Of a stretch of 64,000 bases of DNA, positions 1 through 64,000 are shown in pieces. Source of the stretch: Candidatus Zixiibacteriota bacterium (GTDB lineage: Bacteria > Zixibacteria > MSB-5A5 > GN15 > FEB-12). The DNA is taken from the NCBI GenBank assembly GCA_029860345.1, contig JAOUBJ010000004.1, positions 305,679-369,678 of the forward strand, given 5' to 3'. The notes beneath the pieces were generated by a model. It was not told where the DNA came from, ran no database searches, and worked only from the letters and a program-made list of their open reading frames with translations. Within the stretch, counting starts at the first letter, position 1. Every line of letters begins with the position of its first letter. The position numbers and the translations under genes were made by a program.

Positions 1-2
1 GT

Positions 3-1691
3 GTGGACTTTTATCCGGCCGGTCGTGGTATCGGACATCAGATCATGTGCGAGGAAGGTTATGCCTGGCCTCAGACGATGGTGGTGGCTTCGGACAGTCA
101 TTCGAATATGTACGGAGGACTTGGGTGTCTCGGCACGCCGATAGTGCGTACCGACGCCGCCGCTATTTGGGCCACCGGTCGCACCTGGTGGCAAGTGCCC
201 CCGGTAGCCAAATGCGAACTGCACGGCAGGCTCAAACAGGGTGTTACCGGGAAGGACGTTATCATTACGCTGTGCGGTTTCTTCAACTCAGACGAAGTTC
301 TCAACCACGCCATAGAATTCTCCGGCGGCGGCATCGCCTCTCTGTCTCTCGATGAGCGCTTGACCATCGCCAACATGACCACCGAGTGGGGCGCTTTGGT
401 GGGACTCTTTCCGGTCGACGAAGTTACTCTCGACTGGCTTGCCCAACGGACATCGCATCTCGCCCGACGCGGACCGGCCGGGGTGCCGTCGGATGCCGAC
501 GGCGATGAAGAAAACGCACGTTTGAACAGTCGGCGACTGGATCAATTGAAGCGGAATGTTTTGGCTCCCGATAATGATGCGACATACGCCAAACATCTTT
601 CGTTCGATCTTGAGTCTGTGGTACCACACGTTTCGGGGCCGCACAATGTGAAGACGATGACACCGATCAACGAGATGCGCGCGCGCCGCGTTGCAATTCA
701 GAAGGCCTACCTTGTCTCGTGTGTCAACAGTCGGGTAGACGATCTCGCTCAGGCGGCCGAGGCGGTGCGCGGAAAACATGTGGCCGAGGGTGTGAAGTTT
801 TACATAGCGGCGGCATCAAGCGAGGTGCAGGCCGAAAGCGAAGGACGTGGTGACTGGCAGGCCCTTGTGGAAGCCGGCGCTATAGCGCTGTCGCCGGGAT
901 GCGGCCCCTGTATTGGTCTTGGTGTAGGCTTGCTCGAAGATGGTGAGACAGGTATCTCGGCCACTAATCGCAATTTCAGGGGACGCATGGGTTCCAAGCA
1001 TGCCGAAGCCTATCTGGCGTCACCTTCGGTTGTGGCTGCCTCGGCTATCGCAGGATACATTGACGCGCCTGCTGAGTTTGAAAACACCGGTCCAATAGCT
1101 GACATACGCACCAATGAAAAACCGGCTACCGGTTCGGCAGCGGTTTCGATTGTCGACGGTTTCCCGGTCACAATTGACGGCGACATGATCGCCTGTTTTC
1201 AGGATAACCTTAACACCGACGGCATCTATCCCGGCAAGTATACCTACATCGACGATTTCACACCTCAGCAGCAGGCAGAAGTCGCGATGGAAAACTATGA
1301 TCCGGAATTCGGCAAACTGGCCAAAGAGGGTGACATTCTGGTGGGTGGGTTTAATTTCGGCACCGGCAGTTCGCGCGAGCAGGCTGCGACAGCTCTGAAA
1401 TACCGAGGTATCCGACTGGTGTTGGCCGGTTCGTTCAGCGAAACATACAAACGCAACGCCATCAACAACGGCTTCCTGGCTATCGAAGCGCCGGAGCTGG
1501 TGCGCGATTTGAGAAACAAGTGCGGCACCGACAAGCTTACGGTCGCTACCGGTATCAAAGCCGCAATCGACTTCGCTTCAGCCAAGCTTACCGCCGATGG
1601 GAAGCAGTACAAACTGGCACCGCTCGGCGCGGCCGCCCAGGAGTTGATCGTCGCCGGTGGGCTGGAAGCGTGGGTGAAGGAGAGATTGTAG
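3..1691 (+). CDS. Homoaconitase-type aconitase, fused large and small domains (5' end cut off)
   Basis: Iron-sulfur hydro-lyase of the aconitase superfamily. The gene runs off the left edge: the first two bases complete a Gly codon and the next codon is GTG, so the true start lies outside the window. Visible motifs include YPAGRGIGHQ, VASDSHSN and the 4Fe-4S ligands Cys240 (SCVNSR) and Cys300/Cys303 (GCGPC) in visible numbering. A swivel domain follows from about residue 390 (NFGTGSSREQAA). Large and small domains are on one chain and the text matches yeast homoaconitase LYS4 closely, as I remember that sequence. LeuC/LeuD-type bacterial enzymes are usually two proteins. Homoaconitase hydrates cis-homoaconitate in lysine synthesis, but the next gene is MmgE/PrpD-like, so 2-methylaconitate is an alternative substrate. 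The family is secure; the substrate is not. Confidence 0.9.
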   Translation: MDFYPAGRGIGHQIMCEEGYAWPQTMVVASDSHSNMYGGLGCLGTPIVRTDAAAIWATGRTWWQVPPVAKCELHGRLKQGVTGKDVIITLCGFFNSDEVLNHAIEFSGGGIASLSLDERLTIANMTTEWGALVGLFPVDEVTLDWLAQRTSHLARRGPAGVPSDADGDEENARLNSRRLDQLKRNVLAPDNDATYAKHLSFDLESVVPHVSGPHNVKTMTPINEMRARRVAIQKAYLVSCVNSRVDDLAQAAEAVRGKHVAEGVKFYIAAASSEVQAESEGRGDWQALVEAGAIALSPGCGPCIGLGVGLLEDGETGISATNRNFRGRMGSKHAEAYLASPSVVAASAIAGYIDAPAEFENTGPIADIRTNEKPATGSAAVSIVDGFPVTIDGDMIACFQDNLNTDGIYPGKYTYIDDFTPQQQAEVAMENYDPEFGKLAKEGDILVGGFNFGTGSSREQAATALKYRGIRLVLAGSFSETYKRNAINNGFLAIEAPELVRDLRNKCGTDKLTVATGIKAAIDFASAKLTADGKQYKLAPLGAAAQELIVAGGLEAWVKERL

Positions 1692-1693
1692 GT

Positions 1694-1790
1694 AATAAAT
1701 CACTTTTTTGCGCAACGCGCCGGCCTGTCACCCTGAGCGGAATCGAAGCGTGAAGCAAAAGATGGACCCCCGCCTGCGAGGGGGTGACAG
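1694..1790. repeat. Intergenic composite repeat plus GC-rich hairpin repeat
   Basis: The gap between the aconitase and the PrpD-like gene holds two dispersed elements. At 1694-1752 the text ATAAATCACTTTTTTGCGC is followed by a CACCCTGAGCGGAATCGAAG core, which recurs near 24560, 24797 and 55824. At 1761-1790 a hairpin built on GGACCCCCGC recurs almost unchanged at 53778-53807. No protein is evident here. Confidence 0.7.
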
Positions 1791-1876
1791 ATGAATGGAC
1801 TACCATTGTGCCGCGACTCCGACTGGCATGACGGGATAGAGAAGATCAGCAACAAGTAGATAAGGACAGAAACAGA

Positions 1877-3244
1877 ATGGACAAATCAATCTCAAGACAG
1901 ATAGCAGAGTTTGCACTCGGCCTCAAATACGAAGACCTGCCTGCGGAAGTCATCAACGAAGTAAAAAGATACCTGTACGATTCGGTCGGCTGCGCCTACG
2001 GCGGCTACCACACCAAAGACGTCAACATCCTCCGCGACATTTACAGCGGCATGGGTGGAAAGAAAGAGGCTTGCCTCCTGGCCTTTGGTGACAAGATGCC
2101 GGCGGTGAATGCCACATTGGTGAATTCCCTGATGGTGCGCGCGCTCGATTTCAACGACATTTATTGGAAAGAAGACCCTTCGCATCCGTCGGACTTGATA
2201 CCGGCCGCACTGGCGGTCGGCGAGATGGTCGATGCTTCCATGCACGAAGTTATCGTTGCTATCGTGCTCGCCTACGAGTTCGAACAACGTATGTGCTTGT
2301 TTGCAGTGCCGGGCGTGCGTGAACGTAAATGGCACCACGCCACGCTCACCCAGTTTGTGTCACCCGTTGTCGCGGGGAGATTGTTGGGTCTCACTGAAGA
2401 TCAGATGGTGATGGCCATCGGCATCAACGGCTCCCACAATCATACCATCGGTTGTCCGACTGCGGGCAAGTTGACCATGATGAAGAACACAGTCGACCCG
2501 ATGGCCGTGCAGTCCGGTGTATTCGCTGCCCTGATGGCACAAAGAGGATACTCAGGCACCGAAGCTGTCTTCGAAGGCAAGGAAGGTTTCATGGATGTTT
2601 TCGGACCCGACTGGGATAACGACCAACTGCTGGCTGGGCTGGGCGAGTCTTACAAGATTCTCGAATGTTCCATGAAGGCATTCCCGACCGAGGCGCTGAC
2701 TCACACCCATCTTTCCGCGACCTTGAATGTTGTGCGCGGCAATAATATTTCGTATGACCAGATTGAAGAAGTGACCATTACATCTATTGCTCGCGCCTGC
2801 GATATCCTCTTCGATCCGCATAAGTATCGCCCGGAGTCGCGCGAGACCGCCGACCATTCGCTACCATACTGTATCGCTGCGGCGCTGGTCGACCATCAGA
2901 TCACCACCAATTCGTTCTCCGACGAGAAACTCAAAGACGAACGCATCTGGTCGGTGATCGACAAGATCAAAGGGGTGGCGTCAGAAGAGTTCGAAAAGAT
3001 GTTCCCGGCCAAGCAACCTTCGAAAGTGGTGGTGAAAACGACCGACGGCAAAGAATTCTCGGAGTATCTGGAATATCCCAAGGGAGACCCGCGCGAGCCG
3101 ATGACCATGGACGATCTGACGGCCAAGTTCAACGCCTTGTCCGACTCGTTGCTGTCTGCCGACCGTCAGCGTGAGATCAAGGATACTATTTTCGCCTGCG
3201 AGAACATGAACGTCCGGGACCTCATGCAGAAGTTTGTGGTGTAG
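1877..3244 (+). CDS. MmgE/PrpD family protein (2-methylcitrate dehydratase-like)
   Basis: 455 residues, the usual length for the MmgE/PrpD family, whose members include 2-methylcitrate dehydratase PrpD, cis-aconitate decarboxylase and iminodisuccinate epimerase-type enzymes. The N-terminal helical domain starts with a typical SRQIAEFALGLKYEDLP segment. The family signature ALDFNDIYW followed by a His-rich HPSD loop lies near residues 90-105, and the C-terminal lid domain begins around residue 270 (KAFPTEALTHTH). The gene follows the aconitase by 185 bp on the same strand with a repeat between them, so co-transcription is uncertain. A dehydratase beside an aconitase would make biochemical sense for 2-methylcitrate to 2-methylisocitrate conversion, but no prpB or prpC is present in the window. 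Substrate is unassigned. Confidence 0.85.
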   Translation: MDKSISRQIAEFALGLKYEDLPAEVINEVKRYLYDSVGCAYGGYHTKDVNILRDIYSGMGGKKEACLLAFGDKMPAVNATLVNSLMVRALDFNDIYWKEDPSHPSDLIPAALAVGEMVDASMHEVIVAIVLAYEFEQRMCLFAVPGVRERKWHHATLTQFVSPVVAGRLLGLTEDQMVMAIGINGSHNHTIGCPTAGKLTMMKNTVDPMAVQSGVFAALMAQRGYSGTEAVFEGKEGFMDVFGPDWDNDQLLAGLGESYKILECSMKAFPTEALTHTHLSATLNVVRGNNISYDQIEEVTITSIARACDILFDPHKYRPESRETADHSLPYCIAAALVDHQITTNSFSDEKLKDERIWSVIDKIKGVASEEFEKMFPAKQPSKVVVKTTDGKEFSEYLEYPKGDPREPMTMDDLTAKFNALSDSLLSADRQREIKDTIFACENMNVRDLMQKFVV

Positions 3245-3337
3245 AGAGCAATGCATCGCGGGAACATTGCTGTAGAATAGTCAACATTGTCATGCCGAGC
3301 GCTGTCGAAGCATGCGCGCTGTCGGCGCATGAACAAG

Positions 3338-4324
3338 CTAAGCGTTATCCACCCACTTGTTAACCAGCACAACGTGGATGGAATGAGCGTCGGAGTCCGC
3401 GCGCAACTCAAACGCTTCCTGGGCACGATCCATGGGGAACACATGAGTGCGCAAACGTTCCAGCGGTAACCTGCCATCAATGGTCAACTGCAACGCTTGT
3501 TGCCACAGACGACGTGTCTCTCTAACCCCGGTGACAAACATCCCCTCTTTGATCAGCGAAATGTTCTTACGGTGCATCGCATAGAGGTCCAGCTGTGCTT
3601 CCGATTGAAGTCCGCCATAGAAAACAATCCGCCCTCGTTCGCGCATGAGCGGCACTATGTGATTGATTGCATCCGAGCCGGGCGTGGCAATGATGGCGAC
3701 ATGAAAACCGTCCGGGTAGAGTTTCCGAAGTTCATCGGCACCAACGTCCGACTTCAGCGCCACTGTAGCCTGGGCGCCAAACTGCTCAGCCAGATCGAGT
3801 TTCACCGGGTCCGGATCGACCACCACCAACCGGCGGCAGCCATGAAGAGACACGACTCGTGTCAGCAACAGGCCGCTCAGACCCTGGCCGACGATGAGCA
3901 CCTCACTGTTTGCATTGATACCGGTGCGCTCGGCGGCCATCATAACGCCCGGCATGGCCTCCATCAGACATCCTTCCCGAAGGTCCATGGTTGGCGGTAG
4001 TTTCAGCATGTGAGCGGGCCGTGCCAACACGAAATCGGTCAGACAACCCCAGGTCTGGACCGCGCTCACTTGGTCGCCAGCGACGAATCCCGAAACATGG
4101 TCGCCCACCCGGTCGACAACACCCGATACTTCGTGACCGATCACCGGATGACTGAGCCTCTTCGGTGCTTCTCTTTGGCCGGTGAAAACCTCGAGATCGG
4201 AGCCACAGATACCGACACATCCAACCCGAATCCGTACTTGGCCCGCAGCAGGCAGCGGCACCGGAACACTTATTGTCTGCAAACGGTGCGGACGTTCAAG
4301 AATGTGGAGGAGCATGGATGTCAT
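3338..4324 (-). CDS. Zinc-binding medium-chain dehydrogenase (alcohol/polyol dehydrogenase type)
   Basis: About 328 residues from the ATG at 4324. An upstream in-frame ATG at 4414 would overlap the preceding gene by 71 bp and add a non-conserved leader. The N-terminal GroES-like domain has GICGSDLEVFTG and GHEVSGVVDRVGDHV, giving the catalytic-zinc Cys and His-Glu pair. The structural-zinc four-Cys loop typical of alcohol dehydrogenases appears absent. The Rossmann domain has VGQGLSGLL and then an acidic strand end (VVVDPD), favouring NAD. Last gene of the minus-strand operon: it starts 20 bp after the aminotransferase fusion. Oxidation or reduction of an amino-sugar, polyol or amine-derived alcohol made by the operon is a reasonable inference; the substrate is unknown. 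Confidence 0.88.
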   Translation of the reverse strand: MTSMLLHILERPHRLQTISVPVPLPAAGQVRIRVGCVGICGSDLEVFTGQREAPKRLSHPVIGHEVSGVVDRVGDHVSGFVAGDQVSAVQTWGCLTDFVLARPAHMLKLPPTMDLREGCLMEAMPGVMMAAERTGINANSEVLIVGQGLSGLLLTRVVSLHGCRRLVVVDPDPVKLDLAEQFGAQATVALKSDVGADELRKLYPDGFHVAIIATPGSDAINHIVPLMRERGRIVFYGGLQSEAQLDLYAMHRKNISLIKEGMFVTGVRETRRLWQQALQLTIDGRLPLERLRTHVFPMDRAQEAFELRADSDAHSIHVVLVNKWVDNA

Positions 4325-4343
4325 CGTACACTGATTATTCGAG

Positions 4344-6383
4344 TCACTGGTGATCGGTCCAGAGAGAAACAAGGGCCTCCAACAAAACGTCGATGCCCGC
4401 TTCGACCGCTTCAATGCATCCGAACGACAGCCGAAGAAATCGGCGAGGTATCCGAGCTTGCAGAGACACCGGGAAAAACGATTCGTCGGCCATGACCCGT
4501 ATCGAATGCTCCCTGGCCAGGTGCTCCGCTATGTGGCGGGGTGTCAGCCCGGACCGTTGGCACAGTTTGTCAATATAGATCATCACGTAGAAACCGTGTT
4601 CGTGCGTTGCAACCAGTTCCATTCCATGTTCGGCCAGATCTGCTTGTCTAAGAGTATTCCAGGCGAGCTGTTTTCGGTTGCAGATGGTCTCAGCGATTTG
4701 GCTGGGTCCATCGGCGTGGTGCATCAGCAGGTAATGCAGAAACGTTTGCTTGATACTGGATGGCAGCAGCGACTGCCCGCTTTTCACCGCTCGCAATGCT
4801 GCCGAGAGTTCACGGTTGTAGGTAAAGGCAAATCCCAGTCGCAACCCGGGCATGCCCCAGGTTTTGGAAACACTGTCGCAATAAACTGTACGCTGTGGGT
4901 CCAAAGCCGCCAGCCCCGCTTGTTGATCCGAGGTATCCTCAAAACTGTGGTAGGCGATATCGGCGATGATGCCGCACTGCCGACGTTGTGCCAGGCGGTT
5001 GATAGCCACGGCCTCCGAGGCAGTCAGTACCCAACCCATAGGATTGTGTGGACTGTTAACAATGATAGCACCAACGTGTGCCTCTGTACGCTCCAATGCG
5101 CTTATAAAGTCGGTCATGTTGTAGGCCGTTATAGGCAGACTATCCTGCCGAGCGGCCGCCGTGATGGACCAATAAGGATAGGCGGGGACGGCATAGGCAA
5201 TGGCGTGGCGACCGCTGTGCAGCGAAGGTCCTGCGAGAACCGAAACGGCGGTATAGATAGCATTGTGACAACCATCGAAGGCGGTGATGGCAACGTCTTT
5301 AAGCTCAGTGGAGCCGAGGAATCGATTGTAGCCGGCGGCCAGTTGTTCGAACAATGTATTCAATCCAGCCGTCCCGCCGTACTTAAGCATGCGCTCACCG
5401 GGGCCACCGGAGTCAATGAACTCTTTATACCACCTGACGAGGTTGACACCCTCGACACCTTTGATCTCGCCCAAACCGAAGTCATGTCGGATCACATTTG
5501 CCCTTTGGTTGGTGCCGAGATACTGTCCGTAGAAATGCGCAACGTTCAAGTCGTCCAATCGCCGGGCGACATCGGGGCTGATAGGCGCTTTGGTTCCGAC
5601 GGACTCTCCGAAAGCACGACCCTTTGTTGCCGGTCGTTCAGCCGACGGATAATAATAGTCAACCAATGGTTCGGCCAGGTGATGGATGCTGTCGACACCG
5701 TAGACGTCGATCACCCGTTGGACGAGATCGAGATCGTTGTGTCGTCGATAGGGCCGCCGTGAACCCTGGTACCAGTTGATGTTCTCTCTGCTTGGATGTT
5801 CGGTACGCCAGAGACAGCCGAGTCCGGCAAAGATACTCGACCGATGCATGATTTCATTGGTATCGATGTAAATCTCATAGCCCAGCTTCGACGGTTCAAG
5901 CTTCTCGTACGAAAACAGCGTGGTAGTTTCATCGTGGCTGACCAACCGACGCTTGTCGATACTGATCACATGCCGGCATTCCTCAGCCGAATGATGATTG
6001 GTCGAATCACAGTGAACGAGCATGATACTGTCATCATCAATCAGGATGGCCCCTAATTTCTCCAGAAAGCATGCCGACCAGCTGTTATCGGCATCGAGGT
6101 AGGCGATGAAAGTTCCGCGCGCAATCCTCAGGCCGTCGTTGCGCGGTTCCCACCTAATCAGCGCTTGGCGGCTGTTCTCGGGGTTCTGTATGACCTTGAT
6201 CCGCTTATCGACCGACGCATAACTCATCATGATTGACAAAGTGGCGTCGGTAGAGGCGTCATCAACCAGAATGAGCTCGAATAGATCGTGCGTCTGCGCC
6301 AGCACGCTTTCAATCGCATCGGCCAGAACAGCTTCTTCATTGTAAGCCGGCATAATGACGCTAATCAACGGCTGTGTTATCAT
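4344..6383 (-). CDS. Glycosyltransferase family 2 / class I-II aminotransferase fusion
   Basis: A 679-residue fusion. Residues 5-250 are a GT-A type family 2 glycosyltransferase: VIMPAYNEE at the start, a VDDAS nucleotide-binding strand and a DAD metal motif at 97-99. After a linker, residues 330-675 are a fold-type I PLP aminotransferase: NSPHNPMG at 443-450 (PLP-contacting Asn), Asp475 and Tyr478 (IIADIAYHSF), Schiff-base Lys507 in SVSKTWGMPGLRLGF with Arg515, and a C-terminal RRFLRLSFG segment carrying the substrate-carboxylate Arg. All core PLP residues are present, so the second half looks active. The two domains are one uninterrupted frame. The gene lies 16 bp after the PLP decarboxylase and 20 bp before the dehydrogenase. 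I know of no characterised protein with this architecture; the product could be a glycosylated amino compound. Confidence 0.88.
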   Translation of the reverse strand: MITQPLISVIMPAYNEEAVLADAIESVLAQTHDLFELILVDDASTDATLSIMMSYASVDKRIKVIQNPENSRQALIRWEPRNDGLRIARGTFIAYLDADNSWSACFLEKLGAILIDDDSIMLVHCDSTNHHSAEECRHVISIDKRRLVSHDETTTLFSYEKLEPSKLGYEIYIDTNEIMHRSSIFAGLGCLWRTEHPSRENINWYQGSRRPYRRHNDLDLVQRVIDVYGVDSIHHLAEPLVDYYYPSAERPATKGRAFGESVGTKAPISPDVARRLDDLNVAHFYGQYLGTNQRANVIRHDFGLGEIKGVEGVNLVRWYKEFIDSGGPGERMLKYGGTAGLNTLFEQLAAGYNRFLGSTELKDVAITAFDGCHNAIYTAVSVLAGPSLHSGRHAIAYAVPAYPYWSITAAARQDSLPITAYNMTDFISALERTEAHVGAIIVNSPHNPMGWVLTASEAVAINRLAQRRQCGIIADIAYHSFEDTSDQQAGLAALDPQRTVYCDSVSKTWGMPGLRLGFAFTYNRELSAALRAVKSGQSLLPSSIKQTFLHYLLMHHADGPSQIAETICNRKQLAWNTLRQADLAEHGMELVATHEHGFYVMIYIDKLCQRSGLTPRHIAEHLAREHSIRVMADESFFPVSLQARIPRRFLRLSFGCIEAVEAGIDVLLEALVSLWTDHQ

Positions 6384-6399
6384 GATATCATTCTTGAGG

Positions 6400-7953
6400 T
6401 CACGAATGCCGACTTGCTGTGTCGTTTCCGATGGCGATGACCGCGTCCAGACAGTCGCGCACGATGTCGAAAGTGTTATCAGGATTGCCGAACATCATAC
6501 GCAAAGGATGGATCGTTGCGCGAGAGTCACTCACCGCGTTTTCATCGTCCTGCGCCGGAAATGTATGCAAAAAGTATTCGGTTTCGTGGTTGAGTTTTCG
6601 ATGGATCTCCTGGTTCAGTTCGTTCAGTGCGGAAGTGTCTCGCCAACGGTCACCGGGAGGACGATACATGAAAGCCACGGCGTTGTGCTGCACCTCGGAA
6701 TTGATGAGAACCAAGTCGGGATGATCGCGGACGATTGTGGAGGCTTGCAAAGCCAGTTCATGACGGTGATCGATCTCCGAAGCAAGGCGCGCCCAACCGA
6801 AGTGCTTGAGCATGAACCAGAGCTTCAGCGCCATGAAACTCTTGCTGCCGATTACCGGCGTAAACGAACCAAACGACTCCTCGCCCATTTTTATGACTGT
6901 CGCGCCCGAGGTGACGTAGGACAAGTGGGACGGATCATGAAGAAAGAACAGGCTGAGATTGTAGGGCACCATCAGAACCTTGTGCGGATCGAGAGAAACA
7001 CTTTGAGCGGCTTCGAGCCCATCGTGCAGATGGGAGCGGTTGGGACTGAACAAACATTGACAACCCTGGCAGGTATCGACATGAACCCACAACCCGTACC
7101 GAGCCGCGATATCTGTAATTGTTCTCAAATCGTCAAAGGCCATCATGCGGCTGTCGCCGGCAACGGCAAAGATGCACATGATTTCCTCACCGCGTGAGAG
7201 CACCCGTTCGATTTGTCTGGGAAGATCGCCAGTGTCCATGCGGAAGTTCTTCGTCTCGACATCGCAAAGAGCCTCTTCTTCGAGACCAAGATCGGTACGC
7301 TGTGCGGCGGTCAAATCACGATTGCCAAGTCCGAGCATGTAAAGCGAACGTCTTAGCGAGTAGTGGGTAAAGGGGCGGTTGCCCAGCACGCGCACGCGTC
7401 TGGGCTCATAGATGCGGTTTTCCTTGGCCAGCCTCGCCCTTAGATTCTCTCTCGCCGCCAGTAGACAGCTGTAATTGGCATTCGATCCGCCGAAAACAAA
7501 GGCGCCACCGGCATCCGAGGCATAGCGCCCGTTCTCACGACAGGGAAACCCGGTGAGCTTTCGCAACTGTTGCAACAACTGCAATTCCAGGTCCGTGGCC
7601 ATCGGCGAGAACTCTTTACTGGCCAGATTCTGCTGAAGAAAGGCCGAGGCCAGATCACCGGCAACGGCAGCCACAGAGTTGCCACAATCGGGATGGGCGA
7701 GAAACGTTCGTGAACCGAAGTTAAGAGAAAACTGCATGACGTGCTGCTCAAACTGGTCAATGATGTCACCCAGCGGCTCTCCATCTTTCGTTACCTCAGC
7801 GGCGCGGCGCATAGCATCAACATCAGTCGGAGTCGCCTTGGCGGGCAATGAAGGCCCCTGCTTGAAAGAGCAACAGACCTCGATTAACTTGCGAAACTGG
7901 TCGGTGACAAACGATTTTTCCGCGGAGCTCAACACCACCGGTTCTCTTGCCAT
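6400..7953 (-). CDS. PLP-dependent group II amino acid decarboxylase-like protein
   Basis: 517 residues from the ATG at 7953, chosen because AAAGGA lies five bases upstream; two in-frame ATGs further upstream (7968, 8028) lack a site and the farther one overlaps the previous gene. Group II decarboxylase family (aromatic amino acid, glutamate, diaminobutyrate and sulfinoalanine decarboxylases). In this numbering GGSNANYSCLLAAR near 155 binds the cofactor phosphate, HVDTCQG near 291 gives the ring-stacking His and the Asp contacting the pyridine nitrogen, and DPHK places the Schiff-base Lys at about 325. It is expected to make an amine from an amino acid; substrate cannot be read from sequence. 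Fourth gene of the minus-strand operon, 28 bp after the kinase-fold gene. Confidence 0.87.
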   Translation of the reverse strand: MAREPVVLSSAEKSFVTDQFRKLIEVCCSFKQGPSLPAKATPTDVDAMRRAAEVTKDGEPLGDIIDQFEQHVMQFSLNFGSRTFLAHPDCGNSVAAVAGDLASAFLQQNLASKEFSPMATDLELQLLQQLRKLTGFPCRENGRYASDAGGAFVFGGSNANYSCLLAARENLRARLAKENRIYEPRRVRVLGNRPFTHYSLRRSLYMLGLGNRDLTAAQRTDLGLEEEALCDVETKNFRMDTGDLPRQIERVLSRGEEIMCIFAVAGDSRMMAFDDLRTITDIAARYGLWVHVDTCQGCQCLFSPNRSHLHDGLEAAQSVSLDPHKVLMVPYNLSLFFLHDPSHLSYVTSGATVIKMGEESFGSFTPVIGSKSFMALKLWFMLKHFGWARLASEIDHRHELALQASTIVRDHPDLVLINSEVQHNAVAFMYRPPGDRWRDTSALNELNQEIHRKLNHETEYFLHTFPAQDDENAVSDSRATIHPLRMMFGNPDNTFDIVRDCLDAVIAIGNDTASRHS

Positions 7954-7981
7954 ACTGTCCTTTCGCATCGATCCAAAACCA

Positions 7982-9001
7982 TCATACGATCGCTCTGCCG
8001 CGATGAATATCCGGATTCCTGCAAACATCTTTGATCAACTGTTCCGCCGCCAGAAGCTCAGGCACAGTGGTGAACTTATGGGCAAAGGCTTCCTCGGCGC
8101 CGGTATCCAACAGCGTAATCGCACCCAAACGCGGCAGCAGCAACATGTACTCCACCGCTTCTGCGTTCTTGTCGTCAATATCATGCTCGTATACATCACG
8201 CACGATTCGACGAGCGCGATTCATAGTTTCCTCAGTTACACCCCCGGTAGCGAGAATCATGAACATACAGACAATTCGGCCGGCCAACGGATGCCACATT
8301 AGTTTCTCAAAGTCAATCAGATACAATCTGCCGTTTTCGACAATGCTGTTTTTGACTTCCGCGTCGAGATTACCGTACATCCATGTGTCCCTGGAAAACG
8401 AACGGTTGGCCCCGGTAATCAGATCATCAAAGATGCGTGACTCATGATCGCTGAATTCGGCGTGTGGCTTTCGGAGGATGTCCTGAGTTAAAAAACGCAG
8501 AATATAATCTCGGTAGAACTGTTCGAACGGGCGTGGGTCCGGCTGTGGCGGGTCTCTGAGTTCTCGCAGGTGGTGATTGGCTTGTTTGTGGCTGGTGCAC
8601 AGTCGTTGTAGATACTGTTCCTGTTGGGCGGCGTCCAGGTCTTCCATGACTTCCAACAGAGACCTGCCGGACAGACGCTCCATAACAAAGAACCTGTGTC
8701 GATCACAACAAGCCACAATCTCAGGAACGTCCAGGCCATGCCGGTGCAAGAGCGTCAACGCGGCTTTGTCGTTCTGATACGACCGTTCATGGTCAAGTTG
8801 GTCATTGGGGCGGAACCACTTGAGGATGAATCGATCATCGATTTGAAAGAGCTGGTTGCGCGAGTCACCATCGACAAAGCGAATAGGCACAACCGTTGTT
8901 CCCCATGGCATGCAGCCGTGATGCTCTGTGGTGACGCCGAGACTGTCGGCATCGGTGAGATTCTCGGGGCAGAGTTCAGTGTGGAGGCAGTTGAACTTCA
9001 T
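7982..9001 (-). CDS. Aminoglycoside phosphotransferase-fold protein with altered catalytic loop
   Basis: 339 residues with the APH/choline-kinase fold. The N-lobe has an ATP-contacting Lys in FILKWFRP and an Arg/Glu-rich helix (DHERSYQNDKAALTLL). The hinge reads FFVMERLSGRSL. The catalytic loop, normally HGDxxxxN, reads YGNLDAEVKN at 209-218, so the His is Tyr and the catalytic Asp is Asn. The metal-binding Asp is kept (LIDFEK, Asp230). Either this is a pseudokinase or a neighbouring acid (Asp213) has taken over. It sits between the TMTC-like transferase and the decarboxylase with short gaps and is presumably co-transcribed. Small-molecule phosphorylation or a regulatory role in the pathway are both open. 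Confidence 0.75.
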   Translation of the reverse strand: MKFNCLHTELCPENLTDADSLGVTTEHHGCMPWGTTVVPIRFVDGDSRNQLFQIDDRFILKWFRPNDQLDHERSYQNDKAALTLLHRHGLDVPEIVACCDRHRFFVMERLSGRSLLEVMEDLDAAQQEQYLQRLCTSHKQANHHLRELRDPPQPDPRPFEQFYRDYILRFLTQDILRKPHAEFSDHESRIFDDLITGANRSFSRDTWMYGNLDAEVKNSIVENGRLYLIDFEKLMWHPLAGRIVCMFMILATGGVTEETMNRARRIVRDVYEHDIDDKNAEAVEYMLLLPRLGAITLLDTGAEEAFAHKFTTVPELLAAEQLIKDVCRNPDIHRGRAIV

Positions 9002-9049
9002 TTGGTGCGTCTTATCATTGTCTTGTCAATGGTCGACCGCGGTAATCCA

Positions 9050-10792
9050 TCACTGGCCGCTACCTTTGTTTTGAAGTGAGGCGGCGGCCTCAGCGTGATG
9101 TTGCGCCTTGACGACATCACCGGTCTGTTCATACAGACGGCTCAGCATCAGGTGCGCCTGAACCAGAGTGAAATCCAAATCCACGGCTTTGGCCAACACC
9201 ACAGCGGCGGTATCAAATTGCTGCTTTCGAAGCAAGCATGTCCCCAGATTCAGGTAGCCGAGCGCAAATTCCGGATTGAGCATGATCGCCTGCGTAAACT
9301 CACTCTCAGCTTTATCATGCTCACCGACTCTTTGATAAACGCTGCCCAGATCGCTATGGATCTCCGGTGAAGTGGGGTTCAAAGCCAGTGCGGCTGCGAA
9401 TTCTTCGATTGCTTCCCGCCACATGCCGCGGCCGACATAGGTGGTACCCATTGTGCGATGAGCCAGGAACGTTTGGGTGGCATCAGGATGTTGCTGTACG
9501 ACCGACTGCAACAACGCCACCTGTGAATCCCAGTCACGATTTCTGTCCACCGTTAGCACCGAGTAGGTACCCACGATGGCTACCATCGCGGTAGTTGCAG
9601 CAAGCCGCCACCTGAGTCCGCTGAGCGCAAGGGCGCCCTCGACAAACGGACTGGTGAGCACCAAAGCGAGCACCAAACAGAAGCCAAGTGAAGGAAGATA
9701 CAAGTAACGTTCGGCCAGTAGTGGACCTTCTTCGAGCGCCACCAGATTGGAAATGGGCAATAGTGACAGAATGACCCAGGCAATGCCGAACGAAAGCAGG
9801 CGACTGCGACGCCACAACCAGACGACGGCAGCCAACAACAATACAACAAGCAGCATTGGGCCGGCTGTGGGTGGATCGTTGAGCGAACGCGACCAGTTGA
9901 AGTCGAAGATCAATGCATAATTGAGATCATAAGGCAGAAGTAGCTTCCAGATGTGCTCGGAGTATGTGCGCGTCATGGTGAGAGCCTGCACACCCCAGCC
10001 CACCTGTTTACTCATCAGCGACGAAGCCGCGCCGGCCATGCCCTGCGCCCCAAGGTAGATGACACCGATGACCACAGCGGGCGCCAGCGGATAGATAAAC
10101 TTCGAAATCCAGCCTTCACCCTGGGGTCGGGGTCGGAAATATATTTCATAGGTCAGCCAGATCAACGGCGCTGAGATGGCAGCCTCTTTGGACATCAGAG
10201 CCAGAAGGAAACATACGATCGCCGCCCAGTAGTGACGATACGACCCGACGCCGTCGGGCTTTCGAAACTTCATATAGAACACAAGTGATGCCAGGAAGAA
10301 GACGGCCATGATTACATCGGTTCGTCCGGCGATGTAGGCCACAGCTTCGGTATGTACCGGATGGGTGGCGAACAGTATGGCCGCCACCAAGGCTGTCAGT
10401 CGGTTCGTCAACAGCCGGAAGACGACGAAAAACACGAGCAATACCGCCGTGCAATTGAGAGCAACGTTGGTGACATGAAAGCCGGTCGAGTTGGCGCCCC
10501 ACAGATAGTAGTCGATCACGTTGAGCGTATAAGGGATCGGTCGGTATTGACCACCACTGGGGACAAAAAGACGGCTGATCAGAGTGGCGAAATCGGTATC
10601 ATCCACCCACGATGTATCTTGCCACCTGAGTAGGTCGGCCGACAAAAAAGCTCCGGTCAAACTGTTGGCATAAACACCGAACGACACCAAGAGCAATAAC
10701 AGTATACATGCCCACAAGGGGGCAGTGTCAGCTAACTTCTCAAGGTCCATGCCGATACCGACTTGTGGGTGTGCCCTACTGTTGGGATCCAT
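9050..10792 (-). CDS. TMTC-like integral membrane glycosyltransferase with C-terminal TPR repeats
   Basis: 580 residues. About ten hydrophobic segments span residues 25-410, followed by tetratricopeptide repeats from about 440 to 575 (for example LAHRTMGTTYVGRGMWREAI and NPEFALGYLNLGTCLLRKQQ). The membrane half matches bacterial relatives of TMTC protein O-mannosyltransferases (GT-C fold): an acidic VDDTDFATL in the first periplasmic loop and the HPVHTEAVAYIAGRTD signature. Such proteins transfer sugars from lipid-linked donors to acceptors on the outer face of the membrane. The first ATG overlaps the preceding gene by 17 bp; a second in-frame ATG at 10750 is possible. Being inside this operon suggests that the operon product is attached to a protein or lipid at the envelope. 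Confidence 0.85.
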   Translation of the reverse strand: MDPNSRAHPQVGIGMDLEKLADTAPLWACILLLLLVSFGVYANSLTGAFLSADLLRWQDTSWVDDTDFATLISRLFVPSGGQYRPIPYTLNVIDYYLWGANSTGFHVTNVALNCTAVLLVFFVVFRLLTNRLTALVAAILFATHPVHTEAVAYIAGRTDVIMAVFFLASLVFYMKFRKPDGVGSYRHYWAAIVCFLLALMSKEAAISAPLIWLTYEIYFRPRPQGEGWISKFIYPLAPAVVIGVIYLGAQGMAGAASSLMSKQVGWGVQALTMTRTYSEHIWKLLLPYDLNYALIFDFNWSRSLNDPPTAGPMLLVVLLLAAVVWLWRRSRLLSFGIAWVILSLLPISNLVALEEGPLLAERYLYLPSLGFCLVLALVLTSPFVEGALALSGLRWRLAATTAMVAIVGTYSVLTVDRNRDWDSQVALLQSVVQQHPDATQTFLAHRTMGTTYVGRGMWREAIEEFAAALALNPTSPEIHSDLGSVYQRVGEHDKAESEFTQAIMLNPEFALGYLNLGTCLLRKQQFDTAAVVLAKAVDLDFTLVQAHLMLSRLYEQTGDVVKAQHHAEAAASLQNKGSGQ

Positions 10793-12155
10793 CCTGCACT
10801 GCCTGCATCAGTGAACCGCACTGCTTAAGCTGTTGACGGCGGTTGGTAGCTTTGTGTACGATCGCCCGCAAGCCGTAGAACACCAACATGGTAAAGACTA
10901 TGGTGCACAAAGTGGTGGCCTTTGCCACGCGACGAATGTAATCAAAACAGAGAAGCCATCCCGTCCTGCCATAGCGTCGGGCGACCGATTCCCGCGATGG
11001 TAAAATATACGCGCCGATATCCAAAAACTTTACCGCCCGAAAGTGTGTCATGGGATGTTCTCTGGTCAAGATAGATCGAAGTCGTTTGGCCACCGTCCCG
11101 GTTGATCGACCCGTTGATCCGGGGCGACCGAGCAACAGTGGGTAGAGTACGCTGGTGAGGCGACCGGGCGGTGACGGCTTCAACATGGCTACCGGCTTTT
11201 GGACCAGTGAGGCGCCGAACAGTTTTCCCAAACTTTCGAGCGTGCAACGCACCTCTGCCTGGACACCCCATTGGTAACATCGATCAAAAATCACATTCCA
11301 GTTCATGGACTTCTGCGTTTGTTTAAGCAACAGCAGGATTTCCAGGTACCACAACAGTTTCACCTGGCTTTCGGTGCTCAGGATTTCCTCAGCCCGGATC
11401 GACGAGAAGTCCCGCACGTATCGGCTGAAACAACTATGCTTATCGACATGGTAGCACAGATAAATCAACAGGTCTTCGTGGTTCATGATCCGAACAGGGC
11501 GGTCATCGAAAGACCATTCTTCAGAACGTTGCCAGACTCCCTCGGTATCGATATGCAAAACCCGGTATCGATCCTGTAGCGCCCAGTGCAACTCGACCAC
11601 TATCGGCACCTTGCTACGGGGTTGGTGAACGAAACTCAGGTGGAAGTGTACGAAATGATAGAACCGCCTGGGGGCCGACTCGGCTTCGCAAGCAAATCCA
11701 TGTTTTGTCAGCAGGGCGTCGGCTCGCGACATGTCCTCTTTTCGGACAAGCAAATCGATATCGGCCATTGGTCGCCAAGCCATATCCTGGAACACCGTGC
11801 GGGCCATGTACAGCCCTTTGAGTATCATGCAATCAATTGAAAGTTCTTTGAAAGATTTGGCCAGGCTCGACAGATGGTTGGCCAGGTCCAGATTGCGCGC
11901 ACGGTTTTCTTCATAGATCGAGTCCAACACAGACCGAACCGTCTCGGGAATCCGCTCATCGTTGAGGCGGCTGAAGAGCGAATGCATCATCGGCGTCATC
12001 CGGTGGTGATTACCCAACGCCATCAGTCGACCCCAGTCCACCCCCGCGGACAAACATCGGCCAACTCGATCCTCTCTGGGCGGATCATTCAACAGGTCGG
12101 CCAAACTGATCAAGAGTTGTTCTTCTGTCGACAGCATAGTCTCAAATACCACCAT
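10776..12155 (-). CDS. Nucleotidyltransferase family protein (NTP_transf_5 type)
   Basis: 459 residues. A nucleotidyltransferase core begins around residue 105: LKGL at 112-115 then RPMADIDLLV, giving metal-binding Asp132 and Asp134. This is the pattern of the uncharacterised NTP_transf_5 family often found in polysaccharide and peptide-modification clusters. Helices follow, and a hydrophobic segment near residues 395-430 (ATTLCTIVFTMLVFYGL) may anchor the C-terminus to the membrane. First gene of the operon; a sigma-70-like promoter lies about 140 bp upstream, and the 3' end overlaps the next gene. An in-frame ATG at 12137 is an alternative start. The donor nucleotide and acceptor are unknown. 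Confidence 0.8.
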   Translation of the reverse strand: MVVFETMLSTEEQLLISLADLLNDPPREDRVGRCLSAGVDWGRLMALGNHHRMTPMMHSLFSRLNDERIPETVRSVLDSIYEENRARNLDLANHLSSLAKSFKELSIDCMILKGLYMARTVFQDMAWRPMADIDLLVRKEDMSRADALLTKHGFACEAESAPRRFYHFVHFHLSFVHQPRSKVPIVVELHWALQDRYRVLHIDTEGVWQRSEEWSFDDRPVRIMNHEDLLIYLCYHVDKHSCFSRYVRDFSSIRAEEILSTESQVKLLWYLEILLLLKQTQKSMNWNVIFDRCYQWGVQAEVRCTLESLGKLFGASLVQKPVAMLKPSPPGRLTSVLYPLLLGRPGSTGRSTGTVAKRLRSILTREHPMTHFRAVKFLDIGAYILPSRESVARRYGRTGWLLCFDYIRRVAKATTLCTIVFTMLVFYGLRAIVHKATNRRQQLKQCGSLMQAVQDGSQQ

Positions 12156-12294
12156 GACCTGGTCATGTCGGCAGGTTTTAAGTCGATTCGGTTTATCCGA
12201 AACGGAAATGACGGCCCTCAGAAATCCCCGCCCTATGGAATTAGACAGGATGGGACAAAGAATCCGGCGAGCTACTTCCGGCCGCTGTGGTTTG

Positions 12295-12322
12295 AATATA
12301 ATACCGAGCGCGAGATTTCCAA
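12295..12322 (-). promoter_or_regulatory. Sigma-70-like promoter of the six-gene operon
   Basis: On the minus strand, TTGGAA (12322-12317) and TATATT (12300-12295) are separated by 16 bp. This predicts a start of transcription near 12288 and a leader of about 130 bases before the nucleotidyltransferase gene. Assigned from consensus match only. Confidence 0.6.
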
Positions 12323-12540
12323 AGGTCCATTTGTGGACTTCAGTTCGTCCAGGCAGTCGAGGGATTCATGAGCACGGCCACCAATGGCTTCCACTTGCCA
12401 TCCACGAGCATAAGGCCATCCAACCCGGCAACACGGAGTCCTTTCTTTTGAAACTAAGTAGAGGCTGTAAACATTCCGATAACAGTCATAACGTTGACGA
12501 AAGCCGCCGCCGGTTCTGTCGGTGAATTGTGGCTGCTGTC

Positions 12541-12568
12541 TTGACACCTTCGCAAACGCCTGTATATT
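12541..12568 (+). promoter_or_regulatory. Sigma-70-like promoter of the HYR/TSP3 protein gene
   Basis: TTGACA (12541-12546) and TATATT (12563-12568) with a 16 bp spacer, pointing at the gene that begins at 12605. The roughly 450 bp gap 12156-12604 thus holds two divergent promoters. I see no convincing gene in it. Confidence 0.7.
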
Positions 12569-12604
12569 GCGGGCAAACAGGAACCAGCCGGTTCCGGAGG
12601 ACAC

Positions 12605-15043
12605 GTGAGACCGCATCTTGCCCTGCTTTTATTGATTCTGATCGTCGAACCAGTCGGCGCTCAGGTTAGTATCAGGATCGCCCGACCGACACCGGTACCC
12701 CTGGCCACACAAGTGACCATTCCTGTTTCGCTCGACAACCCTTTGGGCGATTTTGAGATGGGTGGATTTGACCTGCTGTTGACATACGACGCAGGCTTCA
12801 CGTTTCAAACCGTGAACAGCGGTCAGCTTCTGGATAGTTGCGGATGGGAGTACTTCACACACCAACATGGCGCTATTAACGATGTCCGCCTGGTGGCCAT
12901 CGCCGACATCAACAACGGCCCCAACCATCCCACATGTTATGGCGACAGTGTGGGTACGCTGGCCGAATTGGTTCTGATAACGCCGTTCGATTCCTCCTAT
13001 ACCGGGACCTTTCTGCCCATTAGATGGATCTGGTACGATTGTGGCGACAACAGCGTGTCATCTCGCGGTGGCGACAGTTTGTGGATTTCAAAGGAAGTCT
13101 ACGAATTCGACGGCACCGATGAATTCCCGATCTCGCAAGATACTTCGTTTCCCAGTCTGTTTGGAGCGCCCGAAATATGCCTCTATGAGGAGCAGGGCAA
13201 TATCATTCGCCTCGTAGATTTTCACAACGGCGGCGTGATCGTTTCAGCCATAGATACCATACCACCGGTGATCCAATGCTTCGAAAACATAATCGTCGAC
13301 AACGAAACCGGACAGTGTGGAGCTGAGGTTACTTTTGATATCACCGCCGTCGATAATCTGCCGGGCGTGAGCATCCAGTGTCTTCCGCCGTCCGGTGCCT
13401 GGTTTGACATCGGTGTCACCGTTGTCACCTGCATAGCTACTGACATCGGCGGCAATGTCGACAGTTGCAATTTCCTGGTCACGGTGCGTGATGTTGAACC
13501 GCCTACATCGGTTTGTCCTCCGGATATGACGGTACCGACCGATCCCGGCATGTGCGGAGCCGTTGTGTATTTTACTCCGGCCGCTTTGGACAATTGTCCC
13601 GGGGCGATTGTATCGGCCACCCCGGCTTCCGGTTCGTACTTTGCCGAAGGCACCACCACGGTCGGATGTCTGGCCCGCGACAGTTCCGGAAATGTGAACG
13701 TCTGCTTCTTTGACATTACCGTCGTGGATACCGAGCCGCCGGGTAGCAACTGCCCGTCGGAAATCACGGTTTTCAATGAACCGGGCGAGTGCTCGGCCGT
13801 TGTTGAGTTCGATGCGTCGGTCAGTGACAACTGTGAGGCATCGATACTATGTGCTCCCCCGTCGGGAGGCAGTTTCCCGGTCGGCAGTACCACCGTGACC
13901 TGTATTGCCGTCGATCGTACACAGAACGGTGACACCTGTTACTTTGACATCGTCGTGGTCGACACGCAGCCCCCGATCCTTGAGATTACGAGTGACACCG
14001 TGGTGGCCAATAATCCAGGTGAATGTCACGCCGTTGTCTCGTTCGCCGCAAGCGCATCGGACAACTGTCCCGGGGTTGAGATACTATTCGATCCCCCGCC
14101 GGGATCATTGTTTGGGATGGGCACGACAGCCGTCCAGGCCGTGGCAACCGACGCCTCCGGACTGGTCGACAGTGGACAGTTCAACGTGATCGTGGTTGAC
14201 TTGGAACCGCCGGTCATACTCTGTCCGAGCGATGTTTCTGTGGTCAACGACTCCGGTTACTATGGTGCTGTTGTCCACGCTCACCTCTTTGCCAGTGACA
14301 ACTGTAGCCAGGTGACGACTTCAACCGATCCGCCGTTCGGCACCCTCTTTGAGATCGGTACGACCACCGTTACCGCGACGGCGATTGATTCTGCAGGCAA
14401 CACCGACACCTGCTACTTCAACGTCACGGTTCTTCTCAACGATCCGGACAACGACAGCCTGCCCGACTGGGACGACAACTGTCCCTCCGTGTCAAATCCC
14501 GATCAGGACGATACCGACAGCGACAACATCGGCGATGCTTGCGACAACTGTCCCGACGCGGCCAACGCTTCGCAGAGTGATAGTGACATTGATGACGTGG
14601 GAGACGCTTGCGACAATTGCCCGGAAGCAGCCAATGCCGACCAGGCCGATCTCGACAACGACACAGTCGGTGATGCCTGTGACCCGTGCCCCAACGATCC
14701 GGCTAACGACGTCGATAGCGACACGGTGTGCGGCGATGTCGACAATTGTCCCCAGACACCGAATGCGAATCAATCCGACACCGACAATGACGGCGTCGGC
14801 GACGCTTGTTGCTGCCTGCACCGAGGCGACATCGACCACCAGGGTGGCGCCTCACCTATCGACATATCTGATTTGGTTTGGATGGTAGACTACATGTTTT
14901 CAGGCGGCCCGGCACCGGGCTGTCCGATAGAGTCCGATGTTGACGCCGGCGGCGGTTCATCGGTTGACATATCCGATTTGGTCTATCTCGTCGACTTCAT
15001 GTTTTCAGGCGGCCCGCCGCCGCCGGTTTGCCCCACAATTTGA
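12605..15043 (+). CDS. Secreted HYR-repeat / thrombospondin-type-3 protein with dockerin-like tail
   Basis: 812 residues, GTG start with CGGAGG four bases upstream. A signal peptide ends at VGAQ (about residue 20). Residues 20-210 resemble a cohesin-like beta-sandwich (VPLATQVTIPVSLDN). Five HYR-type immunoglobulin-like repeats follow between about 217 and 617, each with the period DxxPPxxxCPxxxxVxNxxGxC and a GxTxVxCxAxDxxGN strand. Residues 620-740 are Ca-binding thrombospondin type 3 repeats (DNCPxxxNxxQxDxDxDxxGDAC). The tail 742-812 has two dockerin-like EF-hand motifs ending VDISDLVYLVDFMFSGGP. This is probably an exported, calcium-rigidified adhesin or surface scaffold; the tail may be a sorting or anchoring signal since it is shared with two other exported proteins in the window. 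Confidence 0.85.
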   Translation: MRPHLALLLLILIVEPVGAQVSIRIARPTPVPLATQVTIPVSLDNPLGDFEMGGFDLLLTYDAGFTFQTVNSGQLLDSCGWEYFTHQHGAINDVRLVAIADINNGPNHPTCYGDSVGTLAELVLITPFDSSYTGTFLPIRWIWYDCGDNSVSSRGGDSLWISKEVYEFDGTDEFPISQDTSFPSLFGAPEICLYEEQGNIIRLVDFHNGGVIVSAIDTIPPVIQCFENIIVDNETGQCGAEVTFDITAVDNLPGVSIQCLPPSGAWFDIGVTVVTCIATDIGGNVDSCNFLVTVRDVEPPTSVCPPDMTVPTDPGMCGAVVYFTPAALDNCPGAIVSATPASGSYFAEGTTTVGCLARDSSGNVNVCFFDITVVDTEPPGSNCPSEITVFNEPGECSAVVEFDASVSDNCEASILCAPPSGGSFPVGSTTVTCIAVDRTQNGDTCYFDIVVVDTQPPILEITSDTVVANNPGECHAVVSFAASASDNCPGVEILFDPPPGSLFGMGTTAVQAVATDASGLVDSGQFNVIVVDLEPPVILCPSDVSVVNDSGYYGAVVHAHLFASDNCSQVTTSTDPPFGTLFEIGTTTVTATAIDSAGNTDTCYFNVTVLLNDPDNDSLPDWDDNCPSVSNPDQDDTDSDNIGDACDNCPDAANASQSDSDIDDVGDACDNCPEAANADQADLDNDTVGDACDPCPNDPANDVDSDTVCGDVDNCPQTPNANQSDTDNDGVGDACCCLHRGDIDHQGGASPIDISDLVWMVDYMFSGGPAPGCPIESDVDAGGGSSVDISDLVYLVDFMFSGGPPPPVCPTI

Positions 15044-15132
15044 TCATTGACAGCGGGGTTGGTTTGTGCCAACCTGTCTTGTTCAGAGCAGCAACTGCTT
15101 GAGGATAGTATCCTTTTGTAAAGGAGTCAGCT

Positions 15133-16122
15133 ATGTTTCGTTTGCTATGTATCGTTGCAATGATGTTCGCTTTGTTTGTCCCGTCAGTGGTCGCTACCGA
15201 CGGTCCAGCAATCCCCCGCCGTCCCGTGCACACATATTCAATCGTGGCTTTCGACTCAGTCACCGGCCAGTTCGGCGCGGCTGTGCAGTCGCACTGGTTC
15301 AAAGTCGCGGATGTCATCTGGGCCAGATCGGGCGTTGGGGCGGTGGCCACGCAGTCGCTGGCTGATTTCAACTACGGTCCCCTCGGTCTGGCCATGATGC
15401 AGGCGGGCAAGAGCGCTACACAAGCCATGGAGGGTGTACTGGCCAGCGATCCACAAAGTCGCGTGCGACAGGTGGCCATGATCGACAAAAACGGCCAAGC
15501 CTTAGCTCACACCGGGAGCCATTGCATCGACGAAGCGGGGCACCATGTCGGTCATCACTACTCGGTCCAGGCTAACCTGATGGAAAAAGCGACCGTCTGG
15601 CCGGCCATGGCCGAAGCATTCGAAAACAGCAATGGTGACTTAGCCGAACGGATGCTGGTCGCGCTTGAAGCGGCTCAGGCCGAGGGTGGCGATATTCGCG
15701 GTAAGCAGTCGGCGGCCTTGTTGGTGGTTAGCGGTGAACCGACCGGACGAGATTGGAGTGACCGGTTGTTCGATTTGCGCGTGGATGACTCACCTGAGCC
15801 GCTGGTTGAACTGCGCCGCCTGGTCAAAGTTGCGCGCGCCTATGAACACATGAACCAGGGAGACTTGGCTATTGAAACCGGGGATTTCACGCGCGCCGAA
15901 CGAGAGTACGGTATGGCCGCAACATTGGCCCCGGGAAACCTCGAGGTACGCTACTGGCAGGCCGTGACTTTGGTCGGTGTTGGTCAGACCGATATGGCCC
16001 TGCCGATTTTCAGAGATATCTTTGCCCAGGACAGTAAGTGGCGCGACCTGATCCCGCGGCTGGTAAAAGCAGAGTTGCTCCAAGCCGACAGTGCGGTGAT
16101 TGAGAAGATCATGAAACAGTAA
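15133..16122 (+). CDS. DUF1028 family exported protein with C-terminal TPR-like region
   Basis: 329 residues with AAAGGAG seven bases before the ATG. A signal peptide covers about residues 1-23. The mature part begins HTYSIVAFDSVTGQFGAAVQSHWFKVA, the hallmark of DUF1028, an Ntn-hydrolase-like fold of unknown activity in which the conserved Ser/Thr-rich start and internal GVGAVATQSLADFNYGP motif are typical. Residues 225-310 form helical TPR-like repeats (DLAIETGDFTRAEREYGMAA). Shorter DUF1028 proteins lack this extension. It stands alone between two unrelated genes; an amidase or peptidase activity is speculative. Confidence 0.85.
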   Translation: MFRLLCIVAMMFALFVPSVVATDGPAIPRRPVHTYSIVAFDSVTGQFGAAVQSHWFKVADVIWARSGVGAVATQSLADFNYGPLGLAMMQAGKSATQAMEGVLASDPQSRVRQVAMIDKNGQALAHTGSHCIDEAGHHVGHHYSVQANLMEKATVWPAMAEAFENSNGDLAERMLVALEAAQAEGGDIRGKQSAALLVVSGEPTGRDWSDRLFDLRVDDSPEPLVELRRLVKVARAYEHMNQGDLAIETGDFTRAEREYGMAATLAPGNLEVRYWQAVTLVGVGQTDMALPIFRDIFAQDSKWRDLIPRLVKAELLQADSAVIEKIMKQ

Positions 16123-16250
16123 ACACACAATTGTGAAACAGCCTTGCCCGGTGTTCGTACCGATCAATGTTGACCAGATAGCGTAAGATAAAGACAAGCG
16201 GTGCAGCCAGACCACCGCCGCCCTGCCTCGTAATCGGAGACAATCGAGAG

Positions 16251-17510
16251 ATGAATGACATACGAATTATCCCCGAAGAGGACTTCGACAGGTTCTTCGA
16301 TATCTTTCTCGACGCCTATCCCGGTATCCACTCCGGCTCGGCCGATGATAGAGAGAGACTCAAACCAAGGTTCTTCCGCCGCCATGACGACCCCCGCGTT
16401 TCGCTGTGGGGTGTTTATCGCGATGGTGAGCTGGTGGGCGGTGCCCGGTTTTTCGACTTTGACATGAACCTCCACGGAACCCGTGTTCTCACCGGCGGAA
16501 TCGGCTGCGTGGCGGTCGATCTTTTGCACAAGCGTGAGCATGTTGCGCGCGATTTGATGCAGTTCTTTGGACAACACTACCGCGACCGCGGCGCACCGTT
16601 GACCTTGCTATGGTCGTTCCGACCCGACTTTTACAAACAGATGGGTTACGGGCTGGGCACACGAATCAATCTCTACGAAATCAAGCCCGAGAACTTTCCC
16701 AAAGGTGACAGTAAAGAACACATCCGTTTCCTGACCAAAGAAGACATTCCGGCCATCAACGATTGCTACAATCGGTTCGTTGACCTTAGTCACGGGATGA
16801 TCGAGGAAACCGTTCAGGCTCGCGAGATAGGTTGGGAACTTGGCGGCGGCGTCACAAGGTGGCTTGGATATGAGAAAGATGGACGTATTCTGGGCTATCT
16901 TACTTTCCGCTTTGTGAAAGGCGGTCATGACTCGTTCATCGATAACCAGATGCACGCGATATTGGCCGTATACGAAAGTCCCCGGGTACTGTCTCAGTTG
17001 CTGACGTTTTTGCATTCACAATTCGACCAGATCGGTCTGATCAAGCTGCGGACATTCGATGACAACTTCCACCACCTTTTGAAGGACCCTCGCAACTCAA
17101 GTCGTAATCTGATTCCCTCGGTCTATCATGAAACGCACAAAAGCGGTACCGGGATCATGTATAGAATTGTTGATACCCAAAAGCTGTTTGAGCTTCTGGC
17201 CGACCACAATTTCGGATGGCAGAGTTGTAAACTCAAACTGACCACCGAAGACAGTTTCATGCCCGCCAACAACGGCAGTCTGGTGTTGCATTTTGATGGC
17301 GGCAAACCGCAACTTATGGCTTCCGATGCCGAGCACGATGTCGAACTGACTTTGAACGCGGCCGATATGTCGTCGCTGATAATGGGTGCGATCGACCTTA
17401 AGAGTCTGTACGATTATAACCTGGCTGTGCTGTCGGACGACTCTTACCTTGACACCCTCCACAAACTGTTTGCCGCCGACAGTCGCCCCATCTGCACCAC
17501 GGACTTTTGA
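16251..17510 (+). CDS. Eis-like GNAT N-acetyltransferase with SCP2-like C-terminal domain
   Basis: 419 residues, the usual length of Eis-type proteins. The N-terminal GNAT domain has the acetyl-CoA loop region GGIGCVAVDLLHKREHVARDL, with a Q/R-x-x-G-like turn degenerated to HKREHVA, followed by RPDFYKQMGYGLGTR, a segment conserved in the Eis family. A second GNAT-like domain spans about residues 160-290. The C-terminal 110 residues have the SCP2/sterol-carrier-like pattern (FELLADHNFGWQSCKLKL and GSLVLHFDGGKPQL). Mycobacterial Eis acetylates aminoglycosides and protein lysines; this protein's substrate is unknown. Monocistronic by its spacing. Confidence 0.83.
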   Translation: MNDIRIIPEEDFDRFFDIFLDAYPGIHSGSADDRERLKPRFFRRHDDPRVSLWGVYRDGELVGGARFFDFDMNLHGTRVLTGGIGCVAVDLLHKREHVARDLMQFFGQHYRDRGAPLTLLWSFRPDFYKQMGYGLGTRINLYEIKPENFPKGDSKEHIRFLTKEDIPAINDCYNRFVDLSHGMIEETVQAREIGWELGGGVTRWLGYEKDGRILGYLTFRFVKGGHDSFIDNQMHAILAVYESPRVLSQLLTFLHSQFDQIGLIKLRTFDDNFHHLLKDPRNSSRNLIPSVYHETHKSGTGIMYRIVDTQKLFELLADHNFGWQSCKLKLTTEDSFMPANNGSLVLHFDGGKPQLMASDAEHDVELTLNAADMSSLIMGAIDLKSLYDYNLAVLSDDSYLDTLHKLFAADSRPICTTDF

Positions 17511-17603
17511 GGGGGGGTCCGACAAGGACTCCCCACTTGCGTTTCCGGGCGTTTCCCCCGTTATTGTCTATACTGAAATAACAACCATCAGGAAAGGCGA
17601 TTG

Positions 17604-19421
17604 ATGACTACCGATACCAAAACCAAGCCCAAGAAACTGCTCCAGCGCGAAGATGTAAACGACGGCCTCAAATGGAACCTGGCTGACATCTACGCCACCG
17701 AAGAGGCGTGGGAAGCAGATTTTTCAAAGGCGCAAGAGATACAGAAAAAAGCCCAGGCTTTCGCCGGGAAACTGGCCGAGTCACCGGCCACACTGTACGC
17801 CTGCCTGAAAACGCGCAGCGACCTGGGGCTGATCTGTTCAAGCCTCTATCAGTATGCGCATCTCAATCGCGATCTGGACAACCGCCAATCCAAATATCAG
17901 GCCATGAGCGACCGGGCGGCTATTCTGAACTCTGAAGCCTCGGCTGCTTTTTCGTTTATCGAACCGGAACTGCTTCAGATCGACGAAACCAAACTGCTTG
18001 AAATGATCGAGCAACTAGATAAACCCGATGAGTACGACTTCTACATCAAAGAGCTGATCCGTAGCCGCAAGCATGTGCGCTCCGAAGAGGTCGAAGAGCT
18101 TCTGGCCCAGTCAACGGTTATGGCCCGCAGTTCCGAGTCGATCTTCACCATGCTCAACGACGCCGATCTCAAGTATCCGACCGTCAATGACGAAGACGGC
18201 AACGAAGTCATGCTTACCAAGCAGCGTTTCGCCAAGCTCATGGAGTCATCCAACCGTCGCGTTCGTCAAGAGGCGCATGCTGCCTTCTACTCGGTTTACA
18301 GCGATCACTTGAACACAACCGGCGCCGCCTTGGCCGGTGCTGTTAATCGTGATGTCTTTTACAGCCGCGCCCGCCGGTACGACAACTGTCTTGAGGCGGC
18401 CCTTGATGGTGACAATATTCCCGCCCGTGTGTATGAATCCCTGATTGAAACGACCGAGGCACATCTGGATGGGTTGCATCACTATGTATCCCTGCGCAAA
18501 CGACTGTTGAAACTGGATGAAATCAGGACCTTCGACCTGGTCTGCCCGCTCTTCCCCGAACGTGATTACGAAGTACCATACGAGCAGGCCGTAGAGCAAA
18601 CGATCCAGGCGTTGGAGCCGCTGGGACCTGCGTATGCGGAGATGCTGCAACACGGTTTTGGCTCACGCTGGGTCGATGTGCGCGAGACCGAAGGAAAAGG
18701 GAGCGGCGCCTACAGTTGGGGTAACTACAGTTGCCATCCCTTTGTCTTGATGAACTACAACGACACTGTCGACAACATGTTCACCCTGGCGCACGAGATG
18801 GGCCACGCCCTGCACAGCTACTACTCCAATCAAAAACAGCCGTATCCAAAGTCGCAATACTCGATTTTCGTGGCCGAGGTAGCATCTACTCTGAACGAAG
18901 GTCTCCTGGTGCAGCATCTTTTGTCCAAAGCGACCGATAAGCTCGATAAGTTGTACATTCTCAACCGCCACGTCGACAACACGCTGGGGACATTTTTCAA
19001 CCAGGTGATGTATGCGCACTTCGAACTGGAGATCCATCGGCGGGTAGAAAAGGGTGAGGCCTTGTCACCTGACTCAGTGAACGACTTATGGACCGAGTTG
19101 ACGAAAAAGTACTTTGGACCCAATCTGTCGTTTGACGAACTGAGCGGTCTCAAGTGGAGCCGTGTGCCGCACTTCTATTTGAATTTCTACGTCTTTCAAT
19201 ATGCGACCTCGTATGCAGCCTCGCAGGCTATCCTGGATAAGTTCCTCGCCGGCGAAGAAGGATTGATCGAGAGATACCTCAAGTTGATCTCTTCCGGTGG
19301 TAACGATCATCCGATCGAACAACTCAAACTATGTGGTGTCGATATGACGACACCGGCCCCGGTCGAGGCGACACTTAAACTGTTCGCCGACCAGATTGAC
19401 GAGATGGACCGCTTGACGTAA
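17604..19421 (+). CDS. pepF: Oligoendopeptidase F (M3B metallopeptidase)
   Basis: 605 residues from the ATG at 17604, preceded by AGGAAAGG; a TTG one codon upstream is less likely. The zinc site HEMGH at about 397-401 lies in FTLAHEMGHALHSYYSNQKQ, with the downstream Glu in FVAEVASTLNEGLL completing the M3 gluzincin-like triad. N-terminal helices and the loop YSWGNYSCHPFVLMNYN before the active site are typical of PepF. A cytosolic enzyme that trims peptides of roughly 7-17 residues in the best-studied members. It stands alone, downstream of the acetyltransferase by 90 bp. Confidence 0.93.
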   Translation: MTTDTKTKPKKLLQREDVNDGLKWNLADIYATEEAWEADFSKAQEIQKKAQAFAGKLAESPATLYACLKTRSDLGLICSSLYQYAHLNRDLDNRQSKYQAMSDRAAILNSEASAAFSFIEPELLQIDETKLLEMIEQLDKPDEYDFYIKELIRSRKHVRSEEVEELLAQSTVMARSSESIFTMLNDADLKYPTVNDEDGNEVMLTKQRFAKLMESSNRRVRQEAHAAFYSVYSDHLNTTGAALAGAVNRDVFYSRARRYDNCLEAALDGDNIPARVYESLIETTEAHLDGLHHYVSLRKRLLKLDEIRTFDLVCPLFPERDYEVPYEQAVEQTIQALEPLGPAYAEMLQHGFGSRWVDVRETEGKGSGAYSWGNYSCHPFVLMNYNDTVDNMFTLAHEMGHALHSYYSNQKQPYPKSQYSIFVAEVASTLNEGLLVQHLLSKATDKLDKLYILNRHVDNTLGTFFNQVMYAHFELEIHRRVEKGEALSPDSVNDLWTELTKKYFGPNLSFDELSGLKWSRVPHFYLNFYVFQYATSYAASQAILDKFLAGEEGLIERYLKLISSGGNDHPIEQLKLCGVDMTTPAPVEATLKLFADQIDEMDRLT

Positions 19422-19483
19422 TAAGCCCACACACAAACTGCGTCAGCCCGGCGAAAGAGCCTGTTGACAAACCCACACTTGTC

Positions 19484-19581
19484 GTCATTGCGAGGCACGT
19501 CTTGCGTGCCGCGGCAATCTCACTTCGCTATGTTACAAGTAGTATGAGATTGCCGCGCTCCCTTCGGTCGTTCGCAATGAC
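19484..19581. repeat. Nested palindromic intergenic element
   Basis: Outer arms GTCATTGCGA (19484-19493) and TCGCAATGAC (19572-19581) are reverse complements. Inner arms GCGGCAATCTCA (19511-19522) and TGAGATTGCCGC (19545-19556) also are, and a small hairpin GGCACG/CGTGCC lies between 19494 and 19510. Another hairpin, CCCCGGC/GCCGGGG, follows at about 19604-19621. Structure suggests a REP-like or miniature inverted-repeat element. The rest of the 360 bp gap to 19783 shows no gene. Confidence 0.7.
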
Positions 19582-19782
19582 TGGGATTTGGACTGATTCA
19601 ACACCCCGGCGAAGGCCGGGGTCCAACCCCCATCCCAATCCACTGGAGGAATCGGCGGTGAATCCGCATTTGCTCAGAACTGAGGCAAAGGGATGGTCGA
19701 TACGCCTGCGGCTCCGATTCGGAGGTCAAGACCAACCAAACTCTTGTTCAACCCGGGGGAAGGTTTTGCCGATATATTCGGT

Positions 19783-20940
19783 ATGAGCATCGAAACAAAG
19801 AAGCTATTAAAGAACATCCTCGCGACCCTGTACGGAATAGTGGCTCTACTGCTCCTTATCGCGACGGCCTGGGTGCTGTTTACAGGCGGCGAAATCAAGG
19901 TGGTCCCGGCGGTTCCCGTGTTCTTCTCTGGTTTGTTGGCATACCTTGGGCTTTTCACAGCAAGCCTTGCCTACGGTCTCTGGAAATCGAAGAAGTGGGG
20001 CTACCGGCTGCACACCAACACGATGATTTTCCTGATTCCTCTCCTTTGTCTTTCCAGTATCAAATTCGGTTTGATGCTTTGGCGACTAAAAGACCTCTTG
20101 CTCCTTTCGCTGCTTCTACTTGTCACCGCTTTGGCCATCGCTGCCCAGTGGTTTCTGCGTCGCAATCGCGACGGTGTCTTGTTCCCGACCGGTTCAGTAT
20201 CAAAAAGGGCGGCGGGAGCGGTTCGAGGGGCTCTGATAGTCCCGGTAGTACTCCTACTTCCAATTCTGACCTTATCTTTGTTTAACACCGTCGAAATCCT
20301 CATTGGCCGCGATAGAGAGATGTTCGATAGCATTGAGAATGATCGGTTCCTGGTTGCTTCTTACCGGTACAGTCCAAGCTCATTCCCGGAGGAACCGCAT
20401 ACAGTGGTAGTGGTTGACAAGCGGACCATTCTCAGGGCGGAGAAACCTCTGTACCGACCAATCTTGGTGGCTGATTACCGGCTGAGCTGGTACGACTCAA
20501 CGACCTTCATATTCGGTCCACCTGGAAAGCACCGCGCGCGAGTTATCAATCTGCTGAACCCCCCCGCCCCGTCCAGCTTTGCGTATTGGTCCAGCAAGTG
20601 TAAACACGATCACCAACCAGACGATCCGACTGTAGACACCACTCTGGCCGAGAACGAGCGATACGTCGTGACCACTCGTTCATCCCTTCCCGACTGTGCT
20701 GCAGGATGTGGCCCCAAGCGCTTGCTCTGCCGGGACAAGTTAGGTTCACCAGCGCAAGAGACGGTCCTTATTGAGGTCGCGGCGCTCGACTCTATTTCGG
20801 TGACATTTGCAGATTCCGCTGAATTGTCGGTGTTCGTTCGATTCAAAGATGGCCGCCGCCATTTGACCGAAGAGATAGGCTCGATCATCCACCACGACAT
20901 CGATCTAAGCAGCCCACCCGCTGTGGCCGTTCAATACTAG
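19783..20940 (+). CDS. Membrane protein of unknown function
   Basis: 385 residues from the ATG at 19783; an upstream ATG at 19693 in the same frame would place 30 charged residues before the first membrane helix and is less likely. Four or five hydrophobic segments lie in the first 180 residues (KNILATLYGIVALLLLIATA, then VPVFFSGLLAYLGLFTASLA and others). A soluble region of about 200 residues follows, rich in beta strands with four Cys (CKHDH, CAAGCGPKRLLC). No domain is recognised. No neighbours in tight spacing. Confidence 0.6.
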   Translation: MSIETKKLLKNILATLYGIVALLLLIATAWVLFTGGEIKVVPAVPVFFSGLLAYLGLFTASLAYGLWKSKKWGYRLHTNTMIFLIPLLCLSSIKFGLMLWRLKDLLLLSLLLLVTALAIAAQWFLRRNRDGVLFPTGSVSKRAAGAVRGALIVPVVLLLPILTLSLFNTVEILIGRDREMFDSIENDRFLVASYRYSPSSFPEEPHTVVVVDKRTILRAEKPLYRPILVADYRLSWYDSTTFIFGPPGKHRARVINLLNPPAPSSFAYWSSKCKHDHQPDDPTVDTTLAENERYVVTTRSSLPDCAAGCGPKRLLCRDKLGSPAQETVLIEVAALDSISVTFADSAELSVFVRFKDGRRHLTEEIGSIIHHDIDLSSPPAVAVQY

Positions 20941-21038
20941 CCCGTCAGTCTTTGACCCTCCAGTGTCGGTGGTCCACATCCCCCCGGGCTCCAGATACTG
21001 TCTCCCCGCCAGGTGTGCAGGAAAACCTGCGCTCCGCC

Positions 21039-21067
21039 TTGGCAAAAGGGCCTAAATTGCCTATATT
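21039..21067 (+). promoter_or_regulatory. Sigma-70-like promoter
   Basis: TTGGCA (21039-21044) and TATATT (21062-21067), spacer 17 bp, about 80 bp before the YadA-head-like protein gene at 21148. Confidence 0.65.
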
Positions 21068-21147
21068 AACTTAGACTCGACGACAAGACGGACTTCACTA
21101 AGCAAAACACAAGCACCTACAAACCGGAATACTCCCGGAGGTTTATT

Positions 21148-22989
21148 ATGAATCCAGGTCGCATCCTTATCTTGGCACTCGGATTGGTATGCCTGCTGTC
21201 TCTGACAGCCGTCGCCGACGTGCCCACAGTTATCAGCTACCAGGGTCGCCTGACCGACTCAACCGGGGCGCCGGTGGATACGGTCGCGCCCATGATGTTC
21301 TGGATTTATGACGACACGCTGGGGACAAGCATGCTCTGGAACGAATCGCATGCGAGTGTGGTCGTTACGGACGGTTTGTTTACAGTGTTGTTGGGGTCGA
21401 CCACGCCGCTGGATGCTTCGTTTTTCAACGGCGACATTCTGGGACTCGGGATCCGGGTAGGCGGTGCGCAGATTGACGAGTTGATCCCGTTGGTGACAAC
21501 ACCCTACGCCTTCCGCGCCGTACACGCCGACACCGCGAACTATGCTCTAGCTGGTGCCGGTGGGGGTGGTGTCTGGACTCTAAGTGGCGACGACATCTAC
21601 TACAATGACGGCAACGTCGGTATTGGCACGGCGACACCGAACCACAAGCTCGACGTCAACGGCAACATCAATACCGACTCTGCTTATCTTGCCGCGGGCG
21701 ATACCGTGCTGCACGCCACGGGCAACAACAGTATAGCCGTCGGAAAGGGAGCCGGTGTGAACAGCAGCGCTTCCTATTGCACCTTTGTGGGGGCCACCAC
21801 CGGGCCCAACAACGAAGGGGGCGCCAACACGATGATCGGTCGGTCGGCCGGGTACTTCCATACCACCGGCGACCACAACACCTTTGTAGGTGCGGAGGCC
21901 GGGTACAACAATATCCTCGGCGACCGAAACACCATGATCGGCTATAGCGCCGGTCGCAACGCCGCCGGATCGGACAATGTCTTTCTGGGTCGCGGCGCCG
22001 GTTATGGTATCGCGGGTTCCGGCAGGCTGGTTATCGACAACAGTTCCACCGGGACTCCGCTGATTTCAGGTGATTTTACCACCAACAGTCTGGGCATCGG
22101 CGTCGCTGATCCGGAATCAAATCTGGAGGTAGCCGGTCGCGTCACTTCTTCGGGCGATTTGGCCGGATTCAAGTTCTATGACCGGAGCCCGAGTGCGGTG
22201 GGCGCCTGGACATGGTGGGCCGATAACGGTGCGGCTCGCCTGCAACTCGGCGGAGTCGCTGAACCGGAAGCGCTACGCATTACGTCCGCCGGCAATATGG
22301 GAGTCGGCACCACCGCACCGGGAGATCACCGGCTGCTCGTGGAGAACAGCAGTTTCCGGGTGCACGGGTCGACTGCATTCTTCAAAAGCAACCACGCCAA
22401 CGGAATCGCCCTGATGGCCGAGACCACATCCGACGACGCTACCGCTGTCTTTCTACAGAAGGGCAGCGGCGATGCGTTGCGTTGCTTCTATATCGACGTT
22501 GATGAAGTCTGGAACTTCCTTTTCCGCGTTACCAATACGGGACGTGCTGTCTGCAATGAACTGGAACTTCTCGGCGGCGCTGATCTGGCCGAACCGTTCG
22601 CCATGTCCGGCGGCGAGGTCCCCGCGGGAGCGCTGGTTGTGATCGACGACCAGAATCCCGGCCGGCTAAAACTGAGCGACCGCGCCTATGACACGCGTGT
22701 GGCTGGGATAACCAGCGGCGCAGGCGGCGTCAAACCGGGCTTGACCCTCTCGCAGAAAGATGTGTTTGAGGACGGTCAAAACGTGGCTATCAACGGTCGC
22801 GTCTACTGTCTGGCTGATGCATCGTACGGGGTAATCAAACCGGGCGACCTCCTAACAACCTCAGATACACCGGGTCACGCCATGAGTGCCACCGACCGTG
22901 ATCGCGCCTATGGAAGCGTCATCGGTAAGGCTATGTCGCCTCTCGATGACGGTCAGGGACTGGTACTCGTGCTGGTGAACTTGCAGTAG
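21148..22989 (+). CDS. Exported protein with YadA-head-like repeats
   Basis: 613 residues with a CGGAGG site. Signal peptide up to AVADV (about residue 23). Residues 25-125 form a conserved N-terminal domain (PTVISYQGRLTDSTGAPV) common in FCB-group secreted proteins. Residues 150-345 carry the 14-residue head repeats of trimeric autotransporters (NNSIAVGKGAG, NTMIGRSAGY, NTFVGAEAGY, NVFLGRGAGY) and NVGIGTATPNHKLDV-type segments often seen in phage-tail-like fibres. Residues 480-613 form a separate C-terminal beta domain (ADLAEPFAMSGGEVPAGALV). No translocator beta-barrel is present, so it is not an autotransporter. Probably a trimeric extracellular fibre. Confidence 0.75.
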   Translation: MNPGRILILALGLVCLLSLTAVADVPTVISYQGRLTDSTGAPVDTVAPMMFWIYDDTLGTSMLWNESHASVVVTDGLFTVLLGSTTPLDASFFNGDILGLGIRVGGAQIDELIPLVTTPYAFRAVHADTANYALAGAGGGGVWTLSGDDIYYNDGNVGIGTATPNHKLDVNGNINTDSAYLAAGDTVLHATGNNSIAVGKGAGVNSSASYCTFVGATTGPNNEGGANTMIGRSAGYFHTTGDHNTFVGAEAGYNNILGDRNTMIGYSAGRNAAGSDNVFLGRGAGYGIAGSGRLVIDNSSTGTPLISGDFTTNSLGIGVADPESNLEVAGRVTSSGDLAGFKFYDRSPSAVGAWTWWADNGAARLQLGGVAEPEALRITSAGNMGVGTTAPGDHRLLVENSSFRVHGSTAFFKSNHANGIALMAETTSDDATAVFLQKGSGDALRCFYIDVDEVWNFLFRVTNTGRAVCNELELLGGADLAEPFAMSGGEVPAGALVVIDDQNPGRLKLSDRAYDTRVAGITSGAGGVKPGLTLSQKDVFEDGQNVAINGRVYCLADASYGVIKPGDLLTTSDTPGHAMSATDRDRAYGSVIGKAMSPLDDGQGLVLVLVNLQ

Positions 22990-23004
22990 GGTGGGAGGTT
23001 AGTC

Positions 23005-24435
23005 ATGAAGATACCTATCTTTACACGAACCGCCCACCAAGGGATGAAGCCTGTTCTGGCACAAGTGCTGTCAGGTGACTCGCCTGACAGTCTTCATGGA
23101 ACAAAGCAGGTGTCGGGCGAGGTCGCCCAACACCACCTGCAAAGCCTCGCGTGGTCCCGTGCGTTCACCAAGACTACTCTCGTCGCGCTGGCAACTCTGG
23201 TGTTGATGTTTTCGGATGCCATGGCAACTCCTCCGACTGTAATCAACATCGAGATCGATTACATGGTACAAAGAAACGATGCCGGTATAGTCTTCACTCA
23301 CGAACCGCAACAAATCGAAATCGATGCGGTGGTGCAGATGTTCGCTTGTCGTGGCATCACATGCAATATCATTGTCGATGACGAACTGCCATACATCGAA
23401 GTACTGCAGCGGGACCCCAACAATTCGGCCAATTTCTTCGGGTATACCGGCACCAACAGTTTCGGCCAGCTCAAACATCTGTTTCGGGATAACGGAGCTT
23501 GCTGGCATTACTGTATTTTCGGGCATCGTTATCAAGCCAACAACTATGATACCTCCAGTAGTTCCGGATTGGGCGAGCTGGGTGGTGATGACTTCATAGT
23601 CACGCTTGGAGCTTTCACCGATTCCATAGGCACACCATTCGATCGCGCCGCTACATTGGCCCACGAACTGGGGCACAACCTGGGCTTGAACCATTGCGGG
23701 AACATGAACTGCGGCCTCACCGGAAACACTACACCAAACTACCCCAGCACCATGAGTTACTTCTGTCAACTGGAAGGTGTTCGGACCAGGTATGTCGACA
23801 TGGGGTTGGCCCCAAGGGACGCCAATTATCTGAAGGAGATCGACTTTTCATACGGCAGTATGTGCAACATCTACGAGGCGGACCTGGACGAGTTCTTCGG
23901 CATCGGTATGAAAAAGCTGGATTGGGATTGTAACGGTGCGATAGAGTTCGATAGTGTGGTCCAGGACCTTGATGGTGATACGCTCGGGGGTTGGTGCATA
24001 TCCATGGGTCGTTTGTCGTACCTGAACGATTACAACGATTGGGCTGGTATCCAGGACAACACTTGCCCTAAGGACCCTCAGGAGCTTGACAACTTGCCAG
24101 AGATCTCGTGCATAACTTACGAGGAGCATCAGCAGTATTTGGCCGAACAACGTGGTGTCAGGGTGCAACCTGAACTCGCAGTCGAGCCTTGCAATGCCAA
24201 CCGTATGCTCTGGGCTGTTCCGACTCCCGGTACATGGGGTGGTGGTTGGTGCAACAATCCATATAACGGATTCACGCAAGCCTACAACGCGGCCTGGGCC
24301 GGTGACATCATCTACCTGAAGTACGGCGTGTACAATGTTGCCTCGCCGACGATCCTGCTCGATAAACGGATGATCATTACGGCAACTCACAGCGCCCTGA
24401 TCCGCCCGGTCGGGAAGGGGGGAGAGGGAAAGTAG
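23005..24435 (+). CDS. Secreted metzincin-type zinc metallopeptidase
   Basis: 476 residues, start supported by GGGAGG. The zinc-binding motif is HELGHNLGLNH (TLAHELGHNLGLNHCGNM), matching HExxHxxGxxH, with a Met-turn at STMSYFC. The signal peptide lies unusually deep, at about residues 52-73 (TLVALATLVLMFSDAMA), because the N-terminal extension encodes a repeat element found elsewhere as non-coding DNA. The last 60 residues (FTQAYNAAWAGDIIYLKYGVY) look like the first turn of a right-handed beta-helix, then the protein stops, suggesting a truncated C-terminal domain. Probably an extracellular or periplasmic protease. It follows the preceding gene by 15 bp and may be co-transcribed. Confidence 0.8.
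   Translation: MKIPIFTRTAHQGMKPVLAQVLSGDSPDSLHGTKQVSGEVAQHHLQSLAWSRAFTKTTLVALATLVLMFSDAMATPPTVINIEIDYMVQRNDAGIVFTHEPQQIEIDAVVQMFACRGITCNIIVDDELPYIEVLQRDPNNSANFFGYTGTNSFGQLKHLFRDNGACWHYCIFGHRYQANNYDTSSSSGLGELGGDDFIVTLGAFTDSIGTPFDRAATLAHELGHNLGLNHCGNMNCGLTGNTTPNYPSTMSYFCQLEGVRTRYVDMGLAPRDANYLKEIDFSYGSMCNIYEADLDEFFGIGMKKLDWDCNGAIEFDSVVQDLDGDTLGGWCISMGRLSYLNDYNDWAGIQDNTCPKDPQELDNLPEISCITYEEHQQYLAEQRGVRVQPELAVEPCNANRMLWAVPTPGTWGGGWCNNPYNGFTQAYNAAWAGDIIYLKYGVYNVASPTILLDKRMIITATHSALIRPVGKGGEGK
23068..23133. repeat. Two-module palindromic repeat inside a coding region
   Basis: Module A is a palindrome at 23068-23090 (CTGTCAGG, then TGACT, then CGCCTGACAG). Module B is at 23110-23133 (GTGTCGGGCGA, then GGTCGCCCAACAC). 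The same pair occurs at 38040-38105 in non-coding DNA and module A again at 47648-47670. Here the element is read in frame as part of the metallopeptidase's N-terminal extension. Confidence 0.8.
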
Positions 24436-24498
24436 AGCAAACACAGCGGTAGGGCGTAACCCTCATGCCGGTTCTGGCACCAAAGGTCATGTAGTGTC

Positions 24499-24630
24499 CG
24501 GCAGATGTCCACATCTGCCGCTCACCGCACGCACGGGCGTGGGCAGCGTGCCGTGTGCATGCTTCGACTCCGCTCAGCATGAGGTTACAAACGTGCGAAG
24601 CGCGAAGAAGTGATTTATCACCGCGTAGCG
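24499..24630. repeat. 132 bp direct repeat, copy 1
   Basis: Near-identical to 24737-24868 at a constant offset of 238 bp with no gaps and only a handful of mismatches. It contains the CTTCGACTCCGCTCAGCATGA core of the dispersed family on the opposite strand. The 106 bp between the copies hold another core copy (24658-24680). No gene is evident in the 455 bp gap 24436-24890. Confidence 0.85.
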
Positions 24631-24736
24631 GCGGGCCTTGTGTCCGCCGACCTCTGTCACCCCGAGCGCAGTCGAGGGGGGCATCCCTCGGTGGGAGACA
24701 AGCCCCCACCCTATGCGACGTAGATAGGCTCGTGCT

Positions 24737-24868
24737 CGGCAGATGTCCACATCTGCTGCTTACCGCACGCAAGGGCGTGGGCAGCGTGCCGTGTGCATGC
24801 TTCGGCTCCGCTCAGCATGAGGTTACAAACGTGCGAAGCGCGAAGAAGTGATTTATCACCGCGTAGCG
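24737..24868. repeat. 132 bp direct repeat, copy 2
   Basis: Second copy of the 24499-24630 repeat, ending just before the carbonic-anhydrase-like gene. Both copies end in TTATCACCGCGTAGCG, and TTATCACCGCGTAATCACCGC follows immediately, so the 3' end of the small gene at 24891 lies in repeat-like sequence. Confidence 0.85.
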
Positions 24869-24890
24869 CGAGAGACAGGCTTGCCTGTTA

Positions 24891-25307
24891 TCACCGCGTA
24901 ATCACCGCGAACTCGTCGACCGACCAGTCCTTGTCGGTGACGTAAAGGCCGACGATATCGGCATCCAACTCCCAGCCGCGCAGACACTCCATACCGCGCC
25001 GCAAATGCCCCAGATGCTCTTCTTCCGAGACCGGATTGCCTGCGCAGTCGCCGTGCCCAACCAGGATGATCAACTCTGACTTATGCTTTTCCACCGATAG
25101 CTTAACTCGCTCTTTGATGGAGGGTAACTTGTCCGGGTTTCGCGTAGCCATCATCAGGTCGGCGCCCGGCTCGGTGATCAGGTCGACATAGTCGATTTGG
25201 TACGTTTCTTTGACAAAGTTGATAACCGGCAGTTGTGTCCGGCCATCGATACAGTTGATACATGTTGCGAATTTCGGCTCATCCAGGAATTCATCAAGTG
25301 AGGTCAT
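24891..25307 (-). CDS. Small beta-carbonic-anhydrase-like protein
   Basis: 138 residues, much shorter than typical beta-carbonic anhydrases (about 200). It keeps the zinc-site spacing pattern of the family: CIDGR near residues 19-23 (Cys, Asp and Arg of CxDxR) and HGDC around residue 84-87 (HxxC), with an additional Cys three residues before the first (CINCIDGR). Such short homologues form a distinct group and may have no hydration activity. Its last codons overlap repeat-like sequence (VITR). Stands alone, divergent from ileS. Confidence 0.65.
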   Translation of the reverse strand: MTSLDEFLDEPKFATCINCIDGRTQLPVINFVKETYQIDYVDLITEPGADLMMATRNPDKLPSIKERVKLSVEKHKSELIILVGHGDCAGNPVSEEEHLGHLRRGMECLRGWELDADIVGLYVTDKDWSVDEFAVITR

Positions 25308-25441
25308 GTGTATTGCCTTTCTGATTTGGTTAGACCGGCAAGATCGGGGGAAGGGGGGTGTATTGTCAATACTACTTTGGGGGGTCAGCCGGAGCGCTAG
25401 CGACCAAGACCCGCTCGCGGGCTGCCGGGCTTCAAAAACTC

Positions 25442-25470
25442 TTTACATGTGTCGATAATTCGTCTAAATT
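25442..25470 (+). promoter_or_regulatory. Sigma-70-like promoter of ileS
   Basis: TTTACA (25442-25447) and TAAATT (25465-25470), spacer 17 bp, 19 bp before the first start codon of ileS. The leader is short and I see no T-box. Confidence 0.6.
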
Positions 25471-25488
25471 AGGCGGCTTTAGAGGAAT

Positions 25489-28400
25489 ATGACAATGAAG
25501 TTCGACCCGCTAAAAGACGATTTTACCATCCCCTCAGCCGAGGAGAAAATCCTCGAGTTCTGGACCGAGCAGGACGTCTTTCACAAATGTAACGAAGCCG
25601 CCAAAGACAGGCCGCATTTCGTCTTCTACGAAGGACCGCCCACGGCCAACGGCAAGCCGGGCATTCATCATGTCATTTCCCGCACTATCAAGGACCTGAT
25701 CTGTCGCTACAAAGCGATGAACGGCTATCGCGTCGACCGTAAAGGAGGCTGGGACACACACGGGCTGCCGGTTGAGATCGAAGTTGAGAAGCAGCTCAAA
25801 CTGGAATCCAAAGCGCAGGTTATCGAGTACGGTGTAGCCCAGTTCAACGCCAAGTGCAAAGAGTCGGTATTCAAGTATCTCGACCTGTGGGACAAACTCA
25901 CTCGTCGCATCGGCTACTGGCTCGATCTCGATGACGCTTACGTAACGCTCAAAAACGAGTATATCGAAACGGTCTGGTGGATTCTCAAGAATTTCTTTGA
26001 CCGTGATCTGATCTACCAGGGTTACAAGACGCTACCCTTCTGCCCACGTTGCGAAACCGGTCTCTCCAGCCACGAGGTCGCTCAGGGATATGAGATGGTC
26101 AAGGACCCGTCGATCTTTGTCAAGGTCAAAGCGGCTGACTCAGATTTCAGCTACTTGATCTGGACCACCACTCCCTGGACCTTGCCATCCAACGCCGCCC
26201 TCTGTATGCATCCCGAAGCCGACTATGTTATGGTTGAGCACGAAGAGGAAAAACTGGTCTTAGCCGAAGCGCTGGTGAACAAAGTTTTCGGTGAGGACAA
26301 AGAGATTCTCGAAAGCTTCAAGGGCACCGACTTTCTGAAACGAAAGTACGAGCCGTTGTTCGATACTTTCAAAGATCAAACCGACAAGGCTTTCTATGTC
26401 ATCAATGCCGAGTTCGTTACACTCGACGACGGTACCGGCATCGTTCACATCGCTCCCGGATTCGGCGCCGATGACTATGAAATCGGCAAGGAATTCGGTC
26501 TGCCGGTACTTCAGGCCAATTCGGCTAACGGTATCTTCAAGGAGCTTAGCGGCAAGTACTCAGGCATGTTTGTCAAGGACGCCGATCCGATCATCATCAA
26601 AGACCTCAAGGTGGCCGGACGGATGTTCAAAAAAGAACAATACGAACACAACTACCCATTCTGTTGGCGTTGTCATTCACCCTTGATCTACATAGCGCGG
26701 CAGTCCTGGTATCTCAAGACGACCCAGTTCAAAGAGCAACTGATCAAGAACAACAATATCGCCAACTGGTATCCCGATGAGATCCGCTCCGGGCGGATGC
26801 TTGACTGGCTGGAGAACAACGTCGACTGGGCGCTCTCACGTGAACGGTTCTGGGGGACACCTATCCCGATCTGGGTCTGCGATGACGACAAGTGCGGCAA
26901 GACGCGCGCCGTCGGCTCAATCGAACAGTTGCACAAGGAAGCTACCAACATACCCGCTGATATTGAACTGCACAAGCCGATGATGGACGCTGTCAAACTA
27001 ACCTGCGAGTGCGGCACAGAGATGACGCGCATCCCGGAGGTGCTGGATTGCTGGTTTGATGCCGGCTCGATGCCCTATGCTCAGTGGCACTACCCGTTTG
27101 AAAACGAACAGGAATTCAAGACCAAGTACCCGGCCGATTTTATCAGTGAAGCGGTCGATCAGACTCGTGGATGGTTCTATTCGCTGCTGGCTATTTCGAC
27201 ATTGCTTTATGATCAACCGCCGTTCAAGAATAATGTGGTGATGGAATTTGTGGTCGACAAAAAGGGCAAGAAAATGTCCAAACATGTCGGCAACGTAATA
27301 GACCCCTTCGAAACAGTAGACAAATACGGCGCCGACCCGACCCGTTGGTATCTGCTGGCCAATTCGGCCATCGCGGTGCCGACAAAGTTCAACCTGGACT
27401 CGCTGGCCGAGGTGGTGCGAAAGTATTTCGACACTCTGAGAAACACTTACTCGTTCTTCGCCCTGTACGCCAATGTCGATAATCTGGTGGATCGCGCAAC
27501 CGAGGAAGGTCGGACAATTGAGGACTTCTTGGAAAGCCGGGCGGGCGATCCGGACCGCTTTGATCGATGGATTATCTCCCGATTCAACTCTCTTGCAAAA
27601 CATGTAGGCGCCCAGCTGGACAAGTACGAGATCACCAAGCCGGTGCGCCAGATTCAGCATTTCGTCATCGAAGAATTGTCCAACTGGTACGTCCGCAACA
27701 ACCGCCGCCGCTTCTGGGCCAAAGGTGATGACCCCTCCAAGATGCGCGCCTATCTGACGCTGTATCGAGTCTTGGTCGGCGTCTGTGAGCTTACCGCGCC
27801 GGTGACTCCGTTTGTCAGCGAACTTCTGTTCAAACAACTGATGGGCCAAACCAAGGAGGCGCCGCTGTCTGTTCACATGATGTCGTACCCCACCGCGGAC
27901 GAGTCGCTGATAGATACCGATCTTGAGAAAACGATGGGCTTGGTGGAAAAAGCTGTCTCGCTCGGCCGGGCAGCGCGCTCACGCAAGAACCTGAAGGTCC
28001 GCCAGCCGCTCTCGGAGCTGATAGTCGGTCTCCCGGAGAAAGTCAGATTTGACACTCTGGATGGTTTTGCCGACATTATCAGGGAGGAGCTCAACGTAAA
28101 GAAGATCGGCCCGGCTACCGATCTGGCCGACTATGTCATATACTCGGCCAAACTGAATTTCAAAACTGCCGGATCACGGCTCGGCGGCGATGCCAAGGCG
28201 GCAGCCGGCCTGGTTGCTCAGCTCGGGTCAGAAGAGGTGGTACAGGGTGAGAGATCGCAACAGTTTAAGATTGCTTTGGACGGCCGTGAGGTCGTACTTT
28301 CTACAGAAGAAGTTCTGGTGATCAGGCAGGAGCGCGAAGGCTTCGCCGTTGAATCGGACGGCGCTTTGAGTGTGGCGCTGGTTACAGAACTTGATGACGA

Positions 28401-28665
28401 TCTCGTTGATGAAGGATTTGCGCGCGAACTGGTTAACAAGATTCAGAACATGCGCAAGTCGAACGGTCTGGAGGTCACTGACCGGATTACAGTGGCGCTC
28501 AGATCGACCGAGCGCGTTAGCCAGGCAGTATCAAAACACGATGAGTTCATCATGGCCGAGACGCTGGCCGACGAACTGAAATTCTCATCGGGTGAGGAAA
28601 TTGACGACGCCCAGGAGTGGAACATAAACGGCGAAAAGACATCGATATCGGTCGTGAAAGTATAA
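25489..28665 (+). CDS. ileS: Isoleucine-tRNA ligase
   Basis: 1058 residues, the long form of IleRS. The class I signature is GIHH at 58-61 in PPTANGKPGIHHVISR, and KMSKH at about 594-598 completes the ATP site. The editing (CP1) domain is visible from about 185 to 400 with WTTTPWTLPSNAAL and the GTGIVHIAPGFGADDYEI loop. The C-terminal anticodon-binding region lacks the Cys4 zinc finger of short bacterial enzymes and ends in a segment like eukaryal-type IleRS2, which in some bacteria gives mupirocin resistance. GAGG sits three bases before the ATG at 25489 and nine before an ATG at 25495, so the start could be either. Upstream of the zinc-finger protein and lspA, likely one operon. Confidence 0.95.
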   Translation: MTMKFDPLKDDFTIPSAEEKILEFWTEQDVFHKCNEAAKDRPHFVFYEGPPTANGKPGIHHVISRTIKDLICRYKAMNGYRVDRKGGWDTHGLPVEIEVEKQLKLESKAQVIEYGVAQFNAKCKESVFKYLDLWDKLTRRIGYWLDLDDAYVTLKNEYIETVWWILKNFFDRDLIYQGYKTLPFCPRCETGLSSHEVAQGYEMVKDPSIFVKVKAADSDFSYLIWTTTPWTLPSNAALCMHPEADYVMVEHEEEKLVLAEALVNKVFGEDKEILESFKGTDFLKRKYEPLFDTFKDQTDKAFYVINAEFVTLDDGTGIVHIAPGFGADDYEIGKEFGLPVLQANSANGIFKELSGKYSGMFVKDADPIIIKDLKVAGRMFKKEQYEHNYPFCWRCHSPLIYIARQSWYLKTTQFKEQLIKNNNIANWYPDEIRSGRMLDWLENNVDWALSRERFWGTPIPIWVCDDDKCGKTRAVGSIEQLHKEATNIPADIELHKPMMDAVKLTCECGTEMTRIPEVLDCWFDAGSMPYAQWHYPFENEQEFKTKYPADFISEAVDQTRGWFYSLLAISTLLYDQPPFKNNVVMEFVVDKKGKKMSKHVGNVIDPFETVDKYGADPTRWYLLANSAIAVPTKFNLDSLAEVVRKYFDTLRNTYSFFALYANVDNLVDRATEEGRTIEDFLESRAGDPDRFDRWIISRFNSLAKHVGAQLDKYEITKPVRQIQHFVIEELSNWYVRNNRRRFWAKGDDPSKMRAYLTLYRVLVGVCELTAPVTPFVSELLFKQLMGQTKEAPLSVHMMSYPTADESLIDTDLEKTMGLVEKAVSLGRAARSRKNLKVRQPLSELIVGLPEKVRFDTLDGFADIIREELNVKKIGPATDLADYVIYSAKLNFKTAGSRLGGDAKAAAGLVAQLGSEEVVQGERSQQFKIALDGREVVLSTEEVLVIRQEREGFAVESDGALSVALVTELDDDLVDEGFARELVNKIQNMRKSNGLEVTDRITVALRSTERVSQAVSKHDEFIMAETLADELKFSSGEEIDDAQEWNINGEKTSISVVKV

Positions 28666-28678
28666 TTCGGAGTTTCCC

Positions 28679-29071
28679 ATGAGAAAAACCGAAATGAAGA
28701 AATTTACCAAGCTGCTTTTGGATAAGAAGCGGGAGTTGCTCAAAGAAATGGGCATCCTGATGGAGTCCCATGTATCGTCCACCATAAAAGACTCCACCGG
28801 CGATCTCTCATCATATTCCTACCACATGGCCGACCAGGGGACCGATGCCATGGAGCGCGAACTGGCTTTCATGTTCGCCTCCAAGTCCGGACGGTTGGTG
28901 TATCATATCGACGAAGCGCTCAGGCGCATCGAGGACGGCAGCTACGGCAAGTGTGGGTTGTGCAAAAAACAGATCAGCAAACCGAGACTGACTGCCGTAC
29001 CACATGCCCGGCTATGCATCGATTGCAAGTCATCCGAAGAGGAAAAGAAGTCTGGCCCCCAAAAACGCTAA
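28679..29071 (+). CDS. DksA/TraR-type zinc-finger protein
   Basis: 130 residues. An N-terminal helical hairpin (about residues 1-85) has the DQGTDAMERELAFMFASKSG helix typical of the family, followed by a C4 zinc finger: CGLC near residue 97 and CIDC near 118. DksA proteins bind RNA polymerase through the secondary channel and tune ppGpp responses, but the tip acidic pair of true DksA is not clear here, so I call it only family-level. It lies between ileS (13 bp gap) and lspA, whose reading frame overlaps its end by 68 bp; the same ileS-dksA-lspA order occurs in other bacterial genomes as I recall. Confidence 0.87.
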   Translation: MRKTEMKKFTKLLLDKKRELLKEMGILMESHVSSTIKDSTGDLSSYSYHMADQGTDAMERELAFMFASKSGRLVYHIDEALRRIEDGSYGKCGLCKKQISKPRLTAVPHARLCIDCKSSEEEKKSGPQKR

Positions 29072-29603
29072 AAACCTCCTCTGGCCGCTCGTAATCATCA
29101 TCGCGGTGTTACTCGCCGATCAAGTGAGCAAAATACTGGCCGTCCACTACCTGGCCGAATCGTCATCCGGGTCGGTCGAGGTGTTGGGTCGCTTTCTCAT
29201 GTTCACGTTGGTGTACAACGAGGGCGGCGCCATGGGCACCAACCTGGGATCATCGACCTATTATCTAATAGCCTCCTTGCTCATTCTTCTCTTTCTGCTC
29301 TATTATGTGTACCTGGCCCGCAGCGATCGTATGCTGGCCAACACCCTCGCCTTTGTTGCCGGCGGCGCAATGGGAAACATAGTTGACCGCATTCGCCTTG
29401 GACGTGTGATTGACTTTATCGACGTTAATGTGCCGGACATCACACTTTTCGATTATGGATTGCAGCGCTGGTGGACCTTTAACATCGCCGACAGCGCTAT
29501 CACCTGCGCCATAATCGTACTTCTGATCCGGATGATCTTCGGACGCAAAGATTCACTCACCGCACCTGATAAGCAACCGTCCGACATAGCCCTGAAACCA
29601 TAG
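29004..29603 (+). CDS. lspA: Lipoprotein signal peptidase II
   Basis: 199 residues with four membrane helices. The catalytic aspartates are in GNIVDRIRLGRVIDF (first Asp) and FNIADSAI (second Asp), both at the conserved positions of the LspA family, and NEGGAMG matches the conserved NxGxAF-like loop. It cleaves prolipoproteins after diacylglyceryl modification in the inner membrane. The only ATG start lies inside the preceding zinc-finger gene (68 bp overlap); no ATG, GTG or TTG in frame was seen between there and the first helix, so translation is probably coupled. A lipoprotein substrate is visible at 54044-54646. Confidence 0.93.
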   Translation: MPGYASIASHPKRKRSLAPKNAKNLLWPLVIIIAVLLADQVSKILAVHYLAESSSGSVEVLGRFLMFTLVYNEGGAMGTNLGSSTYYLIASLLILLFLLYYVYLARSDRMLANTLAFVAGGAMGNIVDRIRLGRVIDFIDVNVPDITLFDYGLQRWWTFNIADSAITCAIIVLLIRMIFGRKDSLTAPDKQPSDIALKP

Positions 29604-29650
29604 CAGCGAACGACTGCATACAGATAACATCTATTGACCGGAGGTTCTGT

Positions 29651-30217
29651 GTGAATCTGTCGGAGAGGATCATAGACATTGTCCACCGATGGCGATCGAG
29701 TTCGCCAAGGCGTCGCTGGCCGGTTTCGCTTGTCGTCATGCTCTGCTTCGTGGTTGGAAACATAGCTCTGGTCTGGTCTGCGTTGTGGATAGACCGCCGT
29801 CTCGGCATACGCGTAACCGGATTCGAAGAACTCAGATATGCCCTTGGCTGGCCCATCTGTGTTATGGGCTCCTTGCTGATGCTCTGGATCGTGTTCTTGT
29901 TCTTTCGACAAAGAGGCACACCGGTTCCATTGAATCCTCCAAAGAGTCTGATCACTTCAGGTCCGTATAGGGTCACAAGGAATCCAATGATATCCGGGTG
30001 GTTCATAGGTTCCTTCGGATTGGCGATTGTGCTTGGGTCGATTGTGCAGTTCTTCGTTGTAACGCCGCTTTTGATGCTCCCCTTTATTCTGTTCGTCATA
30101 AAAGTCGAAGAACCGGAATTGGAAAAACGGTTTGGGCAGGAGTATTTGAACTACAAGAATAGTGTGCCCCGGTTCTTTCCACGGCTGCGACCCCGCCGGA
30201 CTGAAAGCAGTTCGTGA
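29651..30217 (+). CDS. Isoprenylcysteine carboxyl methyltransferase-like membrane methyltransferase
   Basis: 188 residues, GTG start with GGAGG upstream. Three or four membrane helices are followed by the ICMT/PEMT-type SAM-binding C-terminus: SGPYRVTRNPMISGWF and VEEPELEKRFGQEYLNYKNSVPRFFP. In bacteria, members of this family methylate various lipids or small molecules and the substrates are mostly unknown. It lies 47 bp after lspA and may belong to that operon. It converges with the MerB-like gene, whose stop codon is 22 bp away. Confidence 0.8.
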   Translation: MNLSERIIDIVHRWRSSSPRRRWPVSLVVMLCFVVGNIALVWSALWIDRRLGIRVTGFEELRYALGWPICVMGSLLMLWIVFLFFRQRGTPVPLNPPKSLITSGPYRVTRNPMISGWFIGSFGLAIVLGSIVQFFVVTPLLMLPFILFVIKVEEPELEKRFGQEYLNYKNSVPRFFPRLRPRRTESSS

Positions 30218-30239
30218 CTTTGTCGGTCTCCCTTGCAGG

Positions 30240-30986
30240 CTACTCAAACGCGAACAAAGCAGACTGGAAAACACGGGTCGAGTAAGCAGCTTGCTCCAGT
30301 GTGTAGAACCTACCTTCAACAAGATCGGATGTTGCCCAGAACTCTCTTGCCTGTTCTTCTGACCAGAAGAAGACAGACTTGCGTCAGAAATTGTCGATGA
30401 TACTCGGATCACGCCAATTGGGCAAATCCAGCGGCGGCACAAAAACCATCGGCGCCGGTCCGCCTTCCAATATGTCGATGTTAAGATCACTGTCGATGGC
30501 CATGACGATCGATCGACCGGAAACAACGCATTCGGTCTTGACCCGTGTCGACAACTGTTCTTTTCTCAAACGCCCTTGCACGAAGGGCGTGGCTGTCGTG
30601 TCGACTGCTCAGGCGGCATTGGTTTGTTCACCGGACTCGAATGTGAAATGATGAGGCGTTGTTTCGCACGTCACGGGATATGCCCAGCTAACCTCCCCGT
30701 TGTCGTTTCTGAACAGGAACACAAGATGCTTCTCAAGGTCATCGAGTATTTCGTTCACGCGCGGCAGAGATATCTTCAATTCCCGGGCAATAAACTCAGG
30801 TGACAAGGGCCGCCCAACTCTTGGTATCTCCCGGACCGTAAAATTACGTACCCGATGATGGTCCTCGGACATGAACTCCAACAGGGTTGCAACAGCCGCC
30901 GGGGCCTGAGACAACTCCTGTTCCCATTCTCGTCGTGGCAGTTCCACAATCCGGCGTCCCTGCCCAACTAATATCTTCTCACTCAC
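30240..30986 (-). CDS. MerB-like (organomercurial lyase family) protein with two predicted selenocysteines
   Basis: A single frame of 248 codons from the GTG at 30986 (GGAGG seven bases upstream) to the TAG at 30242-30240, interrupted by two in-frame TGA codons at 30611-30609 (residue 126) and 30386-30384 (residue 201). The product matches the MerB fold: an N-terminal winged-helix part (RPLSPEFIARELKISLPRVN), then NAA-TGA-AVDTTATPFVQGR, where E. coli MerB has WCALDT, so the first TGA is at catalytic Cys96 and Asp129 matches Asp99. Cys153 (TECVVSG) matches Cys117. The second TGA, in IIDNF-TGA-RKSVFFWSEEQ, is at catalytic Cys159. Hairpins resembling bacterial SECIS elements follow both TGAs. 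Many other genes here stop at TGA, so general recoding is excluded. Substrate is not known; family members cleave C-Hg bonds. An ordinary annotator would split this gene into two fragments and lose the 3' end. Confidence 0.85.
30351..30376 (-). promoter_or_regulatory. SECIS-like hairpin after the second TGA of the MerB-like gene
   Basis: Read on the minus strand, CTG and TTCTTC pair with GAAGAA and CAG, leaving a TC bulge in the 5' arm and the loop TGGTCA. The loop starts 18 bases after the TGA. E. coli fdhF has a loop of AGGTCU at almost the same distance and a bulged U in its 5' arm, so the likeness is close. Confidence 0.8.
30570..30590 (-). promoter_or_regulatory. SECIS-like hairpin after the first TGA of the MerB-like gene
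   Basis: Read on the minus strand, ACGCCCTT pairs perfectly with AAGGGCGT around the 5-base loop CGTGC, 18 bases after the TGA. The loop has G in its second position, as in bacterial SECIS elements, and the distance from the TGA to that G (about 28) is inside the accepted 16-37 range. Outer arms GTCGACA and TGTCGAC flank it. Confidence 0.75.
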
Positions 30987-31178
30987 GACGGCACCTCCAT
31001 TGTGGTCGGTGTTTCTTCTGAGCACCAATAAATGCATTGTTGCGCTCTCACGCACCTGATATTCAAAAAGCCGCCAAGGTAGACCCCGGCATTTCCCGGG
31101 AACCAAATAACCGAAAAAGTGATTGCGGAATGTATACAGAGTAAATAGGTTGACTTTATCAAACAAAAGGAGAACGGT

Positions 31179-31655
31179 ATGACCAAATCAGCGATCCTGT
31201 TCATTGGATTGGTCGCCCTGCTTTGCACCGCGGCGACGGCCGGGGACCTGCCCTGGTTCGACATGGAGAAGTGTACTTTCTGCAAACACATCACAGCCGA
31301 AAAAGGCTTGATGGAGCACATGAATTTCGAGTATCACAACCACTCCAAAGGTATCCTCTCGATCACCGTGGTCGACAAGGACTACCAGGAAGCCTTTGCT
31401 CGCGTCAGCAAGAAGATGACCGAGACGGGCGAAAAAATGATGGCCTCCAAAGAGCCGCCGCCGTACATGTGTGGTCACTGCGCGGGCTATGGCGAGTTTA
31501 TAATGGCCGGCGTCATGCCGGAAGTGGTCTCCACCGATGGCGGTGAGATAACGCTTTGGATGTCCGACAAACCTGAGATGGTGACCAAGCTGCACGCCTT
31601 CGCCCAGCGGACAACCGATGAATACAAGAAAATGCACGCCGACATGGCCGAATAA
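31179..31655 (+). CDS. Small exported protein with two CxxC motifs
   Basis: 158 residues with AAAAGGAG before the ATG. A signal peptide ends at TAATAG (about residue 22). The mature protein contains CTFC near residue 32 and CGHC near 98, each flanked by His or aromatic residues (EKCTFCKHI and YMCGHCAGYGEF). Two CxxC pairs suggest a soft-metal site or a redox-active disulfide pair. I do not recognise a named family. It is divergent from the MerB-like selenoprotein gene with about 190 bp between the starts, so shared regulation and a role in metal handling are plausible but unproven. A strong terminator follows. Confidence 0.75.
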   Translation: MTKSAILFIGLVALLCTAATAGDLPWFDMEKCTFCKHITAEKGLMEHMNFEYHNHSKGILSITVVDKDYQEAFARVSKKMTETGEKMMASKEPPPYMCGHCAGYGEFIMAGVMPEVVSTDGGEITLWMSDKPEMVTKLHAFAQRTTDEYKKMHADMAE

Positions 31656-31682
31656 TCAGCGCCTTTTCTTTGGACAAATCAA

Positions 31683-31714
31683 CCCCCACTCGGATAATCC
31701 GGGTGGGGGTTTTT
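31683..31714 (+). terminator. Rho-independent terminator
   Basis: CCCCCAC pairs with GTGGGGG around an inner TCGGATAATCCGG segment, followed by TTTTT. It ends the small CxxC protein gene. Confidence 0.85.
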
Positions 31715-31762
31715 GGTATACCATCGTACACGCCTGTCGTGCAGCTCCGGGATTAATCCCGT

Positions 31763-33013
31763 TCAGTCGGTTCTCAATGTGACCGGGACCTCCCCCGCCA
31801 ATTGTTTATCCCAGTCGAGCCGAGCTGTGAACTGCATCACCAAAAACAGTGTCACGATGGCTAAGATCGTTATTGTCAGGCCGGTATATCCCTCCAGGAA
31901 GAAAGCGTAGGAGAAAAGGATCAAATAAACAAACTGCGCCAGCCCGGTCTCCACCAGGGCGAAGCGTACACCCACCACCAATCGCATGTACGAAAGAACC
32001 AAAAACACGGAGACCAACGAGCTAATGACACAAGCCCAATGCACGTTGATGTGGTCTACGAGATAGGCCAAAAGCAAGTGGAAAGCAAAGAAGGCTGTGG
32101 CCAGAAAAAAATAATTCATAAAGTGTATCTTGATGTTCCTGACCGTGGTCACCATGAACATGACGAAAAAGAAGAAGAACAGCGACACCGGTGCGAAGAA
32201 ACTGAGGCGACTGACGAACGGTCCGGGGTTGAGCTTCTGTGGCAGGTCCATACCGATCTGTATTCCCGAAATCAGGCTGTCATACTCCCAGATCAAGGTC
32301 CAGCCATCTCCGGTTCGCTGCATACTCACCGGCGACATGCTGTTGGCGGGGAAATCGATCTCATCGAAGTCGGTGGTCATGGTCAGTCTGAAGTTTTGAA
32401 TCTGGGTTACGCCCGAACCGAGAAGATACCACCATTCGTCCATACCGTGCGACCGATAGGATATCTCGACGGTCTTGCGCTCACCCGCCCGCAGCCACAG
32501 TTCACGAGAGACTGTACTGCCGGAGGCGTCCAGTTTGGGCACGCTGTCACCGTCGATTTTGAACGCAAACCCGTCGTAGATGCCGTCTTCCGCCGGGAAA
32601 CTGTACTCAAAAACGACGAATTGGTCGATATCCGACGGGTTGCTGATAACGTACTTTCCGAGGAAGTCAACATGGTAGGTGGAATACCAGATCAGGCCCT
32701 TTTTGCGATTGTCAAGGTCCAGGGTCACCGAAATATCGCTGCTGTCAAGCGGGAGCGGCGCCCGCCCGACCGGGACGAAGGCGCTGTCGGATGTAGAGAG
32801 AGCCGTTTCTGACAGTTTGATCGGATCGATCCGACCCTTCACCAGCGCTCGGGGCGCCCGCTGATGTTGAACTGTCCCCCACAACTGCCCCACGGCCGCT
32901 TTGAGCTTGGCGTCTTGTCGGTCGGTGCGCAGTTCCATCGATGATCCCAGTGTCACCCAGGCGACGCTGGCAAAGATAAAGATGACCACCAGGGGAAGGA
33001 TTCTTTTGGACAT
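31763..33013 (-). CDS. CreD-like inner membrane protein
   Basis: 416 residues from the ATG at 33013, supported by GGAGG nine bases upstream; the longer frame to 33118 has no site and no conservation. One N-terminal membrane helix (ILPLVVIFIFASVAWVTLG), a large periplasmic beta-rich domain of about 250 residues, and six C-terminal helices. The layout and the LSFFAPVSLFFFFFVMFMVT / IHFMNYFFLATAFFAFHLLLAYLVDH segments resemble the CreD family, whose role in E. coli envelope homeostasis is unclear. No creB or creC is in the window. Convergent with the small CxxC protein gene. Confidence 0.75.
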   Translation of the reverse strand: MSKRILPLVVIFIFASVAWVTLGSSMELRTDRQDAKLKAAVGQLWGTVQHQRAPRALVKGRIDPIKLSETALSTSDSAFVPVGRAPLPLDSSDISVTLDLDNRKKGLIWYSTYHVDFLGKYVISNPSDIDQFVVFEYSFPAEDGIYDGFAFKIDGDSVPKLDASGSTVSRELWLRAGERKTVEISYRSHGMDEWWYLLGSGVTQIQNFRLTMTTDFDEIDFPANSMSPVSMQRTGDGWTLIWEYDSLISGIQIGMDLPQKLNPGPFVSRLSFFAPVSLFFFFFVMFMVTTVRNIKIHFMNYFFLATAFFAFHLLLAYLVDHINVHWACVISSLVSVFLVLSYMRLVVGVRFALVETGLAQFVYLILFSYAFFLEGYTGLTITILAIVTLFLVMQFTARLDWDKQLAGEVPVTLRTD

Positions 33014-33374
33014 AACGCTGTCCTCCGGGTTGCGCTCGAGTGTCACATGCGTCGCATGGTTCGGATCGGCGGCATAACCGTACCGGGTCCGGATCGTGTC
33101 ATTATTCGACGTGGGCACCGTGAGCTTTGCTAATGATACCGGTGAGCCTCAGAAAGGTTCAGTATGGATAATCTCATCCAGTCCGGCAGGTCGCAAGGAT
33201 GGTGTTGCCAACACTTTCCGTCCAGGACCGAGTTCGTGTCGGGATGGCAGGCGTCCCCCGGTCGGTTTTGGTTGCAATCGCACACCTTTTGTGCGAACCT
33301 ATGACGCGAGTGGTCGAACACAACTGGCCGCGGGCGGTTCTGCCGTGCAAACACGAACCGGAAACAACTACGGG

Positions 33375-35051
33375 ATGCAAGAAAAGCCTAAACCAAAACT
33401 GCGCCTCGGTCTCCTTCTGGATAGCTTCACCATCCACACCTGGCAGTTGAGAATGCTAAAGAAGATAGTAGCATCGGAGTATGCCGCGTTCCAATTGGTA
33501 CTGCTCAACGATGCCCCGACCATCACGCCACGAAAACGCAGCCTCTACCGCTTGCTTGGCTACATGGAAGCACACCTGTGGCGAACCTATCATGGCGTCA
33601 GCAAAGACCCATCGCAACCCGGTTGGGACCCGTTTGAGTTGGTTGATTCGTCCGCCCTGCTGAAAGCCGTCCCGGTTCTGAAAGTGCAGCCCAAACAAAG
33701 CCGACACTCCGACCGGTTCACACCCGAGGATATAGAGACCATAAAATCGCACGAGGTTGATGTCCTTATTCGCATTGGTTTCCGTATTCTCAGAGGGGAT
33801 ATTCTCAAGGCGGCCAGGTATGGTGTATGGTCGTATCACATGAGTGACAATCGTGTGATCCGAGGCGGTCCGCCTGGATTCTGGGAGGTGCTCGAAAGTC
33901 ACCCGGTGACCGGGTCGGTTTTGCAGGTGCTTAGCGAGGAGTTGGACGACGGTGTGATACTCTATCGTTCATGGTCGGCCACGCATCCGTTCTCAATAGA
34001 TCGCAACCGTGACAATTACTACCGCAAGTCCATCTCGTTCCTCCCCAGAAAACTAAGAGAGCTTCACAACCTGGGCGCGGAGAAGTTCTTCGAAAAAGTT
34101 CATGGTGACAACCAAACTGACAATCGCGGTGGCGGCAAGCTGTACAAAGCTCCATCGAACACCAGATTCCTTCGGCTCTTTGCACGATATCTTGCCAAGC
34201 AGGTCAGGGTCATGCTGTCCCGGCTGCTCTTCTGCGATCAATGGGTCCTGCTGTACAGCCGCACCGAACAACAGCCCGAAACATTGTCTGAATTCAAGAA
34301 GCTGAGTCCTCCTGGACAAAAGTCATGGCAAGACCCGTGCATCGTGTACGAAGGCGGCAGGCATCACGTTTTCGTCGGCGAACATGGTCGCAAACGGTCG
34401 GAAAGCCACATTTCGCTGTTGTCCTTAGACTCAAGCGGCAGTTGGCAATCTGCCGTCACGGTGCTCCTACAGCCGCATGCACTGTCGCACCCGTTTGTAT
34501 TCACATTAGAGAATGAGCATTACATGATCGCATCGTCGAGTGACGGCGGACCGGTCGAGTTGTTTCGGGCTACCGACTTTCCGACCAAGTGGACTTATGA
34601 GAACTGTCTCATCCAGGATATCACGGCGGCCAATGCGACTATGTTTCATCATGAGTCAAGCTGGTATCTCCTGGCCAATGCGATCGAGAACGAAGGGTCC
34701 TCCATTAACGACGAGCTCTTTCTGTTTTACGCAGATCATCCTCTGAGTACGCACTGGACGCCACACCCGCTTAACCCGATAGTGTCCGATGTCAGAAAAG
34801 CGCGACCAGCGGGTCGGATATTCAACGTTGACGGAAACCTCTACCGTCCGGCCCAGGACAACTCGGCCGGTGACGGTCAGGGCGTGAGGATATTTCAGAT
34901 TGTGATACTATCGGAAAGCCGGTATGAGGAGCAAGAGGTCCGGGGCATCGCAGCCGAGGGACATTCTGAGATCAAGTCCATAGGCGCTTTTGCCGGCGCC
35001 GACGGCTTAACCGTTGTTGGCGGACGGGTGAAAAAGATGCGATTATTCTAA
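33375..35051 (+). CDS. Formyltransferase-like / GINT1-like beta-propeller fusion
   Basis: 558 residues from the ATG at 33375; the frame is open further upstream to 33096 but that part has low complexity and reads into the CreD-like promoter region. Residues 5-230 form a formyltransferase-like Rossmann fold with GVWSYHMSDNRVIRGGPPGF and LSEELDDGVILYRS, the active-site loop pattern of formyltetrahydrofolate-dependent transferases. Residues 300-550 match the beta-propeller of glucosamine inositolphosphorylceramide transferase N-terminal domains (WQDPCIVYEGGRHHVFVGEH; FRATDFPTKWTYENCL). This pairing appears in glycan loci of several phyla as I recall. It probably modifies an amino sugar. The 360 bp gap upstream (33014-33374) holds no recognisable feature. 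Confidence 0.75.
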   Translation: MQEKPKPKLRLGLLLDSFTIHTWQLRMLKKIVASEYAAFQLVLLNDAPTITPRKRSLYRLLGYMEAHLWRTYHGVSKDPSQPGWDPFELVDSSALLKAVPVLKVQPKQSRHSDRFTPEDIETIKSHEVDVLIRIGFRILRGDILKAARYGVWSYHMSDNRVIRGGPPGFWEVLESHPVTGSVLQVLSEELDDGVILYRSWSATHPFSIDRNRDNYYRKSISFLPRKLRELHNLGAEKFFEKVHGDNQTDNRGGGKLYKAPSNTRFLRLFARYLAKQVRVMLSRLLFCDQWVLLYSRTEQQPETLSEFKKLSPPGQKSWQDPCIVYEGGRHHVFVGEHGRKRSESHISLLSLDSSGSWQSAVTVLLQPHALSHPFVFTLENEHYMIASSSDGGPVELFRATDFPTKWTYENCLIQDITAANATMFHHESSWYLLANAIENEGSSINDELFLFYADHPLSTHWTPHPLNPIVSDVRKARPAGRIFNVDGNLYRPAQDNSAGDGQGVRIFQIVILSESRYEEQEVRGIAAEGHSEIKSIGAFAGADGLTVVGGRVKKMRLF

Positions 35052-35103
35052 GGGGCACGGGAGCCCACGGTTGTCAGTTGTTCTCATCCGGTGCGCCGCT
35101 CGG

Positions 35104-37848
35104 CTACGGACAGGCCGGCGGTTCGGGACCGTTGGTGAACATATAATCCACCAGATAGACCAGATCACTGATCTCAATCCCGGCCAGGCCGTCAACATTG
35201 GCTTCATCCAAGTTCGGCGGCTCCGGGCCCGAATTGAACATGAAGTCGACCAGATGAATCAGGTCGGAGATATCTATCTGTCCGGCCGGATCGTGATCGA
35301 CATTGCCTCTGCGGATACAGTCGACCAGGGCCAGATTGAACGGATAAACGACCTCGTATTCCGACTGACCTTCAGGTTTCACACGCCAGAAATACAGGTC
35401 GGCTACGGCAGTATCCAAAGGAGATACCTGATAGGAACTCCCATCGACCGTGGCTGTTGCTACCAGACTTGCGAAATCGATATCGGTGGCCACTTGAAGG
35501 TCGAAACTGCCGCTCCCCGGCCAACGGAGAACTGGATTGTCGTTGTACACCCACGAACCGGGCGCGGGATAAACCGGGGATCCTCCAAAGGGATAAATGT
35601 CAAAATTATAACCGGACGAAGCCATTGTGCTTTGTTCGGCAAACCGATATGGGACCGAACCGAAAGTCATTTCCAAAGAAAACGTTTCAACACTTTTGGC
35701 AACACCCGGTTTGGGACTTGCAGACAGAGTATAAACACCGCTTTCGGCTGTATTGAAAGTAATTGCATCGTCGAGCGAACCGTTTTGGTTGCTGTTACGT
35801 CGTTGATATTCACCGGAAGCAATCGAACTGCGAACGTTGTTGACCACCTGCCCACTAGGACTCAAGAGGGCTAACTGGGCATTGTCCTCGGCTGTGATCA
35901 CGACCGGCATAGCAGTAAAGCCGTCGGGGTCAAGCTGATTCTCAAGCACGAACAGCGAGGCACCGCTCTGTGATTCATACGATGCGACCACCAGGTCCAA
36001 ATCGGCATCGGAATCGGCATCGAAACAGATCACCTGAATCGGCAGATACTTGTCAATGTCATATCGCAGTTCGTTGGTAAAGCTGCCGTCGCCATCACCA
36101 AACAAGATCGCGCAATACTGTTCACTGCCGTTGACGTATGCAATATCCAGGTTTCCGTCATTGTTGAAGTCACCGGTGCAATCGGCCATAACGTGACCGA
36201 GCGGGGTTCTGATAATGGTCTGGCTGAAAGTACCATCGCCGTTACCCAAGTAAACAACCAACTGGCTGTGTGTTCCGCCGACCGAGGGAGTAGCCAGGCA
36301 GAGATCAAAAAGATCATCATTGTTAAAGTCGGAGCCCATGTTGGTGACTTCGATATCGAATGAGCCGTAAGTTTGGCTATAGGATGCGTTCAGGTTGAAC
36401 CCGCCACTTCCAGTGCTGAGGTATATTTTCAACCCGCTTTCGGTGCCGATAGCCAAATCATCAAGACCATCATCATCGAAATCCGCACTTGTAACCGATT
36501 TGGCAACTTCCCCGCCCCCCAAAGGAATCGGAAAACCCTGGCCGGAAAGTACCGAATCAGCGTCGCCCTGGAACATCCCTATTCCCCAATTATTCACGAC
36601 GACATAATCAAGGTACTGATCGCCGGTGAATTCACCCAGAACCGCGCCGCGTGCGAAAGTATTATAAAACGATTCGGATTCGATTGTGCTGAAACCGTTA
36701 TCCCCGTCCCCCAGCATGATGTATGCAGTTTCGGTTGTACTTCCCAACATAACGAAGTCAAGATTCTTGTCCCCGTTCAAGTAACCCCGCACCGGACCGC
36801 GAAAGGCATATCCGTTGGGATATGTCCATACGGTGTCAAAAGTCATATCTTGGTTAAGGTCCAAAAGACAGGCGGTTTTTGGATAATTTCGACCCACGGA
36901 ACAGATAAACAGCTCCGGCTCAATGTCGCTATCACTGTTTCCCTGGACCATGTGGATGGCTTCCGGCGCGCTTGGAGTTTCAGTTTGATCGAATGACAAC
37001 AGGTAATCGGCATCCGACACCACCTGGATTGTGACCGACCGCATGACACACATACCAGCCGTATCACAAGCTCGAATCCGAGCCGACCACAAGCCGACAT
37101 CGGACGCAGTCGGCGACCATGTGAACTCAGCTGGGTCGCCGTCGACCAACTCAGGTTCGTTGGTGGGCGTTCCGCCGCCGGTTTCCAGCAGCGAAAAATC
37201 AAACAGTTCAATTTCAACCGGATAATCCTCCGGCGAATCGGCCGAACAATCGAAAGTAACCTCGGACCCGGCCGCGGTGCGAGGATCATCGGCCGGCAGC
37301 GCCAAAATCGGGGGCAGAGTTCCTGAGACCACGGTCAGCGTGTCAATGATGACAGTCGGCGTGTACATCCCGTACCCATGTTCCTGGAGGGACATCAGGC
37401 CGAATTGCCCGGCCGGAGGAAACCAACCACTGTCTACGATCATGCTGCCCGGTGTGAGTCCTGTCATCCAAAGTCGGACCACTGCATCATTACCCGGTGG
37501 CAGCGGCTGGCCGCTCAAGGCTGCAACCACGGTCGTGTCCGGCGGAACTCCGGCAGAGTCCCAATAGCTGGTAACTCGATACCACAGAACCTCAGGGCTA
37601 CTCAGGCGATTGACAAAGCGGACGGAATCGACCTTGGCAAAACCGGTGTCGAGCGTTTTGGACATCAAACCGAAGTTGATGTACCTGATGCCATAATCGT
37701 TGGCCACGACGATATCGATGGGCATTGACAAACCAACTTTCAAGGAATCTCCGGCCACGCGGATAGTGTCCGGCTGGCCGTAATCCTGAGCATACGATAC
37801 TGCAACCGAGAGCAGTACCAAAACGGTAGCTAACGCGAAGGTTTTCAT
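35104..37848 (-). CDS. Secreted FG-GAP repeat protein with dockerin-like tail
   Basis: 914 residues, signal peptide ending at VSYAQ (residue 21). Residues 25-170 look like a cohesin-like domain (VGLSMPIDIVVANDYG), then an Ig-like segment. Five or six FG-GAP/VCBS-type calcium-binding blades follow from about 280 to 640 (DFDDDGLDDLAIGTESG, DFNNDGNLDIAYV, DADSDADLDLVVA), forming an integrin-alpha-like propeller. The last 70 residues carry two dockerin-like repeats (NVDHDPAGQIDISDLIHLVD and GIEISDLVYLVDYMFTNGPE). Probably extracellular and surface-attached; ligand unknown. Divergent from the repeats upstream. Confidence 0.85.
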   Translation of the reverse strand: MKTFALATVLVLLSVAVSYAQDYGQPDTIRVAGDSLKVGLSMPIDIVVANDYGIRYINFGLMSKTLDTGFAKVDSVRFVNRLSSPEVLWYRVTSYWDSAGVPPDTTVVAALSGQPLPPGNDAVVRLWMTGLTPGSMIVDSGWFPPAGQFGLMSLQEHGYGMYTPTVIIDTLTVVSGTLPPILALPADDPRTAAGSEVTFDCSADSPEDYPVEIELFDFSLLETGGGTPTNEPELVDGDPAEFTWSPTASDVGLWSARIRACDTAGMCVMRSVTIQVVSDADYLLSFDQTETPSAPEAIHMVQGNSDSDIEPELFICSVGRNYPKTACLLDLNQDMTFDTVWTYPNGYAFRGPVRGYLNGDKNLDFVMLGSTTETAYIMLGDGDNGFSTIESESFYNTFARGAVLGEFTGDQYLDYVVVNNWGIGMFQGDADSVLSGQGFPIPLGGGEVAKSVTSADFDDDGLDDLAIGTESGLKIYLSTGSGGFNLNASYSQTYGSFDIEVTNMGSDFNNDDLFDLCLATPSVGGTHSQLVVYLGNGDGTFSQTIIRTPLGHVMADCTGDFNNDGNLDIAYVNGSEQYCAILFGDGDGSFTNELRYDIDKYLPIQVICFDADSDADLDLVVASYESQSGASLFVLENQLDPDGFTAMPVVITAEDNAQLALLSPSGQVVNNVRSSIASGEYQRRNSNQNGSLDDAITFNTAESGVYTLSASPKPGVAKSVETFSLEMTFGSVPYRFAEQSTMASSGYNFDIYPFGGSPVYPAPGSWVYNDNPVLRWPGSGSFDLQVATDIDFASLVATATVDGSSYQVSPLDTAVADLYFWRVKPEGQSEYEVVYPFNLALVDCIRRGNVDHDPAGQIDISDLIHLVDFMFNSGPEPPNLDEANVDGLAGIEISDLVYLVDYMFTNGPEPPACP

Positions 37849-37992
37849 GATGCAATCCTCAATGGATCTGGGTCAAGTATGTTTCGATTTATAAAGTGGC
37901 CGAGGGTCGAGAAACCACTTCGCTTCCTCCTGTGTAATTAAAGTATATAAATGAGTCGAGTTTCGCAAGCAAAAAAGTGCCCCAGCCAAGCG

Positions 37993-38196
37993 CCCCTTTG
38001 CTGTTTACAACCAAACCTAATCGGAGCACATTACAGGTGCTGTCAGGTGACTCGCCTGACAGCCAGCCGGTCGGACGGTAGGTGTCGGGCGGGGTCGTCC
38101 AACACCACTCGAATACATGTGCGACCCGCCGCCCACCACGGAGCAATATACCAACACCCCTTTGCTGTTTACAACCAAACCTAATCGGAGCATATT
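37993..38196. repeat. 40 bp direct repeats bracketing the two-module palindrome
   Basis: Two near-identical 40 bp copies starting CCCCTTTGCTGTTTACAACC lie at 37993-38032 and 38157-38196 (a single base differs). Between them sit palindrome A (38040-38062) and palindrome B (38082-38105). The remainder of the 384 bp gap 37849-38232 has no gene. Confidence 0.85.
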
Positions 38197-38232
38197 GGAC
38201 CCATCAACGACGACACAGAGCGAGTCAAGCTT

Positions 38233-38925
38233 ATGGACGACGACAATCTGATCCGAGGAATGAACGACTACTATCATCGACGTGCACCTATTCACGACGA
38301 GAGGATGTCATATAAGTCCAACCAACAGATGGAAGCGTTGTTCAAGCCGATCATCGAATTGCTCGAACCGTTCATCGTGGATAAGGATGTTCTGGAGATC
38401 GCCTGCGGCACCGGCAACTGGACGCAAATCCTCACCAAAAGAGCTCGCTCGGTGCTGGCCACCGACGTCAACCAGTCAACGCTTGAGATTGCGCGTCAAA
38501 AAGAGTACGCCAACCCACAACCTCGATTTGCCCCGGCCGATGCCTACAATCTCGACGGCGTCGAGGGAGCCTTCGACACGGCTTTCATGGCCGACTGGTG
38601 GGCGCACATTCCAAAGAGGAAATTGCCGCGATTCCTCAATGACTTGCATCAAAGGTTGCGGGTATCCGGCTGCGTGGTCGTTGTCGATATGCTGCCATAC
38701 GACTTGCCCGATGATGAGACAGAGTCTTTTGACTCAGACGGCAACCGAATCCATCAGCGAACACTGCCGGGGGGCGGCCTTTTCTCTGTCGTTAAGAACT
38801 ATCCCTCGCGTCAGGAGTTGGTCGATACAGTTTCTCAGTTCGCCGATGAATTCCATTACTGGAATAACCGGGCCTTGAAACGCTGGGTTTTGGCCTATCG
38901 TCTGCGCCAAAAGGGACTGGGCTGA
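38233..38925 (+). CDS. Class I SAM-dependent methyltransferase
   Basis: 230 residues. Motif I is VLEIACGTGNWTQIL near residue 55, followed by the acidic end of strand 2 (TDVNQSTL) and a motif II/III region with FDTAFMADWWAHI. The N-terminus (MNDYYHRRAPIHDERM) and the C-terminal NYPSRQELVDTVSQFA resemble the methyltransferase at 47713, so the two are probably paralogues. Substrate unknown. Two repeat copies separate it from upstream genes and the start has no good ribosome site. Confidence 0.82.
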   Translation: MDDDNLIRGMNDYYHRRAPIHDERMSYKSNQQMEALFKPIIELLEPFIVDKDVLEIACGTGNWTQILTKRARSVLATDVNQSTLEIARQKEYANPQPRFAPADAYNLDGVEGAFDTAFMADWWAHIPKRKLPRFLNDLHQRLRVSGCVVVVDMLPYDLPDDETESFDSDGNRIHQRTLPGGGLFSVVKNYPSRQELVDTVSQFADEFHYWNNRALKRWVLAYRLRQKGLG

Positions 38926-38939
38926 AACCAACTAAGATA

Positions 38940-38967
38940 TTGACATTTCCCCGGTTCACTCTAACTT
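38940..38967 (+). promoter_or_regulatory. Sigma-70-like promoter of gcvT
   Basis: TTGACA (38940-38945) and TAACTT (38962-38967) with a 16 bp spacer, about 45 bp before gcvT. No glycine-riboswitch core was seen in the leader. Confidence 0.55.
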
Positions 38968-39013
38968 TACGCCGGTAACTCTGGTTGGTCAGATTTGCTT
39001 TAAGGTAGTACCG

Positions 39014-40120
39014 ATGACAGTGACCGAAAAACAGGCGGTCAAGACCGCATTTTATGATTATCATATCGAGGCCGGCGCCAAGATGGTGGAGTTCGCAGGT
39101 TTCTGGATGCCCATTCAGTATCAGGGAATCACGGCCGAACATCTGGCCGTGCGCAAGAACATCGGGCTGTTCGACCTTTCGCACATGGGAGAGATCGATC
39201 TGTACGGCGCCGACACAGTCGATTTCCTTCAGCGCGTCACCAGCAACAATGTCGCCGCCCTCGAAGTCGGGCAGATTCAGTATAGTTGTATGACCAGGCC
39301 GGACGGCGGCATTGTCGACGACCTGTTGGTGTACCGCCTTGCTGATCGATACATGCTGGTGATCAATGCGGCCAATATTCCCAAAGACCTGGCTTGGCTT
39401 GAGTCGCACCTCTTTGGCGATGTCAAACTTGTCAACCGCTCCGATGATTTCAGCCTGCTGGCTATCCAGGGACCGCAGGCGGCGACCTTAATGGCTGAGT
39501 TGACCAGGCACAACCTTGATGAGATGTCATATTACACTTCGGCGGTGGCCGACATCGTCGGCGGTGAGATGCTGTTTTCACGTACCGGCTACACCGGTGA
39601 GGATGGTTTCGAACTGTACGTCACCCGAGAGCAGACCGACGCTCTTTGGCAAGCCGTCAACGAGGTCGGACGGCGTCACGATCTGCGACTGATCGGCCTG
39701 GCCGCGCGCGACAGTCTTAGGCTGGAAATGAAAATGACTCTCTATGGCCACGACATCGATGAAACCACCAACCCGGTCGAAGCCGGACTGAGTTGGATCG
39801 TGGATATCGAAACTGATTTTATCGGACGAGACGAAATAGCCCGCATAAAAACAGAAAAACCGCATCGCCGGCTGGTCTGTCTTGAGTTGACCGAACGCGC
39901 GGTTCCGCGCCAGGGATACCAACTCTTGGCTGAAGGTGAGCCGGTCGGCCAGGTAACTTCGGGAGTCTTTTCACCCTCGCTGCAAAAGCCGATAGCTCTC
40001 GGTTATGTACCTCGCCGACATGCCAAGGCCGGAACCCAGCTGGAACTTCAGATCAGGAACAAACGGTTTGCAGCCCAGGTGGTAAAACCTCCGTTTTACA
40101 AAGACGGATCGCACCTATAG
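39014..40120 (+). CDS. gcvT: Aminomethyltransferase, glycine cleavage T-protein
   Basis: 368 residues, the usual GcvT length. Conserved landmarks include FAGFWMPIQYQGI, the folate-binding SHMGEIDLYG, YSCMTRPDGGIVDDLLVYR with the catalytic Asp, and FSRTGYTGEDGFELYV near residue 195. T-protein transfers the aminomethyl carbon from the lipoyl H-protein to tetrahydrofolate, giving methylene-THF and ammonia. No gcvH or gcvP is in the window, so they must be elsewhere if the system is complete. Its stop is 10 bp before comB, indicating one transcript. Confidence 0.95.
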   Translation: MTVTEKQAVKTAFYDYHIEAGAKMVEFAGFWMPIQYQGITAEHLAVRKNIGLFDLSHMGEIDLYGADTVDFLQRVTSNNVAALEVGQIQYSCMTRPDGGIVDDLLVYRLADRYMLVINAANIPKDLAWLESHLFGDVKLVNRSDDFSLLAIQGPQAATLMAELTRHNLDEMSYYTSAVADIVGGEMLFSRTGYTGEDGFELYVTREQTDALWQAVNEVGRRHDLRLIGLAARDSLRLEMKMTLYGHDIDETTNPVEAGLSWIVDIETDFIGRDEIARIKTEKPHRRLVCLELTERAVPRQGYQLLAEGEPVGQVTSGVFSPSLQKPIALGYVPRRHAKAGTQLELQIRNKRFAAQVVKPPFYKDGSHL

Positions 40121-40130
40121 GACTCTTGCC

Positions 40131-40859
40131 ATGGACGTTCAACTATACTTGACTCCATTTCCATCCGCCGAGACGGAGATCAACGACAAGATCGTGGTGG
40201 TCATTGACGTCCTACGCTGCACCACCTGTATCTCGGCCGCCCTGATGGTCGGTGCGCGCGGAGTGATCCCGACTCCCGGTCCCGGCGAGGCGGTCGACAT
40301 GTGGACCAAGATAGGTCCCGACATGGCCATCCTGGCCGGAGAACGTCAGGGTATCAAAATAGAGAATTTCCAACTGGGTAACTCGCCGATGGAGTTCACG
40401 GCCGATGCCGTAGGCGGCAAACATGTGGTGATGACCACCTCCAACGGCACCGCCGCCTTTTTGCAGGCCACCAGCGCAGCGCTGACCCTGTCGTGCAGCC
40501 TGACCAATATCACCAGAGTGGTCGATCGTATCGCCGTCGAAGAAAGGGATCTTGTTATCACCTGCGCTGGTCGCGGCGGGCAGTTTTCGATTGAGGATAC
40601 CATTTGTGGAGGGATGGTGCTGCACCTATTGTCGACTGACAAGAAACTAAAACTCACCATAAATGATGCCGGGTCGTTGGCCCTTTTGCTCTATCGCAGT
40701 AACAAGAACGCCCTCAGACAGACTATCGCTCAGGGTGAACATGGCCGGTATCTCAGCCAAATCGGATTTGCATCCGATGTTACAGCGGCAGCGGTCACGG
40801 ACTCGATGCCGGTATTGCCGATTCTAAGGGAGGGCCAGTTGGTAGCGGCTGACGACTGA
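40131..40859 (+). CDS. 2-phosphosulfolactate phosphatase-like protein (ComB family)
   Basis: 242 residues with the ComB landmarks VVVIDVLRCTTCISAAL near residue 22, a GERQGIKIENFQLGNSP loop and VVMTTSNGTAAF. In methanogens ComB makes sulfolactate for coenzyme M synthesis, but family members are widespread in bacteria that do not make coenzyme M, where the reaction is unproven. It is 10 bp after gcvT. The family is clear; the role is not, so I leave the symbol empty. Confidence 0.88.
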   Translation: MDVQLYLTPFPSAETEINDKIVVVIDVLRCTTCISAALMVGARGVIPTPGPGEAVDMWTKIGPDMAILAGERQGIKIENFQLGNSPMEFTADAVGGKHVVMTTSNGTAAFLQATSAALTLSCSLTNITRVVDRIAVEERDLVITCAGRGGQFSIEDTICGGMVLHLLSTDKKLKLTINDAGSLALLLYRSNKNALRQTIAQGEHGRYLSQIGFASDVTAAAVTDSMPVLPILREGQLVAADD

Positions 40860-40915
40860 TCGGATTGTCGTGATCAAGGGTCGTCTTTTGCCGCTGGATA
40901 TGGTATAATGTGCAA

Positions 40916-42814
40916 ATGAAAAAAACACTGTTATTGCTGGTAGCGTTATCACTAATTCATCTTCGGGTCTGGTCAGCAGGCGGCATCGAAGGGGCCATCG
41001 CCGTCTATCAAACGGATGAGGCCACCTCGGAGAATCACCTGCTCTTTGCCGACACCAATCGGTTTGTGACCGGCATGCCGGTATCCGGATTTCTGCTGAC
41101 TTTTTCAGTCGATATCGAACTGGAGTCCTTCGACACGACCGGTTGCGAATTCAGTTTGCATATAATCACTCTCGGCCCCACGGCCAATACTTACTCACGG
41201 AATTTTAAGGTCGAGTACGGTTTGCCGGCCCGCATTGAGAATATTCAGGGCAAAGGCTCCTCTCGCTACCGCTTCGAATTCACACCCCTTCAGTCGTTCG
41301 AGACCGACTCCGCCTGGTGCTCCTACAGCCACCGCCAGGTTGGAGTATTCAACATAGAACCGTCCGCGCATCTTGATATTCACTATTTGCCCAACACCCT
41401 GGGCGATTTTTATTGGGGAGCGGCCAAAGGAATACTCGAAGAACATTACACCCGGATCCAGACACTGTACAACTTCACGCTACCGGGCAAATACGATATC
41501 TACCTGTGCCCATGTTATATCCCGTCCGTAATATGGGACAAACGATTTGCCACGGCTGTCGATCCCACCCGCACCACGGCTCACGCCATCTTTACTCACG
41601 CCTTGAACAGTGCCGACCCATTCGTGTTGGCTCACACCGTTGTGCTTCGCAACTACGGTTACGCCCCACCGTTTTTGTCGGAAGGCCTGGCCAATTACCT
41701 GTCGCTGGCCTTGTTCGACATGAAAGAAATCGTCGCTCAGAAAAAAAACCTGCCTCTGGATGATTTCCTGGACACTTACCAGTACTACACGGCCGATCCA
41801 TATTTGGCCGACCGCACCGGTGCCACCTTTGTGATGTTCCTGGTCAACCAGTACGGTTTTCCACGTTTCAAGCAACTATACGAAGCGGCCGATGATTTGA
41901 ATCTCCGCCGTCAGATCGAAAGGCACTACGATGCTTCCATCATTGAACTGGAAAATCAGTGGCGGACCTATGTCGATACCAGCCGGTTTGACATAGGCAG
42001 TTTGGTTTTTCACGCCGGTCTGGCCGAAGCCATGTTCGACTATCGTTTGATGTTGCGTTACGCCGAGGCTGTGGCGGAACTGTCGCGGACACACCAGGAT
42101 TCGCTCGGGCATCTCTCGCTGCTCAAACGAGCCTATTTCTACTCGGGCGATTACTACAGCGCCACCGCCGTGCAGGAACAGTTGGTGCAACTTCAAAGCA
42201 GCTCGGCCAAGCACTGGATGACTCTGGGTACTTACCGGATGATGAACGGTTATTACGATCAAGCTCTTGAGGACCTTAGCACAGCCTTCAACCTCGATAC
42301 ATCCGACCACAATGTCAGATTCAATCTGGCCATGAACTACGATCATCGCGGGGAGCGAGCCAAAGCACGGGAACACTTGCAACAGGTCGTCAACCAACCC
42401 ACCAAAGCCGGTCCGCACGTCGGCAGCATGATAATTCTGGGTCACATATTGCGCGAATCCGAAGATGAGAAGGAGCGAGCCCTGGGCCAACAGTATCTTC
42501 TGCAGGCCATTCGGGGGCTTGAAGCGACGCTTCAGTCCGGTCCTCCGGCGCCGTCCACTCATTTATGGCTGGGCATGGCCTGTATCGGTGTCGACGAATT
42601 CGAGGCGGCGCGCGGCTACCTTGAAGGCGCCCTGTTTCTGGAAACGCGACCCTTCTACCTGGGTATGAGTCATCTCTGGCTGGGAAAACTGGCCGATCTG
42701 ACCGGTCTGCGGGACGAGGCGGTGGGCCACTACTCAGAAGTACTGGCCTTGACTTCGGCCGCCTACCACCAAGCCGAAGCTCAAAGACACCTCAAGACAC
42801 CGTACACCCGATAG
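40916..42814 (+). CDS. Exported TPR protein with degenerate peptidase MA-like domain
   Basis: 632 residues from the ATG at 40916 (a GTG two codons earlier is possible). Signal peptide up to VWSAGG. Residues 140-360 resemble peptidase MA-like gluzincins, with the downstream FLSEGLANYLSL motif, but the zinc helix that should read HExxH is HTVVL, so it is probably inactive. Residues 370-630 form TPR-like repeats (GYYDQALEDLSTAFNLDTSD). A perfect TATAAT at 40904-40909 lies only 6 bases before the ATG and there is no Shine-Dalgarno, so a leaderless mRNA is possible. It starts an operon with the BatA-like, ABC-F and flavodoxin-like genes (gaps of 9, -4 and -8). Confidence 0.75.
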   Translation: MKKTLLLLVALSLIHLRVWSAGGIEGAIAVYQTDEATSENHLLFADTNRFVTGMPVSGFLLTFSVDIELESFDTTGCEFSLHIITLGPTANTYSRNFKVEYGLPARIENIQGKGSSRYRFEFTPLQSFETDSAWCSYSHRQVGVFNIEPSAHLDIHYLPNTLGDFYWGAAKGILEEHYTRIQTLYNFTLPGKYDIYLCPCYIPSVIWDKRFATAVDPTRTTAHAIFTHALNSADPFVLAHTVVLRNYGYAPPFLSEGLANYLSLALFDMKEIVAQKKNLPLDDFLDTYQYYTADPYLADRTGATFVMFLVNQYGFPRFKQLYEAADDLNLRRQIERHYDASIIELENQWRTYVDTSRFDIGSLVFHAGLAEAMFDYRLMLRYAEAVAELSRTHQDSLGHLSLLKRAYFYSGDYYSATAVQEQLVQLQSSSAKHWMTLGTYRMMNGYYDQALEDLSTAFNLDTSDHNVRFNLAMNYDHRGERAKAREHLQQVVNQPTKAGPHVGSMIILGHILRESEDEKERALGQQYLLQAIRGLEATLQSGPPAPSTHLWLGMACIGVDEFEAARGYLEGALFLETRPFYLGMSHLWLGKLADLTGLRDEAVGHYSEVLALTSAAYHQAEAQRHLKTPYTR

Positions 42815-42823
42815 CTGCCACCG

Positions 42824-44899
42824 ATGTTCAACTTCCTCAACTCGACTGTCTTGTTCGCCGCGGCGGCGGCTTTGATACCGCTAATCATTCATCTTTTCTC
42901 CAAGCGGCGCGTAAAGATCATAGAGTTTTCATCATTGAAACATCTGAAAGCGATGCAGCGGCGTCAGGTACGTCGGCTTAAAATTCGACAGCTACTCTTA
43001 CTGATACTTCGCATGCTGATAATCCTGGCCGTGGTGCTCGCCTTTGCTCGACCCACTTTGCAGGAGGGCGGCCTCGGCTCCCATGCTTCGGTATCGGCGG
43101 TGATATTGTTCGACAACTCGGCGTCGATGAACCGGTACGTGGCCGATGGTGACTTGTTCGACCTGGCTCGCAAACGGACCGAGGAACTGCTTACTACTTT
43201 CGGCGAGGCCGACCAGGTAGCGCTACTGCCGCTGGACGGTACGACCGGGGGAGATAAGGCGGCCAGGTTTGCTACCGCGGCCACCGCGGCCGATCTGCTC
43301 ATGAGAATACAGCCGGGTACAAAAAAGGCCGACCTGCAATCCGGGCTGGACAAAGCGCTGGAACTTCTGGAAAGTTCCGACAACCTCAATCAAGAGATCT
43401 ACATTGTTACCGATAGACAGCGGCGCAATCTGCCAAAGCGTCCGGTGCTATCTTCAAGCGATGCTCGTATTTGTTTTCTCGAACTACCTATGGAGGCGGT
43501 GGTCAACTCAGGGATCACCGGTGTCGATTTCGGCGGACAACTGTTGATGCCGGGACATGAGTTCGAGTTATCGGCCACCGTGATGAACTACGGTGAAGAC
43601 GACCGCGATGATCTGATTGCATCTTTGTTCATGGACGGCGTGCGGGTCTCTCAGACCGACGTGCGTGCTGCTGCTTTAGCAGAAACGGTCGTGCGTTTCA
43701 CGCGAAGCGTTTCGCACACCGGATTCCACAGTGGATGGATCGAACTCTCCGACGACAAATTCGCTTTGGACAACCGCTTCTATTTCAGCCTGCACATTCC
43801 CGACCGGTTCAACGTTTTGGTGATCCGGGGTGATCGTGCAAGTGACTTTGTGTCGCTGGCTCTGACACCGTCTGAGGAGGTCAACCAGTATTGGTCGGTA
43901 AAACAGACCGACCCGGATCAATTGTCGGGTGTGAATTTTCGCGACTACGATGTTGTCATACTCTCCGGCGCACCGACCTTGAGCCAAACCTACGTTGAAA
44001 GGCTGTGGTCGTTTGTGGATGGCGGCAAGTCACTTTTTGTGACCTACTCGGCTGAGACCGATGTCGACCAGTTCAATCGGACGTGGTCGCCCAGCACCGG
44101 TGTGGTCATTGATCAGCCGGCCAAAACAAGTTTCTCCAGAGCCGGATATTACACTTTCAGTTCGGTAGATCTGGAACACCCTATCTTCAGTGTGTTCGGG
44201 TTCGAAAACGGCCAGCCGCCGGGAGTGAAATTCTACACTCTTCCCGAACTGCACCTGGAGGGCGACAGCCGGGTCCTTCTGCGATTCTCCGGTGATCGCC
44301 CGGCGCTGGTCGAGCATCGCCGGGGTCGTGGGCACGTACTCACATTTACCGGACCGATGTCACCGGAGTTTTCGGACCTCACCGGCCACGCCTTCTTTGT
44401 ACCGTTCGTATCGCGGATAGTGGAGTACCTGGCTGCGGACCTCAGTTCGGTCGAACTGGATTTAACGGTCGGCGACCCCATTGCGCGAAGCGTGAATATA
44501 CGCGGCTCTGTTCAGGCGGCCATTCGCATGCAAGCTCCCGACAGCAATGTCTACAGCATCCCGCCCGAAGAAGAATCTGATAGACTCGTCTTCAGACCAC
44601 AGCCGATCGATCTGCCGGGTATCTATAGCGCCTCCTATCTGGGCCGGGAGATCGACCGGTTTGCGCTCAACCTCGATCCAGCCGAAGCCGACTTGAGCGC
44701 GGTCGACCACGACCAGATTGTGTCGGCCCTGGGCGCGCGTGATCCACATCGGTTTCAGCCGGATACGGACCTCGCATCGGCTGTTTCAGAATTGCGATTC
44801 GGCAAGGAGTTGTGGCAGTTGCTACTTTGGATTGCGGTACTGCTTTTGCTGGCCGAGATGCTTCTGGCGCGGGGCTCAGACGTCGAGGAGTCGCCATGA
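42824..44899 (+). CDS. BatA-like membrane protein with von Willebrand factor A domain
   Basis: 691 residues. The N-terminus is the BatA/aerotolerance-regulator signature LIPLIIHLFSKRRVKIIEFSS, then a helix LLLLILRMLIILAVVLAFA. A VWA domain follows from about residue 90 with a DNSASM metal-site motif (VILFDNSASMNRY). A large periplasmic beta-rich region and a final helix near residue 665 complete it. This family is common in FCB and related genomes, where it often accompanies MoxR ATPases, absent here. Overlaps the ABC-F start by 4 bp. Confidence 0.83.
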   Translation: MFNFLNSTVLFAAAAALIPLIIHLFSKRRVKIIEFSSLKHLKAMQRRQVRRLKIRQLLLLILRMLIILAVVLAFARPTLQEGGLGSHASVSAVILFDNSASMNRYVADGDLFDLARKRTEELLTTFGEADQVALLPLDGTTGGDKAARFATAATAADLLMRIQPGTKKADLQSGLDKALELLESSDNLNQEIYIVTDRQRRNLPKRPVLSSSDARICFLELPMEAVVNSGITGVDFGGQLLMPGHEFELSATVMNYGEDDRDDLIASLFMDGVRVSQTDVRAAALAETVVRFTRSVSHTGFHSGWIELSDDKFALDNRFYFSLHIPDRFNVLVIRGDRASDFVSLALTPSEEVNQYWSVKQTDPDQLSGVNFRDYDVVILSGAPTLSQTYVERLWSFVDGGKSLFVTYSAETDVDQFNRTWSPSTGVVIDQPAKTSFSRAGYYTFSSVDLEHPIFSVFGFENGQPPGVKFYTLPELHLEGDSRVLLRFSGDRPALVEHRRGRGHVLTFTGPMSPEFSDLTGHAFFVPFVSRIVEYLAADLSSVELDLTVGDPIARSVNIRGSVQAAIRMQAPDSNVYSIPPEEESDRLVFRPQPIDLPGIYSASYLGREIDRFALNLDPAEADLSAVDHDQIVSALGARDPHRFQPDTDLASAVSELRFGKELWQLLLWIAVLLLLAEMLLARGSDVEESP

Positions 44900-46779
44900 C
44901 ACTGGTCACGGCTGAGCGAATCTCGCAAAAGTTCAATGATCAGGTAATTCTCAAAGACGTTTCTTTCACCATCAAAACCGGCGACCGCATCGGGCTTGTC
45001 GGCAAGAACGGTTGTGGCAAGACGACTCTTTTCGAGATCATGGCCGGACGCATGGAACTCGATCAGGGCAAGGTCCATCACTCCCGCCGATGCGGTATAG
45101 ACTATATTGAGCAGGAATCCACCCAGTATGCCGATCTGACTCTCTTTGAGTATGTAAGCTCGGCTCGTGATGACCTGGCTGCCATGCGAACCGAAATCGG
45201 CGGTCTGGAGCATCACCTTCAGATCGAGCCGGAAGATCGTGAGCAGTTGAACCGGTTGGGGGAGTTGCAGGAGCGGTTTGAGTTGGAGGGCGGGTTCAGT
45301 TTTGAAAACGACGTTAACACGATCGTTCACGGATTAGGCTTTGAGAAAAACCGGTTCTCCGATCTCATGAAGAACTTCTCGGGCGGTGAACGCAACCGGG
45401 CCGGTTTGGCCAAAGCGCTGGCCGGTAAAGGAAACCTTCTGCTCCTGGATGAGCCGACCAACCACCTTGATATCGAATCTACTCGTTGGTTGGAGGAGTA
45501 TCTCAAAGAGACCGAACGTAGTTTTGTCGTCGTTTCGCACGACCGCTCGTTCCTGAGTGCCACCATCAATAAGATCTGGGAGCTACGTCTGGCCAAGCTT
45601 GAGTTCTACACCGGCGGGCTGGAAAACTACCTGGCCGAAAGAACCGCCCGAAGATCGCAGCACGAACATCGCTATCGCCACCAGCAGGAGGAGATCAAAC
45701 GGCTGGAAGACTTTGTCAGGCGCAACATGGCCGGACAAAAAACCAAACAAGCACAATCCAAATTGAAATATCTCGGCCGCATCAAACGGCTGGCCAAACC
45801 GCGCGGTGATGGTCTTCAGGAAAAAATCGGTATGGCCTCGTCCGGCCGTTCGTTCGCCCATGTCTTGTCGATACCCGAGGTATCTCTCGGTTACGGCGAC
45901 AAGGCGGTCATACACAATCTGTCGTTGGACGTCTACCGCGGGGACAAAGTCGGCATTATCGGACGCAACGGTTCGGGCAAATCCACTCTGTTGAAAACAT
46001 TGATCGGGCAACTGGCGCCGGTGCGCGGAGAAATCAGACTGGGCCATCAGGTCGATGTGGCCTACTTCGACCAGGAACTGTCGGACCTGAATTCTGAGTC
46101 GACCGTATTGGATTCAATGTGGGAAATGGAGCCGATGGCCGTCGTCGGGAAGATCCGCTCGTACCTGGCCAGGTTCGGTTTCTCCGATGAAGACCCGTTC
46201 AAGCTGGTGGCCAACCTGTCCGGTGGTGAAAAAACCAAACTGTCGCTGGCCCGGCTGCTGTATCATCCGGCCAACTTCATCATCTTCGACGAGCCGACCA
46301 ACCATCTCGACATGGACTCTCGCGAACGGCTGGAGGAAGCGCTGATTGCATACGACGGCAGTTGTCTGATTGTCAGCCATGACCGCTATTTCCTCAACAA
46401 GGTGGTGGATCGCATTCTACATCTGAATGACGGCGTGGCTACCATGTACGATGGAAACTATGCCTACTTTCGAGAAAAGACCGAAAAAGGCGACCAGCCG
46501 GCCACGCAAAAACCTGAAAAATCCAAAGATGATTACCACGCTTTCAAAGAAAAATCACGCCAACGCGGCCGCCACAAGAAACTCTTGCAGTCGACTCGGG
46601 ACAAGATCGTACAATTGGAGGAAGAACTGAAGCGGCTGGCCCATGAATTGGAGCATGAGATTGCGCCCGAAGACTGGGAACGCCTTACCGCCGCAACGAC
46701 GCGGAAAACTGAGATCGAGGCGCAGTTGCTGGAACAGTTAGCTCAACTTGAGAAGCTCGAGGAGGTCGAGCTTGATTAA
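44896..46779 (+). CDS. ABC-F family ATPase (Uup/EttA-like)
   Basis: 627 residues from the ATG at 44896, preceded by GAGGAG; the longer frame from 44812 would overlap the preceding gene by 88 bp. Two ABC modules without membrane segments: Walker A GLVGKNGCGKTT, signature SGGERNRAGLA, Walker B LLLDEPTNHLD; then GIIGRNGSGKST, LSGGEKTKLSLARLL and IIFDEPTNHLD. The inter-domain linker near residue 240-310 is Arg/Lys-rich (RRNMAGQKTKQAQ), and a C-terminal coiled coil (about 540-625) resembles Uup. Such proteins act on ribosomes or DNA in translation or stalled-complex rescue. Start overlaps the BatA-like gene's stop. Confidence 0.9.
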   Translation: MTLVTAERISQKFNDQVILKDVSFTIKTGDRIGLVGKNGCGKTTLFEIMAGRMELDQGKVHHSRRCGIDYIEQESTQYADLTLFEYVSSARDDLAAMRTEIGGLEHHLQIEPEDREQLNRLGELQERFELEGGFSFENDVNTIVHGLGFEKNRFSDLMKNFSGGERNRAGLAKALAGKGNLLLLDEPTNHLDIESTRWLEEYLKETERSFVVVSHDRSFLSATINKIWELRLAKLEFYTGGLENYLAERTARRSQHEHRYRHQQEEIKRLEDFVRRNMAGQKTKQAQSKLKYLGRIKRLAKPRGDGLQEKIGMASSGRSFAHVLSIPEVSLGYGDKAVIHNLSLDVYRGDKVGIIGRNGSGKSTLLKTLIGQLAPVRGEIRLGHQVDVAYFDQELSDLNSESTVLDSMWEMEPMAVVGKIRSYLARFGFSDEDPFKLVANLSGGEKTKLSLARLLYHPANFIIFDEPTNHLDMDSRERLEEALIAYDGSCLIVSHDRYFLNKVVDRILHLNDGVATMYDGNYAYFREKTEKGDQPATQKPEKSKDDYHAFKEKSRQRGRHKKLLQSTRDKIVQLEEELKRLAHELEHEIAPEDWERLTAATTRKTEIEAQLLEQLAQLEKLEEVELD

Positions 46780-47413
46780 GCTGTTGACCATTTCAGCGTC
46801 ACCGGTGGAAGGATCATCAACAGAGTTTATTCTCTCGGAGATTGCCGACGCTGTGGTGGCCTCGCTTGGCGAGACTGATAAGGTAGCGTCCACGACGGTC
46901 CGCCTGAACGATCTGAAGTACATTCCCTGTCAAGCCTGCGGTAAATCTCCCGAGCCGGAATACTGCCTCTTCGACGATGACCTCACGCCGGTCTACCGGG
47001 CGCTGGTCGAGTGCGACTGTCTGCTTCTTGGTTCGCCGGTCTATTTCGACTCGGTCACTGCTCAAGCCAAGGCCTTTATCGATCGCTGCAACTGTTTTCG
47101 CCCGCCCGATTTTGACAATGTCGACCCCGATCATCAGTTCATCCGTCGACTGACAAAGCTGCGTCCGGCAGCCATGGTGCTGGTCGGTGGTGAGCGCGGA
47201 TGGTTCGAGGGCGCCCGCCGAGTAGTCGCAGGCTTTTTCAAATGGGTTCAGATGGTCGATGAAGGTCACCTGGTATACTTGTCACAAGATTTCAACCGAG
47301 CCGGCGAAGCACGTGAAGATACCCAGATTATCGAATTGGCCCACCAACTGGGCCAACATTTGGCCCGGAAGATCATAGATGGTTATGAAGACAAAAATGG
47401 TGGCGGGGAATAA
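46772..47413 (+). CDS. Flavodoxin-fold NAD(P)H-dependent oxidoreductase-like protein
   Basis: 213 residues from the TTG at 46772, supported by GGAGG six bases upstream and by an 8 bp overlap with the ABC-F stop. The fold is flavodoxin-like: ISASPVEGSSTEFIL is the FMN phosphate loop and LLLGSPVYFDSVTAQAKAFIDRC is the second loop, characteristic of the WrbA/iron-sulfur flavoprotein branch. CQACGK near residue 51 adds a CxxC pair, as in iron-sulfur flavoproteins, though the fuller Cys pattern is not certain. Electron transfer role inferred. Confidence 0.82.
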   Translation: MIKLLTISASPVEGSSTEFILSEIADAVVASLGETDKVASTTVRLNDLKYIPCQACGKSPEPEYCLFDDDLTPVYRALVECDCLLLGSPVYFDSVTAQAKAFIDRCNCFRPPDFDNVDPDHQFIRRLTKLRPAAMVLVGGERGWFEGARRVVAGFFKWVQMVDEGHLVYLSQDFNRAGEAREDTQIIELAHQLGQHLARKIIDGYEDKNGGGE

Positions 47414-47647
47414 CCGGGATGAGCGACGAGGATCGCCCGAACCACAACGGCGGGTGGCCGTCTCAAACTTTGTTTGGGACGGATATCAACGAAGAAGTGA
47501 TCATGTTGGTTTCGCAGGGTCACAATCCCGACTGCGTCGAGATCAGGACCCTGCGACTCTCACCAAGGCGTTGTGTCAGAGCAGCCTTTGAAACCTCCGT
47601 TTCACACGTTCGCCTTCGTCGAACGCAGGAACCGGAGGAACACACGA

Positions 47648-47670
47648 CTGTCAGGCGAGTCGCCTGACAG
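47648..47670. repeat. Palindromic module A, solitary copy
   Basis: Perfect palindrome CTGTCAGGCGA/TCGCCTGACAG, the same module seen at 23068 and 38040. It lies in the 300 bp gap 47414-47712. An 82-codon open frame (47419-47667) crosses the gap but ends in this repeat and matches nothing; I do not call it a gene. Confidence 0.8.
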
Positions 47671-47712
47671 CACTGGTTATGCAGAAAACGCAAATGGCAG
47701 AGAACCACCAGA

Positions 47713-48396
47713 ATGAACAAACCTGACCAACCGAACCACAACGACCCCGAACTTCTGAACTACTACAGCGCCAGGGCGCCTGAGTACGAGCAGATTTACT
47801 ACCGCGACGTACCCCAGCGTCAGATGGAACTAGCCGCCGAGGTTTCCCGGCTTCGCCGTCTGGTGCAGGGCTGCTCGGTACTGGACATAGCTTGCGGCAC
47901 CGGCTATTGGCTTGAGAAAATGTCACAAACCGCCGAGCAGATCGCCGCCGTGGATATCTCCCGGGAGATGATTGAGCAAGCCCGGCAAAAAGAAACCGCT
48001 TGCCCGGTCGATTTTGTTCGCGGCGATATTTATGACCTGCCTTTCAACTCTGATCTGTTTGATCGGGTCACCCTCGGATTCTGGTTCTCGCACCATCCCC
48101 GGCAGCAATACGACGATCTGTTCAATACTCTTCTTGCTTATATGAAGGAAAACGGCTCAATCTGGATGATCGACAACAATCCCCCGGCTGAAGGACTCCG
48201 CCACAACTCAGTCGGCAGTGACCGGCACGGCAACAACCTGATTAAGCGCAGGCTTGACTCCGGCCGGGAGTACACAATCATCAAGAATTACTTTGATGCC
48301 GGTCAACTTGAGTCGATTTTCGGGAACCGATTTCGAGTAGAGCAGCTTATATACGGTGATTGCTACTGGTCGGTGGTGCTGAAAGATCAAGGTTAG
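47713..48396 (+). CDS. Class I SAM-dependent methyltransferase
   Basis: 227 residues. Motif I is VLDIACGTGYWLEKM near residue 57; strand 2 ends in AVDISREMI, and DIYDLPFNSDLFDRV and FWFSHHPRQQY mark motifs II-III. N-terminal YYSARAPEYEQIYY and C-terminal IIKNYFDAGQLESIF parallel the methyltransferase at 38233-38925. Substrate unknown; both paralogues have a repeat element of the module A family shortly upstream. Confidence 0.84.
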   Translation: MNKPDQPNHNDPELLNYYSARAPEYEQIYYRDVPQRQMELAAEVSRLRRLVQGCSVLDIACGTGYWLEKMSQTAEQIAAVDISREMIEQARQKETACPVDFVRGDIYDLPFNSDLFDRVTLGFWFSHHPRQQYDDLFNTLLAYMKENGSIWMIDNNPPAEGLRHNSVGSDRHGNNLIKRRLDSGREYTIIKNYFDAGQLESIFGNRFRVEQLIYGDCYWSVVLKDQG

Positions 48397-48423
48397 TGCG
48401 GCCCCGACCGCTAAATAATGGAC

Positions 48424-48451
48424 TTGCCAAAACCGAAATATACCATATATT
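48424..48451 (+). promoter_or_regulatory. Sigma-70-like promoter of rpmE
   Basis: TTGCCA (48424-48429) and TATATT (48446-48451), spacer 16 bp, about 80 bp before the L31 gene. Confidence 0.6.
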
Positions 48452-48463
48452 TGGCGCCTGTTT

Positions 48464-48503
48464 CCGATTGACGGAATCAAGTACCGATTGACGGAAGCAA
48501 GAA
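48464..48503 (+). repeat. Tandem 20 bp repeat at the rpmE transcription start
   Basis: Two abutting copies of CCGATTGACGGAAxCAAGxA (48464-48483 and 48484-48503), differing at two or three bases, immediately downstream of the promoter. Candidate protein-binding site or leader structure; no regulator is known from this window. Confidence 0.75.
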
Positions 48504-48533
48504 ATAGACTGCGAAATTGAATGATCGAGGTAA

Positions 48534-48752
48534 GTGAAATTGAAGCCGAAAATCCATCCTGAGTACCACGAGTTGACGGTTACCTGTGCCTGCGGGAATA
48601 GTTTCCCCACCCGCTCGACCAGCAAAACTATCAACGTGGAAATCTGCTCCCAATGCCATCCATTCTTTACCGGCAAACAGAAATTGATCGACACAGCCGG
48701 TCGCGTGGAGCGGTTTCGTCGTAAGTACGCCAAGGCTCAGAAGCAAAATTAG
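48534..48752 (+). CDS. rpmE: 50S ribosomal protein L31, zinc-binding type
   Basis: 72 residues with [35 protein letters not shown] and [10 protein letters not shown], the full L31 pattern. CAC and CSQC supply the four Cys/His zinc ligands, marking the C+ form (the C- form lacks them). GTG at 48534 has GAGG four bases upstream; TTG at 48540 is an alternative. It begins the conserved L31-DUF1385-RF1-PrmC run; a terminator-like hairpin follows it. Confidence 0.93.
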
Positions 48753-48778
48753 CCAATTTCTGAGTGACAAATCCAACC

Positions 48779-48814
48779 GGCGGTGCGTATTCTTTGTGGA
48801 AGCACCGCCTGTTC
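48779..48814 (+). terminator. Terminator-like hairpin after rpmE
   Basis: GGCGGTGC (48779-48786) pairs with GCACCGCC (48802-48809), then TGTTCTATTATTT. The T tract is interrupted, so termination may be partial, leaving DUF1385 with some read-through. Confidence 0.5.
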
Positions 48815-48866
48815 TATTATTTGCGGCCGGACGTTGCGACGCCGCACCTTTTGATGGAGACACCCG

Positions 48867-49835
48867 ATGCCGGATTTGAACGTTGGTGGCCAGGCAGTAA
48901 TCGAGGGCGTGATGATGCGCTCGGAAGACAGAGTTGCCACCGCCGTCCGCACGCCTGATGGCCGCATTCTGGTCAAGGCCGATCCTTATGTCTCGTGGGC
49001 GAAAAAACACAAGCTGCTCAAACTACCCATCCTGCGCGGCGCCGTCTCTTTTGTTGAGATGCTGGTGTTGGGAATCAGTACCCTGAACTTCTCAGCTGAC
49101 ATAGCCATAAAAGAACAGGAAAAGCTGGACGCTCAGGAAAAGGGGGAAACGACTGATGGCAAGCCGCCAAAATCCAACAATTTGATGTTGGGCTTGACAG
49201 TGGTCTTCGCTCTGGCTATGGGCATTTTCATTTTCTTCTTCGTTCCCCTGGCTATTTCGAATCTCTTTAACGTCGACAAGAATGCCGTCTGGTTCAATCT
49301 GCTGGCCGGCGGCATCCGCTTGACCATGTTTGTGTTGTATGTTTGGGGGATTTCGTTCTTTGGAGAATTCCGGCGTATTTTTCAGTATCACGGCGCCGAA
49401 CACAAATCGATCTCCACTTATGAAATGGGTGATGAACTAGTTCCCGAACAGGCGGCCCGACACACCCGTTTTCACCCTCGCTGCGGGACCTCTTTTATAC
49501 TCATAGTGGCTCTCTTGGCCATGTTCGTTTACGCTGTTTCCGATACCATCTACGCGCTGTACACCGGACACCCGCCCGTTTTGCTGACGCGCTTCGGTTT
49601 GCACTTTTCGCTCTTGCCGCTGGTGGCCGGCACCTCGTATGAACTCTTAAAACTTTCCGGCAAAACGCGCGATCATGCCCTCACCCGGATATTGATCCAA
49701 CCCGGCCTGTGGGTGCAGAAAATCACCACCCGGGAACCTACCATGGACCAGCTGGAAGTGGCAATTGTGGCGCTGGAGGCTTCATTGGGTGTCACCGAGT
49801 CAAAAATCGCCTCACAGAAAGTGGCTGTTCCTTAG
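48867..49835 (+). CDS. DUF1385 (YqhQ-like) membrane protein
   Basis: 322 residues. The N-terminus NVGGQAVIEGVMMRSEDRVATAVR is the DUF1385 hallmark, and YHGAEHKSISTYEMGDEL and HTRFHPRCGTSFILIV supply the conserved His/Glu/Cys that suggest a metal site. Four hydrophobic segments follow residue 100 (LGLTVVFALAMGIFIFFFVP and others). The function is not established; the gene is commonly next to rpmE and prfA, as here. Confidence 0.9.
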   Translation: MPDLNVGGQAVIEGVMMRSEDRVATAVRTPDGRILVKADPYVSWAKKHKLLKLPILRGAVSFVEMLVLGISTLNFSADIAIKEQEKLDAQEKGETTDGKPPKSNNLMLGLTVVFALAMGIFIFFFVPLAISNLFNVDKNAVWFNLLAGGIRLTMFVLYVWGISFFGEFRRIFQYHGAEHKSISTYEMGDELVPEQAARHTRFHPRCGTSFILIVALLAMFVYAVSDTIYALYTGHPPVLLTRFGLHFSLLPLVAGTSYELLKLSGKTRDHALTRILIQPGLWVQKITTREPTMDQLEVAIVALEASLGVTESKIASQKVAVP

Positions 49836-49851
49836 CTGCTTTTTTATCTAC

Positions 49852-49880
49852 TTGCCGTTTTCGGCCTCAGCCCTTACACT
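49852..49880 (+). promoter_or_regulatory. Sigma-70-like promoter of prfA
   Basis: TTGCCG (49852-49857) and TACACT (49875-49880), spacer 17 bp, 27 bp before the prfA ATG. Confidence 0.55.
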
Positions 49881-49907
49881 AACCGCACGAATTTTTGCGT
49901 GAGAAAT

Positions 49908-50981
49908 ATGCTTGAAATAGTCGGAAAACTCGAGTCCAAACTGAAGGCCATCGATGACCAGATGGCCCTGCCGGAAGTCCTGTCCAATCAAAAACGGCTG
50001 ATCAGCCTGACACGCGAACGACGGCAGGTCGAGTCTATTCTCGAAACGGCACTGAAGTATCGGCAAGCACACGCGGCGGTCGATGAAGCCAACCAGATAG
50101 TTGCATCCTCAGACGATGAAGAACTCGTCGCCATGGCCAAAGAGGAACTGGAATCCGGTGTTTTGAGTCTTGAACAACTCGAGCAGGAACTTAAACTCAA
50201 ACTGCTGCCCCAGGATCCCAACGACGACAAGTCGGCGGTGGTGGAGATTCGAGCCGGTACCGGCGGTGATGAAGCCGGGCTGTTTGCCGCAGATCTCTTC
50301 CGCATGTATCAACGCTTTGCCGATAAGTCAAACTGGAAGATCGAAGTGATGAACTCACATGCATCCGAAGTCGGCGGATTCAAGGAGATCATCTTCTCCA
50401 TCAGCGGCGACCTGGTGTTTGGGCGCATGAAATATGAGTCCGGCGTACACCGGGTGCAGCGCGTGCCGGTGACCGAAACACAAGGGCGGATACACACTTC
50501 GGCCGTCACCGTGGCCGTCTTCCCGGAAGCGGAAGATGTCGATATAGTCATCAAAGAAAACGAAATCAAAGTCGACGTCTATCGTTCCAGCGGACCGGGG
50601 GGCCAATCGGTAAACACTACCGACTCAGCCGTTCGCATCACTCACCTGCCGACCGGCTTGGTTGTCACCTGTCAGGATGAAAAATCGCAACTGAAGAACC
50701 GCAACAAGGCGATGAAAGTCCTTCGGGCCCGGTTGTACGATCAAATACTGTCGGAGCAGCAGGCCAAGATCACCGCCGAGCGTCGTTCCATGGTATCCTC
50801 GGGGGATCGGTCGGCCAAAATCCGCACCTACAACTACCCGCAATCACGGGTGACCGATCACCGTATCAAGCTCACGGTCTATAAGCTCGAACAGGTGCTC
50901 ACCGGTGATGTCGATCTTTTGATCGACCCGCTCCGCCACCACGATCAGGAAAAGAAACTCAAGCTCGAAACTCAGGTGTAA
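49908..50981 (+). CDS. prfA: Peptide chain release factor 1
   Basis: 357 residues from the ATG at 49908; the frame opens three codons earlier with a GTG, but family members begin at this Met-Leu. The GGQ peptidyl-hydrolase motif is in RSSGPGGQSVNTTDSAV near residue 230. The stop-codon recognition region has the PVTETQGRIHTS-like RF1 text rather than the SPF tripeptide of RF2, so it reads UAA/UAG. PrmC, the methylase of the GGQ glutamine, is encoded two genes later. UGA termination then depends on RF2, not in the window, and RF2 would compete with selenocysteine insertion in the MerB-like gene. Confidence 0.95.
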   Translation: MLEIVGKLESKLKAIDDQMALPEVLSNQKRLISLTRERRQVESILETALKYRQAHAAVDEANQIVASSDDEELVAMAKEELESGVLSLEQLEQELKLKLLPQDPNDDKSAVVEIRAGTGGDEAGLFAADLFRMYQRFADKSNWKIEVMNSHASEVGGFKEIIFSISGDLVFGRMKYESGVHRVQRVPVTETQGRIHTSAVTVAVFPEAEDVDIVIKENEIKVDVYRSSGPGGQSVNTTDSAVRITHLPTGLVVTCQDEKSQLKNRNKAMKVLRARLYDQILSEQQAKITAERRSMVSSGDRSAKIRTYNYPQSRVTDHRIKLTVYKLEQVLTGDVDLLIDPLRHHDQEKKLKLETQV

Positions 50982-50992
50982 CAGGGGTAAGA

Positions 50993-51979
50993 ATGAAAAT
51001 ACTGAGAGTCGTCATAGCCGTCATTCTCACGGCTGTTCTTCTATACATCGCTCGCACCACCTCGCGCGGTCGGCCGGAGTTTATTACCCACACCGACAAT
51101 GGTTACACTTTCGAGATGACCACCGTTCCGAAAGCGCCCGAACAGGCCATGGCAACGATACAGCTAAAAATCACAGGTGACATGGGTGCGGGTGTGAAGC
51201 CGATGTTCCGTCAGAGCAAGTTCGGGCAGGATGAAACCACGGCCTTGCACAAATACATCAGTCTACCGCTTTTGGTCGAAGATTCCGCGGCCGGGTTGTA
51301 CTACTCCAATTTCTCAACTTTGGTGCGCGGAGACAGGTTCTACTACTATTTCGAGATTCGTGACGGCACTGGCGGACTGCGCGCTACTTTCACACCCGAG
51401 GAAGGCAAATCGTTCTTCATAAAATTCATCGGCGAGGTCCCTCCGTATGTCATCGGCCCACACATATTCCTGATGTTTGCAACCGTTTTCTGTGTTGTAA
51501 TGGCCTTTTTGCACTCGTTCAAGCTTCTTTCCGGCGGCACTGACGCGCACCACCTGGCGCGTTATATTTTCCTGGCCGTGGTAGCATCTTTTCTGGGCGG
51601 CTATCCCTGGGGATTCGCCATGAACTACTACGCCTTTGGCGGTATCTGGGAAGGTGTGCCGTTCGGGACCGACGCCACCGACAACAAGACGCAGCTTTTG
51701 TTTCTGTACCTGGCCATGATCTGGCTGGTTTCCTTGGGGTCTCTGAGCAAAGGCAAACGGCGCGACTTGTATTCACCAAAAACACTGGGTTGGTTCGGCC
51801 TGACTGCGTTCGCTTTGTTGATGATCGTCTATCTGATTCCGCATTCCATTCAGTTCAGCGCCGGGTTGACGTATGGTGTCTGTTACGGCTTCATCGGCTT
51901 GGTCGGATTGATCTACCTTATCGGTTGGGTGAAGGCACCCCGGAAGCCACAGCCGGCAGGCAAGAAAAGGCGGCGCTAA
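50993..51979 (+). CDS. Membrane protein of unknown function in the prfA-prmC run
   Basis: 328 residues with AGGGGTAAGA upstream of the ATG, 11 bp after prfA. An N-terminal helix (ILRVVIAVILTAVLLYIA) precedes a beta-rich exported domain of about 130 residues that looks immunoglobulin-like (YSNFSTLVRGDRFYYYFEIRD). Five more helices follow from residue 155 (IFLMFATVFCVVMAFLHSFK, LARYIFLAVVASFLGGYPWG and others). The C-terminus is very basic. I recognise no named family; its place in the run suggests it is co-transcribed with prfA and prmC. Confidence 0.75.
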   Translation: MKILRVVIAVILTAVLLYIARTTSRGRPEFITHTDNGYTFEMTTVPKAPEQAMATIQLKITGDMGAGVKPMFRQSKFGQDETTALHKYISLPLLVEDSAAGLYYSNFSTLVRGDRFYYYFEIRDGTGGLRATFTPEEGKSFFIKFIGEVPPYVIGPHIFLMFATVFCVVMAFLHSFKLLSGGTDAHHLARYIFLAVVASFLGGYPWGFAMNYYAFGGIWEGVPFGTDATDNKTQLLFLYLAMIWLVSLGSLSKGKRRDLYSPKTLGWFGLTAFALLMIVYLIPHSIQFSAGLTYGVCYGFIGLVGLIYLIGWVKAPRKPQPAGKKRRR

Positions 51980-51991
51980 ACGACCCGCTGT

Positions 51992-52882
51992 TTGGTATCC
52001 AGCTTGACCGAACGCATACAGAAGTTCATTTCGGAAAAGGCACAAGTCCTGACCAACGCTGGAATTGAGCGGTCCAAAGGAGAGGTCGAAACAATCCTCT
52101 GCCATCTCCTCAATTGCGAACGGCTCGACCTTTACATGCGCGGGATGGAACTAATCACCGATGAAGTTCGTGAACGTTTCGAGGCCATCATCGAACGACG
52201 CCTGACGCGCTATCCGATACAATACATACTGGAAGAGTCATGGTTCTATGGCCGACGTTTTTTCGTGTCGCCGGCCGTGATGGTACCCACACCTGAAACT
52301 GAGCTGCTGTGTGAGACGGCTATCAGATATGTTCAACAGCGCAAGATCAAACGTCCCCGTATTCTGGACATAGGTGTCGGCTCCGGTGTGATTTCGGTCA
52401 CGATGGCCCTTGAACTGGCCGAGCCCGAAATTGTGGCGCTCGATATCTCCAAAGATGCACTGGCCGTTGCAGAGAAAAATGCCGCCGACCTGGGTGCTGA
52501 AAACCAAATCGAATTCAGACAATCCGACTTCTTTGGGGCCGTGACACCGGCCGAGCTTTTCGACCTCATTCTGTCCAATCCGCCGTACATAAATGACACC
52601 GAGTACGAAACTCTCCCACCGGAAGTCTTGGCTGACCCGAAGATATCGCTGACTTCAGGACCGGACGGGTTGGATGCGGTGCGCCAGATTCTCATACGTG
52701 CTCCCGAACATCTAACGCCCAACGGACGGCTGATATTCGAAATAGGCTACGACCAGGCCGAGCAGGTGGCTCTGTTGACAGAGACCGACGACCGCTACAA
52801 ATCTATCGCCATCCTGAAAGACTACAACGACTGCGACCGGTTGGTGATTTTGTCGTGCGGTGGGCGAACCGATGCCTCGTGA
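51992..52882 (+). CDS. prmC: Release factor glutamine methyltransferase
   Basis: About 296 residues. The N-terminal helical domain (ERSKGEVETILCHLLNC) leads to FFVSPAVMVPTPETELLCE, motif I (ILDIGVGSGVISVTMAL) and the NPPY motif (LILSNPPYINDTEYETLPPEV), which binds the target glutamine amide. It methylates the GGQ glutamine of RF1 and RF2. An in-frame TAA at 51977 excludes a longer start; TTG at 51992 or 52004 are the candidates and neither has a strong ribosome site. Its stop overlaps nth. Confidence 0.93.
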   Translation: MVSSLTERIQKFISEKAQVLTNAGIERSKGEVETILCHLLNCERLDLYMRGMELITDEVRERFEAIIERRLTRYPIQYILEESWFYGRRFFVSPAVMVPTPETELLCETAIRYVQQRKIKRPRILDIGVGSGVISVTMALELAEPEIVALDISKDALAVAEKNAADLGAENQIEFRQSDFFGAVTPAELFDLILSNPPYINDTEYETLPPEVLADPKISLTSGPDGLDAVRQILIRAPEHLTPNGRLIFEIGYDQAEQVALLTETDDRYKSIAILKDYNDCDRLVILSCGGRTDAS

Positions 52883-53522
52883 AACCGTGGCCGAGAAGAA
52901 GGCGCGAAGCTCCAAGATAATCCGGCTTCTCAAAAAGCAGTACCCCGACGCGCGATGTTCGCTGGATTTCGAAACAGTGCATCAACTGATGGTGGCGACT
53001 ATTCTCTCGGCGCAGTGCACCGACGAGCGGGTCAATATCGTAACCAAAGACCTGTTTAAGAAGTACTGCACGATTGAAGAGTACGCCAACGCCGATCCGG
53101 ATCAGCTGAAACATGTTATCTTTACAACCGGCTTCCACAACAACAAAGCGAAGTCGATCAAGAAATCTGCACAGCAGCTACTCGAACTCTACAACGGTGA
53201 GATACCTCGCACACTCGATGAACTGGTCACACTGGCCGGTGTAGGTCGCAAGACTGCTTCGGTGATTCTCGGTGCCGGGTTTGGTTTGGCTGAAGGGATC
53301 GTGGTCGACACGCACGTTGGACGAATCAGCCGATTGTTGAAACTAACCAACCAGACCGACCCGGTCAAAGTCGAGCGTGACCTTATGAAACTCATTCCCA
53401 AACGTGACTGGATCATTTACTCGCATCTGATGATCTGGCACGGCCGCGCCACCTGCATCGCCCGCCGCCCCCGATGTGCCGAGTGTGTGTTGTACAAGCT
53501 GTGTCCCGGGGCAGTCTTGTAG
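52872..53522 (+). CDS. nth: Endonuclease III
   Basis: 216 residues from the ATG at 52872, overlapping prmC by 11 bp; a GTG at 52860 is possible. The helix-hairpin-helix LAGVGRKTASVIL carries the catalytic Lys, VVDTHVGRISRLL gives the catalytic Asp, and CIARRPRCAECVLYKLC forms the 4Fe-4S cluster loop (C-x6-C-x2-C-x5-C). It removes oxidised pyrimidines and nicks abasic sites. Confidence 0.95.
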   Translation: MPRETVAEKKARSSKIIRLLKKQYPDARCSLDFETVHQLMVATILSAQCTDERVNIVTKDLFKKYCTIEEYANADPDQLKHVIFTTGFHNNKAKSIKKSAQQLLELYNGEIPRTLDELVTLAGVGRKTASVILGAGFGLAEGIVVDTHVGRISRLLKLTNQTDPVKVERDLMKLIPKRDWIIYSHLMIWHGRATCIARRPRCAECVLYKLCPGAVL

Positions 53523-53564
53523 GGTGGGTCCGTATTCGCCTGCGCGCCGTGGCGTGAACCTGCC

Positions 53565-53807
53565 AATTGCGTCATCCTGAGCGGAGTCGAAGGGTGAGCA
53601 GCAAAGAGAAGTTCATGGTTCGACTCCGCTCACCATGAGGTGGGATGCGACTGCTTCCACACGGTCATGTTTCTACACTTTCATTCTGAGTCCAGTCGAA
53701 GGATGAACGCAGTCGATGGGTCTGTCATTCCCGCGAAGGCGGGAATCCATCCGGGCCGACTTCAGTTCAAATCCGATGATGGACCCCCGCCTTCGCGGGG
53801 GTGACAG
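53565..53807. repeat. Cluster of dispersed intergenic repeats
   Basis: Three copies of the CTGAGCGGAGTCGAAGG-type core (53569-53593, 53617-53640 inverted, 53680-53705), a CCCGCGAAGGCGGG hairpin near 53730, and a 30 bp hairpin at 53778-53807 matching 1761-1790. The 520 bp gap 53523-54043 has no convincing gene; a 67-codon frame at 53801 lies in repeat sequence. Confidence 0.8.
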
Positions 53808-53956
53808 AGGAGGCCATGAAGTTCCACGATTTAGTGGACACGGCACCCCACCCTGAGTGCTTCGCCTCGGGTGGGTCCTTCTTCAACCAGTTCTCCTGTC
53901 AGTCTGAAAACGGGTTAACGGACCGGGCTAAATACTCACCCGCCATATTCCCACGG

Positions 53957-53998
53957 AAAAAACAGAGGGCCAAGGCTGGAATTGGCAGCCTTGGCCCT
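53957..53998 (-). terminator. Rho-independent terminator of the lipoprotein gene
   Basis: On the minus strand AGGGCCAAGGCTG pairs with CAGCCTTGGCCCT around a 7-base loop, followed by CTG and TTTTTT. It lies about 45 bp after the lipoprotein stop. Confidence 0.85.
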
Positions 53999-54043
53999 GG
54001 ATGATCTAAGCGCAGGTGTCACATCGAGCAAAGAACGACCGCG

Positions 54044-54646
54044 CTATAGCGGGCTGATCGCAAACAGGCAGTCGAAAGTAATCAACCCATCGGAGTCCAG
54101 CTTGGACATATCCACGGCTCCTGAAAGACGGACCTGGGCCGTGAATCCCTCGTAGGCTCCGGTCCCAGAGAGCACTCCATTCGACCCGTCGATCGGGATA
54201 GCTCCGGTTACATGAGTGGCCGGTGTGGCTACGCTGACCGTAATCGGCTGAACCGATGTATTGCCACGCGAAACAAAAGTGCCGTTGGGCAAGTGGAAGA
54301 TAGTGGTTCCAATCAGCGCGAGACCGTCGCCGACCGGAGTGATCATCGAGAGACAGTCGGTGGCGGTGCCGATCTTTTTGCCGGTGCCGTCATATAGGTC
54401 CACATCAAAACATGTAGCCGAGTCTACAGCACCATCGCCGTCGATATCCGGCACGGTTCCACCGTATGCTTCACCAGTACCGAAAAGTCTGAGCACCGTG
54501 GCTTTTCCGGGCAGGCCTCGATTACCTCCCATATTCGCCGATGCGAATTCACTGTCCATTATCACACCGTTGGAGGAGGTGCCGTCATCACCACAACCGG
54601 CAATGGCGAACAAAATAGCGAAAAATGTAATTCCAATTCGTTTCAT
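54044..54646 (-). CDS. Lipoprotein of unknown function
   Basis: 200 residues beginning MKRIGITFFAILFAIAGCGDD, a type II signal peptide with lipobox AIAGC (Cys at residue 18), so it is an LspA substrate. The mature part is all-beta with a DIDGDGAVDSATCFD calcium-loop-like insert. A late NGVLSGTGAYEGFTAQVRLSG segment resembles allene-oxide-cyclase/dirigent-like barrels (GTGxYxGxxG). Function unknown. Monocistronic by terminator and spacing. Confidence 0.8.
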   Translation of the reverse strand: MKRIGITFFAILFAIAGCGDDGTSSNGVIMDSEFASANMGGNRGLPGKATVLRLFGTGEAYGGTVPDIDGDGAVDSATCFDVDLYDGTGKKIGTATDCLSMITPVGDGLALIGTTIFHLPNGTFVSRGNTSVQPITVSVATPATHVTGAIPIDGSNGVLSGTGAYEGFTAQVRLSGAVDMSKLDSDGLITFDCLFAISPL

Positions 54647-54738
54647 CGTCTTGTCCTTGGTTTTAGTTCGTTAAGCTTACCTTGTGTCAGCGGGGATAGT
54701 CTCACTGGTCTGACAGGATTCTTGAATACAGATTGTTG

Positions 54739-55503
54739 CTAGTTGCCCTCCTTTTCAGACTCGTTCAGGTGTTCGACAGCTTCGTCGGTGGTCCAGACGG
54801 CATTGGCCAGGTAGCGGAAGTTCACCAAAGCTGCCTCATAGCCGTTACCCTCCGGAACCATGGCCCCTGCGGTGGCGTCTTTGACGACTGCCACCTCGAA
54901 ACCTTGCTCGAGTAGTTCGCGAAGGTGAGCTTCGACACACAGGTTGGCCGACATCCCGGCGAGGATGACTTTGTCGATGCCGCGCTTACGCAACTGAAGC
55001 ACCAGATCGTTGGTCTCAGGACCGTAAACCTTGTGAGGGCTGACAACAACCGTCCTGCCGTCCTCCAGGTACTTCTTGTATTGTTCGAGCCAGTCCGCAC
55101 CGGAATTCGGAAACTGATCCAAAGTGAGCGGTCCGGCGCGGTCGAACATGCCTATATTGTGCATGAGCACCTCCAAGGCACCTTCAAACTTCCAACCATG
55201 ATCGGTAGGATAGTAATAGTGCGGCGACACAAAGACCTCGATGCCTTTCGCCTTGGCAAGTTTCAGTAGCCGCTCGATGTTCTCAACCGTGTTATTGTCG
55301 GTCACGCTCTGACCGACCACACCCCAGGTGACTCCGTCGGGACTGAGGAAGTCGTTTTGGGGGTCCGTGATTACGAGAGCCGTGTGTTCGGAGTCGATAG
55401 TCATCCCCGGCGCGGGCAATTGCGCCCAAAGGACACCTCCGATTGACAGGGCGAGCAGCAGCCCGGCGAGCAAGCTGACGGTCAGGCTCTTGTAGGTTTG
55501 CAT
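54739..55503 (-). CDS. Exported isochorismatase-family cysteine hydrolase
   Basis: 254 residues from the ATG at 55503, supported by AGGAGA eight bases upstream; a longer frame to 55560 has no site. A signal peptide ends at VLWAQ (about residue 28). The catalytic Asp is in LVITDPQNDFLSPDG, the Lys in VVVSPHKVYG, and the Cys in LAGMSANLCVEAHLRELLEQG, the isochorismatase-like triad. Most relatives are cytosolic; export here suggests a periplasmic amidase-type role. Substrate unknown. Confidence 0.87.
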   Translation of the reverse strand: MQTYKSLTVSLLAGLLLALSIGGVLWAQLPAPGMTIDSEHTALVITDPQNDFLSPDGVTWGVVGQSVTDNNTVENIERLLKLAKAKGIEVFVSPHYYYPTDHGWKFEGALEVLMHNIGMFDRAGPLTLDQFPNSGADWLEQYKKYLEDGRTVVVSPHKVYGPETNDLVLQLRKRGIDKVILAGMSANLCVEAHLRELLEQGFEVAVVKDATAGAMVPEGNGYEAALVNFRYLANAVWTTDEAVEHLNESEKEGN

Positions 55504-55823
55504 CAATTGTCTCTCCTGGAAAAAGGTTGGCGTTCCAAATATCCCTAAGTCCCGCGACAACTACCGGTTCACTGTTCAGTTACTGAGGTGACCGTTAAGG
55601 CTGTCGTAACAGGAGCGGATAATATATAGACTATATACGTCCATAAGTCCAATTTCTGGAAAGAAAACAAGACGGATTGCAAAATCTCTATTTGGGTGGA
55701 TTCGGACCGGGATCAGGGTGGCTGTCGGGGGGTGTCAATGCGGTTGGAGTGATTGCACACACCCGGCGGTACCCCGGCCAGGGCGCTTCGCGGCCATCTG
55801 CCTCACCCTGTGCGTGCACCCTA

Positions 55824-55899
55824 CCTCATCCTGAGCGGAGTCGAAGGGCGATAAATCGCTTTTTCGCGCTTCGCGCCTTTCAGCCTCACCCTGTGCGTG
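55824..55899. repeat. Composite dispersed repeat
   Basis: CATCCTGAGCGGAGTCGAAGG followed by GCGATAAATCGCTTTTTCGCG and a CACCCTGTGCG stretch, the same composite as at 1694-1752. The 726 bp gap 55504-56229 otherwise shows no credible protein; a palindrome (ACTATGCACTGCATAGT) lies at about 56013-56029. Confidence 0.7.
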
Positions 55900-56229
55900 G
55901 TGTACGTCCTCGTGCACCACGATGGCAAATTGGGTTCGTTTTGCGGAAAAAGTACTTTTGGTCACGACACTTTCCGGTTGTGAGTTTCTGCCACGCGTAC
56001 CTCTTTCACGACTATGCACTGCATAGTGCTCGCATAAGAACGGGTGCTTCGGGTTTTTGTGCAGAGTTTGTAGGGAAAGTGGACAACCGACGCAAGTTCA
56101 TGCGGCGACATGCTCACTGGAAACCAAGCCCGCCCATGCGGGGATGGGCCGCCACATCTTCGGTGCGTTCCGGACCCGACACAACCGACCACGGTTTTTC
56201 AACACTCCCCAAGCGGGCGGGCCACCATG

Positions 56230-56763
56230 CTACTTCTTCCTTGTCGGCCGTAAGTCACCCATCGTCTCGATATCATCTGCCATGCTGATGCCGCGGGCGA
56301 GGTTTTTCGAGAGGATGCTGAAGAACTTCCTGTGTGAATCTGGAAGCGTGGATTTACTGAGTGTTTTGTCCAATAGCTTCATCGCTGCAACCGGGTTGCC
56401 GGCCATCATCTTCATTGAGAGCATTTTGTTTTCTTCTTCTTCACTCCACTTGCCCTTGGCGGTTTTGCGCCACTTGATCAGATTTGCCAGTTCGTTTATA
56501 CCTATGAGAATAGCAAGAGGAGGGCAGGCCAGGATGGCGCCGACTTTGGCAGCCCATCCCAGAGTTCTACCGGTAGAAATTCCACCGCGCTGCTTCAATC
56601 GCAAATGTTGACCACAGTATCGGTTCGAATTCGCCACGAGTCGTTTGCATTGCTGGCCTCTGGCTGTGGTGGCAGCACATCGGTGTTTTCTCTCACCTTT
56701 CGAGCCATTTGCCGACGGTCCCGGTTCGAATCCTGATCGCTTTACGTTCTTGCGGTGTCGCAT
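56230..56763 (-). CDS. Small membrane protein with CxxxT-CxR-CxxH zinc motif
   Basis: 177 residues from the ATG at 56763; a longer frame to 56865 exists without a ribosome site. Residues 25-55 read RCAATTARGQQCKRLVANSN then YCGQH, a Cys3His zinc-binding pattern often seen in small phage or hypothetical proteins. One membrane helix follows (VGAILACPPLAILIGINELA), and the C-terminal half is a charged helical region. No neighbours suggest a function. The gene stands alone between repeats and purL. Confidence 0.65.
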   Translation of the reverse strand: MRHRKNVKRSGFEPGPSANGSKGERKHRCAATTARGQQCKRLVANSNRYCGQHLRLKQRGGISTGRTLGWAAKVGAILACPPLAILIGINELANLIKWRKTAKGKWSEEEENKMLSMKMMAGNPVAAMKLLDKTLSKSTLPDSHRKFFSILSKNLARGISMADDIETMGDLRPTRKK

Positions 56764-57005
56764 AGGCCTCTTACGGACTAGTAATCTTATGCCCTTGTCA
56801 ACAGATACATGATAACCAAGCGTTCTGTCTGCGTCAATACCATTGAGAACCGCAAAGGACAACATTGAATTCTGTCCGATCTCCCTAACGATCGAAGGCA
56901 GCCGGTCTACAGTTTAAGAAGGGATAGACTTCTTTGGCCACGAGTTGCGTCCTAAAGGTTGCTACCGACCTGTGGGGAAAAGAAACTTTCTCTCCCCCTT
57001 CCCAA

Positions 57006-57034
57006 TTGACCTTGGCCCCTGAGCACCCTATATT
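57006..57034 (+). promoter_or_regulatory. Sigma-70-like promoter of purL
   Basis: TTGACC (57006-57011) and TATATT (57029-57034), spacer 17 bp, 25 bp before the purL start. Confidence 0.65.
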
Positions 57035-57059
57035 CCACTCCTTACGGTAAGGAGATAAA

Positions 57060-59300
57060 ATGCCCGCGAAATATCAGCAGCCCGAAGTAACCCCGGAAAT
57101 GGTCGAAGCCCACGGCCTCACCAAAGAAGAACACGAGAAAATCAAACAAACCCTCGGTCGTGAGATGACCTACACGGAGCTGGGGGTCTATTCGGTCATG
57201 TGGTCCGAACACTGTTCATACAAGAACTCAATCGGACTGATCAAAACGTTGCCGCGCGAAGGTAAAAATCTCTTAGCCAAAGCGGGTGAAGAAAACGCCG
57301 GCGCCGTTGATATCGGCGATGGTCTGGCCGTGGTGTTCAAAATCGAATCGCACAACCATCCCTCAGCGGTCGAACCATACCAGGGCGCGGCGACAGGCGT
57401 AGGAGGTATCCTTCGCGATATTTTCACCATGGGTGCGCGCCCAATTGCGGCGTTGAACTCGTTACGTTTCGGATCGCCGGATAATCCGCGCGTGCGCTAC
57501 TTAGTCGACGGTGTCGTGCGCGGGATCGGCGACTACGGCAACTCGTTCGGCGTGCCGACCGTGGCCGGTGAGGTCTATTTCGATGAAGCCTACACCGGCA
57601 ACCCGCTGGTCAACGCCATGGCGGTCGGCATTGTCAAAAGCGACGGCATTGCTTCAGCCGTGGCCGAAGGGGAAGGCAACCCCTTGATGATAGTCGGCAG
57701 CAAAACCGGGCGCGACGGTATACACGGCGCTACTTTTGCATCGGTGGAACTGTCCGAAGAGTCCGAAGAAAAGCGGTCCTCGGTGCAGATAGGCGATCCG
57801 TTCACGGAGAAGCTGCTCTTGGAAGCCACGCTTGAAATTATCGAAAAAGATTTGATCGTAGGTATCCAGGACATGGGCGCCGCCGGGATCACCTGTAGTT
57901 GTTCGGAAATGTCGGCCAAGGGTGAAAGCGGCGTGGTTGTCGATATCGAAAAAGTTCCGGTGCGTGAAACAGCGATGACACCGTATGAAATACTGCTCTC
58001 CGAATCGCAGGAGCGGATGTTGGTATGTGTCAAAAAAGGGCGCGAGAAGGCAGTAACCGAAGTGTTCGACAAGTGGGGACTGGACTCGACTATCATCGGT
58101 CATGTCACCTCGGATAAGCTTATGACCGTCCGTCTCAATGGCGAGGTCGTTTCACAGATTCCGTCCGCTTCGTTGGTACTGGGCGGCGATGCGCCAGTGT
58201 ATGAACGTGAAACCCAACGACCAGCCTATCTGGATGAATTGAATGATCTCGATACGGATGAGCTCCCTCTTGATCGGGACTGGAACAGAGACCTGCTGGA
58301 CCTTTTGGCAACGCCGAACATTTGTCACAAGGGCTGGGTGTACGAGCAATATGACTCCATGGTGCGGACCAACACGGCGGTTGGTCCCGGTTCCGATGCG
58401 GCCGTGATGCGTCTGCGGAAGACCAACAAGGCGCTGGCCATGGCCACCGACTGCAACGCCCGTTTCTGTTACCTCAACCCGCGACTGGGCGCACAAAGCG
58501 CCGTGGCTGAAGCGGCCCGCAATATTGTCTGCTCCGGTGGTCAGCCGTTGGCCGTGACCAACTGTCTCAATTTCGGTAATCCTTACAAGCCGGAGATCTA
58601 CTACGGCTTTGCCCAGGCTATTGCCGGTATGGGTGATGCCTGTCGAATCCTTGACACACCCGTCACCGGCGGGAATGTCTCGTTCTACAATGAAGACCCC
58701 GAGCGCGCGGTCTTCCCGACTCCGACAATCGGCATGGTCGGCCTGGTTTCCGATGATGAGCATATCACCACTCAGTGGTTCAAACAGACCGGTGACGTGA
58801 TTTTCCTTCTTGGCACAAACACTAACGAAATCGGCGCCTCGGAGTACCTGCACGCTTTGCACGGCATGACCAAAGGGGCGGTACCGGCACTCGATTTGGA
58901 ATTCGAGAAGAAGTTGCAGGAAGGACTCCTGGCAGCGATAACGCGCGGTTGGATTCGTTCGGCGCACGATTGCGCCGAGGGCGGTTTGGCTGTCGCCCTG
59001 GCTGAATGTTGTATCTCCAATCGCGAACAGCAGATCGGCTCCACAACTACTCTCAACGACGACTTACGTACTGATGCGCTTCTGTTCGGCGAAGGCCAGT
59101 CGCGCGTTGTGATTAGTTGCGACGTTGCAAATGCCGATGCGGTCGCCGAGTTTTTCCAGAAGCTCGAACTTCCCTGCGCGAACATCGGCACAGTTGGCGG
59201 TGATCGGCTAAAGATCAACGATGTGACCGACCTGCCGTTGGATAAACTGGATGCATCTTTCTTTGAAGCCATGCCGGCGTTTATGGAGAAGGTGGGATAA
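57060..59300 (+). CDS. purL: Phosphoribosylformylglycinamidine synthase subunit PurL
   Basis: 746 residues, the small (ATP-grasp-independent, PurM-like) PurL that works with separate PurQ and PurS. AAGGAG precedes the ATG. Conserved text includes [47 protein letters not shown] and, in the second half, CLNFGNP and [14 protein letters not shown]. It converts FGAR to FGAM using ammonia from PurQ and ATP. purQ and purS are not in the window. Monocistronic here. Confidence 0.96.
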
Positions 59301-59368
59301 CACGGTCAAGCCCTGTTTTTGTGGCAATGCCACGCGGAACGAGAGTGCACGATGATGCTTCTTCAAAG

Positions 59369-59459
59369 TCCCCTCTTGAGAGGGGATTCAGGGGTGTGTA
59401 TTTGACGAGTATGAATGAAGAACACACCCCGCCCTTCGGGCACCCCTCTCGAGAGGGGA
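59369..59459. repeat. Inverted pair of CCCCTCT/GAGAGGGG elements
   Basis: The left arm (59369-59399) reads TCCCCTCTTGAGAGGGGA then TTCAGGGGTGTGT; the right arm (59422-59459) reads ACACACCCC, GCCCTTCGGGC, ACCCCTCTCGAGAGGGGA. The arms are mutually inverted and each contains its own palindrome. Another CGGAGTCGAGG core lies at about 59545. No gene in 59301-59577. Confidence 0.8.
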
Positions 59460-59577
59460 CCAAAGACTGGGTGTTACGTGATTCGCACGCATGTATGGAA
59501 CATGGCTCCGGCACAAGAGTAGAACCTTGTCGTGTCACCCCGTGCGGAGTCGAGGGGCGACAGCCTGGGAGTTAGCC

Positions 59578-60297
59578 ATGGCCCTATACATCTTTTCAGA
59601 TGCACATCTCGGAGCACACTCTGATGAGTTAGAGACCCTCAAGCGGCAGAAGATAGCGGCGCTGTTTGATATGGTGCGTACCGACGGTGACCGCCTGGTG
59701 ATTCTGGGCGACCTGTTCGACTTTTGGTTTGAGTACAAGCACGCCATTCCCAAAGATCACCATCGAGTTCTCTGCATGCTCGATGGCTTGATTCAACAAG
59801 GTATCCGGATAGACTATGTCAGCGGCAACCATGATTTCTGGATGGGTGACTTTTTCACGAAGGAGATGGGTGTCGCGGTACATCGTGACACCCTTGATCT
59901 GGGATACGAAGGGAAACGGCTCCATCTGATACATGGCGACGGCCTGGCCAAAGCTGACAAAGGCTATCGTTTCCTCAAGCGTATCCTTCGCAACCGGGTC
60001 AATATCTGGCTCTACCGAAAACTCACACCCGATTGGGCGATTCCGCTGGCCAAAGCAGTGTCGGGCTCCTCGCGCAATTACACGTCCGGTCGTGATCCGG
60101 ACTTTGTCGCCGATTATGAAGAGTATGCGAAAGAGAAACTGTCCGGCAACTACGACATTGTGGCCATCGGGCACTTGCACATTCCCGCGATCAAGCAGTT
60201 TGACAGTGGCACTTACATAAACACCGGCGATTTTATCGAGAGCTTCACGTATGCGAAGGTTGGTGATGGAAAGTGCGAATTGGTCAACCTACTTTGA
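59578..60297 (+). CDS. lpxH: UDP-2,3-diacylglucosamine diphosphatase-like metallophosphoesterase
   Basis: 239 residues from the ATG at 59578 with GGGAG six bases upstream. Calcineurin-like motifs in order: FSDAHLGAH (Asp, His), ILGDLFDFWFEY (GDLFDFW, LpxH hallmark), SGNHDFW, LIHGDGLAKAD and AIGHLHIPA. LpxH cleaves UDP-2,3-diacylglucosamine to lipid X on the inner face of the membrane, implying lipid A in this organism. FCB-group members of the family are sometimes annotated more generally, so confidence in the exact step is moderate. Confidence 0.87.
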   Translation: MALYIFSDAHLGAHSDELETLKRQKIAALFDMVRTDGDRLVILGDLFDFWFEYKHAIPKDHHRVLCMLDGLIQQGIRIDYVSGNHDFWMGDFFTKEMGVAVHRDTLDLGYEGKRLHLIHGDGLAKADKGYRFLKRILRNRVNIWLYRKLTPDWAIPLAKAVSGSSRNYTSGRDPDFVADYEEYAKEKLSGNYDIVAIGHLHIPAIKQFDSGTYINTGDFIESFTYAKVGDGKCELVNLL

Positions 60298-60482
60298 TGG
60301 ATTCTGTGTCCCGCGCTTGCTCACATGACTCAAAAACTATTTGGCAAAAAACGTTGGACTATTTATTCTTCTGATGAAGCGAGAATTGGTGAGCATGCGT
60401 CGGCTGGTGGAATGTGTAAAACATCAGGAAACTGAAAACCGCCGATTAATGAAGACTATAGACAGCCGAAAGGATGGATACT

Positions 60483-60572
60483 ATGGGAAAGGACAGAAAC
60501 AGACCCGGCCGGGAAAAGAAAACACCCAAAAAGCCGAAACCGAAGAAAGAACCGACGCAGCCCAAGAAGTAG
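60483..60572 (+). CDS. 29-residue Lys/Pro-rich small protein
   Basis: ATG at 60483 with AAAGGA eight bases upstream, stop TAG at 60572. The product begins MGKDRNRPGREKKTPKKP and continues with KPKKEP and TQPKK: 12 of 29 residues are Lys or Arg and it has six Pro, with no acidic stretch. I recall similar tiny proteins starting MGKDRxRPGREKKKPKK in other bacteria, so it may be real. Highly basic and probably disordered; an RNA- or ribosome-binding role would be a guess. Confidence 0.55.
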   Translation: MGKDRNRPGREKKTPKKPKPKKEPTQPKK

Positions 60573-60601
60573 CTGGTCGGCATCTGGTTGTAATCAGATA
60601 C

Positions 60602-61396
60602 CTAAGTATTCAGCAGACGTCGATATTCTTCAGGTCGGCGATCGGCGAACAGATCGTTCCGTGCTGTCGCCGTCTTGTCGCGCGCTGTTGCGATGTCTAC
60701 GTCAACAACTGTGACCAGCTCTTCATCCGCCCCGGCTTGAGCTAACAACTCCCCTTTGGGATCGGCAATAGTAGACAGCCCGGTGAAAGTCAAATCGTCC
60801 TCGGTTCCGATTCGATTGGCCGTTACGATATAAACGTGGTTGGTCAGCGCATGAATCGGAATTGCCCGCTGGCAGAGGCCGGGAATAATCAGATTCGACG
60901 GGTGACAGATCACATCGGCGCCGTCAAGGGCCAGTATCCTCCATACTTCCGGGAAGAACCAGTCAAAGCAAATCGCCATCCCGACTCGGGCTAGGCCGAT
61001 ATCAAAAACGGGCAGACCTGAATCGCCCGGCTGGAAGATGTCCTTTTCGTTCATGAACAAATGCATCTTGCGGTACTTACCGACAACGCCCTCCGGACCT
61101 ACCAGGACAGAGCTGTTGAACAACTTGTCACCATCGCGCTCGTTGACCCCGCACACGAGGTGCATCTGTTGTTTTCGACAAAGCTCTGCCAGGCTTTCGA
61201 CGAAGACGCTATTTGCGACTTCTTCGGATGTTTCCCATGCTTGTTCTTTTGAGACAAAGTTGTATCCACTGTTGGCAAGTTCCGGCAAGACCAACAGGTC
61301 GGCTTCCGGCCCCTCGCGTACCAGCCTGTCGACGTTCGTCAGATTGGCTTGGGGTTCACCCAACAGAGGACAAAACTGTGCGAATCCGATTTTCAA
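60602..61396 (-). CDS. Carbon-nitrogen hydrolase (nitrilase superfamily)
   Basis: 264 residues. The Glu-Lys-Cys triad is visible: LLVLPELANSGYNF (Glu near 43), KYRKMHLFMNEK (Lys near 109) and GMAICFDWFFPEVWR (Cys near 144). Members hydrolyse amides or nitriles; the closest subgroups are omega-amidase or N-carbamoylputrescine amidase-like, but I cannot choose. Convergent with the tiny Lys-rich gene. Confidence 0.88.
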   Translation of the reverse strand: MKIGFAQFCPLLGEPQANLTNVDRLVREGPEADLLVLPELANSGYNFVSKEQAWETSEEVANSVFVESLAELCRKQQMHLVCGVNERDGDKLFNSSVLVGPEGVVGKYRKMHLFMNEKDIFQPGDSGLPVFDIGLARVGMAICFDWFFPEVWRILALDGADVICHPSNLIIPGLCQRAIPIHALTNHVYIVTANRIGTEDDLTFTGLSTIADPKGELLAQAGADEELVTVVDVDIATARDKTATARNDLFADRRPEEYRRLLNT

Positions 61397-61581
61397 CTGG
61401 GCTATCTCCTTTGCAGGTCAGGACTGTGCGCTGCAACTCGACCACCGACAATATAGCGCCGGAATTCTGCCCTGGACAGGCAAATAGTGGCCGGCGGTGA
61501 GTTGGAAACCGGTTTCACAAGAGAAACCAATTTAGCATGAAGACTCAGCTGGCGCTGTCCTCAGGTGGCCACCTACCGTAC

Positions 61582-63741
61582 TCAGTTGCACGGCGGTAGA
61601 TCCGGGGTGGTGAACATATAATCCACCAGCCTGACCAGATCGGCAATGTCAACACTGCCTGATCCGTCGGTATCCGCCTCGCCCATGCACGGTGGCGGCG
61701 GACCACCGTTGAACATCCAGTCGACTATATAGACAAGATCGGAGATATCGATTGCGCCGTTCTCACTGTGATCGATGTTTCCGGGATCGGTACAACAGAT
61801 GAGATCGCACAGGTCACCGATGCCGTCACCGTCACTATCAATCTGATTTGGATTGTATGTGTCTGGGCAGTTGTCACAAACATCGCCAACGCTGTCGGCA
61901 TCGTCGTCATGCTGGCCCGGATTAAAGTCGAGTGCACAGTTGTCGCTTGAGTCGCAGAACCCGTCTTGATCCTGGTCGTCACAACCGCCGGCATTGAGGA
62001 GATGGATCTGTGGATCACCTGCGAAAATCAGTTCGTAGTATTCCCAGCGCCAGAGTTCGTGCGTGGGTACCAAGTGGGCCAACTGGTCGCGGGCATAGGT
62101 CAGGCTTGCCCCAATGGCGCCGCTTTGCTGAGAATACATGCAGACCATCATCTGTTGGATAAGATTCGTCCAGACGGAGATGCCGTAGCGCGAGTGACCG
62201 AGATAGGCCATCATCCCCCCCTCGGCGAACAATGCGTGTTCACCCACCGCTTCGGCACTTCCACTTGTGGCCTGATCAAAGGCGAGAGTGTGGCAGCCCC
62301 CCGATGAAAAGAACGGATACTCTGTGTTTTGCAGGTTGTCGACATCGTACTGCGACCAACCCAGCAGGTAGTTATAGTTGGTGTGGGCGCAGTGCAGCAC
62401 CATGGCGGAGCTATTGTTGTTGATATGCTGCGTGACGGCGTAGGTCGAGAAGGTTCCCTCCCTTTGGTACATCTTCGTGACGTCATAGAACGGCGGCATA
62501 TAAGCCGTGTCGTCGCAGATTGGGTCAAGCAAGTCACCGCCCCAGAGAAGAGGGTCTTCGTATAATAGCTCGCCCACCATCAGCGCCGTGTGTATTTCAG
62601 GCCATGGGTTCTCGACGTAGTGTTGAATCTTGAAGATCATGTTCTGGAAATCCTGCATGTTGTCACCCGGAAAACGCCCGATATGGATTTCGGCAAACAG
62701 ATCGGGATCATCGTCCTCCTCACCGTAGTATGCATTCCCGTTGGCGTTCCAGTCGCCATCAAGCGTGCCGTAATACAGGTCGCAGGGGATGTTGTAGTCG
62801 TAGCCGTACTCCCCGCAGTGACCCCAGACGCCCCGGATAGGGATTATTTCATCGTCGCCCGCGAGCAGCACATACTCAAGGGGATGCTCGCTACCTGCCC
62901 ATGTCTGGTAGGCGTCGATTATGAACGCCCGGAGGTTGTCGGCATCGTCCACGCCCGACGCGTACTCGGCCAGGATGTCCTCAATTGTGTAAACCGAAGC
63001 CGACACCCCCTGGCTTGCTTTCCATGTTGCGTAGTCGTTGAAAAGACTCTGGTAGGCCTCCCCGGCGATGATCAGAAACGTGCTTGGATCATTCGTGTCG
63101 ACTAAGCTCTTGGTGCTCGACTGCAGGTTCCTTTCAGGATAAGTGTTCGTTACATCGGCGTTGACAGCAAGTGCTTCCCAGCGCTTCTGCGCCTCAGTGC
63201 TCCTACAAATCATTCTCGCTTGCTGTTCTCTGGTGGTAACGTCCGGGGATGTCCTGATTTCGACCAGTACTTCCCGGAAGTAGCTGAGTTCCTGACGTAT
63301 CGGGTTATACTTGTATGGATAGGCTTTGACAATGGCAATATCAACCCCCGAAAGCCGTTCAACGCCTGCCAACTCCCAGTCCATCGCGGGATAGCGTCCA
63401 TCGGTGCCATAGATTCGAACATCTCGATTTGTGACTGGGACCGGGCGCCCGACAATTGAAGGCATCTGGGCGCACGGGATATCGAATTCACCATCGAGCA
63501 CTTCGAGATGCTCCATAGTGACGTCGATGGCATCGATCTTTTCGCCGTATGGCAGCACAAAGTAGTAACACTCGAATGGAATCCTCGGCGCCCCGACGTT
63601 TGGCAGCATCTGATTTGTCCCGCCGGAGAATTCCCCGTCAGCGGTAACCAGTGGCTGAATCGGGTGCGATACGTGTCTTAGATCCCCGGCGACTACGCTG
63701 GAGCTTAGCAGCACCAGAATGAGCAGGCTGTTTCTTATCAT
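61582..63741 (-). CDS. Secreted gingipain-like C25 cysteine peptidase with TSP3 and dockerin-like tail
   Basis: 719 residues from the ATG at 63741, preceded by GAGG; signal peptide ends at SVVAGD. Residues 20-190 form a gingipain-propeptide-like domain with beta strands. The C25 catalytic domain (about 200-560) has EYVLLAGDDEIIPIRG, the catalytic His in VLHCAHTNYN and the catalytic Cys in FSSGGCHTLAFD. Two thrombospondin type 3 repeats (DSSDNCALDFNPGQHDDDAD) precede a doubled dockerin-like tail (GAIDISDLVYIVDWMFNGGP). Probably an extracellular protease. Confidence 0.9.
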   Translation of the reverse strand: MIRNSLLILVLLSSSVVAGDLRHVSHPIQPLVTADGEFSGGTNQMLPNVGAPRIPFECYYFVLPYGEKIDAIDVTMEHLEVLDGEFDIPCAQMPSIVGRPVPVTNRDVRIYGTDGRYPAMDWELAGVERLSGVDIAIVKAYPYKYNPIRQELSYFREVLVEIRTSPDVTTREQQARMICRSTEAQKRWEALAVNADVTNTYPERNLQSSTKSLVDTNDPSTFLIIAGEAYQSLFNDYATWKASQGVSASVYTIEDILAEYASGVDDADNLRAFIIDAYQTWAGSEHPLEYVLLAGDDEIIPIRGVWGHCGEYGYDYNIPCDLYYGTLDGDWNANGNAYYGEEDDDPDLFAEIHIGRFPGDNMQDFQNMIFKIQHYVENPWPEIHTALMVGELLYEDPLLWGGDLLDPICDDTAYMPPFYDVTKMYQREGTFSTYAVTQHINNNSSAMVLHCAHTNYNYLLGWSQYDVDNLQNTEYPFFSSGGCHTLAFDQATSGSAEAVGEHALFAEGGMMAYLGHSRYGISVWTNLIQQMMVCMYSQQSGAIGASLTYARDQLAHLVPTHELWRWEYYELIFAGDPQIHLLNAGGCDDQDQDGFCDSSDNCALDFNPGQHDDDADSVGDVCDNCPDTYNPNQIDSDGDGIGDLCDLICCTDPGNIDHSENGAIDISDLVYIVDWMFNGGPPPPCMGEADTDGSGSVDIADLVRLVDYMFTTPDLPPCN

Positions 63742-63880
63742 GCTATCCTCGGTACAAGATGGGGTCTGGTCTTTGTCTCGTGATAGGGAGGGCGGCACCG
63801 TACAAGCAGCCCTACGCCCTTATCAGGCTACAATATAACGGAAAACGCTCCGGCGTCAACGCCGTTCTCAAAGAGGTAGT

Positions 63881-63987
63881 GTAAACTATGTTGTGTAAAT
63901 TGTAGAATTGAAATAACAACGGGTTTGACTTTTAGTTTTCAGACCAATGAAAGGAGTCAAACCCGTGGTAAACTTGTGGTTTACACA
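63881..63987. repeat. Nested inverted repeats at the right edge, possible mobile-element end
   Basis: TGTGTAAA (63892-63899) and TTTACACA (63980-63987) are inverted, and inside them ACGGGTTTGACT (63919-63930) and AGTCAAACCCGT (63955-63966) are a perfect 12 bp inverted repeat. GTGTAAACTATGTTGTGTAAA-type ends occur at IS256-family termini as I recall. The element would continue to the right, outside the window. The gap 63742-63880 has nothing else. Confidence 0.4.
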
Positions 63988-64000
63988 GAAGGATTTACGA

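What the first reader, a model, noticed from the sequence alone, without database searches (positions are those of the whole stretch)
30240..30986. Organomercurial-lyase homologue predicted to carry two selenocysteines at both catalytic cysteines
The minus-strand frame is open for 248 codons apart from two TGA codons. By eye alignment with E. coli MerB they fall on Cys96 (W-C-A-L-D-T versus A-TGA-A-V-D-T) and Cys159 (F-C-C-H-V-H-F-F versus F-TGA-R-K-S-V-F-F); Asp99 and Cys117 are conserved as ordinary residues. Chance nonsense mutations would not choose both catalytic Cys codons and the same stop codon twice. Selenium is a far better mercury ligand and leaving-group nucleophile than sulfur, so the substitution would make chemical sense. 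I do not recall a described double-Sec MerB. If real, it is a new selenoprotein family that standard gene callers split into fragments.
Basis: partly seen in the sequence, partly recalled or inferred. Interest (0 to 1): 0.95.

Follow-up and report, generated by a model that had tools for sequence, protein, structure and literature searches.

The report
Double-selenocysteine organomercury-cleaving enzyme family
Bacteria of several phyla carry a gene for a relative of the mercury-detoxifying enzyme MerB in which UGA "stop" codons stand at both catalytic cysteine positions and are very likely read as selenocysteine, giving an enzyme predicted to break methylmercury-type bonds with selenium; most of the database copies examined stop short at the first UGA.

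Summary
The minus-strand frame 30240-30986 is a MerB-family gene (Pfam MerB; predicted fold closest to solved MerB structures) with exactly two in-frame TGA codons, at the columns of E. coli MerB Cys96 and Cys159; Asp99 and Cys117 are kept. It is not a decayed gene: 26 distinct sequences, the window's included (median pairwise identity 48%; Zixibacteria, Chloroflexota and deltaproteobacterial lineages), carry TGA at both columns. Each TGA is followed at a fixed distance by a hairpin in sense codons (loop at +27, and a GGUC loop at +20); hairpin codons are nearly frozen at synonymous sites while no other conserved column is, and hairpin 2 shows a compensatory U-A to C-G change coupled to a Trp/Arg change. 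The genome has selA, selB, selD and tRNA-Sec; 25 of 26 genomes have SelB. Of 156 database proteins examined, 122 end exactly before the first UGA, so the family is largely hidden. The nearest known thing is the single-Sec MerB-like SaoL; no double-Sec MerB was seen in the papers searched. Many carriers also encode HgcA, the mercury methylase. Selenium incorporation and lyase activity are untested.

The parts
30240..30986 (-). MerB-family gene, 248 codons, two in-frame TGA codons, GTG start, TAG stop
   Evidence: Open apart from TGA; Pfam PF03243 MerB 45.2 bits over cut-off 27; predicted model pLDDT 93, best matches MerB structures
30993..30998 (-). ribosome-binding motif GGAGGT, 6 bases before the GTG
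   Evidence: sequence; function inferred
30609..30611 (-). TGA codon 126, predicted selenocysteine, column of MerB Cys96
   Evidence: TGA in 26 of 26 sequences counted
30572..30588 (-). hairpin 1, likely SECIS of codon 126: stem GCCCUU/AAGGGC, loop CGUGC beginning 27 nt after the UGA
   Evidence: 162 of 162 cells paired in 27 sequences; codons nearly frozen; z-score of the 48-nt stretch -2.2
30600..30602 (-). Asp129, column of catalytic Asp99
30528..30530 (-). Cys153, column of structural Cys117
   Evidence: invariant in the 32 rows of A5
30384..30386 (-). TGA codon 201, predicted selenocysteine, column of MerB Cys159
   Evidence: TGA in 26 of 26 sequences counted
30354..30371 (-). hairpin 2, likely SECIS of codon 201: stem UUCUUCU/AGAAGAA, loop GGUC beginning 20 nt after the UGA
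   Evidence: 185 of 189 cells paired in 27 sequences; closing pair U-A in 20, C-G in 6, broken in 1; codons nearly frozen

Best explanation
The locus encodes a MerB-family protein in which both catalytic cysteine codons are UGA, very likely decoded as selenocysteine by the genome's own SelA/SelB/SelD/tRNA-Sec machinery through a hairpin that follows each UGA, and the protein would act as an organomercurial (or similar carbon-metal) lyase. Shown: the two UGA codons, their columns, their conservation, the two selected hairpins, and the machinery in the genome. Inferred: that Sec is inserted at both; that Sec126 and Sec201 together grip an R-Hg+ ion, Asp129 (Asp99 of MerB) delivers the proton that breaks the C-Hg bond, and Hg(II) is left bound between two selenolates until a thiol, sulfide or partner takes it; and that the physiological substrate in these carriers, many of which encode HgcA, is methylmercury.
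Against: No experiment shows selenium in the protein or any activity. Hairpin energies alone do not stand out: in the window both rank 9 of 40 along the gene, z-scores -2.2 and -1.35, no Rfam SECIS match. The one double change in hairpin 1 is in L027 (shuffle control 21 of 500), whose genome has no SelB over cut-off and whose gene is frame-shifted; L027, L044 and L052 each break one or two pairs of hairpin 2. One carrier genome, G257, lacks a SelB match at E 1e-60. No MerA over cut-off in the own genome, so the fate of Hg(II) is unknown. L028 is a damaged copy with extra stops. No mer gene was found among the three neighbours scanned with Pfam. The HgcA link is not corrected for kinship.
Confidence: 0.82

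Rival explanations
1. Double-Sec MerB-like protein, but its substrate is not methylmercury: it handles another organometal(loid) or is a metal-binding or delivery protein. (The first half overlaps the 'similar carbon-metal' clause of the best explanation.)
For: The window protein scores far below the MerB equivalog cut-off (41 of 193 bits) and is 15-22% identical to solved MerB chains; no MerA over cut-off in 13 of 14 carrier genomes; no mer gene among the three neighbours scanned; the named relative SaoL is called an organometallic lyase, and its profile matches all 32 rows of A5 at E up to 0.01.
Against: All four signature columns of MerB are kept, with UGA for the two catalytic Cys; HgcA is enriched among carriers; a MerR-family regulator lies next to the gene in L022, with homologous ORFs in L018 and L024.
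Confidence: 0.3
2. The UGA codons are genuine stops; the 125-residue N-terminal piece (a winged-helix-like domain) is the product, or the gene is decaying.
For: 122 of 156 database proteins examined show only the first piece; the N-terminal part alone resembles winged-helix DNA-binding domains; L026, L027 and L028 are frame-shifted or damaged.
Against: Purifying selection after both UGA; exact conservation of UGA at two columns and of two hairpins across phyla in 26 sequences open across both.
Confidence: 0.04
3. UGA is read as tryptophan (or by readthrough) rather than selenocysteine.
For: 25 of 156 database proteins have Trp at both columns.
Against: 3 of 9 neighbouring ORFs end in TGA; full Sec machinery present; the columns are the catalytic Cys of MerB; the 25 Trp entries come from short contigs (876-2397 bp in the tables), which fits gene calling with code 4 (inference), and the 19 genome DNA matches all have TGA.
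Confidence: 0.02

Closest known systems
MerB, organomercurial lyase of plasmid R831b (PDB 1s6l, 3f0o)
   Different: Cys96 and Cys159 are UGA here; about 20 extra N-terminal residues; about 20% identity; no mer gene among the scanned neighbours
MerB2 of Bacillus megaterium (PDB 5c17)
   Different: Ser at the Asp99 column there, Asp here; Cys there, Sec predicted here. The species name comes from PMC8261052
SaoL, MerB-like organometallic lyase, selenoprotein (NCBIfam NF040728)
   Same: MerB-like selenoprotein; its profile matches all 32 rows of A5, the window's at 38.5 bits
   Different: Window score far below the cut-off of 140; SaoL is listed with one Sec in a CU motif (review table), against two Sec at separate catalytic columns here
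Other double-Sec bacterial proteins such as MbdU (listed in the review PMC13188914, passages)
   Same: Two Sec in one protein, some metal-linked
   Different: Different families; no NCBIfam match of the window protein to any of them at E 0.01

Membership tests
Bacterial selenoprotein | In-frame UGA at a column that is Cys in homologues | tested here: met
   (MerB Cys96, Cys159); Cys in L035, L037 (by eye), P0017, P0068, P0012, P0022
Bacterial selenoprotein | UGA kept in related genes, with coding selection downstream | tested here: met
   26 of 26; dN/dS 0.18 and 0.04 after the UGAs
Bacterial selenoprotein | SECIS-type hairpin just after the UGA | tested here: met
   Selected hairpins with G in the loop at +27 and +20; distance and loop rules are recalled; no Rfam match and no energy outlier
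Bacterial selenoprotein | SelA, SelB, SelD and tRNA-Sec in the genome | tested here: met
   all over cut-off
Bacterial selenoprotein | Selenium found in the protein | not testable with these tools
   needs 75Se or mass spectrometry
MerB (PF03243) | Profile match over Pfam gathering score | tested here: met
   45.2 against 27 bits
MerB (PF03243) | MerB fold | tested here: met
   (predicted model, Cys in place of Sec)
MerB (PF03243) | Cys96, Asp99, Cys117, Cys159 signature | tested here: inconclusive
   Asp99 and Cys117 kept; the two catalytic Cys are UGA, Cys equivalents only if Sec is inserted
MerB equivalog (NF009710) | Score over curated cut-off 193 | tested here: not met
   41.4 bits
MerB (PF03243) | Organomercurial lyase activity | not testable with these tools
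   needs an assay
SaoL (NF040728) | Score over curated cut-off 140 | tested here: not met
   38.5 bits for the window protein
SaoL (NF040728) | SAO-system gene neighbourhood | tested here: inconclusive
   no ABC transporter among the three window neighbours scanned with Pfam; the genome was not searched for Sao families

The most novel reading that the evidence does not exclude
A widespread, annotation-hidden family of double-selenocysteine organomercurial lyases by which selenium-using anaerobes, many of them mercury methylators with HgcA, break down the methylmercury that they or their neighbours make; environmental merB surveys that demand cysteine at positions 96 and 159 miss it entirely.
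Probability: 0.45. Interest if true: 0.93.

Novelty: new variant of a known kind. Interest (0 to 1): 0.85.

Why it matters
MerB has been described as strictly conserving Cys96, Asp99 and Cys159, and a large survey selected merB by those letters (PMC8261052, passages). A family with both Cys replaced by Sec would be a natural test of what selenium does for Hg-C bond cleavage, and would add a hidden methylmercury sink, in genomes many of which also encode the methylmercury-making HgcA. It also explains many 125-residue "hypothetical proteins" as the front halves of a selenoprotein, and gives selenoprotein finders a two-hairpin test case.

Tried and rejected
Considered and set aside: pseudogene or premature stop; UGA as Trp; membership in SaoL. 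Led nowhere: Rfam scan for SECIS (the only match is a sub-threshold unrelated sRNA); energy ranking of hairpins along the gene (unremarkable in most rows, though L023 site 1 ranks 1 of 41 and L020 site 1 2 of 40); single-sequence PDB search of P0001 (no hit, while the profile search found MerB); a strict scan of the window for other TGA plus GGUC hairpins printed nothing, but its length filter would also reject the second site of this very gene, so it says nothing; the first regular expression found only one gene and was corrected. Shared neighbours: the only blocks shared by three or more loci, apart from the MerB gene itself, are those of L018, L022 and L024; a few ORFs are shared by two, such as the 1058-residue ORF of the window and its match in L021. 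Literature searches. In no listing or passage read did I see a double-Sec MerB; the listing was swamped by an unrelated prefix match (458 papers, 10 listed), and the two Haft papers are not held, so they were seen only through the review PMC13188914 (passages). PMC9312934 lists an alkylmercury lyase MerB-like selenoprotein with accession WP_238493467.1, the same as SaoL in PMC13188914 (passages). PMC2398784, PMC5029168 and PMC12013277 have no MerB hit in the text search.

Full report
What was checked. The frame at 30240-30986 on the minus strand is open for 248 codons except for TGA at codons 126 and 201. It starts with GTG six bases after GGAGGT and ends in TAG. Read through, it matches Pfam MerB at 45.2 bits (cut-off 27), and scores below the curated cut-offs of the MerB equivalog (41.4 of 193) and of SaoL (38.5 of 140).

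Relatives in DNA. A scan of genome contigs gave 14 loci. Ten (L016-L025) read cleanly at full length and all ten carry TGA at both columns. Of the other four, L026 and L027 are frame-shifted, L028 and L029 match only in the C-terminal part; all four keep the second TGA and L027 also the first. L028 carries further stops and looks damaged. Profile searches of whole genomes: own phylum 5 of 132 genomes, of which G000 and G111 (the genome of L016) have two TGA, G065 is the damaged piece of L028, G103 has none and G017 has one; phylum of G139, the Desulfobacterales MAG of L023, 15 of 395, all 15 with exactly two TGA; phylum of G135, the Anaerolineae MAG of L019, 4 of 400, all with two TGA. Of 35 stretches given to the search, 32 showed both TGA; after removal of five repeats 27 distinct sequences remained. 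Leaving out L027, 26 remain (the window among them), with pairwise identity 32-95%, median 48%, and no other in-frame TGA up to about the C-terminal end; in four (L041, L044, L047, L048) a third TGA lies at the end and looks like the ordinary stop. In the G103 relative (L035) the two columns read by eye as Cys and Cys; in the G017 relative (L037) as Cys and TGA, and that TGA is followed by the same UUCUUCCGGUCGGAAGAA hairpin.

Relatives in protein databases. Two searches listed 156 distinct proteins (58; the best 120 of 1102; one, P0084, is the window's own front piece). Of these, 122 end exactly one residue before the first UGA column, 25 have Trp at both columns, 2 have Cys and then end at the second, 1 Arg and end, 2 Ser/Cys, 1 Ser/Ser, 1 Ser/Arg, 1 Glu/Leu, and 1 has Trp and ends earlier than the second column. 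In a tree of 42 rows the Ser/Cys/Arg forms fall inside the double-UGA group, so they look like later losses, though deep forks are open and L035 and L037 sit on long branches.

Hairpins. Each UGA is followed by a hairpin at a fixed distance: stem GCCCUU/AAGGGC with a CGUGC loop beginning 27 nt after UGA126, and stem UUCUUCU/AGAAGAA with a GGUC loop beginning 20 nt after UGA201. Over 26 sequences the 10 degenerate hairpin columns keep one codon with mean frequency 0.95 (8 of 10 at 0.9 or more); the 78 other conserved degenerate columns average 0.53 and none reaches 0.9 (p 1.8e-7; the hairpin columns were chosen after seeing the alignment). Hairpin 1: 162 of 162 cells pair; one double change, in L027 only, reached by 21 of 500 shuffles. 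Hairpin 2: 185 of 189 cells pair; the closing pair is U-A in 20, C-G in 6 and broken in 1; no shuffle of 500 reached the number of double-change cells or the covariation score, while the number of pairs with a double change (one) was reached by 433. That change alters the protein (Trp to Arg) together with a silent Ser codon change, which protein selection alone would not couple. Against: energies are not exceptional and Rfam finds no SECIS. The rules for bacterial SECIS distance and loop, and the likeness of the GGUC loop to that of E. coli fdhF, are recalled.

Machinery. The own genome (4.76 Mb, 99.3% complete) has tRNA-Sec, SelB, SelA beside it and SelD, whose gene has its own in-frame TGA in a CAGUASK motif. 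SelB is over cut-off in 10 of 10 genomes of L016-L025 and in 14 of 15 further carriers, the miss being G257: with the own genome 25 of 26. The genome of L027, G143, has none over cut-off, so that short contig may be misbinned or its gene dying. Nearby long ORFs end in TGA in 3 of 9 cases, one of them (29651-30217) with Pfam support, so UGA also serves as a stop here.

Selection. Against L016 (82% identical) dN/dS is 0.10 before the first UGA, 0.18 between and 0.04 after the second.

Context. The window gene lies between a convergent methyltransferase-like gene and a divergent Cys-rich 158-residue protein without Pfam match; three neighbours were scanned with Pfam. L022 has a MerR-family regulator directly downstream, with homologous ORFs in L018 and L024, and L016 has ABC transporter and NosL genes upstream. 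MerA is over cut-off in 1 of 14 carrier genomes, not in the own one. HgcA is over cut-off in 8 of 14, including the own genome (the 14 include the genomes of L026, L028 and L029, whose gene was not read cleanly). In the 395-genome sample HgcA matches 10 of 15 carriers (9 over cut-off) and 106 of 380 others, one-sided p 0.0026, not corrected for kinship. A published survey found no HgcAB in MerB-only genomes and picked MerB by Cys96/Asp99/Cys117/Cys159 (PMC8261052, passages), so it could hardly see this family; another reports three MAGs with both genes and cites Geobacter bemidjiensis as a strain that does both (PMC9948709, passages). Methylation and demethylation genes in one genome are thus not new in themselves.

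Mechanism. By analogy with MerB (recalled), two soft nucleophiles hold R-Hg+ and the Asp delivers the proton that frees R-H. With selenolates the grip on Hg would be tighter and the nucleophiles already deprotonated at neutral pH; product release would be harder and needs an acceptor, for which 13 of 14 carrier genomes show no MerA over cut-off. All of this is inference.

Verdict. Two-Sec decoding is strongly supported by sequence; the lyase role is likely and the methylmercury substrate plausible. It is a new variant of a known kind: MerB and a single-Sec MerB-like protein (SaoL) are known; Sec at both catalytic positions was not seen in the papers searched.

Noticed in passing
L037 (G017), reverse strand: A more distant MerB-like gene in the same taxonomic family as the window's genome has Cys at the first column and a single TGA at the second, with the same UUCUUCCGGUCGGAAGAA hairpin: a separate single-Sec MerB-like line.
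   Followed up: partly
G145:C27:19421-20776 and 27084-28469: A MerA-like match with one in-frame TGA lies about 6 kb from a MerA over cut-off (557 bits): possible selenoprotein relative of mercuric reductase.
   Followed up: no
L032 (own genome, C24): SelD itself has an in-frame TGA (CAGUASK), as recalled for known Sec-SelD proteins.
   Followed up: partly
window 31179-31655, + strand: 158-residue protein with several Cys pairs (CTFCKH, CGHC), no Pfam match, divergent from the MerB gene.
   Followed up: no
L016:2407-4921: ABC ATPase, NosL-domain protein and ABC-2 permease directly upstream of the double-TGA MerB gene.
   Followed up: partly
L018, L022, L024: MerR-family regulator (Pfam-checked in L022 only) directly downstream of the double-TGA MerB gene, in conserved synteny.
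   Followed up: partly
window 25489-28665 and L021:2726-5992: A long ORF homologous between the two loci lies within 1.6 kb of the MerB gene in both, in different orientation; may be chance.
   Followed up: no
protein databases: Many 125-residue hypothetical proteins are the front pieces of this selenoprotein.
   Followed up: yes
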